A stretch of DNA of 64,000 nucleotides from Bolinopsis microptera (taxonomy: Eukaryota > Ctenophora > Tentaculata > Lobata > Bolinopsidae), in the NCBI RefSeq assembly GCF_026151205.1, contig NC_087076.1, positions 11,012,902-11,076,901 of the forward strand, given 5' to 3'. Position numbers and translations under genes: made by a program. Below, one piece after another: positions 1-64,000 of this stretch. Below the pieces are notes generated by a model. It ran no database searches and was not told where the DNA came from. It was given only the letters and a program-made list of their open reading frames with translations. Position 1 is the first letter of the stretch. Each line of letters begins with the position of its first letter.

Positions 1-195
1 GGCGGCAGATCGGCAGATAATCTGCGAGGAAATTTGGTGCCTAAGAGAAAATTGTTTGAATACCTGACCTTTTAAAGAGAACCGCGAGAAATTTTAATCT
101 TTTTGGATGTGGGGATATTATGCATGACCAGCTTCGATACCAGTGAATAGTGATGTCATTACTTTCACATTCGTTTCGTACAGCTAGGCTGCTAG

Positions 196-681
196 GGGTC
201 GTTCACATATTACGTAATCAGCCGAGGGGGGGTTTCCAAATGCTTTCGGTTGATAACGGGGGTGGGGGGTTTGGTTGTTGATTACGTAATCAACATTTTC
301 TTTTTTACCCTCTAGATTGATAACAATTAAATAAATTGATTGATTCACAATTTTTTAATTCAAATTCCACTCAATTTCACTCTGATAGTGATAAAATTTA
401 GAAATTGATCGAATATCTGGCTATAATATTAAGTAGTTTAGAAGGTGCTTGGCCGGATATCATAGCAATATTTTCGGCTCATCATGATAGCATAATCAGG
501 GTAGCATGAAACGTAGAGAAAAAAGCAAAAGGGGGGTAGGGACTGGGGTCAGGCCCAGTCCCCACTGTACGTAATATTGCTATCAGGTGGGGGGGGGTTG
601 GGTCTTGATTACGGTTTATTACGGAGGGGGGAGGGGGATAAAATTTGCTAAAATATTGATTACGTTATATGTGAACGACCC
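196..681. mobile_element. MITE inserted in the satellite array
   Basis: The element is bounded by imperfect inverted repeats. The left end begins GGGTCGTTCACATATTACGT and the right end is its reverse complement, finishing GTGAACGACCC. The interior has G-rich and C-rich runs and no reading frame. It splits a 162-bp satellite copy, so it is younger than the array. A clean target duplication is not visible, so the superfamily is left open. Related ends occur at 7833, 19249-19390 and about 44060-44090. Confidence 0.75.
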
Positions 682-689
682 ACTATCAG

Positions 690-1600
690 TTATCACTTGA
701 CCTCATGACCTTTATTTTCTTAGATTATTTATAAAATTATTTTTTCAAGTATCCTCTCATTATTTTTTGGTTTAATATCTTTATTACTTCTTATCTACAC
801 ATCGATACCAGTGAATAGTGATCTCATTACTTTCACATTCGTTACGTACAGCTATCACATGACCTCATGACCTTTATTTTCTTAGATTATTTATAAAATT
901 ATTTTTTCAAGTATCCTCTCATTATTTTTTGGTTTAATATCTTTATTACTTCTTATCTACACATCGATACCAGTGAATAGTGATCTCATTACTTTCACAT
1001 TCGTTACGTACAGCTATCACATGACCTCATGACCTTTATTTTCTTAGATTATTTATAAAATTATTTTTTCAAGTATCCTCTCATTATTTTTTGGTTTAAT
1101 ATCTTTATTACTTCTTATCTACACATCGATACCAGTGAATAGTGATCTCATTACTTTCACATTCGTTACGTACAGCTATCACATGACCTCATGACCTTTA
1201 TTTTCTTAGATTATTTATAAAATTATTTTTTCAAGTATCCTCTTATTATTTTTTGGTTTAATATCTTTATTACTTCTTATCTACACATCGATACCAGTGA
1301 ATAGTGATCTCATTACTTTCACATTCGTTACGTACAGCTATCACATGACCTCATGACCTTTATTTTCTTAGATTATTTATAAAATTATTTTTTCAAGTAT
1401 CCTCTCATTATTTTTTGGTTTAATATCTTTATTACTTCTTATCTACACATCGATACCAGTGAATAGTGATCTCATTACTTTCACATTCGTTACGTACAGC
1501 TATCACTTGACCTCATGAACTTTATTTTCTTAGATTATTTATTAAATTATTTTTTCAAGTAGATCCTCTTATTATTTTTTGGTTCAATATCTTTGTACGA
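690..1600. repeat. 162-bp satellite tandem array
   Basis: About five direct copies of a 162-bp AT-rich unit run head to tail. The landmark CGATACCAGTGAATAGTGAT recurs at about 803, 965, 1127, 1289 and 1451, always 162 bp apart, and copies differ by only a few bases. A further partial copy of the landmark lies at about 131, on the far side of the MITE at 196-681, so the array originally continued to the left. The last copy decays after about 1560. No coding potential is seen. Confidence 0.95.
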
Positions 1601-1856
1601 AGAAAAATGATTCTCGCGTAGACTTGTAATTTATAATTCTATCATTTTTGCAGTGGTTTATTATCTCCAACTGCCCAGCCCTGTACACTGTACAGTCACT
1701 AGACCTGTATTTTCTTAGATTATATTTTAGATATATTTTTTCGCGTATCCTCTTATTATTTTTGAGTTTCTTCTTTTCTGATTCAGTATATCAGCCTTTG
1801 TCAAACAATCCGGCCATAACACTTCGATTCGATAGGATTCAGTTAAACGTTAAGCT

Positions 1857-2069
1857 ATGTCAACTGCCACCCAAACGTTCGAGATCCAATGCACGAAATG
1901 TCACACGACCCGGAAGTTCACCATTCCCAGAAATGATTGCTATAGCGTTAAGGGGTTGATGAAGGGCAACGTTCCCTGCCTGACGTCTTGCAACGGAGGC
2001 ATGGAGCTCAGGAAATACGAAGAAGAAAGATTCAAAAGGATATACAGCACAATTTTAAAGAACCTATGA
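1857..2069 (+). CDS. small four-cysteine (zinc-ribbon-like) protein, family member 1
   Basis: This 70-residue protein belongs to a five-member local family that I do not recognise. Cysteines at 12, 15, 41 and 45 give the spacing C-x2-C-x25-C-x3-C, which suggests one zinc site. The C-terminal signature LRKYEEERFKRIYS is shared with the paralogues (LR-K/R-H/Y-EEKRF-x-F/Y-V/I-Y). It is the most divergent copy, with NDC in place of the RYP motif, and the only one on the + strand. There is no signal peptide or membrane segment, so it is probably intracellular. The ATG is chosen because it starts the conserved module and lies 14 nt after an acceptor-like ATTCAG at 1837-1842. A polyadenylation signal AATAAA lies at 2139-2144. 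Function unknown. Confidence 0.72.
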   Translation: MSTATQTFEIQCTKCHTTRKFTIPRNDCYSVKGLMKGNVPCLTSCNGGMELRKYEEERFKRIYSTILKNL

Positions 2070-2138
2070 ATCATGAAATCATTTCATGTCACCAAATTCG
2101 AAACCTTTTAATTATTTTTTGGTATGTGTATTTATAAT

Positions 2139-2144
2139 AATAAA
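2139..2144 (+). promoter_or_regulatory. polyadenylation signal of family member 1
   Basis: AATAAA lies 70 nt after the stop codon of the small four-cysteine gene ending at 2069, in the same orientation. Confidence 0.5.
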
Positions 2145-3178
2145 TTACGGTGACCATCGTCAGGACGGTGATTTAACCTGATTTTTAACGTAGTGACGAC
2201 GTTTTAAACATGATTTTTAATATTTTGACCATATTTCATTTCATGATATTTGACTTTCTGTTTGATGTACTATAAAATTGATAATCAAAGAAACTTATTT
2301 GCTTCTTACTTCAACTAATTACGTGATACAGCTAAACTTTACAAGCCTCAACAACCTGCACTATGCAATAGTTTGCTTAATGTGGTACGCTCGCTTCTTT
2401 CTTCAGATATACTGCACAGTAGGTAATGAAGTGATCGAGGAGTATAAGGCATAAGCAGCTGAAAATAATTTGTTAACTTCACTGTTCCTGTTCACGTATT
2501 ATATGGAACAGGACCATCAGTTCAGTACAATTTTGTCTTAAAATAATAATCGCAGGATTATGGAGGAGAGGCAAAATAGTGGAGCATGGACAGCATTAAT
2601 ACAATTATCGGATGAATCTGAATTAAATTATATACAGTAAACAAGTCAAATAGTTGTCTGAAAAGAAGGGAAAGTAGGGAAATGTTGTGATCAGATCAGT
2701 TTTGTAGTTCACTTATCTTATAAGATAAGTCCGAATATCCAATTAATAATAATAATTTATACTTGTTGCAGGTAATACTGTATCCTTGTTGTTAAATGAA
2801 ATAAGTACCAAACTGAAAGATATAACTTACGAAAGCTTCCCAAAATATATCGGGTATTATGGATATATTTAAGGTAAATCTCTCATATAAATTTCAAAAT
2901 TAACAATCTTCTCGTATTATACCATATTGTTTGGTTTATACGTTAAGATTCTGAGCTTTACCAGTAATCTAATATCAAATTATCATCATAAACGTAAATC
3001 GTTTTAATAAGACTCCGTAAGTAATATCCAAAGTAATTAGTAATTATTAAAATACACATCAAATATCACGTCTCTGCTCACTGTCTTTTCTGCCAAATCA
3101 GGTTGATTTCTATCGCTGGAAGAGTCATTGCAATAAAGCTTCAAACTCGCAATTGTTACTTGAAATTCCACGCATCTT
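2145..3178. other. intergenic, no gene seen
   Basis: AT-rich sequence between family members 1 and 2. No conserved reading frame or clear repeat structure is seen. Confidence 0.6.
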
Positions 3179-3421
3179 TTAACGTCTTATCAATATACCC
3201 ATTGTCCTTAACAGTGTACCGTAAACGAACAAGAACCTTTTCTCCTCGTGTCTTCTTAGCCGCATTTTTCCAGTGCACGAGGTGGCACAGCTTATTTTAC
3301 CGCTAAGCAGGTTCTGGAGATCTGACTTGGAGTTGGGGTATTTGCGGATTGTTGCAGAACCAGTCCTGGAACATCCTGAGCATTGTACCGGCCAGTTTAG
3401 GGTTACCGGGTGTCCGGCCAT
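3179..3421 (-). CDS. small four-cysteine (zinc-ribbon-like) protein, family member 2
   Basis: An 80-residue paralogue. It opens with a tryptophan-containing stretch (LNWPVQC) and has C14-x2-C17-x27-C45-x3-C49. Next come the family's IRKYP motif between the cysteine pairs and LRRHEEKRFLFVYG after them. The short tail is basic and hydrophobic (GILIRR). An acceptor-like TTTCAG ends 8 nt upstream of the ATG, preceded by a pyrimidine-rich run (CTCTCTGTTTCAG), so the transcript may have a 5'-UTR intron or be trans-spliced. It is convergent with member 1 about 1.1 kb away. A zinc ribbon is inferred from the cysteine pattern only; the biochemical role is unknown. Confidence 0.75.
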   Translation of the reverse strand: MAGHPVTLNWPVQCSGCSRTGSATIRKYPNSKSDLQNLLSGKISCATSCTGKMRLRRHEEKRFLFVYGTLLRTMGILIRR

Positions 3422-3431
3422 GATGCTGCCT

Positions 3432-6400
3432 GAAACAGAGAGTTGGTTTTGATCTTTTTGAAGATACTGTAAACAAGCGTCAAGTGTTGATATTATGTGA
3501 TATCATGATGTGATAATATGAATATTTTGAATATTGGTAGCCATATTAGAATCATAATGGTGTATGTTCTCTTTATAGTCGCACATTATACATTAGTACG
3601 AAACTAAAAAAGCAGATACAACTGTTGATCGAAGAGCAGTTAAACAGTCCAGTAGCAAAGTGGGGGTTAAAGAATAAAACGATTACGCTCTAGTAATTAC
3701 AGCTGTGCACAATACACACGGTGTATCAAGCAGCATGCTCGGAATACCAAGCTAATTCGTGTAAGATATCGGAATTCTGCAAATTGCCGCTTTGTTGATT
3801 ATTACAGCTGCTGGCAGGCTCAAGGGCCAATCAAAAACAAGACCGATTGTTTCTAGATACATGTTTAAACTTAAAGAGTCACAGTATTTAGCTAGAAAAT
3901 TATCGACAACAATTGGCAAACTTGTTAACTTTTTTGAGAAGTAAAAGCTAGTGGCTTTGAAGTGTACGATCTGAAAACAATACATTTAATACAAGCAGCC
4001 GATATACGGTCTCTCGAGTAGAGTATCATTTATCACTGTCGAGCACTATCCCCTCCGCAGATTGGTTATTCTAAGCGACCAGGAATATTTGTTCAGATGC
4101 ACGGGTTACAACTTGCCAGTGGTTCTTAAAAGTCGAAGAAGCAGACTGAAGGTTTTAATAAGATTTTGATATTGAAAATAATGTAGTAACTGCATATAAT
4201 ATGGTAAATAGTAAATACTTTGGTAACTACTTTAGTAACTACATCACGCCATGTTTGCCAGACGCAAATTGCAGATCTGTACTCAACTTATAGTAATCGT
4301 AGTAGTACATAATATGAGTCACTGAATCGTTACACGCATATCATTGTTGCATAGAACGTAGCCGTATACATCTTTTATTGTAGAGATATCAGATAATGAA
4401 CTGTCGGAATTGCTCTCAAAGCAGACTCTCTTTTTGAAGTAATAAACGTATATATTATATCGATGTACGTATTTACATATCTACATAATAACAGATCTAT
4501 TATAAAGATCAAAGACCTAAGATTTGAGTGTGAACCTGAGCATTATCCTTCTTCATCTTCCAGTTTACTTCAAACGTTACACAAGTTACGACTAGCTTTG
4601 TTTGTAATTGTTATTATATAATTGTGTTACCTTGAGAAACACTCATCAATATATCGTCACAGCACAGAACGTTGCAACTCTTCTTCTACTTCAATAGGTA
4701 GACTGTGGGTGGGAGAGACCGGCAACAATACAGAGAATATAAAGACAGCAATTACACAAATGAGAGAGATTAAAGGAGCGTCATGACTCATCATATGACT
4801 CACTGGACTAAAACTGGCACTCAGCCAGGAATGTTAATATCATCACGGGAGGGAGGAGGGAGGGGGGGGGCCTTGCGAAGCAATATCGTTAAATTCCTGT
4901 CTACAATGGAGCGTAATTACGTATATAAAAGGTATTACGGTATAGCTGTGAAGTGTGCTGGTACACACAGAACAGACTTTACTAAACGATTTATGATCCT
5001 TTAAATTGTTACAAATTCCAATAACAAACAATAAAGCTGTCACAAGCTGCTATATTTTAAAAGTTTTAAAATAGCAGTCCGTAAGAATACACGAGCACTG
5101 TGTTTATCTTGAGGTACAACCAACTTGCAATGAAAATAACAGCAGAGACGTACCTTGATTAATACACAGGGTATATCTCGATATACTGTATACAGTATAC
5201 ACGCTATCCTTGGCAAATTACCAGTAACCACATTCAAGCCGTCAAGCGCTTATGATTAGCGGGAATGATCTAATACCGAAATGTATATTAATACCGAAAT
5301 GACAAATTACATTATCAGATCACTGCTACTAGATTAAATTCTAGTTCTGCTTTCTCATTTTTATTAGGTTATCAAATGGAATTCGTTGATTGGATACGTA
5401 ATGAGTATCAAATCCTGATTTTTGTTATGGTCTATATAACTTTGAATAGATTAGCTAGATTGAAATTGTGGACAACATTAAACATGCCAACCTCTATCAA
5501 TATCCATATTATCGGGCAGGTATCCGATAACACCCGGCACTTTTAAGTCTAATTATCTAAGTAGCAAAGGACCAAACGCTTAGCCAGCATACTAACGGCC
5601 ATCTGCTTCCGAAGTCGGGTTGGGACTATTCAAGTTAACTCCTCAATCCACCAAGTGGCAAAAATAGAGATTTGTGTTACATGAATACGTAGATTGGACA
5701 ACTTTCACTCTGGTTCATGTTTACCACCAAGTTTTATTCAGATATTACGAAGGTATTGTCCCACGTTATCGTAAGTCGCCTGGCTAAAGACTGAGAACAT
5801 TCCATATGTTTCTTCAGATTTTCACATGAATGTCACAGCTGTGGATTTGATGACTTCAGTTTCCGTGTGCATTAGTCGGTTAATCAATTGGGGAGTTTGG
5901 CTAGTTCAGCTCAATCTTTAGCGTTCACAGTTAATTTTACTGATTTATTTCTATTATTTTTTAGTTACATCATTTTATCATTTATCATGACATCATTTAT
6001 CATTATTTATTATTTAAAGCCGTTGGCTGGTTATATGTATGAACGATATTTCTAAGGATATTGACTTGAAAATAAGTCAAGACCCTGCAGTTGAAAGGAA
6101 AAAGGATAGAACCGTAGAAGTTGCTTAAATTAGCCTATCAGTATATTCAGCCACGTTTCAGTTACCGTTAACGCTGTTTTGGCAATAATGAAAGGTACGA
6201 CCGCGTGTTGTCAGACTAAATTGTATGCGAATTTTAGAAGAATAACAGTAATCTGATACATAAGATGAGAGCCCTATTTACCAGCTGACAGCTAACTCCT
6301 ACAGTTTTTAGTGCACCTGGTTGACAATTTTAGAGAGTTCAGTGTCAAATGGTAACTGAATAATAAGAATATGCCCTCTATCAACTTTTAAGGGTTGATA

Positions 6401-7392
6401 CTAGAATAGATATTAAATTTTAGACTTTGTATATTAAATCATGTCAGTCAGAGCTCCCATTTAAAAGATAAGACAATAAAATTCAATTCTAGTTTGCAAT
6501 GCAAAAGTGATGAATTAGCAGATTCAATCATTCTGACAAAAATCATTAAAATGAGCTACTCTACAAAACTGATTGAATAGTGATCAATCATTATGAGCTG
6601 CCAAACAAAAATGAATGATTTCACTTCAGAGACGATAGAAATCAACTGTTGTCCAAGTTGAAATGTGCTAACTGCTGCTTAAACAAATAAACATGTCGAT
6701 CTTAGTCCTAAAAAATGTCACATATTCTTGTCAACTGATACTTTAGTAGCAGCAAGTGTAGACTTAATGTTATTGTCAAAATCAAAACCACCGAAAACAA
6801 AGCAATTGGACTCACATTGCTTGATTTATTAAATTGGAAAAATCTTATTATTATTTAAAAATTTATTATCATTATTTAAAAACTTACTATTAAATCTGAA
6901 AGTAAGGAATTACAAATTGTTTCCTAAACATCACCCAATTCGAGAACAATCATTAAGATCTTGAACTTGTACCTATTATAACCTTCTGTTCTATGTACAT
7001 TTCGTTTACAAGTCATGCTTGATCTGTAAAACGGTTATATTATTATTATATGTAAAGGACGAATTAGCGTTAGTAAGATAGGAATGCAAGCTTTTCTAAT
7101 TTTTAAAGAGAAAAATTTAGTTTAATTTGGACATTACATTTTTGCTATCTATCAGAAATATGGATACTGCCTAATTTTGTGTTTGGGCTGTCAAGACTCA
7201 TACTCCAAACATTTGCCCTGAGAGATAATTTCTAGGTGAACTAAGAAACAAATCTACCGGAAGAAAACGAACGAAAAGCTTTTCGTTAATTCATGTCGAG
7301 AAGTTCAGGATGTGCCATGTGGCAAGCGCTTTTTACAAAATAAGATTAAACTGTGATAAAACGCGATTATCCGTCTCTACTGCTATGTTTGT
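3432..7392. other. intergenic, no gene recognised
   Basis: About 4 kb of AT-rich DNA with no reading frame that looks conserved. A G-rich run lies near 4850-4870. The only distinctive item is the palindrome-bearing repeat at 7251-7310, listed separately. Confidence 0.5.
7251..7310. repeat. palindrome-bearing repeat, copy 1
   Basis: About 50 bp shared with 9583-9632. It includes the perfect 18-bp palindrome AACGAAAAGCTTTTCGTT at 7270-7287, flanked by GGAAGAAAACG and CGAGAAGTTC. It lies just 3' of family member 3. Confidence 0.8.
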
Positions 7393-7788
7393 TTAATGTT
7401 TTGCGAACAGTTTCTTGAAATTATCAGGTTTTTCGTCGTCACTTGATTCTTTTTTGCTTTGTCTGCTGAACATTCGAACTCTAACTTTATCTTCATCTTT
7501 GTTGTGTCCCCCGTCATGGTCATCATCATCGTCATCATCATCGTCACTCTTGCTGAACATACGCATACGACGTTTAGGCTTGACCTTTGCCATGGAACCG
7601 TAAACATACTCAAAGCGCTTCCTTTGGTGTTCTCTGAGAGTCATACTGCCGTTACAGGAACATTCCACATCTCCACCCAGTAACTTCTCAAGGCCTGCTT
7701 TGCAGTGAGGATACCTTTTGATCGTGTACCAGCTTCTCTTTAAACATCTCTCACATCGTACTTCCCAATTCAGAGTGGCATGTGACAT
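7393..7788 (-). CDS. four-cysteine family member 3 with acidic/basic tail
   Basis: A 131-residue paralogue with C12-x2-C15-x27-C43-x1-C45, the IKRYP motif and LREHQRKRFEYVYG. The shared module ends near residue 66. A charged extension follows: a basic RRMRMFSKS segment, ten consecutive aspartates encoded by a GAT/GAC trinucleotide run, then mixed acidic and basic residues with a second MFS motif. The aspartate run is probably variable in length. The ATG lies 13 nt after an acceptor-like TTTTCAG. The alkaline C-terminal motif RIRMFS-like also appears at the end of member 4 (GIRIFSDED), so part of the tail may be ancestral. No signal peptide is seen. Possibly nuclear or nucleic-acid-associated, but that is speculation. 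Confidence 0.75.
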   Translation of the reverse strand: MSHATLNWEVRCERCLKRSWYTIKRYPHCKAGLEKLLGGDVECSCNGSMTLREHQRKRFEYVYGSMAKVKPKRRMRMFSKSDDDDDDDDDHDGGHNKDEDKVRVRMFSRQSKKESSDDEKPDNFKKLFAKH

Positions 7789-7832
7789 GATGGTTTACTT
7801 TCTGAAAATTATAACGGGTTCAATGTTCATTA

Positions 7833-7980
7833 GGGCTCGTTCACATATTTTTATTACGTAATCACTTTTTTGTGAATTGTTAACCCCCCTCCCTCCTCCG
7901 TAATCAGTTTTACACATAGCTATTGTGTTAAAATCACACTAGGATATACATCTAGCAACCTCCTCCCCGAATTTTACGTG
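7833..7980. mobile_element. partial MITE end near family member 3
   Basis: Begins GGGCTCGTTCACATATT, then a TACGTAATCA motif and a C-rich run, as in the MITE at 196-681. No matching right end is found, so this is a fragment or a strongly diverged copy. It lies about 45 bp upstream of the ATG of family member 3. Confidence 0.5.
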
Positions 7981-10767
7981 ACGTCAAATTTATGACTCAG
8001 TATGAATTGGTCAATGAGCATTGGTCGTGAAGATTGGCAGCAATCATACCTACTAAAAGTACTCAGTGTGATTAAATAAACACAGATGTCTACTTAATTT
8101 TACTATTCTGTGGAGAAAATGTTATAGAAATTTACGGCAGACTTCTGGCTATTGGCCAATAAGGGGTGCTGCAGATAGACTGCACGAACAACAGAAGCAG
8201 TAAGGTCAATTTAAGGATAAACCCAACAATCCATGCTTTCTGGTTTAAATTTCACTAACGAAAATAATAAATATAATGACTGGTTCAACAAACAACAAAA
8301 CGTTTTCTGATTTGTGAGTAGGAAGAAAATCACGAACGGAAAATTCCACAATATCAGACTTCTGTGCATCTCAATCGCTAATTTCCTGTCTATTTCTAGG
8401 ATCGCAGACGAAGATTCAACAACAATGATCTAATCTTTCTTAACCTGATACAATTACAAGGACTCGGCTTAGCTATGTAGTTTCGCTTTTCGTTCCTTAA
8501 TTGATCATGGGATTGCGTAATGCACATCAAATTTTCCCAACTCTTTACTCTGTGCTACAATTTCACTAAACTGTCGTAATTTAATCTGGTTATATTTAAG
8601 GACCATTTTTAACAACAAAGAGAGAACGATAAGCTTTTAGATCAACATAGAATAGGTGGTAACTGGTAAGTGTGATCATACACTCACTACACGACACTGA
8701 CGTCAGGTCCCTGCACTGGCTGCTATTAATAGTTTTTGAAACATTTGAAGAGACGGGTATCGTCAACAGTATAGCCTTACTCGTTGTTATTCATTGGAGC
8801 TGGGTCTTTGCTAATAAATCAAGATGGACAAGCTCGATCTGTTCTTATCAAACTGCAAATCTTCAAGCTTCACAGTTTGAGAGTAGAGTTCTCAGTATCC
8901 TGTTGCTAACACACCATCTTCTACAACAGCTGCAACTATAACCATGAATCATAATTCTGGTACATACCAGGAATTGTGGAAGATACACGCAACGGAAATC
9001 CTTTGTAAGTCAAAGACAAAGCAAAGTTATGCCAGCTTCCAAAGCAACTACACATTATATGACATGCACAAATAGAACCAACAGTTCTGAAACAGATTTC
9101 GATTTAAGGGCCTGTCAGTAACTAATGCTATGACTGTTCGGAAACTCATGGTTGAATTCAAACATGAATAAGATATTGACTTTTTGATTATTTTTTCTTT
9201 CCTTTTTATTTTAATCGCTACTTATTCAAATTGGGAACATGTATCTTTTACACAACATTCAATACCGTCAAATGACTGTACACATTTTAATTGATGGACC
9301 TTCAAATTAAGTGCGTACAGTCATTTGACTCAAAGACTAAAAACACTACTGGCACAATATTATAATGTACATCACATAATTTAAACTTTAACCTAGATAA
9401 AAATACAGATCACGTCTTGCTACTCGTGACTATTTGCAGTCTTTACTGCTGATGTTGTCTCAGGCTGCAGGTAAAGAGCTCGTCTTCTCAGTTCTCACTG
9501 CACGTGATGTACTATAGATAGACAATAATCCTAATTACATTGCGGTTTTAATTTTCATCAGTTCCCCCGAGAGAATTTCTTTCTGCCGGAAGAAAACGAA
9601 CGAAAAGCTTTTCGTTAGTTCATCGAGAAGTTCTTTCTTGCAAAACTAAAAAAGAAAACTACATGCGAAAAATGTACAACTTCATAGGGAGCTCCCAATT
9701 TCAAATTTTGGGATTAAATGGCATTTACAATTAACAGCTAATTACCCGATTTAGATTTAAAATAAAGCGATATTGTTCATTTTAAAACCACATGCTCTCA
9801 TCAACAAGGTTTTGTTCATGCATCTGATCCAATTTAAGTGGTGATTTGTCTAATTTAGCTGCTCATTAGTCAATCTTGCGATATTCCCACATGATAGTCG
9901 TCATATATTTAATCAACCCAATTAAATGAATACCTTATAATATGGGTTTATCAAATCTTTATGATGATGGAAAATTTTCGGTGGAGGTCGACACTCGACA
10001 GCCACATGTTGCAACGTCTAAAGAAGATCCTTCCACTGTTCAGACAAACGTCAGAGCTAAACCCGGGAGCTCGAAGGCACATATGCCAGATATGTCTCCA
10101 TGAATATCAGAAACTTTTGGCTTTTAGCCAACGATGACAAGCTGTTACTGTAAGTCAGGTAGTCGACGTTTTGAAGAATAGAAGGGCATAATATGACTAT
10201 TACAAAGTGATTCGCACTTAACTGGCTAGTTGTAAACAAGTAGATAGTTTTGATAATCAGTTATTCGTTTTTTAAAAGTCATATATCCACTACCCACCGT
10301 GTACCCAGTCTCGTGTACTCATATAGTACGCAGTGGTAGGGACTCAAAATGTCCCAACCCAGCGACTCAAAACATTCCTTTATCCAAGACTCAAATAATA
10401 CACATCTTCTTAAATCAGATATTCAAAATATCGTACATTCTCATTTTCATTTACATAGTAAAAATTATGTGAAAGTATGCGGCTGACCTAAAATGGTGCC
10501 AAATTATGCGAAAAGTTTTGGAAATTGGCAAAACATGCGATATCGCGACCGCTGCAACATAAAAATTACCTCTGTCCTCTACCACGTTTAAAATTAAAGA
10601 ATATGATTTAACTCAAAATAAATCTATCAGAGACCAGAGGACAGGGGGAGTGTATGAAGTCTAACTCCTAGCCCAACTGGGGCGACCTGTCAAACATTTC
10701 TCTCGGTGTTTGTTTGCATAATATTGATAAAAGTTCTCATCGTTCATGACATCCTGGAATCTCGTCT
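7981..10767. other. intergenic, no gene recognised
   Basis: AT-rich. It holds an imperfect inverted repeat at 9268-9331 whose arms share the core ACTGTAC, and the second palindrome-bearing repeat (9583-9632). Small open frames, such as the one at 8672-8941, show no recognisable motifs. Confidence 0.5.
9583..9632. repeat. palindrome-bearing repeat, copy 2
   Basis: Same orientation as the copy at 7251-7310. It contains the identical 18-bp palindrome AACGAAAAGCTTTTCGTT at 9599-9616 and the flanking GGAAGAAAACG and CGAGAAGTTC. Confidence 0.8.
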
Positions 10768-11037
10768 TCAATCTTCATCGCTGAAGATTCTGATACCTTT
10801 GGACTGGCCTGATAAAGAAATACCCAGACTCCTCGCCACAGACCCATACACATACTTGAACCGCTTCTCTTCATGTTTCCTCAGAATCATGTTTCCAGCG
10901 CACGTGCACTCCACCTCACCGTTCAGCAGCTCTTCGATGTCTATCTTGCTGTCCGGATATCGTCTGATCTTGAAAATGCTCCTCTTGAAGCATTTGTTGC
11001 ATTCCACGGCCCAGAGCAGGCTCGCGCTCGCGGACAT
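10768..11037 (-). CDS. small four-cysteine (zinc-ribbon-like) protein, family member 4
   Basis: An 89-residue paralogue and a good reference copy for the family. It has LLWAVEC, then C13-x2-C16-x27-C44-x1-C46, with FKIRRYP and ELLNGEVEC between the pairs and LRKHEEKRFKYVYGS after them. The tail (SLSGQSKGIRIFSDED) ends acidic, echoing member 3. The ATG lies 14 nt after an acceptor-like CATCTCAG. Members 3 and 4 share the shortened second pair, C-x-C instead of C-x3-C, which suggests that they are sister copies. No membrane or secretion signal is seen; function unknown. Confidence 0.77.
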   Translation of the reverse strand: MSASASLLWAVECNKCFKRSIFKIRRYPDSKIDIEELLNGEVECTCAGNMILRKHEEKRFKYVYGSVARSLGISLSGQSKGIRIFSDED

Positions 11038-12370
11038 GTTTGGATTTGTTCCTGAGATGATTTATTTGTTGGGAATCGGCGCCACTAAATGATTACTATT
11101 CCGGACATTTTGTATCATGAAAATAAAGTAATTGTATCGTGTAATTAAAACGGTTGTGTTTACTGTTTAACCTTAAGTAGTGAGATTACATTTATTTAGA
11201 AGACAATGTTTATAAAAGTAAAAGCGACTAACAATTAACAGCAACTAACAGGAAACGTATTAGAAGCTAACACGTTAAAAGTACGTTGTATACCAAGTTT
11301 AAAGTGCCTACTATGATACGATAGGTTTTTGGAAGTATGCGCGGTGCGAGAGGTAGCAAAGAACATAATAGTTTTTCAACCCAAAATAGCAAGGCACAGA
11401 ATATTTACACATGAAATTTTAAATATATGCAGGGAAACTGCTTTACTGTATATAATACTGCTTACAAGGGGTGGCTCCTTGTTTAGCAAGGCATTTGAGC
11501 ACTTAACCCTTTAAACAATACATTCTAAACGTCCAATTTCGTTCTCGTAAAAGATTTAGAGATTTCGAGTAATCCCTTCTATCGTAAAAATATTTGTACG
11601 TTCTGTTTTCACTCATAAGAGATTCTGCCTTGATGAAATAATTTGTCGGAACATGGTGTGTAGCAAGGCTAAAAATCAAAACACCTCAAGTTTTAAAACA
11701 GAGAAAAAATAATTAATGCGCACTGGTGAACGGTGTTCATGGAATTCTAAAAAGCGTTAATTCTTGCGAGGTTTAGGAATTCCATCTATAAGTATAGGAT
11801 TAGGATATGCTATACCGTACATGTCATTTAAAAAATTCGTGCGATACGACCATTTTAGAAAGGAATCACCTTGATGAACGGGAGGTCAATCGTTATAAAT
11901 TGTTGAACATCTTTAAGCAACATACTCATCCAAACCTGGGTCTGAGAGATGCGCTATCATCGTCATAATTTGGAAATAAGACCATTGTCCAGCTGCTGAA
12001 AATCATTAGTTTTACAAAAAAGAGTTTAAAATAATATATATCACACCACTGTTCGTTTTTCGTGAAAATAATTTGGACTACTGCCCGTGTACAACCCGTT
12101 TTTCACTGGGTGTGGAAAACATTATTGGAGTTGTTTACTGTGTGTGAATTCCTGCGGCTGTCGTGCTAATCGTACAATAATCAAGCTAGTTTAAGATTAG
12201 CACTTCAAGGAGGCTAATAATGGCCTCCTTAAAGGCCATTATATACCCGGTTTAAATTACTTATTTACGCCCAACTATGCCCAAAGACAAATTGTCTACT
12301 ATTGGCAGACCAGGTGACATGGTGCCGTCACGTGGGGCGGGGGTGGGGAAGGTGGGAGGTATGGTGCGTA

Positions 12371-12433
12371 CTGTAGTCTGTAGTCTGTAGTCTGTAGTCT
12401 GTAGTCTGTAGTCTGTAGTCTGTAGTCTGTAGT
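12371..12433. repeat. 7-bp microsatellite
   Basis: Nearly nine perfect copies of CTGTAGT in tandem. Confidence 0.97.
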
Positions 12434-12500
12434 ATACTGTAAAGGAGCCGATGTTTTGACGCTCTAAATTCTACCCCAGTTATAAACATCGCCTTTTCAA

Positions 12501-12540
12501 CTCTTATCAGACACCAGATATACTGAGTGTCTGATAAGAG
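12501..12540. repeat. perfect 14-bp stem-loop
   Basis: CTCTTATCAGACAC (12501-12514) and its exact reverse complement (12527-12540) are separated by a 12-nt loop. No associated gene or element boundary is seen. Confidence 0.8.
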
Positions 12541-13356
12541 TGTCAGCTGGTGTTAACTAATCTAAGAAATAAGAGTTAACAGAAAAACTTGAGGAATGTT
12601 TTGATAACTCATGATCTGAGTCAAACTGCTGATTTTCCCATTTCTTGATCAGAATTGATCTATTACGTTTCCCAAGGATTTTGGGACTTAAAGTTAAGTT
12701 ACAAGTAATGCTATGACTTCTTTAAAAACTTTATAACAAACGGTTTCCAACTACATACAATGGAATTTGCATAATGTAATATCAAATATCAATATCTTAA
12801 GATATCTTATGACAAAACTTGAACTGTACACATTTTTAGTCGATCAATGTCATGTTACACTTACAACGTCATCATTATTGATAATTGCCTAATTGTACGA
12901 AAGTATTGAATTGGGATAGAGATTGCAAGTAGTATAATTAGCCGTTATCATGGTTACTGCATGTGTTTTATTGTTTATATCCTTTGTACCAACTCAAATT
13001 AATTAGGTAAAACTGATCATTCTAAAATATATAAATTTCTAAATTTAATTTTTTGAAATATCGAATATTCACCAATCAAACTAGATAAAATGTTAAAGTA
13101 TTGATATTTTAGGTCTTAAATTAAGAAATGCCCAAGTCCACAATTGTTTGAGATAGAACGAAAGTTTAAAGAACAAAATAGCAATTAATCGTAACCAACA
13201 TGTTAACACTGTTATTCACTTAATTCACTTAATTCATATCAAGTGTCAAAGTATAAACGTATTCAAAGTCTGGTCACTCCGCACTGTAATCAACATTAAC
13301 TGAATAAGAGAATCGTTTATCAAGTTTTCACTTGTGGAGGGGGCCCCCGTTTCCAA

Positions 13357-13611
13357 CTAGCTGTCCTTAAAAGTGTTGAACTGTATGCGTCTGGAATTCA
13401 AACTCCTCATCTCGGTACTGTAAATGAACCTGAATCGTTTCTCCTCATACTTCCTGAGGACCATGCTTCCTTGACACGAGGTAGGACACGTGATGTCTCC
13501 TCCTACCAGGTTTCTCACACCCTTCTTGTTTTCTGGATAACGTCTGATCATGTGCCAGCTTCTTTTGGAACATTGACAACATTCTACTGGCCAACGTAGA
13601 CTTACTGACAT
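13357..13611 (-). CDS. small four-cysteine (zinc-ribbon-like) protein, family member 5
   Basis: An 84-residue paralogue starting MSVSLRWPVEC, with C11-x2-C14-x27-C42-x3-C46 and an extra cysteine at 12. The family motifs MIRRYP and LRKYEEKRFRFIYS are present. The frame stays open another 35 codons upstream to 13716. The internal ATG at 13611 is preferred because it matches the start of the paralogues and sits 13 nt after an acceptor-like AATTTCAG. The tail is basic (RSLNSRRIQF). Same orientation as members 2-4. Function unknown. Confidence 0.75.
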   Translation of the reverse strand: MSVSLRWPVECCQCSKRSWHMIRRYPENKKGVRNLVGGDITCPTSCQGSMVLRKYEEKRFRFIYSTEMRSLNSRRIQFNTFKDS

Positions 13612-13624
13612 GTTAGCTTGCTTA

Positions 13625-14898
13625 CTGAAATTGGATGCTTCATTAAGATTTGTTGTTATTGTTAGTAGTACAAACCTTTCTTTCAGTACTATACTGAAAT
13701 GTTGATTTAATAGCATTCCTCTTTTTTATGTTCTAGTTAAGAAAGAGTCCCTATTCGTCAAAACATGGAAACACACAGTCTTTCAGTATTAAAGCTAACA
13801 TAAGATATTGATTCAGCAATGGACAACATGCGTTTTGTATTAAGTAAAATCATTACGATAAATGTTCAAAGGAGATTACTATAAAAGCAAAATATTCAAA
13901 TAAATTCCGGAAATCCCTAACTTAATGACACTTCCACCTTCATTCTTTGGACACTGTAGTGCACTATCGGGACACTTTGATCCTTCCAAATAAAACATAT
14001 AGCGTTACCAACACCCTTATCGATCATACGTGCTTGAAAATAAATCGAAGGAGGGGAAAAATATAAGTTACACCTTGATATTTTAACTTTAATGAACGGA
14101 AAATAAGCAAGACTGTACTGTGGATGCCTAAAGGTCTGTTGAAAAGCATAATACAACAATCGACAAAATAATCCAGAACTAATAAATAGGATAAGATGCA
14201 AAATCATTTCACACTCGTTACGAAATCTCGGTTAAATGACGCAATGTTTGTGGTTAGGAAAGATATCTTGAAGCAGTACCCGGGACAGGTTTGCCGCATA
14301 CGATCAAACGTTCTCGGCAATGGGCCATGACCTCATGCTCTACCATTATAGAAGATATCTCTAATTGAAGAATTACTGCCATTTCAATTTGAGACATTAA
14401 TAGTATTCTCGCGCGTACTCCCAAATTAAACGGGTAATCGTCCATCTTAAATAAGAATAAGAGATTATTTTGAAAACAGGGATGAGACGGATTACAACAG
14501 TTTGCATATTTGAATGGCGAAAATCGGGTTAATGTTATGATTTTATCATCGACGGTCTTGCCAATTATTAGAGCCTCCTAAATCATTATATCGAATGATT
14601 AGGGGCTGCCGATCATTGAGCGGCAAAACGTTCTCAGCTTCATGGAATACGATCTGGGCATTAAAGTGGCAGTCATTGTGTAACTAATTATCAGAATTAT
14701 TGGTTTATTAGATCAACACGCAGCTTAACTTTTAGATATGGCAGGGCAGACTGTGTCTGACTCGAACAAACTGGGCAAAACATTGAGGACTAAAACATGA
14801 GAAGTTTATCATTGAAAAGATATTCTGGTCGGCTATAGTTTATTCATTGTCATGTTATGATTTTCCCAATTTTACCTTATACCCAATATTACAGGCAG
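13625..14898. other. intergenic or unresolved 5' region of the next gene
   Basis: No clear exon is seen. Upstream exons of the helical-repeat gene could lie here but cannot be identified by eye. Confidence 0.4.
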
Positions 14899-17800
14899 CA
14901 TCTGTCGGGGGCGATGAAAATGAGCGGCGCTCAACTGCGGACACAGCTCTGTCTCAGTGCTGGGGTCAGTATAGCGGAGGTTAGAAAGTTTGAGACGGCC
15001 CACAAGACCCTTAAAGATGAGGAGATGAATATCCTTTTCTGTGATCATCTCAACTCGCTTAGGAATGATAGAGGTTTGTTGTGTTTTAACTATCTGTAAT
15101 TCTGATCTACTGATATCGAATAGATTGTTAACTAAATTGGTTATAATTATATGACAGATTTATTAATCTTAAAGAATTAACGTTCTATTAAGACGTTGTG
15201 TTAACCACTCTCTCGCGACACAGGACGAGATACAAGTTATGTGAACACGAGACACATACCACCGGTTCTAACTGTACAGCCTGCTGAAAGAGACCGTACC
15301 ACTGTGGTGGACAGGGTAGCTGTATACAACTCCACCCAGCCCTCCTCCTCTTCAAAATACGAAAAGTATGTCAGCCCTCACATTATCATACATTCCTGCT
15401 TATTTTATAACGTCACTTTTGTGACGTAATTAAGTTCTAATTATCCTTCTAATTTCTCAGGTTATCGACCCGCTACTGCACCAGTGTATCAGAATTAACA
15501 CTCACCCAGCAATGTAGATCCTCACCTAAAGTAGCTGAGAACTGGTTAGATCTGGCCGCTTGCCAGACTTCGCGCGGCGCGGAGGTTGGGGTCGTTATAG
15601 CTACACTTAGCAAGGCTCTTCAGGCTAACAAGAACAGCACGGTAAGTTTCCGTATTAATATTTTTAGGTAAAGCTGCGTCCAGTCTTTGAAGGCAGGACC
15701 ATAGTTTTCAAGCAGTTGACCAAGCAGTTGACATACCAGCCAGCTAAATGAGACATTTTGTTAATAATTTCTCCTTTTCCTCACTTTTGGTGAGGACGCA
15801 ACTAAATTTTTTATGAAATCCTTTTACTTTTCCATTACTGTGATGTCACGGAACCACTCTGCTCCTCAGGCGCTGTGGACTGAATATCTCCGAGTGAAAT
15901 CTCTTGTTATCTCGGTGTCTGATCTAACTGGTCTCTACCAACAAGCCCTCAGACTCGCACCCTCTCCCCTTCTGTGGCGCAACTTTGCTCCAAAACTCAA
16001 CTCACTCAAAGAGAGAATATCAGCTCTTGACTCTGCTTTACAGATTTGTGGTATTTATTTATTTATTGACTGTATGCTCATGAACTCTGGTTTTGTGCCC
16101 CGTTTTACGTTTAAAACTTCCAACTGCTAAGACATTCAATAAAAATGTAATCAAATTTTAAGACATTGTTTTTTGTAGATATGACGACATCGGCAGACAA
16201 GAAATATTACGGAGATTTGCTGAGGGACAAACTCCTACTCATTTATCATGCTGGACAGGACTCCATGGTGGAACAATTTGATATCGTCTTCCAAGACCTC
16301 GGCAAATTACTCAACCATCATCTGGTAATACATACATTTAATTTTGGCAACGGAATTCAGTTCTACTGAACTCACTTTTTCATGTATTTGTTAAAGATTA
16401 GCTAAAGTTTGCTAAAAAATTAACTAAAATCGTTAAAGATTAACTACCGCAATTATTGCCAATAATACTTTCACTCGGACCCCAAAACAGATTCTGACCC
16501 TTTCTTATCAATTTCAATCCTTGAACCTTAACCGAAGACGCCCCCCCCCCCCCCCCCCTGCCCCCTTAACCATCCCTAACACTGGTATATCCTAATCAGG
16601 TGTGGTTTGTGCAGCAATATATCTCGTACCTACAAAATGGTGAGGTGTTAGAGGACCCTGCCCAGATAACAATTCAACCCAACAACCCACCCAGTAGGGT
16701 CCAGAAGGTTCTAGATTTAAGAGAGAAGTTGGTTTCTTCTGTCTCCGATGACACTAAGATTCTTCTCGTTCTACACAGATTGTTCTCGAAGCTATTGGCT
16801 CTCTCAACTGGCCCTGAACAAGCCATCGATTATTTGTTCGAGGTACTTTACTTCTTTGCTTTTAATAAGTTTTGATATCGCATAAAATCAGTCAACAGTC
16901 TTTCTACGAAGCGTTTGAATTATACGAGTATTAATTCCCAGAGTATGGAGATAATTTAAATTTCAGGTGTCAGAGAAAGTTCCAGAATTGTATGAACTGC
17001 TTGAAGATATAGTAGAGCTTGGCGGTTGGGTTGAACCTGATGTGCCCTGGCCTAAACTTGTATACCTGCAGGTAAAGTTCTCACATCATGTTTGATTTGA
17101 AAGATATATTTTGATAAATAAGGTCTGTCTGATCTACCATACTCCCAATAACAATTAACACTGCCATGTACCTCAGATGGGTACTGCCGAAAAGAACGGA
17201 CACCCAGAGCTGGCTCTGACCTTGTCACGTGGTCTTGTAACGACCTTATCTGGCTCTTCTGCTGAGAACACCCTACAGTTATACAGGTATTATTATAGTG
17301 TGTGTTACAGGTATCCTCTGTCGTGGCTGACGCTGTGAGATACTATATTATGGGAACTTTAGTTTCCAGTTTTAACGTACTGGAAATTAAGTGAGAGGTC
17401 CTCTCTAAACCTAGTGGGTCTGAATGTTTTTGCTGTTTAGTCATGGGTTTTTCGTGATACATATTATGTGAAGATAAACGTGTAATGGGGAAGCACTCGA
17501 TTACAATTTAGCAAATCTTCCATGATCGGCAAAATTTCTATTCGATTATGAAATGTGATTCATCAAGTTTGACTTCTTGGTTACAATTGTTGGAAACCAT
17601 GTGATTCTGTGATTTGATTCCCATGGGAGCAGTCGGCGATACGATCTCGTGATCACCTGACACGACACGTGACCTGTCGATATGCTAATTAAAAGTGGGA
17701 GATCTAATAACCCCTTGTTGGGATCACATCAACGTCATGACAGCTATAACGAGCTCGTTAATACATTACGACTAAATATTGTAAAATCACGGTATAAATA

Positions 17801-20800
17801 CCGACTCTTATCTCATCTATTTATTAGTTCTGAAACGTTCCTCAACAGTCTTCCTACATTACCACCTACAACATGACACTCCCTAATTGCAATCCTTCCA
17901 CTCCAACTTCTCATTTACCAACTAGGCAGAAAAGAAAGATACTGGACCTGAAAACTTATCTTTCCCGATCAAAGATACCCTCTATCTCTTCTGAAGATAA
18001 ACTATCCCAACAGATGGTTCATGCATATCAATACATTTCCAAACCTATCTCATCTGATTCCACTCCAGCTATACAGAAGAAAAAGAGACCTCCTCCCTTG
18101 GACCTCCAACATACCCGCTCGAAGAGGATCTTTTTATCTCAACCAGATAAAGTCACCTACCATAATATAAAAGATCCTTACTCTCCAACTAAATCTACAT
18201 CACCTTCTGAACTTATGTCTCCTCTTGAAGCCTCTAAACGTAGACAATTACCATCCTGTTCTATAACAGAGACTTTCCACTCAGTTCACTCCCCCAACAT
18301 CCACTCTCCTGCTATCATCAGAATGCGAACTAGTTTTACCTATTCCCAGTTACAAACTCTGGAGGAGACCTTCTCCGAACAGAGTCGGATCAGCCGATTA
18401 CATGGTCATCAGATCGCTGGACAGTTTGAACTTCCTGTTGAGTGCATCACTTCCTGGTTCTCAAACAGACGAGATTTACAAAGGAAACGAGATGAACGTA
18501 AATCTCGTTGATTTTAGAGAAACAAAGCTAGACTGTATTTTTTAAATTGTTTAATATTTTTAACAGTATGTAAAACATGATAATCTAGCTACGCTTTGAA
18601 ATAACGTTTCGATCAAATTGAGATTATTTTGGTTAGAAAAATAATACTCAATTGTAATTTAATAATCAATTATTATAATCAATTAACAATCATCAATTAA
18701 TACACTTGTGTTTGATTATATAACCCAGTAGAAACTAACTTCACAGGGAAGTACTAGGACTAACGATTGGAGCACGAGTAGTTGCACAGTACGATAGTTT
18801 ATCACGTGGGTTACACCGTACTTGGTTACACCTGTGTTACGGTCTCACAGCTCACCTCAACCCGGTGGATCCTGTTCTGCAGTACAAGTTATTCTCAACT
18901 AGACTCGCTACTGTGTTCCCTTCATCTGAACAGCTCAATGCCCTCCGAGATGCCATTTCAAATGAACCATCAACTCAGGGTGCTCAAATTCTATGGATCA
19001 GGCAAGTTCTAATCTAGAATCTTAATGTCTAAACAAAATACCATGAATAATGTAATATCAATTTTCCTAAGTTTTAACGTAAAAGAATTTGTAAACACAC
19101 ATCTGTTCGTACTAGATATCTGGACGTTCTGGAGAAGGCATCTGAGAAAGATAAACAACTTATCAGCGTAAGGAGGCTATTTTGTTTTTAATTTTATTGG
19201 TCCCAGCTTGTCCGGAACGCTTGAACACCTGTCATTGTACTTAAAAGTGGAGCGTTCACATTTTATGTTATCAATAGAGCTTTTTTGGGATTCTTAACCA
19301 TTGCTATGTTGTGTAAAAGCACAAACGGGAAGGGGCGGGAAGAGGGACTGGGTACCATAAATTGGTTACGTAAGAATAAGATGTGAACGTAAGTTACACG
19401 ATTTTATGATATGTATTTTTGTTATAAGACAAAGTCCTGTAGTGTGCTGTTTTGTGTCAGGTACTACAAAGGGAGATGTTACACTGTATAAAATCTGTCC
19501 CAACTCTCTCAAACGACAACTTTTCCTTTCACAACCAGGTTCATTTCTATCTCTATCTCTGAATCATATGTACAATTTTCAAAACTTTACTAATCCAGAC
19601 GTTTTTCGGTTATCATGACGTACGATTTAAAGTTATTCTTTCTATTTGTTTTCTTTCAGTGTTCTAAATTGCTCCCAGTTCACTTGATCTTCATGAAGAT
19701 TTGTATATTATATTACTAACTGATAATTTCAAAGAACGACCTGCTCTGAGATTTGGAGGCCGCGTGGTAAGACTCGCTCGTTTAATAACACCCGCAGCAC
19801 CAAAGTCTGAGCTTTTAGTTCGTTTATTACATGAAAAAAATAGAAAATTAAATTATGTTTAAAGCATGTAAAAACAGAACCAGCTTAAGTCAAAGTTGAA
19901 AAAAACTATAAAAAGATGAAGAGATTAAAAATATCATAGAATACTAACTATGACAGTGAAGAGAAAAGAAAAAGAAGGAAAAAAACAAAGAAAAAAGAAA
20001 GATGTGACAAAATGAAAAACAAAAGCAGAAACAAATTTACCGAAGATTCAAAAACAAAATGTATGAGTTTGATGACAAAGATGATCGAATTAACTCTCAT
20101 TCTCAAAAGTAAAAGAAGATTTCATTTCTATAACGAGATGCATGTCTGAAGCGAGGGTAAGTGAATCTGTGTTTACCACGCCGGCCAGACCTGTATACCC
20201 GTCCCCGTTTTAGGTGATCTCGGCGCTGGTTTCGCACTACGCAACCCCCCAGGAGCGCTTTAGGGAAATATCTCACCATCTCTTAACTTACAGGAAAAAT
20301 AAGGAACTTCTTATGTTGTAAGTTTGACTTTCTATAATATAACGAGGGGGAAATTAGTTGTTTTAAGTGAACAGAATTACTTTCTATCAGTGTCATTAGT
20401 AAAATTCATATATACGCTGCAGGCTACTATTAAATATAATTGTAAATTTCAGTAAACTAACTTCTAAGCTTATATTGTGAAGCTGTCTGTCTCCCTTCTT
20501 CACAACTAATTTCCTCCCCTAACGAAATGAACGAGTCTAAATAAGCTTAAATTATAATTCTTGTGGATTAATACGAAAGAAGGAAAGTTACTCTGTAAGT
20601 GTGAATTAAAATAACCGTTACAATTTCAAATTTGATTTTTCTTCAATTTAATGAAGATACTTCCTCCCCTCTCAGGTTTTACAACGAGTTGGCACATAGC
20701 AACCCACTCTCCACTGTTCAGCTATTTAAGGAACTCCTAAAGGACAATCCGTCGTGTCCTAAGCTCTGGTCAAAGTAATCACAAAATTCAGTCAAATCCT

Positions 20801-21590
20801 TGTTCGATGAATTCATGAAAGTCAATTATTGAAAACCAGTTGTGGATTTTGCATTTAATAATCATAATAGTGTAGATATAAATGCACCTATGACCATCTC
20901 AATACGATTTACGATGTATCTGTTAGGAATCTTTCGTGGATTGCTTGATCATGCAATGCCAATGATTGAACATTTGAAGTATTAGTAATCGCACAATCTT
21001 TTCGATCAAATTATGGATACAGTGCAAACTAATATTATTATTAATATTAGGAACTTACTTTTGGATTTTGAGGTATCTCTTAATAGTAACCGCAGCATTT
21101 TACAAATTTGTCTCAGGCTGATGGAGTTATCGGAGAGTTGTCAGATAGTGACTGAAACAAGAGAAATCGCCCGGACTGCTATCAATACGCTTCCTCTCAA
21201 CAGTTCACTGCTCCTTCAGGTCACTACCAAGTACCACCCCACTACCACTACCACTACCACCCCACCTAACCACACCACTACCACTACAACCCCACTACCA
21301 CCCCACATAACCACCCCACTTAACCACCCCACTACCACGCTGCTTTCTCTTTAATTTCGTTCATATACAGCGCAATTAACTTTCAACTTTGCTCCGTGTG
21401 TAGTTGTCGAATATGTACATGTGCATCTTATTTATATCCATTGCAGACCTTGGTGTTCGAGTTGAGAAACTGTTCTGACGCGGAGGATCAGCGGAACCTG
21501 ACCGAGTGGGCGCTTAAACGAGCAAAAGAGCGGGGGATCGCGTTCAAAGCGTCATGTAGCGAAGGAAACAACTTACTACCTAGCGCCTGA
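14899..21590 (+). CDS. multi-exon helical-repeat (HAT/TPR-like) protein, possibly ZFC3H1-like C-terminal region
   Basis: About 16 exons read by eye: 14899-15073, 15224-15365, 15461-15641, 15870-16050, 16179-16324, 16600-16842, 16967-17071, 17177-17286, then 18790-19001, 19116-19167, 19461-19538, about 19679-19766, 20214-20317, 20676-20774, 21051-21219 and 21447-21590. Together they encode roughly 740 residues of amphipathic helices. HAT-like motifs recur: ALWTEYLRVKSLV, LLWRNFAPKLNSL, ILWIRYLDVLEKA and CPKLWSKNLLLDFEVSL. Such repeats occur in RNA-processing scaffolds; the nuclear exosome adaptor ZFC3H1 is one candidate, but no zinc finger is visible, so that name is a guess. Frame joins cleanly within each block, but not across 17286-18790 or at the 19.68-kb exon, so an exon is missing or mis-set there. 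The intron after 19001 uses a GC donor. First in-frame ATG 14914; polyadenylation signal 21599-21604. Confidence 0.65.
16541..16558. repeat. poly-C run in intron
   Basis: A long uninterrupted C tract within the intron between 16324 and 16600. Confidence 0.9.
17793..17800 (+). promoter_or_regulatory. TATA box of the homeobox gene
   Basis: TATAAATA lies 73 bp before the ATG at 17873. This would place transcription start near 17825 with a short leader, and suggests that the homeobox gene has its own promoter instead of being an exon of the surrounding gene. Confidence 0.55.
17873..18511 (+). CDS. divergent homeobox transcription factor, single exon
   Basis: A 212-residue protein with a homeodomain at about residues 148-208, close to the C-terminus. 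In standard homeodomain numbering F8, L16, W48, F49, N51, R52 and R53 are present (TSFTYSQLQTLEETF; SWFSNRR), so the fold and core DNA contact should be kept. Positions 47 and 50 are both serine. Position 47 is usually Ile, Val or Asn and position 50 usually Gln or Lys, so base preference is likely unusual. The first 147 residues are Ser/Pro/Lys-rich, low in complexity and lack a recognised motif. No intron is needed. It lies between two exon blocks of the helical-repeat gene, on the same strand, with its own TATA box. Class assignment (for example PRD or ANTP) cannot be made by eye. Confidence 0.85.
   Translation: MTLPNCNPSTPTSHLPTRQKRKILDLKTYLSRSKIPSISSEDKLSQQMVHAYQYISKPISSDSTPAIQKKKRPPPLDLQHTRSKRIFLSQPDKVTYHNIKDPYSPTKSTSPSELMSPLEASKRRQLPSCSITETFHSVHSPNIHSPAIIRMRTSFTYSQLQTLEETFSEQSRISRLHGHQIAGQFELPVECITSWFSNRRDLQRKRDERKSR
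19249..19390. mobile_element. small copy of the GTTCACAT MITE family in an intron
   Basis: Ends GCGTTCACATTTTATGTTA and, inverted, TAAGATGTGAACG. A G-rich centre is related to the element at 196-681. Confidence 0.45.
21222..21345. repeat. CCACTAC/CCACCC-rich simple repeat in intron
   Basis: Degenerate tandem CACTACCAC and AACCACC units between the exon ending at 21219 and the last exon. Confidence 0.85.
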
Positions 21591-21598
21591 GTAAGGTA

Positions 21599-21604
21599 AA
21601 TAAA
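21599..21604 (+). promoter_or_regulatory. polyadenylation signal of the helical-repeat gene
   Basis: AATAAA 8 nt after the stop codon at 21588-21590. Confidence 0.5.
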
Positions 21605-22240
21605 AATTGGACAGTGATCAAATTGAAGCTATTTTCTGAGTTTTAATAAAATCAGGATCTAAGTACACAGATTTTATGACGATTGAAAAGATATACAAAT
21701 TTCTCGCAATTTAACAATATCAGACAGAATTCTAATGCATATTCAATAATGATAGTTATACAGTATACACTGATGGTTCGAAATAAGTAACTACATTTGT
21801 TTTCTATGCATGCGTTTCTTCATTTTCTTGGTTGATTAAAACTAAAGATGAATTCCGAATCTCGAAATGTTTGGGTTTCAAGTATTGATATTATGTTTTT
21901 TAAATTACAATTGGCGAACAATTTTTATTATATTTTTAAAAATTTCTTCCATTTTGTTAATTGTGAAAATTGTTTGATTGGTGTTTTTGTGCTAATAATG
22001 AATGATTATATTAGCAAGATATTAATCTAATGTCGATGTATGATAATCTATACTCATCATTCATTTTAACCATTACAAATACAAACTGTTTTACTTCCTC
22101 TTTCTTTTCTTATGAGCAATGGGGGACGGTTAATTAACGGTGGACCTTTCATGTTTCAATCATTTGAGAAAATGCTGGATGCCTAATTTTTTCAGAGACG
22201 GTAGATTAGCAAATACTGCATCTGATCTGAAAAAATGATG

Positions 22241-22740
22241 TAAAACAGATTAGAAATGACGAGGTTATCAAGCATTTTGTGTATCTCGTAAGCAAAATTG
22301 ATCGGGTGATTATGTGATTGTGACACCTTAAATTTAATTACTGGGCGGCGCTCAGCCTGTCATTCCGCCTAATCTCTATTCGGTTTATTATGTTTATGAA
22401 CATAATAGCCTGGGGTCCCTAGGTAACACCTTAAATTTAATTGTTAATTTGGCAGCCTTAACGATTCCCATAATGTTTAACGGGGTCACTCTATCACATG
22501 ATTAGGTAAGCCAATCACCTGATCACACGTAATGAATAAACTCCTTATGCTTCGTAGTTTGTATCTCGGTCATCTGAGAAGCTACATCTCTATTTTTTCA
22601 GGACAAACCTAATTCAATAAAATTTAGCTCGATCCGACTATCTAAACTATCAAATAAATGCAAAAATGAACCCTTATTTGAAAAAAATGAACACGAATAT
22701 TTTTCGAGTTGATAAATAATTCTAACTAGTGGTGGTACTA
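22241..22740. repeat. dispersed repeat, copy A, carrying an insertion
   Basis: Shares many blocks with 25570-25925, for example CTCGTAAGCAAAATTGAT, TAATGAATAA, TTTAGCTCGATCCGA and ACTATCAAATAAATGC, in the same order and orientation. Relative to the other copy it carries the 86-bp insert at 22340-22425. No coding capacity. Confidence 0.8.
22340..22425. mobile_element. 86-bp insert with 17-bp target duplication
   Basis: Flanked by exact direct repeats ACACCTTAAATTTAATT at 22323-22339 and 22426-22442. The insert starts ACTGGGCGGCGCTCAGCC and contains CCTGGGGTCCCTAGGTA near its end. A second copy lies at 22758-22843. The long target duplication suggests target-primed reverse transcription, yet there is no poly-A tail. 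Might be a very short SINE or a retrocopied small RNA. Confidence 0.75.
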
Positions 22741-22757
22741 AATCATACCTGATACTT

Positions 22758-22843
22758 ACTGGGCCGCGCTCAGCCTGTCATTCCGCCAAATCTTTATTCG
22801 TTCATATATGTTAATGAACATAATAGCCTGGGGTCCTCAGGTA
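22758..22843. mobile_element. second copy of the 86-bp insert
   Basis: Same orientation as 22340-22425, with about 90% identity by eye (GGGCCGCGCTCAGCCTGTCA, then AATAGCCTGGGGTCC). No clear flanking duplication. Confidence 0.7.
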
Positions 22844-23100
22844 ACCAGCAAGCTGTCGGGAATTATCGCGCTTAGCACTCAGTAGCGGAGGTATTATTGT
22901 ATTATATTAATTAAGCAGCGGTCCACTTTATTATTTATCCGTGATTATGGGATTCGGTCAAATATTGTTTCTTTTTGATTATAATGTCAGGGTACTTTAC
23001 AAAGGCAAAAGGTAAACTCATAACTTCATTACTATTATAACAAGGAGGTGATTTCAACGATTTCGGAATTTTACCTTTGAAAACATTGCCTTGTGTTTAA

Positions 23101-23449
23101 TTGTCATACGTTGTACATTGTATGACCCGCCGCGCACGAGTGCGCGGCTCCCCCTGTATCGTAGAAACTCTACAGTGAAGCGACAGTGGGGGTCACCACG
23201 TGATACAAGTGTTTAAGTAAGCATATCTGTCGATAAGTGACTTAATATGGCACTTTTTACTTATTCAAGCACATCAAGTTTGGAGTTGGCATTAGGAAAA
23301 CAAATTTAAATTTTGGTATTTATTAATAACAATCAAAACATATCATATCTTGTATCACGTTGCGACCCCCACGGTCGTTTCACTATCGTCCTGACGATAC
23401 AGGGGGAGCCGCGCACTTCGTGCGCGGCGGGTCATACAACGTATGACAA
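23101..23449. mobile_element. foldback/MITE element with long GC-rich inverted arms
   Basis: The left arm starts TTGTCATACGTTGTA and the right arm ends TACAACGTATGACAA. The arms stay complementary for more than 100 bp, including a GCCGCGCAC...GTGCGCGGC block (itself a small hairpin) and CTCCCCCTGTATCGT. The centre is AT-rich and non-coding. The superfamily cannot be assigned. Confidence 0.85.
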
Positions 23450-23636
23450 ATCATATCATAAAAATAAAGCCGCGCGTTGGTTGACTGCCTCAGTACGGTG
23501 AATAATATAAGCTCGAAGGTGCCCTGCGCATTTACAGAACCTCATGCGGCGAGATCACATGATCATGAGGACCTGTGAGCGCCAAATTTAATTTAAAGTT
23601 TCTAGAAATCATACATCACTACGAGTTCATATATAA

Positions 23637-23762
23637 TGCTTGACGGATGTTACTCGTCTAAATTTCTTCGAAGTAGGCGCGCGCGCGCCGCTTTCTTCTC
23701 GATGGCAAGTGCTACGAAGTAGCGCGCGCCGGGCCAGATCATTAACAATGGTCAAATATAAT
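23637..23762 (-). mobile_element. internally deleted copy of the GCGCGC dispersed element
   Basis: Reverse complement of both ends of the fuller copy at 38917-39141, lacking about 90 bp of its interior. Contains GCGCGCGCGCGCC and TCGATGGCAAGTGCTACGAA. Confidence 0.8.
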
Positions 23763-24276
23763 GCCATTTAAATGTTGTAAGAAAGCAGAATTTATTCGAA
23801 ATAACAAATAACAAAATAACGAATGAACAAATTTCTCACCTTTCGCACATGCAAACTTTGAGCGGACGTTGCGTACGCATACAATAATGAATCAACATAC
23901 ATTTTTGCATAGTGGTATTTTATATATAGTTTGATAAGCATGCAAAGTTTCAGAAGATTTCAAAAATAACTTGGATCACAACGGGACTCCAAAGTTGATA
24001 AAAATCATGAAAATAACAGTTTTCAGTGATTTTAGCAATGGAATTGTCAATTCTATGTCAATTCTAGAATCTTTATCTTTTCTAAACACACTAAATCCTT
24101 CAATATAAAGTTCGGCATCTAATATATCACTACTAAAATGAGTTTCTGTTACATAAATTACCTCAATAGATTTATACATTTAATTGATACAATTTATTTT
24201 AGTTCATAAATTTTATTAAATAGGCCGTTAGCATTGGTATAATTCATATTTAAGGGCAGGGCACTGCGGCTGGCTC

Positions 24277-24563
24277 CAGTGGCGTAACGTTGCCTGTTGG
24301 CGCCCCCTGCCGAAAAGGCGCCCCCTGTGGGCGCCCCCCCCCCCTTTTGGTGCCCCTCCCTAAAATTGAACAAATTAGGTGATTTTAAAGAATACGCCGG
24401 TAAAATCTCTAAAAAAGTGTGTATCTAGAGCAAAACGCGCAGTTTTGCTAGTACTTTAGTTAAGTTTTCGAAATTGTCCCACATTCAAACGACGATTTGG
24501 CGCCCCCCTAAGACGGCGCCCCCCTGCACAGCGGGGTCAGCAGGGCCTTTCGTTACGCCACTG
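24277..24563. mobile_element. hAT-type MITE (287 bp)
   Basis: Terminal inverted repeats CAGTGGCGTAACG and CGTTACGCCACTG, flanked by a perfect 8-bp target duplication GCTGGCTC (24269-24276 and 24564-24571), diagnostic of the hAT superfamily. The interior is rich in GGCGCCCCC blocks. It landed in the coding end of the retroelement relic at 24565-24720. Confidence 0.93.
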
Positions 24564-24564
24564 G

Positions 24565-24720
24565 CTGGCTCTACTGCCTCTGTCTTCTCTGTCTCTGCTT
24601 TCTTTGCTTCCTCATGCCTTTCCTTCCTCTCCTTTCTGGCTAAAAAACGAATATCTCTGTCTGCCTTGCAGAGGTCCTGGTCGATCCAATAAGTAGACTA
24701 AAGTTGACTCTTTCCTCAAT
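24565..24720 (-). pseudogene. retroelement ORF1-like C-terminal fragment, copy 1
   Basis: The - strand reads YWIDQDLCKADRDIRFLAR, then a charged helix, then EKTEAVEPA, where it is cut by the hAT MITE. Beyond the MITE the frame would end AAVPCP-stop. It duplicates 24835-25010. The pattern (WIN/D-x-DLCKADRD-x-x-FLARKE) resembles the C-terminal part of gag-like ORF1 proteins of LINEs, from memory of that family. Non-functional. Confidence 0.5.
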
Positions 24721-24834
24721 TCTAATAATTCTAATAATTCTCAATGAAACAATAAGTTTTAAGTTTTCAATGAAACAATAAGTTTTATTTTATATTCCTT
24801 TAATCATAAATAAAATAAGAGCTTAAACCACGAA

Positions 24835-25275
24835 TTAGTTAACTAGAAGTAAACTTGAGGAAATAATTCTAATTCCTTCGTCTTCTCTGTCCCTCTTTTC
24901 TTTGCTTCCTCCTGCCTCTTCCTCTCCTTTCTGGCTAAAAAACGAATATCTCTGTATGCCTTGCAGAGGTCTAAGTTGATCCAATAAGTTGACTCTTCCC
25001 AGTCTAGTCCTTACCATGGTCAGTGTAGAAATTGTCTGACTCTTTATCTCGTGTCTGGATGATGAGCAGGCGATGGTGGTCTGGCTTGTCAGGATCAATT
25101 TTGCCAGAGCGATGGCAGCTTATCATGTCGTCCTTCTTAATCTTTAGGGTCTCCCTGCAGAACTATGAGTCATCCTCCTGGCATCCCCTATCAAGATTCC
25201 TGAGGTCAGTGCACACATGTTGGGTCTTACACCACCGCCGTGTTTCATATTTAAGACTTGTTGCTTTGTAGATGA
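24835..25275 (-). pseudogene. degenerate retroelement ORF1-like fragment, copy 2
   Basis: The - strand encodes YETRRWCKTQHVCTDL, an in-frame TAG, then FCRETLKIKKDD, RSGKIDPDKPDHHRLLIIQT and DKESDNFYTDHGKD. After a frame change comes EESTYWINLDLCKAYRDIRF and a basic tail. The arrangement DPDKPxxxRLLI..DKESxxFYTxHG..WINxDLCKAxRD resembles the RNA-binding half of LINE gag-like ORF1 proteins. One stop and one frameshift mark it as dead. Confidence 0.5.
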
Positions 25276-25569
25276 CATACTGACTAATGTACCGCCAATT
25301 CTGTTTTTAAAGGCCACCAATCAACACTGAATTGCTTAACATAACATTATAAATAATGCCTCTCTGGGCATCTCAAAAAGAAATTCATAGAAAATGAACA
25401 CTTTACGTTTGAAACCATATAATTACAAACTTTTTAAAAAATTTAACTAAATACCTTTGATATTAACCTTGCTTACATTCGTGTTTGCGAACATACTAGA
25501 AAATTCATTGTAAAATATTGCAATAGTTTTAACTATTGCAATAAATTTAATTTAATTAAAATTAAATCT

Positions 25570-25925
25570 GGAATTTGATCTGAGAATATGATGATGAGCA
25601 ATTTGATTATCTCGTTAGCAAAATTGATTGGGTAATCATGTGATTGCATGCTACGATACTGTAATTGGGCTCTCTGTACGATTCCCATAGTGTCAACCCA
25701 ATCACTTGATCACTCGTAATGAATAACCTCGTTTTGCTTCATATCTCTGTCATCTGAGCTAGAACTCTCATTTTTCAGGTCCAATGTAATTTGAATGGCC
25801 AAACACAATTCCATACAATTTAGCTCGATCCGATTAATCAAACTATCAAATAAATGCGAAAATGAACCTTCATTCGAAAAAAATGAACCTGAATATTCTT
25901 AGATTTGACCTATTCCTTGAATGAG
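25570..25925. repeat. dispersed repeat, copy B
   Basis: Second copy of the 22241-22740 family, without the 86-bp insert. A long poly-G tract (25950-25990) follows. Confidence 0.8.
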
Positions 25926-25949
25926 TGGTGATATTAAGGGGGCAGGCCG

Positions 25950-25951
25950 CA

Positions 25952-25991
<40 letters not shown>

Positions 25992-26306
25992 ATTATGAAA
26001 TTTCTCTCCAAATTTATTTTATAGTTAGTTCTGATGAGGGGAGTGATATATCTACTAGTTGTTTTTGGTCCCATGGAAAAATTTTGTTCCTAGCCGAAAT
26101 TATCGCCGGTCAAAGGTCAGCCCTCATGTGTAATTGTATTGCGCGACTCGATTTTCAGGGCGTGCAATTGAAAATCAATTTCGAGAGAAATTTCATAAAG
26201 AACCCCCCTGCCCCCTGAAGTCATAATAGAAAGAATTATTTCAATCAGGCCAATGTATGTGCGCTGACTTGTGCCCCTCCCCCCCCCCCCCCCCCCCCCC
26301 CCCCCC
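25950..26306. repeat. pair of opposed homopolymer tracts (G then C)
   Basis: An uninterrupted G tract of about 40 bp at 25951-25990 and a C tract of about 38 bp at 26279-26306. The 290 bp between them hold AACCCCCCTGCCCCCTGAAG. The two tracts could form the arms of a foldback structure. No coding. Confidence 0.8.
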
Positions 26307-27220
26307 GGCCCTGTATGCCAATTTAGCTTCAAACCCATTTCAATTCACTCACAAATGATACCATATATTTTAAGTTCCATGCATTCACCCCATTCACTTA
26401 TTTGCAGGATCATGGATCATGACATTTCATTGAAGTTAATTCACCTTAAAAAACTGTATGTCGTATGATGGACTCAAAACTAGTTCAATCACTAAAGTTT
26501 TTATTTAAAGGACTCATTAGTCCTAAATTATAACTTGGACACTTCACTTCGTAAATTAAGGCCAATAAACTCTGTATAACTATTCATGATAGAGAATCCA
26601 AAAAGACAACCTGAATTAGGGAAATAGTATTCATGGTGATATGAGAGGCAGATCTGGTTACAGTCAAAGAAGTTTTGCCAGATGAGCCAAACTATTCTGT
26701 CTCTCAGGTGAATGTGGGAGCTCTGTACCAATCCCATGCTGATGAGGTTAAGAGAAAGAGAGGAGACTACTGTAGTAGATGGGGATTTGAACTGTGTCAG
26801 CCCCTTACACCGTCTGATGAGACAATTTCTTTTGTTTTGCTCCTCTATCATCTCAGGAGTGGCATTTTTATGTGGACCAAGTCATTCTTGCAAATGGGGC
26901 AGTCACATCATTTCTTTGCTCAAGCCAAGACAGAAGCCAAGAAGCATGTGAAAACACGCACTGGCATAATCATTTACCATGGATGCTGCTGATCGAAGTG
27001 GTTAAGGGTAGCAACGCCCAGTGACATAAAGTGATGAATCTAAGAATCTAATTCCTAGCCTAATTTTTGTCAACAAAATTATTAAATTAACTTTAAAATA
27101 GTCCTCTCGGTTGTTACACACTGTAATGCCGCGCACTGCAACTGCACTTTAATTCCATATTTATCCGAGAAGACGTTCGAATCTAGCGCAAATGCAAGAT
27201 TCCTGCAGATTCCTGAAAGA
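26307..27220. other. unassigned region
   Basis: Overlapping open frames on both strands at 26528-26990 have no recognisable domain. A short - strand CPICKND stretch near 26880 looks RING-like but has stops on both sides. No gene is called. Confidence 0.4.
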
Positions 27221-27221
27221 T

Positions 27222-27312
27222 TCTTGCGCTTGCGCGTCAGATTCCAAGGTATTCCTGTCAGATTCCAAGGTATTCCTACTACCAGTCTGGTAGTATGGTA
27301 GTATGGTAGTAT
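27222..27312. repeat. short tandem repeats
   Basis: Two copies of CAGATTCCAAGGTATTCCT, followed by three copies of TAGTATGG. Confidence 0.8.
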
Positions 27313-27476
27313 GCGCGAACACGTCGTTTAGATTCTTGACGACCCTTAATCAATTAAGGGGCCATCTGCTTACGAATTCCGGCAATTGAGGGTGGGGCCG
27401 GGGGGGTGGTTTTGGAATTTCGGACAGGGGAGGGGATAGTCTGATAATCTGCGATTTTGGCGGACGTCCTAAGTAG

Positions 27477-28046
27477 CAGGCACGTAGACAGGGGGGGGGG
27501 CCGGGGGGGCTAGGGGGGCAGCAGCCCCCCCCCCCTTAAAAAATCGAACCCCAGAAGAAAAAAAAGCCCCCTAGTCCCCATGGTTGCCTGGTAACTGGGC
27601 TGTGTTTATGACTGCAGTCAGTCAAAGATTTGAACTGTGGATTAGTAAATATCTGTCATAACATCCAAGCAAACATTCTAGAAGACTTCTATAAATAGTC
27701 AATAGTGTCCCCTAGACCGTAGGAAATGTAAAAATCTTAAGACGATGAGGCCTGAGTAAGTCGTAAATTCTGATTGGAGAATGCAGATTGCTGTTGTGAA
27801 GTTACCAAATTTACGTGAGTACTTGATTCTTTTCAATCTCAGTTTATTGCTGTCCTACAAATTTATTTAATTATGCCAAATATCGTCTAAAACACCCTGT
27901 TTCGCAAAAATTTTCCGGGGGGCTGCGCCCCCCTAGCCCCCGCCAAGGGGCTCCGCCCCTGGACCCCTGCGCAGCTGGATTGGACACGTCGGCTCCCTTC
28001 GCTCGCCGACAGCCCCCATCAAAGAAAAATCCTGGCTACGTCCCTG
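27477..28046. mobile_element. hAT-type non-autonomous element (570 bp)
   Basis: Left end CAGGCACGTAGACAGG and right end, inverted, CAGGGACGTAGCCAGG, flanked by a perfect 8-bp target duplication CTAAGTAG (27469-27476 and 28047-28054). Subterminal G- and C-rich blocks, no transposase frame. Confidence 0.93.
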
Positions 28047-28869
28047 CTAAGTAGTTGGCCTCTAAACTGTCAAATTAGTATTGTTCGGTGAAGTCATGGA
28101 TAAGAATGTACCAGATAGCTTTATATCATCAAAATATCTTGAATAATTAATTTGAATTTAGATATCACGTGACTAACCATAATATCTAAATATTGCCAAG
28201 GAGACACTGGGGGTCTATTCAAAACCATGTGGCACTAATTTCTACTTCGTCTCCAATATCCATCCTAACATTATACAGTACTAAAGCAATCACTAAGACT
28301 CTACCCTAACGAGAATTCGTAGAAACATCCTGTCCAGGTAATAAGAGGCACGCTTGAAGATAGGATTCATTTGCTCGCTCCGGTAATACAATGATAACCA
28401 CTCTTTGATTTCCGAGATATGATATAAATCCCATCTTAATTATATATTTCTAGTTTACTTTAGTATTATTATCGAAGACGACACGTGATCCCGCAGAAGC
28501 AAGCTTCTGATCTAAGAGTCACAACCAAAATATCAACACTATGTCGAAGCCACCTTTTGGGCAGCGAATCGACGGATCCATTAATGTGTGGGATATGTTT
28601 AGCGTCATTCAACTTGGCAGTTGGATGATGTGAATAAGTGAATCATTGCGGACCATATGTTGCTTGAAAAATATATCCTTGTGTTTCAAATAAATCTAAG
28701 AAACAAGGATGTTCAAGTGTCAAATGTGTGAAATATTCTATGAGCAATTCGAGGAAGTTATTGGCTCCCCTACAATGCCTGTAACATAATGTGGTGGGCA
28801 ATTTCTCTCTTTGCGAAATTGATGGAAGGGTTTTCAGGACCTATAAATCTATTAAAATTTCAGCATGTC

Positions 28870-31800
28870 ATGCAATCTTTAAAGAATGAGATAAATGAAC
28901 TGCACGAAAAGCTTAGCCAGGCAGGAGAACAGGTACTTTCTGTTTTATGAATTTCTAATGTTTATCTCATATACTATTTATATTTAACTGGATTGTGATT
29001 AATATCTAACCTCACCTTGTAAAATGTTCCATACAATTTAAACTCAATATAAAATATTTGTTTCTTTTTTCAGGCACGTTTAAAGATCCTATCCCGGAAT
29101 GTCGACGAAATCTTATTTACATTCCTAGACAATTCTGAAAAACATCATTCAATCACCTGCAACATATTTGTAAGTTGTGACGTTACTTCTTTTTTTATTG
29201 GTTGTGAAGTAAGGGGAGGGGTCAAAATACATCTTAATATAGAGCAATTGTAGGTATTGAAAGAAGATGTACATTGTACAATGGTTAAGATGGTTAAAAT
29301 GGTTATAATGGTTATATAATGGTTAAAATTTAGCAAAACTATTATAACAATTAATGTGCAGGAAGGATACCCCGACCAGGCCCCATTGTGGTGTACAGCA
29401 TCTGATGACACCACTATCAACAATGCTATCGACAAAATCAACAGTTCAGGACGAAGTGTAAGAGTCTCTTATGAAATAGCGAAATTTCCAACTTTCATGA
29501 ACTTATAATTTGTTTTAATCATTGTTCGTAGAAAGACGTTTTATGTAAGGGCGTAAATTTAAGCAGGCCATAGTATCTTGTTCGCTATGAAGTAAGCCTG
29601 AATACAGGCTCTGATTTACTGACTATATTTAAAATCGAAACAAGTTGGCTGATAGATAACGGTCATAATTATTACTTACTAGTAATTTAAGGAGAAAAAG
29701 AGCTGTTTTGACGAAACCCTAGACAATTCTACCCATCGACTCGAAACAAAGCAGAATTATTTTAAGTTCCTCCAAATAGGTTACCAGCTGAGTAGCTCAG
29801 ACATTATGTAGAACAGTCTGGTTGATAATAATCAGTCAGACAAAAGACTTATCAATCTTACATAAAACAAAACATATTATATTTATTTTACATATTTTAC
29901 ATATTTTACATATTTTACATATTTTACATATTATACGTATTATACGTACAGGGTGGCCCATAAGTGACTACCCACACGCAACCTCTTAATAACTCACGTA
30001 ATTCGTCTCCAAATTGCACCAAAATTTCAGAGATTATAGATATGGGTCAAACTTAGATTTCCTGAAAGTTTCGTAAGCCACGCCCAATTACAGTGGGCGT
30101 GGCGTGACACTCCCTCTTTTTCACTATTGTCTTCATAAAATGAGAACGCTTTAAGCTAAGAACTCAAAATTTTTTGCACACATTTGGCTTGATAATTGAA
30201 AACTTTTCCCAAAGTTTCAAGTTCATTGGTTAAAATATGGCTAAGTTATGACCATTTCAAAACTCATCGGATACGTGATCCGAGCACTCAGTCAGTGATC
30301 TCGTCACTTGGTTAATGGCCTGTTTGGCTCACATGCACCGCTTGATTGGTTGCAGCCTGCTTATGGGCCGGCCTATACAGCTGACAGCACCTAAAACGCT
30401 ATCAAACGAATTTATGGTGGTGTCACCATTTCAGGGCTTGTTAGCCCTGCTAGTCACAGGTTCCTTACAATCAATAAAAAGGAATGAAGTCCTGACCTTA
30501 CACCGTGTGACTTCTTCCTGTGGGGGTGGGTGAAGGACCAACTCTATAAGAGATATCCTATTGCAACCATCACGCAGCTAAAGCACCACCTGATCGACAT
30601 CATCCATAATATGGACCCAGCGTTTGCTACGAACGCTTGTCGGAGTGTGAAGAAGCGGTGCTTCAAGGTGATTGCAGCTGGGGGACGACAATTTGAACAT
30701 CTTAATTGAAATTATTGAATTGTTTTTGTGTGGGAATCTTTATTAGCTGATTTCATTTATTGATTTATCCTAAAAATTTGTGTTTTCCTTTCTAGCAAAG
30801 TCATCATCGGTATCCAATCAAAGCCTAATGAACCTCATTAATACACGCTAACGCCTTACTCTTGATCAGATTGGGTGACGAGATCACTAATTGAGTGCAA
30901 ATATCACTGACTGACTGCTCGGATCACATATCCGATGGATTTTAAAATGGTCATAACTCAGCCATATTTTAACCAATGAACTTGAAACTTTGGGATAAGT
31001 TTTCAATTATCAAGCCAAATGTGTGCAAAAAATTTTGAGTTCTTAGCTTAAAGCGTTCTCATTTTATGAAGACAATAGTGAAAAAGAGGGAGTGTCACGC
31101 CACGCCCACTGTAATTGGGCGTGGCTTACGAAACTTTTAGGAAATCTAAGTTTGACCCATATCTATAATCTCTGAAATTTTGGTGCAATTTGGAGACGAC
31201 ACACGCAACCTCTTAATAACTCACGTAATTCGTCTCCAAATTGCACCAAAATTTCAGAGATTATAGATATGGGTCAAACTTAGATTTCCTGAAAGTTTCG
31301 TAAGCCACGCCCAATTACAGTGGGCGTGGCGTGACACTCCCTCTTTTTCACTATTGTCTTCATAAAATGAGAACGCTTTAAGCTAAGAACTCAAAATTTA
31401 TTGCACACATTTGGCTTGATAATTGAAAACTTTTCCCAAAGTTTCAAGTTCATTGGTTAAAATATGGCTAAGTTATGACCATTTCAAAACTCATCGGATA
31501 CGTGATCCGAGCACTCAGTCAGTGATCTCGTCACTTGGTTAATGGCCTGTTTGGCTCACATGCACCGCTTGATTGGTTGCAGCCTGCTTATGGGCCGGCC
31601 TATACAGCTGACAGCACCTAAAACGCTATCAAACGAATTTATGGTGGTGTCACCATTTCAGGGCTTGTTAGCCCTGCTAGTCACAGGTTCCTTACAATCA
31701 ATAAAAAGGAATGAAGTCCTGACCTTACACCGTGTGACTTCTTCCTGTGGGGGTGGGTGAAGGACCAACTCTATAAGAGATATCCTATTGCAACCATCAC

Positions 31801-34800
31801 GCAGCTAAAGCACCACCTGATCGACATCATCCATAATATGGACCCAGCGTTTGCTACGAACGCTTGTCGGAGTGTGAAGAAGCGGTGCTTCAAGGTGATT
31901 GCAGCTGGGGGACGACAATTTGAACATCTTAATTGAAATTATTGAATTGTTTTTGTGTGGGAATTTTTATTAGCTGATTTCATTTATTGATTTATCCTAA
32001 AAATTTGTGTTTTCCTTTCTAGCAAAGTCATCATCGGTATCCAATCAAAGCCTAATGAACCTCATTAATACACGCTAACGCCTTACTCTTGATCAGATTG
32101 GGTGACGAGATCACTAATTGAGTGCAAATATCACTGACTGACTGCTCGGATCACATATCCGATGGATTTTAAAATGGTCATAACTCAGCCATATTTTAAC
32201 CAATGAACTTGAAACTTTGGGATAAGTTTTCAATTATCAAGCCAAATGTGTGCAAAAAATTTTGAGTTCTTAGCTTAAAGCGTTCTCATTTTATGAAGAC
32301 AATAGTGAAAAAGAGGGAGTGTCACGCCACGCCCACTGTAATTGGGCGTGGCTTACGAAACTTTTAGGAAATCTAAGTTTGACCCATATCTATAATCTCT
32401 GAAATTTTGGTGCAATTTGGAGACGAATTACGTGAGTTATTAAGAGGTTGCGTGTGGGTAGTCACTTATGGGCCACCCTGTATTATACATATGTCATATT
32501 TATTATGTTATAGATGCAATGGACAAGACTGCAGCTCTTCTTCCGTTGACTTGAGGACTTGAAGGACAAATTATGTTGTTGGACGAGTTAAGAATAGAAA
32601 TCTACAACAGAATCTTTGCAACATAAACTGACATGTAGTTATGAAAATATATGAATTCTGGTTAACCACAGCTGCAGTACAGAATATTTGCACATCTGTA
32701 ACTGGTCTAAAGTTCTTGCTTAATTTGACAATAAGTATTGATTGAGGCAACTGGCCCCCAGACCTTCTATCGTTATATGCTATAATGACTAATAAGCTCT
32801 GTTTTAGGAGCATACTTAGAGTATACAAATTAGATCTACAATATGCGGATACGTGTGGGGAGGTACACCATTTATAAACACAGTTTATAAATGGTTTATA
32901 ATAAACAAATGTGACCTAGTTTTATCGGTTTTCATCACCAAAACACTTCGCTCGAGTCTCGACGATTGATGAAACACGTGTTGCTTGTTGTCAAGAGAAA
33001 AGACTAACGGTGAACTAGGAATAAGATCCAATCTGAACAATTAGACAATTTAAGAGCTGTAATCCGGTATTGTATAAACATAGCCCAGCTTGTGGATGTA
33101 TACAGTCTAGGGGCCAGGTGTGGGCAGGTTTAGTGGTTCAAGGAAGTAAATTGTAGTATTATATTGATATTAGTAGGCTCATCATTATAACACATCTCGG
33201 TTTGATTGCTGAAATCATGAAGCCTGCCGTGTAAGGTCTGTACCAACTGCTCAAAAGTAAAATTTCCCTCCTGAAAATGACGATTTAAGGGTACAAATAA
33301 AAAGCAAACTTTGCTCTTAAATATATTATAACTCTGTGACTTTTCTTGATTTAAATTGCCGTGAATATCAACTATGGGATGTGACTTATAATCTCTAGTA
33401 AACACCTTATCTTCGTCGTTTACCCACAATTCTGGTTAGCTCCGATTGAACAAAAACAGCTGAGTATATACTCAAGCTTAGTGAATAACTCGCTTACATT
33501 TTCCTATAGATATAATGTTCGGTATCTGGTGAGGATGAAATGAGGCATGAGGCTGCCTGATTAAATACACTATTTGGGGGTACGTGATATGATATGACAC
33601 TTCGTACATACACTATGTATACTATAACTATTATTCACTAAGGCAGTAGTTATCACTTCTTTAAAGTTTGATTACTTTATGCACTTGAAAACCTGGGTTT
33701 GGTGAACTATGATATGTACTGTTACGATTAGGTAACGCGTTAGATACTAAAAAACCCCGATTTACAGCGCCCCGATTTACTGCAAACCCCAATATACCGC
33801 GGCCATCTCCTTTCCCCCAAATAGTCCTTAACATCTATAATGTAAACAAACAAAACCCCGATTTACCGCAACTCCGCGGTAAATCGGGGTTTTACTGTAT
33901 CTAGTTAGGAAAAAAACCAGATCACGTACTACAGTACGTACTGTTGCATCAGCCATCTAGCTAATACAGATATAGTACTAGTTGCTAGATAAGAGAGTAG
34001 CGACTGCATTTTTTTTTAAATGAAAATCTTTTCAAAATTTACATACAATATAACATGTGGCGCAAAATAAAATCAAAATTACGTAACATCTAGTATTACT
34101 ATTGTCTAGAAGTTGGTCGGTCGCGATTGTTGCCTCCTGTTTTTTTGCCGTGTGAAAAAAAATTGAATGGAGAAACAAAACACAATAAAACTGAGTTGGT
34201 ATCATCTCAGTACTGCTTGATTATATAAAACATTCACATTTCCAAGTAACGAAAAAATCTTGAAAGCCCTGGTAAGGCCAGATGATAAAGTTTTTTGCGC
34301 CTAGCTTTCCAGAATTTGAGCCAAATAGTAATACTAACTATGAGTCATTGAGTCAAACTGCTGTAAGTGTAAAGATGTGCGACCTGGGGGAAAGATCATG
34401 TGTCTACATGATTGTGTTGCAACTGGAGTATAAAGTATATTCTGGAGTATAAAGACTGTTTTACATAGCAAAAGATGTGCATTGTAAATTGATATTATAT
34501 CAAGTTTAGGTCCTTAAATTTCAAAATCATGGGGCCCTTGATTCAATGGTCTGAATTTACCCCGTGTCTCAACATTTGTTTTTCCCATAATTTCCCACAA
34601 CCTAATGATAACATAGCTGTACGAATTATGATAAACCTAATTAAGTACATTTGTTTCCTAACACTGTTTTCTATTCCTAGATAATGTCCGCCTCTCAAGT
34701 CCTGATAACGGAGCTATGTACTGCGTTTGGGCTGAGCTCCGCTTCTAACATAGACCTGTGTAACGGGGTGGGGTCCAGCAGTGCTACGCTCGAGTGTGAC

Positions 34801-37800
34801 ATGGTACTGTTTGTAGTGTTACTGGGGGTGGGGAGGGGAGGCACGAATAAGTTAAATCGGCATTAGCTTGTTAGCTACTACAGCTATAACGTTACCTGTT
34901 TTCTTTATTTGCGATAATTCTCTTTGATTAATGCACATGTAAACGAACCTTAGTACCATGATAGGTTTTCATGTTTTCATATTGGCTGCCTGTTCACGTG
35001 ACTTTATAATTGTTCAGGATTCGGCCGATGACGCAGATTCTATTCTATCTGTAAGTTACATGGCTGATTTATTATTTCCTAGCAGTAACTGAATTCACCT
35101 GTCCCTTGGTCAACGTTGTTGCCTTCAAATCTATGACTACATTTAATCTACACTCGAACTCTCCTTTTGGCTGTGTTCCAAATCATGTTAATTTCTAGAG
35201 AGTTGTGCTTATTTGGCTAAACATTACAGGACGATATGAGTGAGGCGGATGTTCTTTCTGATACTAATATGGACAGGTGAGTTTCTTTTAATTTACCTCC
35301 TCAACCGTTCCTAAGTGGTGTCATATGAAATGAAATGGTGGAAACACGCTACATTTGATATTCTGAGTTCTGACAGCATACTTGCCGGTTTATTTGTGTA
35401 CAACGCAACAGCCACTAGCAAACAATCACTTCACCGCTGTGGAGAGTGCCGTCAATTTGGAAAACGTGACTACTGAGCCGCGCAGTGCTATCATGCATTT
35501 TATGATATCATGACCATGTTTTGTTTCTCAGCATGACTACAAGTCAATTAAATATCCTCATAATCCGGATACAATTCACTGACATGATTACGTCATATTA
35601 TCGTCAGTGCATCACATTTTCTGATTTGTCGACAATACTGCATCTCTTTTCAATGAAATATGTTCGATGAATGATGAGCTTGGTAAAACCTGAAATCAAT
35701 AAAAACCATAGACTAGATCATGAAAATTGTGGTGGGCGGATTGAAAAACCATTTCTTTGAACCGGGGGTTGGCGAGACAGTGGGAGAGCAATGAATTTCA
35801 GCACTCAACTTTTCTGTGATCATATTTACAGCAAGCAATCACCAAACCGAGCGAACCAACCATAATTTTCAAGCAACCGTTTAGCATAACATATCGTCGA
35901 GCATAATCAGAGCTTGGTAAAGACAACAAATGTAAACACAGACTCCATCCTCACCCATTTTTAATCATTGCTGATTGCACACTGCACTGAATAGCGGGAC
36001 TAGTAGTTGATATTTAATTGAAAGTTGTAATTCTCATTATTTCAGTGAGGAGAAGGCAGACATAGAATTAATGAAACCGGAACAGTTCGCTTCTCTGGAG
36101 CGAATAAAGCAGACTATTCGCAAGGATCAGGAACAGGTATCTTCACATTTTACTCTCATTCTGCGGTATAATATAAATTAATGATATGAACATGGCTATT
36201 CTGGTCTCTTGTTTAACCGTTTCATTTACATATTAGGTTAATATTTGGCCTCTTGCTTCAGGTTTTATAGATTTTTTGAAATCCTCTCATATTTTAATTC
36301 ATACAGTAGGTACAATAACATAAGTACATAGTGAATAAGTACATACCTGACCCATGTCATGTAAGTTAATGCAACGATATCGAAATATTGCCAGACAATT
36401 CGCTAATTTCAAAGTTTTGGCGCGTCTCAACTAGCCTGCCATGAACTAAAATGAAATTTTGCAACTTTAAACCCTATCTCCATTTACATGGGATTGTTTT
36501 GAAATTTGGAAGGCACAATTACTAGACAGTATTCATTGTGTTGGTGCATGCCCAGTTTCAAAATGTATCCATGAACACTCAAGTCGGAGACATAGATTGA
36601 AATTTAAATATTATATGATAACTTTGTAGAATTACAATTGAAAATCACGCACACAATAGGATAACACATAATCGTTGTCTTAAATCTTAACTTCGGTTGT
36701 AACTAGATCTCACTCTCTTTCAGATAGCATAATATACAAATATCAAATATTATCATTTTTATCAGCCAAATTTCATTGATTTCATCTTTTATAGTTCCTT
36801 TAGTATAACTGGTATGAATATTTATCAATAAATTTCTGTATAAAATGTGACTTTATCTATTTATTCTCACGACTCCGCACAAACTGAAGATACTGTTGTC
36901 AGGGCATGATGTACGGGTCGGTACAAGCTACAGACCGAATTATGAAAGAACTGAAAGAGATTTACAAATCTGAAGGCTACAAGACGGGAGTTTACACTGT
37001 GTCAATAAACAACGACAATCTTTACAGCTGGGATGTGTTCCTGCAAAAGTGAGTCACGTGTCTTTGTTAATCAGGTTGGGCGGTTCTAGTTCTTGGTCAC
37101 CAGGGTTGTTCTTGCTTCTATAACAAGTATAAGTTAGTCAGCTCGCTTAACATCAACTCTTAATTTAACCCAGGGTTGATCCGGACTCCCCTCTGATGGA
37201 CGATATCAAAAAGTTGGATCCCAATCCCCAACACATTCACCTAGCTATAAGCTTCGGCCCATCCTTCCCTTTCGAACCCCCCTTCGTCAGGGTAGTCGCT
37301 CCGCACATTAGTCGTGAGTATCCAGTATCTTAGTTCATTAGTGTCAATATCTATAATGTGATAATATATATCGACTCCCTCAATATTCTAATGAGAATAC
37401 TATATCTCCCACTTATTTGTGGAGCCCATGTTGTGAGTTATTTTCTTTGTAGCTCTTAACAACTGCTCCTGCAGGTGGGTATGTAATGAGGGGTGGAGCA
37501 ATATGTATGGAATTATTAACTCGACAGGGGTGGAGTAGTGCTTACTCTTTAGAGTCCCTGATTACCCAGATATCTGCTACCCTGGTAAAGGGCAAAGCTA
37601 GGATCACATTCAATCACAAGGGTACGCCCTATACCTTCGAGCGAGCACTTTGTTCCTTCAATGCACTTGTGGAGAGTCACGAGGCACAAGGTAATTCATC
37701 CATTGTATTTACTTTTCTAATCAATGTTAGATTTAAGTCTATCATCTATGTTAAATTGTACAGTTAAAGTATTTTTGAATTCATTTTTTAAGGATTCGCC

Positions 37801-37879
37801 TCTCCAACAAAATGTTACCTTTAGTAATATGGTGGCTGTTATTCCAGGTTGGGTGACTCCACCAAAAGAAGAAGGCTGA
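28870..37879 (+). CDS. UBE2Q-type ubiquitin-conjugating enzyme E2
   Basis: Eleven coding exons join in frame to 360 residues: 28870-28932, 29074-29169, 29362-29457, 34681-34803, 35018-35050, 35230-35276, 36046-36136, 36903-37048, 37174-37313, 37475-37690 and 37848-37879. Residues up to about 125 match the N-terminal RWD-like region of UBE2Q ([24 protein letters not shown]). An acidic linker follows ([19 protein letters not shown]). The UBC fold starts near [20 protein letters not shown] and runs through VDPDSPL and [10 protein letters not shown]. The catalytic cysteine is C289 in GGAICMELL, followed by [10 protein letters not shown]. It ends WVTPPKEEG, as in the family. The protein should load ubiquitin by thioester in cytosol or nucleus. 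UBE2Q1 and UBE2Q2 of vertebrates are slightly longer. The ATG lies 6 nt after an acceptor-like TTTCAG, so a non-coding first exon or spliced leader is likely. Intron 3 (5.2 kb) is full of transposons. Confidence 0.95.
29890..29946. repeat. TACATATTT simple repeat at a mariner insertion site
   Basis: Tandem 9-bp ACATATTTT units ending in TATACG. The inverted-repeat element is inserted directly after it. Confidence 0.85.
30491..30709 (+). pseudogene. Tc1/mariner-type transposase C-terminal remnant, copy 1
   Basis: 72 codons reading [19 protein letters not shown], then a helical region and a stop. PDL-T/A-P-C/S-D is the block holding the third catalytic aspartate of mariner-like DDD transposases. 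The rest of the catalytic domain and the DNA-binding domain are absent, so the element is non-autonomous. Confidence 0.8.
31718..31936 (+). pseudogene. Tc1/mariner-type transposase C-terminal remnant, copy 2
   Basis: Identical in protein to 30491-30709, displaced by exactly 1,227 bp through the tandem duplication. Confidence 0.8.
32483..33746. other. intron sequence, no feature assigned
   Basis: Within UBE2Q intron 3. A 99-codon - strand frame (33130-33429) has no ATG start and no recognised motif. Confidence 0.4.
33747..33897. mobile_element. pogo/Tigger-like MITE (151 bp)
   Basis: The right end reads GCGGTAAATCGGGGTTTTACTG followed by TA. The left end after TA begins CTAAAAAACCCCGATTTACA. 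An internal perfect 18-bp stem (33852-33869 with 33876-33893, loop AACTCC) lies at the right end. TIRs of the CAGT-AAAACCCCGATT type next to TA are typical of pogo-like elements. Confidence 0.65.
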
Positions 37880-38916
37880 CACACAAGAGTAGGGATCTAC
37901 ATTACTTCAGAGAAAAGAAACACGTGATCGCATGTGGATCAGGCGAAGAAACAGACTATGGTTGAACAAGGCACATGACTTCAAACCGATCATATCACTT
38001 CCGAGCATGCATGACTTGAAACATCGCGTTGTTTTTATGAAATATTTTCCTAAGTGCAGCGCAGAGCGCGAATGTAGCTTCCCAAGTTGACTAGTATAAA
38101 ATTGATAGAATCAATGATGCATTGGTTAAAGTGTGATTGGATCGGTTGTTGTTATATAATTGGATACTTGATCCACTTTCCGAGAATTAGTGTGTGCTTT
38201 CCTTTATAATTTATGAGACTTGTCGGATACTGTTTTATGTCCAGTAAAATACTAGATTGGTTAGACTTAGACGAGTTTAAGTTGATTTAATAGAAGAAAG
38301 TTGGCATCAGTCCTTCTGATTAATCCTTGTATAGCAACTCGCATACCTCTTCCACCGAGAACTTCAACTAAAGCTGACGATGTCTAACCGATAGTAATAC
38401 ATAATATGATGATTTAATTGCATATTTTATTACTGAGCTTGAGAGTGAAAAAGTTAAAAATCTTGTCTGTTAAAGAAGTAAGAACGTTATCGTATTTTTA
38501 TTGTTTAAGTTCGTCTTTGGCACTCTTTTTCACTTTCTGAATTGCGCAGTGTTTTTAGCTCAATCTTATGTTTATCAAGCACTTCGTGCTCCAGTTTCAA
38601 ATTCAAGGCAAACTTTGATTCCAAATGGGTGCTTAAACGAAAAGTTGGAGAATTTGTTAGTTATTTTTTAATCTGTAACTATTTAAATTATCTGTTCCAG
38701 AAGGGAGAATACAACTCAAAAATTTCATTTGTTACTCGAGGGGTGATGATTAATCACTTTTCTGTAGACCGAAGCGTGATTGCTAGACCAGTATTGACAG
38801 CCTTGCGAGCGCTCCTGTCTGATTAACAGGTCACGCTCGCCCGGATGATGATTAATCACTCTACACTCTACTGTCAAGTGTCACGAGACTTATTTAAGAC
38901 TTCCACTTACCTAGTG
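37880..38916. other. 3' flank of UBE2Q, no further gene seen
   Basis: AT-rich. Contains the presumed UBE2Q 3' UTR. The frame 38542-38826 has no recognisable domain. Confidence 0.45.
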
Positions 38917-39141
38917 CTTTGACCATTGTTAATGGTCCGGCCCGGCGCGCGCTACTTCTTAGCACTTGCCATCGGGCCATAATATTTCGAGAAGAAAGCG
39001 GCGCGCGCTACTCCGATTGTAGGTTTACAACCTACCAGGACGCGCGCCGAGTTCAGAGTTGGACTCGTCGACGGAACAGATATTATACGAGTATCACCCG
39101 TTAATACTTCGAAAAAAATTAGACGAGTAACATCCGTCAAC
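38917..39141 (+). mobile_element. fullest copy of the GCGCGC dispersed element
   Basis: About 225 bp, from TTTGACCATTGTTAATG to CGAGTAACATCCGTCAA. It includes GGCGCGCGCTAC, a GTAGGTTTACAACCTAC hairpin and GAGTATCACCCGTTAA. Related sequences are at 23637-23762 (-, deleted), 51949-52019 (-) and 60737-60806 (+). No coding frame. Confidence 0.8.
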
Positions 39142-39867
39142 TAGTGTCTATGTGGCTCTCAATGACTGTTCGAAACCCTAACCACCCCAGCGAACGCCGC
39201 GGGCTTCATGCGCCGCTAAAACGTTTAAATTCCATTTTTATAATTCCCCCAAGACTCCTGTTAAGACAAATTGCGAATGTTTAGCTTTAAAACTACTCTG
39301 TTCTTTAAATAATTGTCTTAATTATCGAATACTGAAGAGTTCAATTCAATCCAAGGTAATTTGTTCAAATTATGAGTGATCATGAATGAAAAATGGATAA
39401 TTTACACGTAAAATTTGCCTCAAAATTTGTTTGGAAAAATGACCATAACTCTGGCTATGATTTGAATTTTGAAAATTTAAAATGCTAGTGCCGCGCACAA
39501 AAACGTTCCGCGCATTTAAAACGTGTCGATAATGCGCTCAAACCAATGTCGCGTTGGATAATAGAATCCAGTTGCCTTGGTTTCATGATTCTTTCCTGAT
39601 ATTGGAGCCAGCGTCAAATTTGACAGTTTGAATTCGCTTGTGTTCAACGCGCGTCATCTGTTTTACACGCTGTGTTAATAATACAAATATGTTGATGTAC
39701 GCTGTGTTTGCGATTTAGTTAAACTGTTCATCGTCCACTGTTGCCCGATGGAAACTGCTTACATCACCTATGCATATGCTATGTTCATTATTGGATAAAG
39801 TTTTTGCTGATGCTGTCAGGTATAATTGATAGTCGTTTAACCTTCTATATTTTAAATTAGCTCAAAT

Positions 39868-40269
39868 ATGAGAACGCAGCCGATAACAATCGTCAGCCCG
39901 TCCGATTTTGCAGACTTCGAACAATGGTATGTACTCTATTTTTAATAGCATGCTTTCATTAATCATAGTATTTAAAATCGTACTCTCTGGAAAAGGGTAA
40001 AATACGTAACATTGTGTGTCAGTCATTTTATATCAACTGGTAGATAAGTTACTAAAACTCTTCTAAACTCTACTAAAACTTGAAGTCAACTCTTCAAACA
40101 TATATCGGAAAACAAACAAAATAAACATAATGCATTTCACAATCGAACATTTTAAATTGTTCTATCTTTCTTCATTCCTTTTGTGGAAACCGGCTGTCCT
40201 AACAGGAACGGCACCTCTGGGCGGCTCGTTCACCGTTCTGGGTCTAACCTGGGAATAATAAGTCTTTAA
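39868..40269 (+). CDS. candidate tiny two-exon gene, 40 residues
   Basis: An exon at 39868-39926 (starting MRTQPITIVSPSDFADFEQ) ends at a good GTATGT donor. It joins in frame to 40206-40269 after CCTAACAG, giving W-NGTSGRLVHRSGSNLGIISL and a stop. The ATG lies 7 nt after an acceptor-like AATTAG. The protein is 40 residues, with no known domain. Could instead be the first exons of a longer gene whose stop comes from a wrong acceptor. Confidence 0.3.
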
Positions 40270-40385
40270 TTTTCGCACTTTTACAGCAGGTTTATCGTCT
40301 AGTTGTATTTAAAACTAAGGTGCACTTTAAAGTTTCAAAATCTTGTTAGCTGGCAACTTAAATACCTTTTGATATAACTCTGACC

Positions 40386-40600
40386 TCAGTAAGAATGTAG
40401 CAATGAGAACCTGTTTAAAAGTTTAAAATTTCGAACCTCTTTATTCTTCTTAGAGCCAGGTGTTTTATCGAACAGACAATCCTTTAGCTTGAGCTTCTGA
40501 GAGAGATTCTCTCCAGTAAAGGGGAGAGGGTAGAAGGAGTCTTCTTCTGTTATCTCTAGGAGTTTGCTGAAGGCGGGGAGCTTCTTGATCTTCGTAGCTA
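40386..40600 (-). CDS. candidate exon of an unrecognised minus-strand gene
   Basis: After a strong acceptor (TTTCTCTTTTCCTGATGCCT followed by ACAAACAG) the - strand reads TKIKKLPAFSKLLEITEEDS, then FYPLPFTGENLSQKLKLKD, a lysine-rich stretch and a stop. The composition is protein-like, but no family is recognised. It may belong with the ankyrin exon at 42764-42947. Confidence 0.35.
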
Positions 40601-41304
40601 CTGTTTGTAGGCATCAGGAAAAGAGAAATAGGCGTATTCCCTTCGCCATATGCTTATCTGCGATGTTGCGAACGACTTGTCTACCATATTGAGAAGTTCT
40701 CTGGAAAAAGTGTTAATTGTTAAAATCAATGAAGCGCTTTGTAATACTTATACACAGTGTTAGTAACGTTCAGATAAGTCTATAAACCGGTTTGTTGATG
40801 CAGTTGCAGTGCGACAGATCTACTCGTTTATTCTTTTATTGCGGGGAATGAATACTTAAAAACATTATCTTAAACCTCTTTCTGTTGTTGCTTCTGCCTT
40901 TCGAACTGTTGATCTTCTTGATATTGAATTGCCTGAAATAGATATATAATATATTGTTGCATCCATATTTATGTTAAGCAGATTGCAGTCTTCAGTTACA
41001 CTGTACACAGTACACTTCTTCTTCTTTTGATTGGTCGGCGTCGACTGTAAGCCTTCCTTGCGGTGGCTTTCACAACGCGTCCCCATTCTCCAACTCCTGC
41101 TGCTAGAGAGAGAGACTCCCAAATTATATACCATAATTATATTATACATAGATATCGACAACAGACTCCGAGAGTCTTGAAGTACTGTTACCACCGCCCC
41201 TGGTGCAACCCCTTACGGGTTAACGATGAGGAGACAGGGACTTCCAGGGACGGTCATGGCCTGCTACATGCAACTCGAAGGAGTGTGCAATGTTCCTGTA
41301 ACGT

Positions 41305-42075
41305 CACTGTAGACCACTCTTCTGTCGTTGTTTTGAGTGTCCGATCCAAAAACCAAATCCTAGGGTACACGAGACGTGGAAGCCTGTGAGCGTGTTAGAG
41401 TCTGTTAAATGATAGAGTCCTAGGGTTACACGAGACGTGGTAGCCTGTGAGCGTGTCAAATCCTAAGGTTACACGAGACTTGGTAGCCTGTGAGCGTGTT
41501 AAATCCTGGGGTTACACGAGACGTGGTAGTCTGTGAGCGTGTAGACCGCTCCTCTATCGTTGTTTTGAGTGTCCGATCCAAAACAAAATCCTAGGGTACA
41601 CGAGGCGTGGTAGCCTGTGAACGTGTAAAATCCTGGGGTTACACGAGACATGGTAGCCTGTGAGCGTGTAGACCGCTCCTCTATCGTTGTTTTGAGTGTC
41701 CGATCCAAACCAAATCCTAGGGTACACGAGACGTGGAAGCCTGTGAGCGTGTTAGAGTCTGTTAAGTGTTACAGTCCTAGGGTTACACGAGACGTGGTAG
41801 CCTGTGAGCGTGTTAAATCCTGGGGTTACACGAGACGTGGTAGTCTGTGAGCGTGTAGACCGCTCCTCTATCGTTGTTTTGAGTGTCCGATCCAAAACCA
41901 AATCCTGGGGTTACACGAGACATGGTAGCCTGTGAACGTGTCAAATCCTGGGGTTACACGAGACATGGTAGCCTGTGAGCGTGTAGACCGCTCCTCTATC
42001 GTTGTTTTCAGTGTCCGATCCAAAACCAAATCCTGGGGTTACACGTCATGTGGGGGCCTGTGAGCGTGTTAGTTT
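41305..42075. repeat. complex minisatellite with higher-order structure
   Basis: Short units (AAATCCTGGGGTTACACGAG, then ACGTGGTAGCCTGTGAGCGTGT) are interleaved with a longer block (AGACCGCTCCTCTATCGTTG, then TTTTGAGTGTCCGATCCAAA). The composite pattern repeats at least four times. Confidence 0.93.
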
Positions 42076-42499
42076 CCTGCGGAAGGTGTTATTTGCCTGT
42101 GGGAAAAGCGGTTATGCTGCGGTTCTAAGGTTAGTAGAGGCTATTAGAGCCTTTCCTTGTTGTAGAGATGGCTAGTCCCTTCCTTTGCATAGGTTAGAAA
42201 CACCCATGCACCCCCCGTTCGAGCCACCCACCCCACACCGCGTGGAGGTTCGGTGAGGTTTTTCGTGGGGCACACAGTACACTTACATTCCTATTAGAAC
42301 TGCAAAGTATCGAAACGATCCATCACACATCCTCACTTTATAATTGTAGTTAAGCGAACATTCTAGACTCTGCTATATTATGCCGTCAGATTATAATATG
42401 TGTAGCAGCTTAACAACACGTGCGAGACTGAGACGCGCTCTGATACATCGAGCAATAACTAATAAGTTACACCCAGCCGTCTAAGTCGCGTTGACTATA

Positions 42500-42703
42500 G
42501 CTATATGTCGGCTCTCTCTCTCTGCTCGGTATTTTCACCTTCGATACTGTAATCCTGCTGCTCTTTGTGTTTATAGCCGTCTGAATCAGAAACTAATCCC
42601 GGGACGTTGTTATTCCCCAACTGCTTTATGATTCCTAGACCTAGAAAGAGGCATATGAATAATATGGTCAATGCTGTTTTCCACATTCTTCTTTTTAAAG
42701 TCA
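42500..42703 (-). CDS. candidate exon with a membrane segment
   Basis: The - strand frame reads VTLKRRMWKTALTILFICLF, then LGLGIIKQLG, an acidic/polar tail and a stop. Basic residues followed by about 20 hydrophobic residues predict a transmembrane helix. An acceptor-like CTGAAG lies just upstream, and the phase fits the donor of the ankyrin exon 59 bp away, so the two could form the 3' end of one ankyrin-membrane gene. Confidence 0.4.
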
Positions 42704-42763
42704 CTTCAGTATTATTTATAAGCGTAAAGCAGTTGTTTACTGTATTACTGTGGAGTCATTTAC

Positions 42764-42947
42764 CGTTAATTATCGCGTTATGAAGGGCTGTATCACCACT
42801 TGTGTCTCGTTTTAACAACTGAGAGTAACTTAGATTTTCCATAAGTCTCCGGGTTTCGTCCAGATCCCCTATCGTGCACGCATGTTGAAGTTTGTTGGTC
42901 TTGGTTAGATTATTGACAAATCCGAGGGCATCTGGAATATCCCGTTT
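42764..42947 (-). CDS. ankyrin-repeat exon
   Basis: Bounded by CTTTACAG acceptor and GTAAAT donor. It encodes LQHACTIGDLDETRRLMENL followed by LLKRDTSGDTALHNAIING. The second part matches the ankyrin consensus G-x-TALH-x-A-x-x-x-G, and the first resembles the preceding helix pair. Partial gene; upstream exons were not found. Confidence 0.65.
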
Positions 42948-43321
42948 CTGTAAAGTGAATATTATGAATGTACAGTCAAACCTCTAGTCTATATACCGGG
43001 CCTCACGGGATATCAAGATAACGCCTACCAGCAGTATAATATTAACTATGAATTCCTGTAATGCCTGGTTTTGTTTTCATACGCATTCATTCTAATTGGA
43101 GAAATTGTCACTCACATTTCCTGACACTAGAATTTGAGCATTCCGTTTCGAATTCTTCTTCCTTGATAAATTGGACTTCCTTCTGCGTGGCTTTCTTTTT
43201 TTTCCAGGTTCTGCGAGGAAATTTTGATAGCATTCAGTTTTTAAATTCTGTTCAATACTGTTGACATAACAACTATTGCAATTAAGTTACTATATACTAG
43301 TTCTAAGATTTCCGCCCTCCT

Positions 43322-43598
43322 CAGCAGAAGAGCACATTTGTAATGTATGTCATAAACATTACATCACCGTCAAAGCCTAAGAAAGCACGTAAGGAGCGTA
43401 CATGATGAAGTACGCCCAGCAAAATTTAACTGTGCCATCTGTGGTATATCCCACACAGATAGGCACAGGCTCAGAGCGCACATCCAGGACGTCCACAGAA
43501 GTGTGCAGCGACATCCATGTTTGTTGTGCGTCAAAAATTTTAAACATAAAAGGACTTTAAATAGTCACATGAAAAAGAAGCATGAAATGGAGGGGTAA
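43322..43598 (+). pseudogene. C2H2 zinc-finger exon with a frameshift
   Basis: Two intact fingers (FNCAICGISHTDRHRLRAHI-QDVH and HPCLLCVKNFKHKRTLNSHM-KKKH) end with a stop after EMEG. A third finger upstream, EHICNVCHK and then TLHHRQSLRKHVRSVH, has the correct C-x2-C-x12-H-x4-H spacing only if one base is inserted near 43356. It is therefore either a pseudogene or a sequence error. The exon starts after CCTCCTCAG. Confidence 0.65.
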
Positions 43599-44644
43599 AT
43601 TTTTCGCGTGACTATTTCAAGTTCTTTTTTAATTTGCAAAATGCAAGGGTTTATACAATAGCCAATATAATTATAGCCATGTTTTGTGCCACTGTCAATT
43701 CTATAAAATATCGTGGGAGCTGGATGTCGCTGCACGTTTGATTAATGTTTTTAATTTGGAGTTCTTAGACTTCTAATTCTACAGGGTAATCGAATAGTTC
43801 GACCGCCCTTTTTTACAGAACACTACTATGTGGTCGTTCTAAGGGGTATCCCATCAGGTTCCCTCCTCATTTAACCGTCAATCAAGTTGCCTATCATTCT
43901 GCTGAATTAACCGATACGAGAACGTCCTGATTGTGGTCGTTGACTTATTCAGCCGAGAAGTTCCAAAAGATTACGCTTGTTTTATTTTGACACAATAGCT
44001 ATTGTCTAAAAATGATTATGAAGGTAGGAAGGGGACAGGGGTTCAAAATTGACTAATTGACGTGATAACGTAATATGTGAACGGTTCCTATCTGTTTTGT
44101 CGATAAACTACGAAATAATGACACTATAACAAGGTATATTTATATTAAACATTAGTGGGTGTCCTGAGAAATGATTTTGTTGCATTAATTACTCTTTTAA
44201 ATGAAATATATCTATTTTAAGATATCAATTTCTAGATTCGAAGAGTACCTTTTCCGATGGTCTACATTTTTATGATAGATATTTATTTTACGGTGTTAAT
44301 TTCTAGATTCAAAGAGTACCTGTTTCGATGGTCTCCAAAGCTATGGCGTCTTGTATGTTTGAGTCTGACTCATCATCTGTTTGATCCATGAAAACTAAAT
44401 ACATATAGTAGGTTTTAAAAGGTACGAAAATTATCGGGGGGATGGTTCCCCTATATCCCGGTAACCCGAGAGAATTCAAAGTCATAATAGAGTACGGTTA
44501 TCTTAGTTATTATAGCATATTTAATAGTACGCTAACATATAATTGTCTAAATATCAGATAATTATGTACATAATATAAACATTGAAATTAATGTTCACAA
44601 GTTAGATGGCCATGGTGCCATAAATGTATAATACATTACATTCA

Positions 44645-45080
44645 TTACAGCATGTTTTCATCTAGAACATTCCAGTCTCACGAAACTCAATATCGTATCA
44701 TTGCAGAGACGTCGAGAAAGGTACATCTTGATCCACACATGGAAAATTCTCAATGGCCTGGCCCCAAATGATATTGGCATGCTGTTCAAAAACAACCCCC
44801 GACATGGAATAAAAGCTACTGTACCAGCACTGAACAACAAATCACAGCGTTCTGTGGCAACTCACTATGAAAACTCGTTTGGAGTGAAAGCGGCACAGCT
44901 GTGGAATCTTCTCCCCAAAGAAATTAATTCCATCTCTACTTTGGACCTGTTAAAATCGTCACTGGCTAAATTCCTTAAAGAACTCCCCGACACACCTCCG
45001 ACTAAAGGATACACCGCTACTAACAACAACTCACTCTTGGAATGGTAAATAAATAAATAAATAAATAAAGTCAATTTTTA
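44645..45080 (+). mobile_element. 5'-truncated LINE, C-terminal end of reverse transcriptase
   Basis: The + strand frame contains LQRRRERYILIHTWKILNGL, then FGVKAAQLWNLLPKEINSIS and LAKFLKELPDTPPTKGY, a C-terminal block common to CR1/L2/jockey-type LINEs. After the stop comes an (AAAT)n 3' tail at 45048-45071. The frame is open from about 44645 with no ATG. Confidence 0.8.
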
Positions 45081-45088
45081 CAGCACAG

Positions 45089-46385
45089 TAGGGTTTGCAT
45101 TATCGGTCCACAATTTTTTATCGCCGATAACCGATAATAATTTTTCAATTATCGGCGATAACGATAATTATCGGCGATAAAATTTGGTCAGAACAATTAG
45201 CTTATTTTCCATCGATTCAGTGGCTTAATTAATCATACGTTCATGATTTATAACTTCCGTGATTGAGGGTCATGAATTCCCGAGATATCGTACACAAATT
45301 GTAAACGCGTAATTTCAAAATAGTCAATTAATTGAAAGTGAAGATCCGATATACTTTACAGTGAACAGTCAGTGACAATAACAATCTTACACAAAGTGGA
45401 ACTCCACAGCCGCTAAACGGCTATACATTTCGGCTTGAGTTTTCTTTTCGATGTAAGATACTATTAGGGACTGATTTTTTGGTCGCTTGACTTTGGGGGA
45501 TGCCGAAGATTTATCATTATTAGCAGCTGCATTTTCTATACCGTGTTTAACTCTCAAGTGGTACCAAAGATTAGTGTAAGACCTTTTGGCTGTTGTGCTG
45601 AGAAAAGACTTGTCACATTGCATGCAGGCCACGTTGTCCCCCTCTTTTGTGAAATGTTTCCAGATCTCGTTGGTTGACATATCAAGATTAACTAGTTTTC
45701 CGAGACACAACAGAAAACAGATAACAACTGATACGTGTAACGTAATCAATCAACGATTTAAGCAAATGAGCGACCCAGGCAAGTTAATCATCGGCATTCG
45801 GCAAGTTAATCATCGGCATTTCTCAGGGGAGGGGCGTGGAGTGTGGACTGTGCAGGAGTGTACTGTGTTGTTATGGTGTGTACTGTGCAGTACTGTGTCG
45901 GGTTCAAATTATTACCTTATACGGTTGTAACTGAATTGATAGTTTGAAGTGAACAGCTTATCTGTAATAGGGTGGGGCGAAACTACGGGATACTTATTAC
46001 AGATTTACCGTTTAAACTTTAATTCCGTTGAATTCAAATATGCAACTATCCCATGAAATATGAATACTTTTACATAGTACATACCTTGTTTCACCAATCA
46101 ACAGTGATAAGATAACATTGCAAATCTTGCTGATTTAAGTACTTAAGTAGCAAATTCAGATGTTTTGATCAGTTTCACACATATCTTATGATCAATCTAG
46201 TGAAAATGGGAGGTAAGAATCTGCGAGTTAGCTGTAAAGTCTCGAAAATTCCGAAATTATTTTTGAAAAGAAATTTCTGAAATTATCGGTTTATCAGTCA
46301 GAAATTATCGCCGATAACCGATAACGATTTTACTACGAATTATCGCCTATAATTTTATCGCCGATATTATCGATTGCAAACCCTA
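45089..46385. mobile_element. non-autonomous hAT element with BED finger (1.3 kb)
   Basis: Ends TAGGGTTTGCATTATCG and, inverted, TAGGGTTTGCAATCGATA, flanked by the perfect 8-bp target duplication CAGCACAG (45081-45088 and 46386-46393). Subterminal TTATCGGCGATAA-like palindromes repeat several times at each end, as expected for transposase binding sites. Encodes only an N-terminal transposase fragment (next entry). Confidence 0.92.
45387..45680 (-). pseudogene. BED-type zinc-finger fragment of a hAT transposase
   Basis: From MSTNEIWKHFTKEGDNVACM (ATG at 45680) the - strand shows W-x2-F, C-x2-C, then TNLWYHLRVKHG, the pattern of a BED finger. A basic linker and SLIVSYIEKKTQAEMYSRLA follow. The frame ends at residue 98 without the RNase-H-like catalytic domain or dimerisation domain. 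It is a truncated transposase that could at most bind the element ends. Confidence 0.7.
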
Positions 46386-46393
46386 CAGCACAG

Positions 46394-46970
46394 CAATATA
46401 TATCTAAATATCAGATCCTCTGTAATCATAATGTATAAAAAAAGGAGCTTTTCTCTGTGCTGAAGGATGAATCAAGGCAGATCATGGTTCTGTTAGCAGG
46501 CCACCCTAGTTATGGACAATACATATATATAAAATAATTAAATTATAATTTTAAAATTGTGTCAAGATTGAACTAAAACATAACTCAGGGTAAAATAGAC
46601 GTATTCCCTTCGTCAAATTAACTATTTACAATACTAAACTTAAACGAACTCCGGGTAAAATAAACGTAATCCCTTTGTCAAACTTGCTATTTACAATAAG
46701 TTAATAAATTAATACGGTTGAAAATTATGTCATATTTAATAACAATGTAGCATCAATATAATTGATACAAATGAGGAGCATACATAGCAGTGAGAATTGC
46801 ACATAACAGGAGGACTGGAGGTATGGAGCAATAATGATTGACAGTGCACCTTTCCACTGATGTTCCTAATTTCCTGTAATAGCTTAATAGGCATGGAAAT
46901 ACTTTGATTGCAGGGGATGGATTGGATTCACTTATGTACTGAGATAACTTAACCGAAATAACATAACTGC
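46394..46970. other. probable 3' UTR of the LINE to the right, no gene
   Basis: AT-rich. Includes two similar AAATAGACGTATTCCCTTCG and AAATAAACGTAATCCCTTTG motifs about 65 bp apart. Probably the 3' end of the minus-strand LINE. Confidence 0.4.
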
Positions 46971-49400
46971 CTAGATACATTGGCTAGTGTTGGGTGGGAT
47001 CATGAATTTATCGTAAGAGTTATCCCCTTGGTAATTCTCATCAGTTAGCACCATATTCATAAGAGTTTCTTTGTATAACTTAGAAAATTTCTTAACGTCG
47101 TCACACTCTCTAAGGGACTTTGGTAATATGTTCCAGGCCTTAGTTCCTAGATAGTTAAACTCCTTGTGAGATCTTGATTTAGGAGTATAAAGATTGCAGT
47201 TTTCTGCCTCACGTGATCCACCAGAAATATACGAGAATTTTCCGATAAAATGCTTTGGACATGTTTCATTGATTATACGGTACATATATGAGCTAAGATG
47301 AACCTGTCGTCTCAAATGGAGAGGAAGCCATCCCATATTTTTGTATACATTAACCGACCTCTCTCTGATGTTTACATCTAGGGCTATTTTAGCAACCTTT
47401 TTGTACATGATATCTAACTCTCCTAGTCGTTTTTTATATGTTCTTGACCAGATGGTGTCTAAGTAGTCAAAATGTGGCAACATAAGTGCATTAGCAAACA
47501 TCTTCCTGAACTTAAGAGGGAGAAGTTTTTTTGATCTATACATAGCACCAATTCTTTTGGATATCTTTTTCTTAATGTTATCAATATGTTCATTAAATGT
47601 CAATCTGCTGTCAACTATAAGTCCAAGGTACTTATGGGATTTAGTTTCACAGATTACCAAAGTAAGGTCATCACAAATTTCAACAAGGATGGCATCAAGG
47701 TTAGGCTTAGAGTCAAGGATCATTAGTTTTGTTTTTTCATTATTCAGGGATAGTTTATTAGCCTGAAGCCATCTGATAACTAATTTCAACTCTTGTTTGA
47801 TGTTACCATAGTTTCCTCTAGATATATTGTCAAAATATAATGCACCGTCATCAGCAAATAGATAAGGTTTAGAAAATAGGCATGCATTAGGCAGGTCATT
47901 GATAAAAATGCTGAATAGAATTGGTCCTAATATACTTCCTTGAGGCACTCCAGAGTTCAATGAATGTAAACTGCTTATCCTACTCCCAACTCTAGTTTGC
48001 TGTAATCTATCTGTGAGGAAGCTCCTAAACCAGCTCAATGCAGTATCTTTTATTCCATAATGCTTCAGCTTTTGAATGAGAATATCATGGTTAACAGTAT
48101 CAAATGCCTTTCTGATGTCCAGGAAGATAATTGCAGGATGCTTGGCACTGTTCTTAGCAGTAAATATACGATCAAACAGATCTAACATGAGATAAGTTGT
48201 AGAGTGATCTTTACGGAAACCATATTGATGCTCTGAAAGTATTCCCTTTTCATCAAGATATTGAGTCAGTTGGGAGTTCACACAAAATTCGATGCACTTT
48301 CCAAGAATCGGTAAAATTGAGATTGGTCGATAATTACTAGGATTCTCAGTATCACCATCCTTATGGATTGGGGTGACTTTTGCAACCTTGCAGCTGTTTG
48401 GCATGATGCCACTGGATAAACTCAAATTTACAAGATGTGTTAATGGAGCAATAAATGCAGGTAAAATTTGTCTAAACACTCTCAATGGTATATGATCATT
48501 AGTGGATTTGCTACAAGGGATACTTGCCACATAGTCTAAGATATTGGACTCAGTTATTTCAGTAAAGCTATTCAAGCTGGTCTCGTTGTCAATCTGCTCA
48601 TTTTGTAGATAAGATAGAAATTCATTTTCATTTTCCAGCTGCACTTCTGCTTGGATCTTTGGACCTATTTCAGCAAAATATTTATTGGTGGTTTCAGCAT
48701 CAAGATTGTTATTGATATTGTTAGCTTTAACAGGCAGATTTGATGCTGTCTTTATCGTTTTCCATACACCCTTTAGATCATTCATGGCACACTTGGCTTT
48801 CAGTTCTGTTGCTAAGTTAGTCTTCCTATTAATTCTAGACAAATAGGTTGAATAGTTTCTCTGCCGTTTATATGCCATCCATAATGAGTCACATTTATTA
48901 CAGTGTATATTACCATTTGGATGTATACGTCTGTTCTTGTTGTGTGTTAAAAATTTACGGTAAAGTTTCCCTTTCAATTTCTTACTTTCTAAAAATTCTG
49001 GAGATGGCTTATGGATGTAATCACTATGGCACTTAATTTGTTTAATTGGACAGAAGTGATCATAGTAGTGATCAATATGTTCGTTTAAACCATCAACTGC
49101 ATCATTCAGACTAGTTGAATCTATTATTGGTCTATAATCACAAGTTTCCAAAAATTCTTTAAGAGCAGTAACATTCATTTTGCTGTGATCTCTTATTAGT
49201 AACTTCTTGAATTTTGAGGCCTTATGCACATTGAAATCGACAATGAACTTTACGACCTGATGATCTCCTATACAATCATCAAGGACTTTGCAGTCAAGAA
49301 ACTTGGAGTAAGTGTTTGTTATGACAACATCGATTGTGGTCTTTGTGATTCTGTTTCCTAGTTTAGCAATGCGGGTAATATCCTGAACTACCTGTACCAT
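46971..49400 (-). CDS. 5'-truncated LINE reverse transcriptase (CR1/L2/jockey-like)
   Basis: 809 codons. The N-terminus is only the last part of an APE endonuclease (TTIDVVITN ... GDHQVV). The reverse transcriptase follows: FLDIRKAFDTVNHDIL near residue 425, SGVPQGSILGPILF near 485 and the catalytic YLFADDGALYF near 516. The C-terminal block ends WNILPKSLRECDD. The first ATG is not a real start: the frame is open a little further and then meets a stop, as expected for 5' truncation during target-primed reverse transcription. The RT core has no internal stop, so the copy is fairly young but cannot be autonomous. Confidence 0.92.
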   Translation of the reverse strand: MVQVVQDITRIAKLGNRITKTTIDVVITNTYSKFLDCKVLDDCIGDHQVVKFIVDFNVHKASKFKKLLIRDHSKMNVTALKEFLETCDYRPIIDSTSLNDAVDGLNEHIDHYYDHFCPIKQIKCHSDYIHKPSPEFLESKKLKGKLYRKFLTHNKNRRIHPNGNIHCNKCDSLWMAYKRQRNYSTYLSRINRKTNLATELKAKCAMNDLKGVWKTIKTASNLPVKANNINNNLDAETTNKYFAEIGPKIQAEVQLENENEFLSYLQNEQIDNETSLNSFTEITESNILDYVASIPCSKSTNDHIPLRVFRQILPAFIAPLTHLVNLSLSSGIMPNSCKVAKVTPIHKDGDTENPSNYRPISILPILGKCIEFCVNSQLTQYLDEKGILSEHQYGFRKDHSTTYLMLDLFDRIFTAKNSAKHPAIIFLDIRKAFDTVNHDILIQKLKHYGIKDTALSWFRSFLTDRLQQTRVGSRISSLHSLNSGVPQGSILGPILFSIFINDLPNACLFSKPYLFADDGALYFDNISRGNYGNIKQELKLVIRWLQANKLSLNNEKTKLMILDSKPNLDAILVEICDDLTLVICETKSHKYLGLIVDSRLTFNEHIDNIKKKISKRIGAMYRSKKLLPLKFRKMFANALMLPHFDYLDTIWSRTYKKRLGELDIMYKKVAKIALDVNIRERSVNVYKNMGWLPLHLRRQVHLSSYMYRIINETCPKHFIGKFSYISGGSREAENCNLYTPKSRSHKEFNYLGTKAWNILPKSLRECDDVKKFSKLYKETLMNMVLTDENYQGDNSYDKFMIPPNTSQCI

Positions 49401-49449
49401 GGTAGTGGTACTTACAAAAAGACCCCTGTGGAGTGATAGGAGGACGTAC

Positions 49450-50938
49450 TTGATACTGTTGTCCTGAAGCGATCCCAGCCAAACCTACTCAAAGTACTCA
49501 AAGTAAGTAAGTAACAACTCACTCAGGAATTCCACCCGTAAGAAAAATTCATCTCGCTCTATGTCACAATTATGAAACTATTTTAAGACTATTTCACACA
49601 TTTGTAAGAAAGACAGCTTTGAGTAAATTTTTTGTTAGTCTAACAATAAATACCTCAGGTTGAAGGGATATAAACCGACGAAATAAATCACAACACAAAT
49701 TCGGGCTAACAGCAGTTTTGGAACATACCACATTAAAAGGACCACCGCAACTGTTACCCATCAGGATCGCAGGTCAAGTCTACTTTACTTAATGGATAAA
49801 TATAACAATTAAAACTAAAAGAATGTTTAAAAGTTGTCTCGAGGTTTTCTAAAACGTGGATTCTATTGACATATATACTAAGAGTTGATGAATCCGGAAT
49901 TTTGGAACATTTTCGGAACAAAACAAGAATTGCGCCCGTTGTTTCGTTTTGGCGGACGCTAGATTTCCATTTCACATTTACTATAAATTTAAGTATAACT
50001 ATAAGCTCCAATCAGCTCACTTCAATCTTCATGATAATAATATTGATCAATTATGCATCAAATACGGGAAACACTTGAAATTCAGTTCAATTGCCGTAGA
50101 ACTTAACTTGTATCTGTAATTCAAGAAATTATCAGCAAAGGTAAACTATACTCGTGTACACATCAATACACTACGCGTGCCACGTACAAATTGGGTGTAT
50201 TACCTAATAGTAATATTATACATTACATGCATCATATAGCTATACACAGTCGCGCCGCGCATTCATAGATCACAGGCGCGCTATCTATACATCACATCTC
50301 CGCAAGCAATCCTCGCGCGCGCCCAACTTTTTCGTTGCATGGTAACGAACGAACACACGACATATTTAAACCCACCTATCTCGTTCTCCAAAATCCACGT
50401 TTTTCTGCAAAAACCTCCATTCGTAACCTTTCACTATTGCCTTTTTTCAAAAGGGTGAAAAGGAAAAAATTGGGACGAATTAGTCTTCGAGAATTTGATA
50501 AAATTTTAAACAAACCAAAGGCATGATACAGATTTGGCGCAAGCTTTGATAAAATTTGCGCGCACAAAGCCGCGCGTCATTTGCACGTGCATCGAATCAT
50601 TCATAACTGACCACAAACATAAACTGGAAGTAGGAGGGCCCTTCCATTACTAATTTGATATGTAGCTATATTGAAAATTTGCCCGAAACTGGAAACCACA
50701 ATTTTACTAGTAGAAGAATTACTTGCCCGTTGACGTTAAAATTAGATGAAATTGATATTTCAGAACCCGACTGCTGATCTCAAATTTGAAGAATAACAAT
50801 TCATTGGAACACGGAATAACTATATTGGAAAATACGTCAGATCAAGCTGAGAATGAATACATGTTTTGTGGGGAGAAAATCGGTAACTGGAAGTGGACCC
50901 TCTCAAGCAGTGATGAATTTCACAAAATGTTCAAAATA
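49450..50938. other. no gene recognised
   Basis: AT-rich, with several short opposed frames around 49750-50570 that share no motifs with known families. Confidence 0.45.
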
Positions 50939-51030
50939 CCACGACCGGCATCGAACCATGGACGTCCATCATTCGCTGCCTGATACTATAGCTTACAGAT
51001 TACTCGTCTGAGCTACTCAACCGTTGTCAG
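50935..51030 (-). ncRNA. tRNA-like Pol III promoter (possible SINE head or tRNA pseudogene)
   Basis: On the - strand an A box TAGCTCAGACGAG (51015-51003) is followed 45 nt later by a perfect B box GGTTCGATGCC (50957-50947). The spacing suits Pol III. Flanking stems fit a cloverleaf poorly, so a tRNA-derived SINE or decayed tRNA is more likely than a functional tRNA. Confidence 0.5.
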
Positions 51031-51948
51031 ATATGTTATTAGGTGGTATTTTTACAATTGTAATATGTAATGACCAATAGTGAATGATCTCTTTTTTTAT
51101 GTTTTTAAAGATTCTATTTGATGTGTACAGTGTTTGTGTTGCATTCTAAAATAAACCGCAAATACATTTCATGTCAATTTTAAATCTTCTAAGCCAATCT
51201 TTTAACTATAGTTGTCTTGTAAGCAGTAATAGTTACATTTTGATATTATACCTATATTTATTATTGTAATACTGTTGTATAATGCTGTTTCTTCCTCATT
51301 GTAGCTTACATATAGGATAGCATACTTTGCTATGATCTTTGATCACAGTTGACAATACTTGATTAGGGTTAATGATTGTACGCGTTTGAAATCTTGATTT
51401 GATATCATTATAACCTTTACTAATATTCAGATGAATGAATTTGATGTTTTATTTTTCCTCGGCACTATTGAAAATCCTTTAAGGGATGGAATCGGCACTG
51501 TCAAATATCGTTAAAAGGTTCGTGAACGAAATGACAATCGATCTCTTGACGAATTTCAGCCTAAAAATTGTTTTGACTCGCGTAGCAATATGAAGCCCGC
51601 GGCATTCGCCGGGGTGCTAACCCTCTTATCTGATCCCAATCCGGCAATCCCTAACTGAAGCATATGCTGAAACCCTAACACTAACCTTGTACTTTGTGTC
51701 TTTGTAGCGCGATGCACTACTTAACTGGGCCTCGCGCCGAGTTAATTGACGATGTCAATTCATGAATTTCATCGCAGCTCGGTTCACATAGCCATGTGTC
51801 TACGGGTACTGCGTGACACGCTTGTTTCTGCAAGCGAGAGGGCTCTGGTTAGAGCAAGCAGCTCGGCGCGGCACAGTAGCGCATCTCGCCGAACGAGCAA
51901 TATATAATAGAGTATAACTATAACTTAATTGACGATGTCAATTCATCG

Positions 51949-52019
51949 TTAACGGGTGATATACTCGTAAAATATCTGTTCCAACTCGGCGCGCGTCCTG
52001 GTAGGTTGTAAACCTACAA
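51949..52019 (-). repeat. fragment of the GCGCGC dispersed element
   Basis: Reverse complement of the 3' half of 38917-39141, including AACGGGTGATA, CTCGGCGCGCGTCCTGG and TAGGTTGTAAACCTA. Confidence 0.8.
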
Positions 52020-52249
52020 GCAGCTAGGGGAGCATTTAAACCGCTCCTACTAAATCGCTCGCCCAAATTTTAAGAAAATTCTTGTGAAAAGGCCCTTTGG
52101 GCATGAAAGTGATCTGGATCGGTGTATTTTTGGACGCTGATTCCGAATCACACCCCATGACGTAGGGTTAAAATGCTTCCCTGCAGAGTTATGGGCAAAA
52201 AACCGTTTTGGTCACGTGACAGGCTAGTAAAATACGAATTCGATTGTTT

Positions 52250-52340
52250 AGGGCCCGGGTTAGGGTTAAGGTTGTGGTAAGGGTTATGGTTAGCTTCGGG
52301 GTTATGGTTAGACTTAGGGTTAGGGTTGGGATTAGGGTTT
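52250..52340. repeat. degenerate telomere-like repeats
   Basis: Roughly a dozen variants of TTAGGG/TTATGG/TTAAGG in one orientation, including TTAGGGTTAGGGTTGGGATT. Lies between the two pairs of inverted motifs of this region. Confidence 0.7.
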
Positions 52341-52738
52341 ATGTAAAACCGTTTTGTACGGCTGCAAAACCATAAAAACCAAAGTCACGTGAAATTTTTG
52401 GGCGAGCGAATTAGTAAGAGCCCATTTAAACCCTATGTCATGTGGGGTGATTCGGAATCAGCGTTCGAAAATATATTGAACCAGGTAGATTTAATTTTCA
52501 ACTGTCAGGGGCCCTTTTTGCTTTTAGAAAAATCTCGAAGATCGACTGCCTAGACTGTAAAGTGATTTAGCAATACACAATAGCACCCCCTATGGCTATA
52601 CTATTTTACCCCCTTTACTATTTTTCAGGCATTAGGACTCATACAGACTTGTACACGTTGATTTGGTTTGATTTTAATGCGCGTTGATTCGAAAAAGCCA
52701 CGTCAGCAACAATATTTTCAACAATCGCCCTGGCGGCC

Positions 52739-55700
52739 ATGGTGGCCAGCCAGGGCACAGTCCCGATCGCTCCTGATCCACCCCTTGGTCTAACTTATGG
52801 TCTAACTTATGGTCCTGGCACAGTCCCGACTGCTACCGCTCCTGTACTTAGTCTAACGTACGATCCTGGCAGCAACATCTCAGATGGCGGAAAAGATTGG
52901 AACTGCAACACTAAACAGAACAGAAACTCAACAAACATCGAACAGACACCGAACACTATATACTACTCTAGAAATGGTTTGGACACTTTAAATGATTGCT
53001 GTAATGGCCCTTATCAGTCGTACAAAGAGATAAGGACAACTATTTGTAAAAGTACATTACACGCAATAGAACACATTAGAATTGTAATTGTACATTGCAC
53101 AAGACTTTTCGAGCTAATATTCCTGGAGTTATTGCAGTCCTGCTTTAAAGCATTGATGAATATTGTAGGAACGTGCATGTATTATTTTGATGTATGGGGT
53201 AGACAAGGACATGACTTTATAGTGTGGTTTTGGAATGTGAGTTATAGTTTCGAGCGTTTAAACAGCAATTTGATTTATAACATATGCAGCAGATATATCT
53301 CTAATGTTATGAATGAACTTAATGACGGTTTTATGACGAGTATGTTACGGTCCTCTTGCTCAGCCATGTCACTGCTGCATGCCTCTTCTAGGTTTCGTTC
53401 CGCGCCCGCTGGTCTTTCCCAGCCAGAGCCCACCAGTAGAGCTCCGCCTCCTCGCGCCTTGTCTCCGCATGCGTCGCGAACCGCGTCTCAACTGAGTGTA
53501 CTTGTCCTTCAGCATAGCAACTCCCCCACATACACTCCTCACAATCCCACTCACAGTGCACAGTGTGACAGATTAGGTAGTGACCGGTCTTTGCGAGCTG
53601 GGGACTGGTTTCAGATAGCTGTAGTTGTCCTTCTGAGCCTCTGCTTCCTTGTTGCGACGCTCATAGCCGTTACTTTGCTGCTTTTACTTAGAGAACTCAG
53701 AAGCAGACCACTGGCCCCTACCGTTCCTGTTTACGTCAGTGAAGAAGTAGAAAACCAATGTCTTAGTTCTAGTAAAACCTCGTGTAAACAGATCTCTCAA
53801 CCCGGTTGTTTTTCCAACTCAATTTTCGATTTCTCTGCTTTGAAACTTGGTAGTTTGTTTCCACCACCTTGGCTGACTAATGCAACAGTGATGATGGCGA
53901 ACGGCTCTGGGAAAACAGACGAGGCTAAAGAATCAAGTGAAACAGAGGATAACGACACTGATATTACTGAAGTAAGTGCCACTGAAGGTCTCCTGAAGCC
54001 GACCAACAATGTGCTATCATCTTGCCAGGAAACTCCCGCCAAGAAGCTCAACAGACGTCTAAGTAACGTGAGCTGGGGTAACACTGAAACAAGTGATGAT
54101 GCTGGATCTGAGTCAAGTCTTTCAGGTTCACAGACAAAGAGTGATACAAACAGGCGGAGCACAGTGTGGATCAGAGATGACGGTGAGATATTTCTTGACA
54201 AAGGGAAGTCCTGCAAGCTTGGTTACATAAGCGACTACATCAGTACTGAGAGCAATGCTAACCTTTGTGCAGAACTCACTGCTACTGTTGGGAAACTCTG
54301 CACACCAAGCAACAAAGATAGGTACAAAGTCGTCCTCAAACATGGTGTGGAGACCAAACTGACAGATGTTGATCTAAAAAAGGGGGCAAAGAAGCTTAAG
54401 AAGACCGCAACCCCTAAAATGTCTGAACTATCCGTAAACCTGGACGAACCGTCTGAACTTTGCTCTTTTGTCAAATGCCACCAGGATCGTATCAACAAAA
54501 CGGTTGAGGACGTTTTTCAGTTGGATGTTAAGTTTGACAAGACCACTATTTATCGGATGAGTGACCCCTCACACAGTATTCCATACGGCAACACTAGCCA
54601 GGAAAACAGCAATTTCTCTCCAGTAGTTGCAGTGTTGGCACTTGGTCTGAAGGATCCACGCCCCATGTACATCAAGACCCAAGCTGGGAGTCAAGTAACC
54701 CACAAAGCGGCCCTTATGTCTGGCACGTTGTGCGTACTCAGTGGCAAGACAGAGTTGAGATACAAACGCTCGATACCTAGAGGTTGGGGAAAAGTAGAAG
54801 AACAGTACTTCCTGATATTTGAACAGAAATGTCCAACAGAAACTGACAGCGCCCTCAAAGGTCCACAGAAGAACCCTCAGTCAGACATCACCACGGAACA
54901 GGCTGAAGAAATGAACTTCCCCCTCCTTAAGACTCCCCCCACTGTTGTTCGAGTAACGTCTGTAGCAGACAACCTGGATTATGAAGCAGATGGAGGACTC
55001 CTGCTTGCATCAAGGATCAGTGCAGTTGTAGGGAAGATGGATGAGGGAACGGTAGATAAGGAGCTCATAAGAAGTCAAGTCTCAACTGCAGGATCTTTAT
55101 CTGAAAAGCGGACAAGACTTCAGAACAAAATGTGCATGTCAATCGGGGAACTTTCCATGTCAGCAGCCAATAACTCGATGTCTCACGGCATGAACTTCTC
55201 TCGATGTGACTCCCCGAGGATCGAAGACGTGGAAATGAAAGATGACATTGCATCAGTGCGTAATGCTCAAAAATGTGTGGAGAACTCTCTAAAGCATGTT
55301 GTGGATTCCATCGTATCTGTCAAGGCGAATGTAGCAACTCTCCAGGAAGCGACCAAACAACAAACTCAAAAAGACATCTCGCCTCACCCAACCAGCAACA
55401 CCGACGTTTTGGATGCGATAAGTGATTTGAAAAGTGCAGTGAGTGATTGCAACAACAGAATCGACAATCTGAGCAAGACAAATGTGTTTACACAAACGAT
55501 AAAGGAGTGCAATGGTAAAATTGATGACCTTGTGGAGAACATAAACGGCACAAAAGATGACCTTCAGTCAATGAGGAAGATTCTGAACGACCTTAGTCAA
55601 AATGGAGTAGATATCATGAAGAAATCGGAGGAAGACATGAGGAGCTACTACAATAGTGTCTTCTGCGATGAAACAAGGGAGCACATTAAAGACATCCACG

Positions 55701-56446
55701 CGTATGTAACACACCAAATGTGCGAGGTCGCAATTCAAACTGACCCTTTGATAAAAGAAATAGCAGCGTTAGGAGACCAACCGAACCTAGCCTCGCCTTC
55801 GCCCAAATTTGGTTTCCCCGATCCAATAAAGCCCTCCCTGAAAGTCTTGGTCGAAAGTGGGCAACCCATCAACGTTTGGCTTGTTACCGATTCAATTATG
55901 AGACACATTGATGAGTCATGCTTGGAATTTAGGAAATATAGGTTGAATTTCAAAAGAATTGACTTTACATGTAGTGAATCACTGACCGGTGAATACATGA
56001 TGGGGAGCAAAATACCAACAGAGAAGCCTCAACTAATATATGTACATCTCGGCATCAATGATATACACAAAGGAGAGGACATTACCAAAATCATCGACAA
56101 CTTCAAGATCTTTAATGAAATGCTAGAACTAGTATCTCCCACCACCAGACTGGTCATCTCTTGCCCCCTACTGAACGGAAACACCTACCAGAACCGACAC
56201 GTCTTTTCCTTGAGGAGATCCCTGTCCTTATTGGTCAATCAGCAGCAAGACGAGGACCCTAAAACAAAAAGGATTTTCCTTCAGAGAAATGATAAGTTCT
56301 TCATTAACACTCAGTCCACTTCTAAGCAGAACTTGATGTACTTCCGCGATAATCTCCATCTATCAGAAAGAGGAATGCATGCAATCACCAACACCATGAG
56401 AGACACCCTCGACAAGATCTTCAGGGAGTTTGAGCTTCCAGTCTAA
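52739..56446 (+). CDS. LINE ORF1: membrane segment, AlkB-like region, coiled coil, SGNH esterase
   Basis: A 1235-residue ORF1. A hydrophobic patch lies near residues 125-185. A strong predicted membrane helix lies at about 291-316 (FQIAVVVLLSLCFLVATL...), then an acidic Ser-rich stretch. About 560-700 resembles an AlkB-type 2-oxoglutarate dioxygenase (SIPYGN, PVVAVLALG, GTLCVLSGKTELRYKRSIP), but the iron ligands H and D fall on G617 and T619, the second His on R677, and the co-substrate arginines on acidic or polar residues. A predicted coiled coil spans about 846-968. The C-terminus is an SGNH hydrolase: nucleophile S1052 (TDSIM), GIND at 1105-1108, and D1204/H1207 (RDNLHLS). Esterase ORF1s are known in CR1/L2-type LINEs. 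ORF1 proteins bind element RNA; here membrane association may be added. The ATG sits in GCCATGG context. Confidence 0.85.
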   Translation: MVASQGTVPIAPDPPLGLTYGLTYGPGTVPTATAPVLSLTYDPGSNISDGGKDWNCNTKQNRNSTNIEQTPNTIYYSRNGLDTLNDCCNGPYQSYKEIRTTICKSTLHAIEHIRIVIVHCTRLFELIFLELLQSCFKALMNIVGTCMYYFDVWGRQGHDFIVWFWNVSYSFERLNSNLIYNICSRYISNVMNELNDGFMTSMLRSSCSAMSLLHASSRFRSAPAGLSQPEPTSRAPPPRALSPHASRTASQLSVLVLQHSNSPTYTPHNPTHSAQCDRLGSDRSLRAGDWFQIAVVVLLSLCFLVATLIAVTLLLLLRELRSRPLAPTVPVYVSEEVENQCLSSSKTSCKQISQPGCFSNSIFDFSALKLGSLFPPPWLTNATVMMANGSGKTDEAKESSETEDNDTDITEVSATEGLLKPTNNVLSSCQETPAKKLNRRLSNVSWGNTETSDDAGSESSLSGSQTKSDTNRRSTVWIRDDGEIFLDKGKSCKLGYISDYISTESNANLCAELTATVGKLCTPSNKDRYKVVLKHGVETKLTDVDLKKGAKKLKKTATPKMSELSVNLDEPSELCSFVKCHQDRINKTVEDVFQLDVKFDKTTIYRMSDPSHSIPYGNTSQENSNFSPVVAVLALGLKDPRPMYIKTQAGSQVTHKAALMSGTLCVLSGKTELRYKRSIPRGWGKVEEQYFLIFEQKCPTETDSALKGPQKNPQSDITTEQAEEMNFPLLKTPPTVVRVTSVADNLDYEADGGLLLASRISAVVGKMDEGTVDKELIRSQVSTAGSLSEKRTRLQNKMCMSIGELSMSAANNSMSHGMNFSRCDSPRIEDVEMKDDIASVRNAQKCVENSLKHVVDSIVSVKANVATLQEATKQQTQKDISPHPTSNTDVLDAISDLKSAVSDCNNRIDNLSKTNVFTQTIKECNGKIDDLVENINGTKDDLQSMRKILNDLSQNGVDIMKKSEEDMRSYYNSVFCDETREHIKDIHAYVTHQMCEVAIQTDPLIKEIAALGDQPNLASPSPKFGFPDPIKPSLKVLVESGQPINVWLVTDSIMRHIDESCLEFRKYRLNFKRIDFTCSESLTGEYMMGSKIPTEKPQLIYVHLGINDIHKGEDITKIIDNFKIFNEMLELVSPTTRLVISCPLLNGNTYQNRHVFSLRRSLSLLVNQQQDEDPKTKRIFLQRNDKFFINTQSTSKQNLMYFRDNLHLSERGMHAITNTMRDTLDKIFREFELPV

Positions 56447-56496
56447 ATTTTAGTCTTCAAATCATGACCACCAACCCAACCTCTTGAAAAAATACT

Positions 56497-59400
56497 ATGA
56501 ATTTACAATCCAAAATTATAAGCTGGAACATCCAATCAACAAATACAACTTTTGGCTCTAAGTTTGATGACCCTCAATTTTGTGCCGTCTTTGACAAGTT
56601 TCCTATTGTCTGCCTTCAAGAAATAAGACAACCTGTCAAACACTCGGGTTACAGGTCCTTCAATAAAACCCGCCGGGACAAAAAACATGGTGGCGTATGC
56701 ATAATGGTCCAAAACGAAATATCCAAAGGCGTTAAACTTGAAAAATCCACAATTGAAGATGTTGTTGCCTGTAAACTTGACAAAAATTACTTTGGCGTAG
56801 ATAATGATATATTCATTGTTAACTCATACATTAAGCCAGCTAACACTTCCTCTAAAAACTCAAATATTTCGGGCTTTGACACCATCCGTGAACTGGACCA
56901 ATTTCTCAATGTTCTTTTAAGTAAAGGTGATGTCATTACTTGTGGTGACTTCAACTCGCGTATCGGCCATGACATCGACTTTATCAAAGAGGACAAATGT
57001 GGCTACGAGAGCTTCATTCCCCTGCCAGAAGACTACACTCCACAAGAACTTCCAACCAGGAACTCAAAGGACAAAAAGTCGAACAATTACAAAAGACCCT
57101 TTCTAGAAATGCTTGTCAATAATGAACTCCATATTCTCAATGGGAGAACTTTAGGAGACTCATATGGTGACTTCACTTGTATTCAGACCAGCGGTGCCAG
57201 CGTTGTTGACTACTTTATTATATCCCCAAACTGCAGTAAGTATCTAAGTCATATGACAATCCAGCCGTTCACTTGCTTTTCTGATCATAAACCACTACTC
57301 CTGGCACTCAACTTCTCTCCTTCCAACACTCTTGTAAACACAAAGGCACTCCATGAAACTTACGCTCGAGCCCCACTTCGTTACAAAATAACTCCTGATA
57401 GCCTTTCAAGCTTACGGGATACAATGATGGACCCACTTGTGGAAGAATGTTCCAAAAGCCTCTTAGAAACAGATTATCCCGAAGATCTCATAGGTACATA
57501 CAAATTAAACGAAGATATCACAGTACACTTGAACAAAATAGCAGACAAATGTCTCCAAAAGACCAAACATCCCAAAATAACCAAAAAGGGATCAATAAAT
57601 AAACAACCCTGGTTCACACAAGCCACCAGAGAAGCTAAAATATCTTGTACTCGTGCAGCTCAAATTGTTTCTGATTTCCCCAATAGCGATTATCTTCGAA
57701 AAAATTTTTACCAGGTAAAAAATACATACAAAAGTTTAATTGACCGTACAAAAAACAAATATCTTGACAAACTGAATACAGATATTGAATCTGGTAAAAT
57801 TCTAAACTGGAAACAATTCAAAAAACTGAAAAAATTTAAAGGAAGAGTTGACAAATTTGATTGCCATGACATGGACAACTTTCAAAAATTCTTTGGTAAA
57901 CTTTATGCCAATGCACATAGCACCATAACTGTAGAGAATAAGGAAAAAATGCTTCAAAATGCAGAGGCTATTAACAATAATTTCCAACCATCCCCTGCAC
58001 AATCAATACTCAATGGCCAGATCTCTGTGGACGAAATATCTACTGCGATCTCTTCACTCAAAAACGGCAAAAGTTCCTCGGAGGATATGATATGTAATGA
58101 AATACTGAAGACCTTGTCCACAACAAACACACAACTCCTTTGCAAAGTCTTTAACCGCTGTTTGGACACTGGAACTTACCCATGGAACAACAGCATTATT
58201 ACACCCCTACACAAAAAAGGCGACAAAGATAATCCAGACAATTACAGAGCAGTTGCTGTGAGTAGTACAATCGGAAAATTATTTTCGACCATCATGTTAA
58301 ACAGGATAATCAAGTTCAAAAATGAATACAACCCGGACCCCATAAATCAACTTGGCTTCGCTAAAGGAGCTCAAACATATGACCACATACTCACACTCAA
58401 CACAATTACGTCTAAATACAAAAAGCTCAAGGTTCCCGTCTATGCTGTTTTTGTGGACTTCCGGAAGGCCTTCGACTCTGTTTGCCGTGAAGCTATTTTC
58501 TTGAAATTAGCTAAACTAGGTATCACTGGCAAAACATTTAATGTTCTTAAACATATGTATAAAAATTCCACTGGCCAGATAAAACTATCTGGATTTGTCA
58601 GCGAAAAATTTGATATCAATAAAGGAACTGAACAGGGTCATCCACTTTCCCCTGATCTATTTAAGATATACATCAGAGATCTTTCCCCTCGACTAGAATA
58701 TGATAACTGTCCGAAACTAATGAACCAACTTATCAGTCACTTACTATGGGCAGATGATCTGATACTCTTGGCACTGGACCCCAAAACCCTCCAAAAGCAA
58801 CTCGATGCTTTGAACAATTTCTGCTTGGAATGGGGCGTCGAAATTAATGCAGATAAAACTAAACTCATGAAATTTAATGCCCGTTTTGATACTTATCAGC
58901 CGGTTCCCCTCAAAATTGGTGATCACTTGTTAGAAGAAGTCGAGTCATACTGCTATCTAGGAATCGAAATACACAAATCCGGCACATTCACAAATGCCCG
59001 AACTGAGCTCAAAAAGAAAGCCATGCGTGCACTTTATGCCATGAAAAGCTCAGTAAACAAATCCAAATTATCATTCCGCTCTCTAACAACACTCTTTGAT
59101 GGTCTTATTAAACCTATCGTTCTTTACGGAGCGCCTATTTACACACCTAACATGGCTATCATAAAACACATAACAAAACAAGTCGATCTCAATATGGATG
59201 CCGACACAAAAACAAAATTTCAAACTAGTATCCTCAAGAAAGTTAGCCTTCTGAACAGCGAAAAAGTTCACCTTCACTTTCTTAAATGGTCACTGGGGGT
59301 AAATCGTAAAGCCAGCAACGCAGGCGTCTGGGGTGAGTCAGGCCGCTACCCATTAATCTATGGATGTATTAACCTCACTCTCAAATATAGCCAACGTTTG

Positions 59401-60258
59401 AAAAATCTCAAAGATAACTCCCTTGTCTCCTTAGCTTTCAAAGAACAGATGAACATGAAATTGGACTGGTACAGGGGTTTGGAGCCTGTCCTCGCGCTAG
59501 ACCCATGTTTCTCTACCGATCATGTCACAGCCTACCGCACACTCAAAAACAATCACTCCAAGTTACTTTTCGAAAGAAACCCGAGTATCGCAAAACCACC
59601 AAAAGAGGACTTTCTTATTCACAACGGTTTCAAGAAACGAATTCCTCCTCAATCAACACAACCCATCGGGAGTAAAATATTCACACCACACGTCATTACT
59701 AAAACTTTGAAATGTAACTTTAGAGAATATTGGGGGTCCTGTATCAACACTTCTCGGAAATTAGAATTCTATCGTGACCTAAAATCCAAATTTAACAAAG
59801 AGTATTACCTAGATAGTGTCATTAAATATGCAGACCGTGCTAATATCACAAGACTGCGGATCAGTGCACATCGACTCGAAATTGAACTTGGCCGATATAA
59901 TCAAACTCCTCGTGACGAGCGAATATGCTCCTGGTGCAATATAGTCTTAGGTTCTGGTATTATTGAGAATGAAGATCACTTCCTTAACCATTGTGATCTT
60001 AACGCTGCATCGAGGCGAAAAGTCCTAGACAAGATCCAGTCACTCATATCAAATCCAATCAAACCGTCTGCGACATCTTATTCTGTTCACAATGTCATCC
60101 CTGGAGCAAACGTCCTCAAATTCATCAGCAACAACAGTGAAATCATTGAACTTATCACGAACGAAAGTCAAGTCCACCTCACGAGAGTCGTTGCTAGGTT
60201 TGCCACTACGTGTTTTAACAACCGCAAGAAATTTGTTGACTCTCTGGCCAGTACATGA
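56497..60258 (+). CDS. LINE ORF2: APE endonuclease and reverse transcriptase with zinc knuckle
   Basis: 1253 residues. The APE-type endonuclease (about 1-270) shows IISWNIQST, CLQEIRQ, CGDFNSRIG and CFSDHKPLLLAL, giving the usual Asn, Glu, Asp-Asn and Ser-Asp-His residues. The reverse transcriptase (about 500-800) shows ITPLHKKGDKDNPDNYRAV, YAVFVDFRKAFDSV (near 652) and the catalytic LLWADDLILL (near 750). The C-terminal domain has C1144-x2-C1147-x13-H1161-x4-C1166, a zinc knuckle with the HFLNHC motif seen in several LINE clades. The protein should nick target DNA and copy element RNA in the nucleus. No stop or frameshift is seen. Clade assignment needs a tree; the motifs differ clearly from the LINE at 46971-49400 (WADD here, FADD there). 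Confidence 0.95.
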   Translation: MNLQSKIISWNIQSTNTTFGSKFDDPQFCAVFDKFPIVCLQEIRQPVKHSGYRSFNKTRRDKKHGGVCIMVQNEISKGVKLEKSTIEDVVACKLDKNYFGVDNDIFIVNSYIKPANTSSKNSNISGFDTIRELDQFLNVLLSKGDVITCGDFNSRIGHDIDFIKEDKCGYESFIPLPEDYTPQELPTRNSKDKKSNNYKRPFLEMLVNNELHILNGRTLGDSYGDFTCIQTSGASVVDYFIISPNCSKYLSHMTIQPFTCFSDHKPLLLALNFSPSNTLVNTKALHETYARAPLRYKITPDSLSSLRDTMMDPLVEECSKSLLETDYPEDLIGTYKLNEDITVHLNKIADKCLQKTKHPKITKKGSINKQPWFTQATREAKISCTRAAQIVSDFPNSDYLRKNFYQVKNTYKSLIDRTKNKYLDKLNTDIESGKILNWKQFKKLKKFKGRVDKFDCHDMDNFQKFFGKLYANAHSTITVENKEKMLQNAEAINNNFQPSPAQSILNGQISVDEISTAISSLKNGKSSSEDMICNEILKTLSTTNTQLLCKVFNRCLDTGTYPWNNSIITPLHKKGDKDNPDNYRAVAVSSTIGKLFSTIMLNRIIKFKNEYNPDPINQLGFAKGAQTYDHILTLNTITSKYKKLKVPVYAVFVDFRKAFDSVCREAIFLKLAKLGITGKTFNVLKHMYKNSTGQIKLSGFVSEKFDINKGTEQGHPLSPDLFKIYIRDLSPRLEYDNCPKLMNQLISHLLWADDLILLALDPKTLQKQLDALNNFCLEWGVEINADKTKLMKFNARFDTYQPVPLKIGDHLLEEVESYCYLGIEIHKSGTFTNARTELKKKAMRALYAMKSSVNKSKLSFRSLTTLFDGLIKPIVLYGAPIYTPNMAIIKHITKQVDLNMDADTKTKFQTSILKKVSLLNSEKVHLHFLKWSLGVNRKASNAGVWGESGRYPLIYGCINLTLKYSQRLKNLKDNSLVSLAFKEQMNMKLDWYRGLEPVLALDPCFSTDHVTAYRTLKNNHSKLLFERNPSIAKPPKEDFLIHNGFKKRIPPQSTQPIGSKIFTPHVITKTLKCNFREYWGSCINTSRKLEFYRDLKSKFNKEYYLDSVIKYADRANITRLRISAHRLEIELGRYNQTPRDERICSWCNIVLGSGIIENEDHFLNHCDLNAASRRKVLDKIQSLISNPIKPSATSYSVHNVIPGANVLKFISNNSEIIELITNESQVHLTRVVARFATTCFNNRKKFVDSLAST

Positions 60259-60496
60259 ACAGTGAACACTGAAAATCACTGTACCCGCTTTTGTTTCTTT
60301 TCGCGCAACGACGAGTGCAAACTGCAAAGTGACCTGGCTCAAGCATTACAGCATTACCAAGGCGACTGAAAACAAAATATTCTATGTCAAATCTTTATTT
60401 TTCACTTTAGTTAAGTTATATTAATATAATAAATTCAAATCTTATGATATTGTTATTATCTTAACAGTTACTATTGTAGCTCAAGATTTTAAATTT

Positions 60497-60532
60497 GTAT
60501 TCCTTGTATTCCTTGTATTCCTTGTATTCCTT
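60497..60532. repeat. 9-bp tandem tail of the LINE
   Basis: Four perfect copies of GTATTCCTT at the presumed 3' end of the LINE. Confidence 0.9.
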
Positions 60533-60736
60533 GAAGTCGTCCAGAAGGTTTGTTTTTAGTTCAAAACATGGTAGAGGAATTATTACTGATATGATTACAT
60601 ATTTAAAAAGTCAGGTGACAGTCGAGTGTAGTCAGTGCGATTAATCATCATTCGGCTCTGAGATTGGGATTATGAGGGTGTAGCGCACAGTACATATTAA
60701 TTCAGCAGCTGCTAGAGGTTGGCAAACACTTCAGCT

Positions 60737-60806
60737 TGTAGGTTTACAACCTACCAGGACGCGCGCCGAGTTGGACTCAGATATTTTACGAGTATCACCC
60801 GTTAAA
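60737..60806 (+). repeat. fragment of the GCGCGC dispersed element
   Basis: Matches the 3' half of 38917-39141: GTAGGTTTACAACCTACC, CAGGACGCGCGCCGAGTT and GAGTATCACCCGTTAA. Confidence 0.8.
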
Positions 60807-61581
60807 CTTCAGCTAATTCATAATTACTCGGATCTGGACTGGAAACATGGAAGAAGTTCCAGAATTGACATTAAAAATTCTCCAAAACCTCATATAATAT
60901 CGTAATTTCCCCTTATATATTAATATAGTTATATTATAAAAGATTCGCTTGATAGGTATCACACATTCCGATAATCGTGAAATCAGCAATCAGGCAGAGC
61001 TTGTTCTTGGTTTTATACTAATACTATCAGTATCCTACTCTTACCAGTACGGCTACCTTAAATGATGAGTCTTCAGTCTGGTAAAGTCGCGTCAGTCTGG
61101 TAAAATCGCATTAAACCGTTATACTTACATGTAAAATCCGGATTGGAGTATTATTATTTACACGGAATACGTTATACTTACACCTATAACTATAAGCTTA
61201 CCGTTGTCCCTCTACTTTGCCCTTACAGTTACAGTTACATTCTACTAGTACTTCCGAATGTGACCTTACACATTACATGTTACAATGTTACATTCGCCCC
61301 ATACTGGAAAGCACGACCAGGATGTGTTAAGTACATTAAAAATATCATTTACTAATAGATTTCCTTAATTAATAATTTTCTATTTGAAAAATTTAACGTG
61401 TATTGTAACTGTAAGCCAAAAATCAGAATGTATAGTATTAGTAAGCCAAGAAGTAAAATCAAATTTAAGTCCCACGCAAACTTGATTTTATGACTAGGAC
61501 TATGAGCGGATAGAATGTGAGTATTTTATTATTTCCTTTGATACAGACGTTTGTTAAGTAGCATTGACTAGAATAAAAAAG
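60807..61581. other. intergenic, presumed promoter of the RGG gene at its right end
   Basis: AT-rich. No TATA box or exon is called with confidence. Confidence 0.4.
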
Positions 61582-62845
61582 ATGGCAGCAGATTTGAAAC
61601 CTAAAGTCGGTGAGTTGAACAGGAGACATCTCTTGCCATTTTAGTAGTTCCAATAAGACAGAAAACAGCCCTATGGCTATAGATTTGTAGGTAGTAAGTA
61701 TAACTATAATTTGTCTCCCTTCGCGATACGTGATTTCTGTTAAACTTAAAGTTAAAGTTGAACCACTTCGTGGCTATTTGCCGCGAAGTTAGAAGTGGTC
61801 GTGCATTTGTAGTGATATTATAAATATAATATCGCTAAATTTCATAATAATTTAAACTTAAACGTTGTTTTAAACTTATTGTTCATCTCAGAAGATGCGG
61901 AAGAGGTAGAAAATGACGGAGGAAGAGGAGGAAGAGGCCGAGGCGGGCAAAGGGGCCGTGGAGGAAGAGGGAATGCTGGAGAGGGCCGTGGAGGAAGAGG
62001 GAATGCTGGAGAGGAAGGAGAGGGCCCTGCTCCAGATGGGGGCAAAAGAGGGGGTAGAGGCGGTAGAGTAGGACAAGAAGGTAGAGAGAGAGGTAGGGGA
62101 GGAAGAGGAGGCAAGGAAGGGGGTCAAGGTAGGGAACGAAAAGAGTCAGAAGGAGGCGAATGTGGTAAGACGAATAGAGGAGGAAGAGGAGGCAGAGGAG
62201 GAAAATCAGAGTGTAGACCAGAAGGTGAAGGAACAGAGGATAGTGGGGAAGGAAAGAGAGGACGACGAGGCAGAGGAGGAAAGAGAGGCGGTAAGGAGGA
62301 TGCAGCAGGCGAAGTAGAGACTGAGGGAGGGGAGAATAGAGGAAGGAGAGGAGGTAGGGGCCGTGGCAGAGGAGCTGGAAAACAACAATCTCAGGGAGAA
62401 GGAGAGGAAGCTGAACCAGCAGGAAAACCCCAGAGAGGTTTGTTGATTGATCTCATTCTCAATTTACGACAATTAAAGTATCGGATTCGCACAAAAGTTG
62501 GGCAAATTTGGCCATGAGACTGACTAAACTTCATAACGTACACTACCGGATAGAGGGCAGAATCATGATTTTTATCGCTAGGTCATACTTTTAGGTGAAT
62601 GAACTATTTTGTGTTTTGTTCGGCTCGGCTCTTATTTCAGCACTGCAGCTTTAAACTGAATCCCAATTTATTTTTAACGACGTCAAGTCAAGTTTCCTAA
62701 AGTTTTTTTTGTTTGGTAAAACATACATAGTTACAACCAAATTTCCGTACTAATTTATGAACTGACAGGTGGAAGAGGAGGCAGAGGAGATCGTGGAAGA
62801 GGAGGCAGAGGAGAGGGGAAAGAATCAGCCAAGCCAGACGAATAG
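61582..62845 (+). CDS. RGG/RG-rich low-complexity protein, three exons
   Basis: Exons 61582-61609, 61892-62437 and 62769-62845 join in frame to 216 residues, all with GT-AG introns (GTGAGT donor, CATCTCAG acceptor; GTTTGT donor, GACAG acceptor). The N-terminus MAADLKPKVEDAEEVENDGG is followed by dozens of RGG, GRGG and RGRGG units mixed with Glu-rich stretches. The last exon adds GRGGRGDRGRGGRGEG and ends KESAKPDE. RGG tracts of this kind bind RNA and are arginine-methylated in many nuclear RNA-binding proteins (known for the class). There is no RRM or other folded domain, so it is either a pure RGG adaptor or an isoform of a longer gene. Reading through the second donor would give a different hydrophobic tail (LIDLILNLRQL). 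Specific identity unknown. Confidence 0.7.
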
Positions 62846-64000
62846 AGTCCTAGAATTCTTCAATAATTATTTTAAGATGTTAACCATAATATATCGAACT
62901 AACTTCTAGTGTCTTAATCCATACCACTTTGACACTCAACGAGAGCTAATGTGTAAATTGTAACAAGCTAATTTATAACGTTTGCGATATCTTGCATCTT
63001 AACTTCAGTTAGCAGTTGGAATGTTTCTCACTTCTAATATCAAATAACTGAGTATATACCCATCGCGATACAGGGAGTGTCTAACAGTCAAGTGATACTT
63101 TTAATTTTTTTTCTATTAGTTATCAGTCTGAAAGTGAAAGTAATCATTGTTGTAATTGACAGGTTTCGCTGTAATTCTTTGTAACTTATTGAAAAGTGTA
63201 CACTGTATCAGTATGCTGTACAGTAGTTATCCTATATTGTACTTTTCATCTAACAATGTATCCATTTAGGTCCAAAATTAATATAAAACCGGGGTTTTCT
63301 CCTCAAAATTATGACATAATTTACCACATTTACCTGGGGACCCCAGTAATCACCACATAAGATTTACTAGAGTATAATAATGTATAACAATAATTGGGAA
63401 TAACGAGAAATAAATATCTTTATACATATCATACAGTGTAACTATTCAAATTGACTATAAGCTACATAATATTTAGTATACATGGTCATGTTAATCAGCT
63501 AAAGCTGCTGGATTGAATAATATTTAAGATTTTGAAATACAATATATTTTAAAACGATGGAAATTAAAATTGTTAATAATACGTCTGAACTCTGAAGATG
63601 ACCGAACCGAATTGAGCCTAGTTTCCACACAGTTAACAGGGCACCCAATAAGCGTAGAGTTGGCATCAAATTGGTTTTTTTTAAAGAGCATATATAATAT
63701 TTCTTCACAAGATCAAAGTACTTATTATTTCTGTTTAATTAGCCCTGTGATTAGCACGGACTACTATACTGAGCATATTGATAATTTGATTTTGACGTAC
63801 CATTAATATTAACTGTTCGAGCGACATCTCAATTTCTTAAATTACAGACTCAAAACTATTGTAATATTAAATTATTATCGAGTATTGAATGCGGAGGTCT
63901 TCATTAAGCCGTTATAGTTAGTTAATAAGCACAATGCAATTTTAGAACGGAATTACGATCAACTGCCATCTTTGTTAGAGGTCTGACATCATATTCTCAA
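62846..64000. other. 3' flank, no gene recognised
   Basis: AT-rich. Short frames at 63499-63806 on both strands have no recognised motif. Confidence 0.45.

Follow-up and report, generated by a model that had tools for sequence, protein, structure and literature searches.

An AlkB-derived region with substituted catalytic ligands in the ORF1 protein of a ctenophore LINE

The 64,000-nucleotide stretch of Bolinopsis microptera DNA analysed here, hereafter denoted the window, contains a long open reading frame whose product appears to join an AlkB-like region to an SGNH esterase. The question that it raises is whether this region is a dioxygenase domain now devoid of catalytic residues and, if so, why a retrotransposon should keep it. 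A first-pass annotation, made from the sequence letters, had proposed a pseudo-dioxygenase in an otherwise intact element; profile homology, ligand substitution in two families and the presence of related LINEs with intact ligands all support that proposal.

The element and the parts of ORF1

The open frame belongs to a LINE with the following features:

52647..60527, + strand: full-length LINE, comprising a leader of about 92 nt, ORF1, ORF2 and a 3′ end that carries a short tail of repeats; the limits given are approximate
52739..56446, + strand: ORF1, 1235 residues, an uninterrupted open frame
53615..53671, + strand: strongly hydrophobic segment, residues 293–311, a possible transmembrane helix (Kyte-Doolittle mean 3.06 over 19 residues)
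54161..54838, + strand: AlkB-derived region, residues 475–700 (hhalign, Pfam PF13532, shuffle control)
55214..55738, + strand: probable coiled coil, residues 826–1000 (several weak, below-cut-off Pfam matches; same place in the domain order of relatives)
55859..56443, + strand: SGNH/GDSL esterase domain, residues 1041–1235
56497..60258, + strand: ORF2, 1253 residues, endonuclease (PF03372, E 2.7e-6) and reverse transcriptase (PF00078, E 1.4e-28)
60495..60530, + strand: 3′ tail of four TTGTATTCC repeats, read from the sequence

The 5′ end is placed by four copies (L002, L003, L005 and L006) whose matches start at 52640–52647, a further copy (L004) matching only from 52758; at the 3′ end, matching stops at 60524–60533 in three copies (L046, L047 and L048). 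No clear target-site duplication was found at the LINE ends. ORF2 has the APE endonuclease and reverse transcriptase, by Pfam, of an APE-type LINE, and the ORF2 matches listed are dispersed copies with a common 3′ end and 5′ truncation, as expected of a LINE; many of the 60 matches listed stop at residue 752, with varying starts. Six of the 39 ORF1 matches in the same genome, the window included, span residue 1–7 to residue 1235 without a stop. The window element is a recent, multi-copy LINE, and copies with the altered AlkB domain have been amplified recently.

The esterase triad named in the first-pass annotation (S1052, D1204, H1207) is present, with SGNH/GDSL Pfam scores below cut-off (PF13472, E 0.0032; PF00657, E 0.004). 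Amongst solved structures, the domain matches the SGNH esterase 6njc (E 3.3e-4) and, weakly, 4c1b, the structure of the ZfL2-1 LINE ORF1 esterase (E 0.17). The triad and these sequence relatives supply the SGNH esterase by which a type IV ORF1 is recognised. The Pfam families matched weakly by residues 826–1000 are presumably coiled-coil-rich. The hydrophobic segment sits within an N-terminal extension (residues 1–384) which is itself under purifying selection; between the window and an older copy, L033, its dN/dS is 0.23, with 23 of the 51 changes non-synonymous (p 8e-7).

AlkB homology and the ligand positions

The AlkB-derived region consists of an N-terminal part (475–525), a rewritten middle (526–588) and a core (589–700). 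When a query profile built from the window sequence and a single diverged relative was compared by hhalign with 14 AlkB domains from the same genome, the core matched across about residues 583–684 with an E value of 3.5e-9 and a score of 60.8; the best of 200 column shuffles scored 22.5 and the reversed profile 12.4, which rules out chance resemblance. A longer match covers about residues 485–689 (E 4.2e-5, probability 70%). The AlkB-like stretch had earlier been placed at about residues 560–700; its homology stands, the shuffles scoring far below it, and the domain likely starts further upstream, near residue 475–485, with the N-terminal part (485–582 in the longer match, and also aligned by MAFFT) more weakly supported.

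Scanned alone, residues 475–700 match AlkB and no other Pfam family (PF13532, E 0.0031, below cut-off), in line with the profile check that had been suggested for them; PF13532 is likewise the sole family found in the domains of two relatives, L009 (E 4.6e-6) and L030 (E 4.5e-6), again below cut-off. In a Pfam scan of the whole ORF1, AlkB is a weak match among others (E 0.055), and a direct blastp comparison of the window and L009 frames gives E 4e-20 across residues 433–694. By sequence homology, then, the region falls within the AlkB family on the hhalign result, PF13532 remaining under its curated cut-off. The two-sequence profile retrieved no solved structure from the PDB up to E 10, which counts against easy recognition of the homology, and an AlphaFold2 model of the region from the single sequence was uninformative about its fold (mean pLDDT 33); a double-stranded beta-helix fold would follow from the homology. 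One scan of viral contigs for relatives gave 173 pattern matches, of which 0 were confirmed.

Alignment to intact AlkB domains locates the ligand positions as follows:

54587..54595, + strand: H-x-D iron-ligand position, occupied by G617-N618-T619 (hhalign and MAFFT)
54767..54769, + strand: position of the second iron-binding histidine, occupied by R677 (hhalign and MAFFT)
54803..54823, + strand: positions of the R-x5-R 2-oxoglutarate arginines, occupied by Q689 and E695 (MAFFT; E695 by ungapped counting)

The motifs on which the first-pass annotation relied lie where it put them (SIPYG617-N-T619, PVVAVLALG at 628, GTLCVLSG at 662, R677 in RYKRSIP, and QYFLIFE at 689), and both aligners agree with its assignment of H-x-D to G617-N-T619 and of the second histidine to R677. 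The arginines, as it also held, are replaced by polar or acidic residues, Q689 and E695; as the hhalign match ends at about 684, their placement comes from MAFFT alone, and E695 was reached by ungapped counting because a MAFFT gap opens just before it.

All five ligand positions are therefore substituted, and the replacements are the same in every close copy (8 of 8); the window has neither the H-x-D...H iron ligands nor the R-x5-R pair of an AlkB enzyme. G617-N618-T619 is common to 10 of the 11 loci read (L001–L008, L033 and L036; L035 does not cover the site), as are R677 and the pair Q689 and E695, L033 being the locus that does not cover these sites. A second altered family has four of five positions substituted and keeps the last histidine only (L009, L029, L030, L043 and L044), its R-x5-R positions being E and F in L030 by ungapped counting after the SIP motif. 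The motif scan for this family, built from the letters of L009 and L030, matched five of the six loci given; the unmatched one is a broken relic, L042, in which alanine replaces the distal histidine (tblastn). Given the ligand loss, the window domain is predicted to perform no oxidative demethylation. We infer a domain that is catalytically dead with its beta-barrel core retained; its role in the ORF1 particle would be chemistry-free, either in contacting nucleic acid or as a structural module.

Other residues recur in the altered families. V-T-H (H655) is found in the window family, L030 and relics L039 and L040, and is absent from L013–L015, which have intact ligands; C665 recurs alongside it. 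Such residues might give the altered clade a new site with a different binding or catalytic function, which we regard as very improbable; the families are few, and a cysteine also occupies the C665 place in the intact-ligand L010 and L018, so that C665 was dropped as a hallmark of the altered clade.

Relatives and retention of the altered domain

The genome holds 151 AlkB matches. The 18 AlkB domains examined keep their ligands, and 14 of these precede a LINE ORF2; a motif scan found the ligands in 17 of the 18, which is not an unbiased count because the scan asks for the ligands themselves, and the one it missed, L022, has them when read by eye. It had been asked earlier whether some related ORF1s keep H-x-D...H...R: L013–L016, and others of the 18, do. 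L013–L016 have the same order as the window, namely AlkB, probable coiled coil and SGNH (by MAFFT for L013–L015, by reading for L016). The window ORF2 is 41% identical over 768 residues to L037, the ORF2 of the L015 element, and the ORF2s of the two altered families are 45–48% identical. In the ORF2 tree a single clade with support 100/100 unites the window and L028/L029, whose AlkB is altered, with L037/L014, whose ligands are intact; within it, grouping of the window with L028/L029 is favoured (77/62). The AU test does not reject the two other arrangements (p 0.21 and 0.27), so that the ligands may have been lost once, in a common ancestor, or twice independently. The ORF1 alignment (MAFFT) comprised six sequences (the window, L029, L030, L013, L014 and L015); relics L039–L042 were too broken for it and were compared by tblastn.

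The explanation that we favour, at slightly better than even confidence, is that an AlkB-type dioxygenase domain in a LINE ORF1 lost its catalytic residues and was kept as a non-catalytic, RNA-binding or structural part of the particle. An ancestor with an active AlkB would presumably have demethylated the RNA or cDNA of the element; the chemistry would then have been dropped and a binding or scaffolding role retained. In such a particle, ORF1 chains would be joined by the probable coiled coil, the AlkB-derived core would help to keep the RNA of the element in place, and the particle would be attached to membranes by the esterase together with the hydrophobic N-terminal segment. Against this explanation stands the domain middle (526–588), which is lysine-rich in the window and short and acidic in L030 (MAFFT); we take this to be the location of the nucleotide-recognition lid in active AlkB, and with the middle rewritten, substrate recognition may be gone.

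The same rewriting, with a length that differs between families, would also suit a decaying passenger, that is, a useless AlkB remnant carried because ORF1 must stay in frame. Substitution at five of five ligand positions fits this too, as does a constraint weaker than in the intact domain (dN/dS 0.28–0.37, versus 0.05 for L013 against L015). We nonetheless consider it unlikely. Between the window and L030 families, whose ORF2s have diverged as given above, the AlkB core shows the highest conservation within ORF1 (38 of 107 positions identical, versus 233 of 946 elsewhere; p 0.02), with an edge that is not significant when the esterase (p 0.08) or the coiled-coil region (p 0.17) is compared singly, on a measure that is rough because N-terminal extensions without homology recognisable by blastp also align at 74 of 300. 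Homology between those extensions is unsupported (best blastp E 0.16). The whole domain is free of stops in seven window-family and eight second-family copies, and both kinds of change are rarer in it than in the rest of ORF1. Pooled over the window–L033 and L029–L030 pairs only, 8 of 15 changes in the altered domain are non-synonymous, below the neutral share (p 0.03); neither pair is significant singly (p 0.18 and 0.08), and purifying selection on the altered domain is thus modestly supported. In the dN/dS counts, L033 is without part of the core, L034 is without the domain and L035 covers the domain end only; L036 (0.26 in the core, 0.57 over the whole domain) was excluded from the pooled test because frame changes break it.

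Synonymous changes are themselves scarce in the domain, with 3 at 131 sites versus 57 at 532 elsewhere between the window and L033 (p 0.001), and 4 at 129 versus 71 at 773 between L029 and L030 (p 0.016); low divergence extends over approximately nt 1351–1980 of ORF1 in L033 and L036, and in L045 over the part that this copy covers. This is the pattern expected if the stretch were conserved at the nucleotide level, as a cis-acting signal in RNA or DNA, or had been exchanged between copies, the protein not being the reason, a reading to which we give little credence. RNA structure was rejected as the cause, as folding of the domain is ordinary (z +1.29, compared with +1.33 for a control stretch), and the intact-ligand pair L013–L015 has no drop in synonymous change. 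Moreover, L033, L036 and L045 seem to form a single older subfamily and do not count as independent cases; one recombination event could therefore account for what is seen in the window.

A more specific version of the favoured explanation, which we hold to be rather unlikely, is that one LINE clade converted its AlkB eraser into a reader without catalysis or a module that holds RNA, and that this might bind and shield methylated RNA of the element where an active enzyme would demethylate it. If so, one genome would hold the series from intact enzyme, through distal histidine only, to no ligand.

Comparison with known systems

Among the matches listed from open-licence full-text literature, outside which most subscription journals lie, no description of AlkB in LINEs was found. 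If our reading is true, the domain would be a natural pseudo-enzyme inside a mobile element, and it broadens what LINE ORF1 proteins are known to contain. Many AlkB-carrying LINEs, together with a clade in which a seemingly disabled eraser is kept, offer a natural setting in which to tell AlkB chemistry apart from a binding or scaffolding role. This bears on the effect of RNA methylation, favourable or unfavourable, on LINEs in general; for human L1, one study reports that m6A helps the element and that the eraser ALKBH5 suppresses it (PMC7873242).

With the AlkB/ALKBH 2OG-Fe(II) dioxygenases (PF13532), the window shares the beta-strand core at about 583–684 and, more weakly, sequence from about 485, but differs in its substituted iron and 2-oxoglutarate ligands, rewritten middle and sub-cut-off Pfam score. 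L013–L016 of the same genome share its domain order, but have intact H-x-D, H and R-x5-R. With type IV LINEs such as ZfL2-1, as described in the accessible portions of two reports (PMC4120745, PMC3905857), it shares the C-terminal SGNH-type esterase with triad residues, the preceding probable coiled coil, and the APE-type endonuclease and reverse transcriptase of ORF2; to these it adds the AlkB-derived region and the 384-residue N-terminal extension with its hydrophobic segment. An orchid Ty3/Gypsy element is likewise a retrotransposon with an AlkB domain but, according to the accessible part of its description, is an LTR element with intact ligands and demonstrated demethylase activity; a demethylase-dead histidine mutant of that protein still bound RNA (PMC9289625), a precedent for RNA binding by AlkB without catalysis.

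The element and its copies

The element containing the AlkB-like ORF is a LINE, with the following features in the window:

52739-56446, forward strand: ORF1, open, 1235 residues
52739-53890: N-terminal extension (ORF1 residues 1-384), with a strong hydrophobic segment at residues 293-311
56497-60258, forward strand: ORF2 (endonuclease and reverse transcriptase), downstream of ORF1

The matches of four other copies in the genome (L002, L003, L005 and L006) start within 7 bases of one another, at 52640-52647, that of a fifth (L004) starts only at 52758, and those of three copies end at 60524-60533, where there is a short repeat tail. ORF1 has at least 39 matches in its own genome, six of which, the window included, are free of stops from residue 1-7 through to 1235; the list of 60 ORF2 matches includes 17 that extend over the full 752-residue query at 99-100% identity (one with a stop) and many others that are 5′-cut with a common 3′ end, these ORF1 and ORF2 counts being lower bounds. 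Re-reading of the sequence bore out the motifs and residue numbers given for ORF1 in the first-pass annotation.

The N-terminal extension is under clear purifying selection (dN/dS 0.23, window versus the older copy L033) which, together with the hydrophobic segment, fits a membrane link. Hydrophobic segments are also present in the N-terminal region of L029 and L030, members of a second, related LINE family with an altered AlkB region; blastp found no match between that region and the window extension.

Homology to AlkB and loss of the ligands

With the whole of ORF1 as query, the Pfam AlkB family PF13532 is one of several weak matches (E 0.055); with residues 475-700 alone it is the sole family (E 0.0031), as it is for the same region of L009, a diverged relative from the second family (E 4.6e-6), and for L030 (E 4.5e-6); none of the three regional matches reaches the curated cut-off. 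In blastp, the ORFs of the window and L009 align at E 4e-20 (window residues 433-694). A joint profile of the two matches one built from 14 AlkB domains of the same genome at E 3.5e-9 (probability 96%, approximately residues 583-684), and the AlkB domains of L024 and L027, which look like host genes judging by about 1 kb of flank each, at E 4.2e-5 (probability 70%, approximately residues 485-689). In a scripted re-run of the controls the real score was 60.8, with 22.5 for the best of 200 column shuffles and 12.4 for the reversed profile. The original assignment of the region as AlkB-like is thus upheld by the profile match, and sequence comparison establishes its homology to AlkB, firmly for the core and, since the longer match is weaker, less firmly for the N-terminal part. 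Counting against it, the joint profile matched no solved structure at E up to 10, and a single-sequence AlphaFold2 model of the region had an uninformative pLDDT of 33. The AlkB fold is taken as a predicted consequence of the homology.

The iron ligands (H-x-D and a distal His) and both 2-oxoglutarate-binding arginines are invariant when the 14 AlkB domains are aligned, these rows having been preselected by a motif scan requiring these same residues. Against these intact domains the window has G617 and T619 at H-x-D, R677 at the second His and, from MAFFT only, Q689 and E695 at the arginines, E695 being placed by ungapped counting because the MAFFT gap opens just before it. The loss of ligands claimed in the first-pass annotation therefore stands. 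All eight window-family copies covering the five sites (L001-L008, L001 being the window's own) carry identical residues, as does the older copy L036, and L033 and L035 agree with the window at the sites they cover. The five copies of the second family that were read (L009, L029, L030, L043 and L044) retain the distal His and have lost H-x-D and both arginines. Among broken relics, the distal His is replaced by Ala in L042, H-x-D is missing from L039 and L040, and R stands in place of the second His in L041; L039-L041 are taken as one further putative subfamily.

In L009 (524-4545, reverse strand) separate ORFs, overlapping by four bases, encode the AlkB-like part and the esterase; in L029 and L030 a single ORF encodes both.

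Intact AlkB domains in the same genome

PF13532 has 151 matches in the 264.6 Mb genome, all above the family cut-off among the matches listed. Whether some related ORF1s keep H-x-D...H...R had been raised at the outset. Of these matches 18 places were fetched, for variety rather than at random, and all 18 have H-x-D, H and R-x5-R: 17 according to a motif scan built on these very residues, and L022, which the scan missed, by reading. The AlkB ORF is followed by a presumed LINE ORF2 (as read) in 14 of the 18. These AlkB-carrying loci (for example L010, L011, L013-L022, L025 and L026) show several arrangements, with AlkB before or after a probable coiled coil and a weak PHD match before AlkB in L017. 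L012 and L023 are long ORFs with AlkB. SGNH-type motifs lie 5′ or 3′ of the AlkB part in most of the 18; PF13472 exceeds its cut-off only in L012 and falls below it in L010, L015 and L020, and L013 and L017 gave no SGNH/GDSL match in Pfam up to E 1. In the L023 frame, SGNH and AlkB are followed by Helitron_like_N and PIF1 helicase domains; a frame of this kind has these coordinates:

L051:7083-9998 and L052:2-6700: very long open frame, SGNH esterase and AlkB before Helitron_like_N and PIF1

On these predicted domains, the AlkB-SGNH pair of the LINEs is also in a Helitron-type DNA transposon. The many intact AlkB LINEs may matter more than the copy with the altered domain. Two further window features were noted, the second named by reading:

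46971-49400, reverse strand: partial ORF2 of another LINE, placed in the ORF2 tree with the AlkB LINEs L010, L018 and L021
17873-18511, forward strand: ORF with a divergent homeodomain-like stretch at its end

In L013-L016, as in the window, AlkB comes first, then the probable coiled coil, then SGNH (shown for L013-L015 by alignment and for L016 by reading). Among elements whose ligands are intact, theirs is the nearest ORF2: L037, into which L015 continues, is 41% identical to the window over 768 residues, compared with 45-48% in the altered family L028-L030 and at most 31% in matched LINEs of other groups. Window, L028/L029 and L037/L014 form one ORF2 clade (support 100/100), whose join to its neighbours is, by the tree program's warning, one of long branches meeting; inside the clade, support for uniting the two altered families is only 77/62, and alternative arrangements are not rejected. 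As other AlkB LINEs have intact ligands, ligand loss, in one event or two, is the simplest direction.

Apparent retention, possible role and known systems

Between the window and L030 families, the core (589-700) is identical at 38/107 positions, versus 47/183 in the esterase, 39/144 in the coiled-coil region and 233/946 in all the rest (core versus rest, p 0.02; core versus esterase or coiled-coil region alone, not significant), a rough measure because N-terminal extensions with no homology recognised by blastp also align, at 74/300. In the AlkB domain, window and L033 differ by 3 synonymous and 4 non-synonymous changes (p 0.18), and L029 and L030 by 4 and 4 (p 0.08), neither significant alone; pooled, p is 0.03. 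The intact domain (L013 versus L015) has dN/dS 0.05, very strong purifying selection far above the constraint on the altered one, which therefore seems, from these substitution patterns, to be retained under weaker constraint. In both pairs the altered domain has few synonymous changes as well (p 0.001 and 0.016). Over ORF1 nucleotides ~1351-1980 (window 54089-54718), divergence from older copies (L033, L036 and the part covered by L045) is unusually low relative to the surroundings, synonymous sites included. Recombination or a nucleotide-level signal is a possible cause; RNA structure offered no explanation for the stretch.

We propose that the AlkB-derived fold, non-catalytic, would work as an RNA-contacting or structural module of the ORF1 particle, flanked by an N-terminus that may tether it to membranes on one side and by the coiled coil and esterase on the other. 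That the retained fold binds RNA is inferred; according to PMC9289625, a His mutant of an orchid Gypsy AlkB without demethylase activity still bound RNA, a precedent for binding without chemistry. Human L1 retrotransposition, as described in PMC7873242, is helped by m6A and suppressed by ALKBH5, which by analogy suggests a reason for dropping AlkB chemistry. The ZfL2-1 esterase is active, and a role for lipids is proposed by the authors of that work (PMC3905857).

Esterase ORF1s (type IV; PMC4120745) and AlkB inside an LTR retrotransposon (PMC9289625) are already known. No description of AlkB in a LINE ORF1 was found among the matches listed from open-licence full-text literature; the element adds to these known kinds a LINE in which ORF1 joins AlkB and SGNH, the AlkB part having turned into a predicted pseudo-enzyme.
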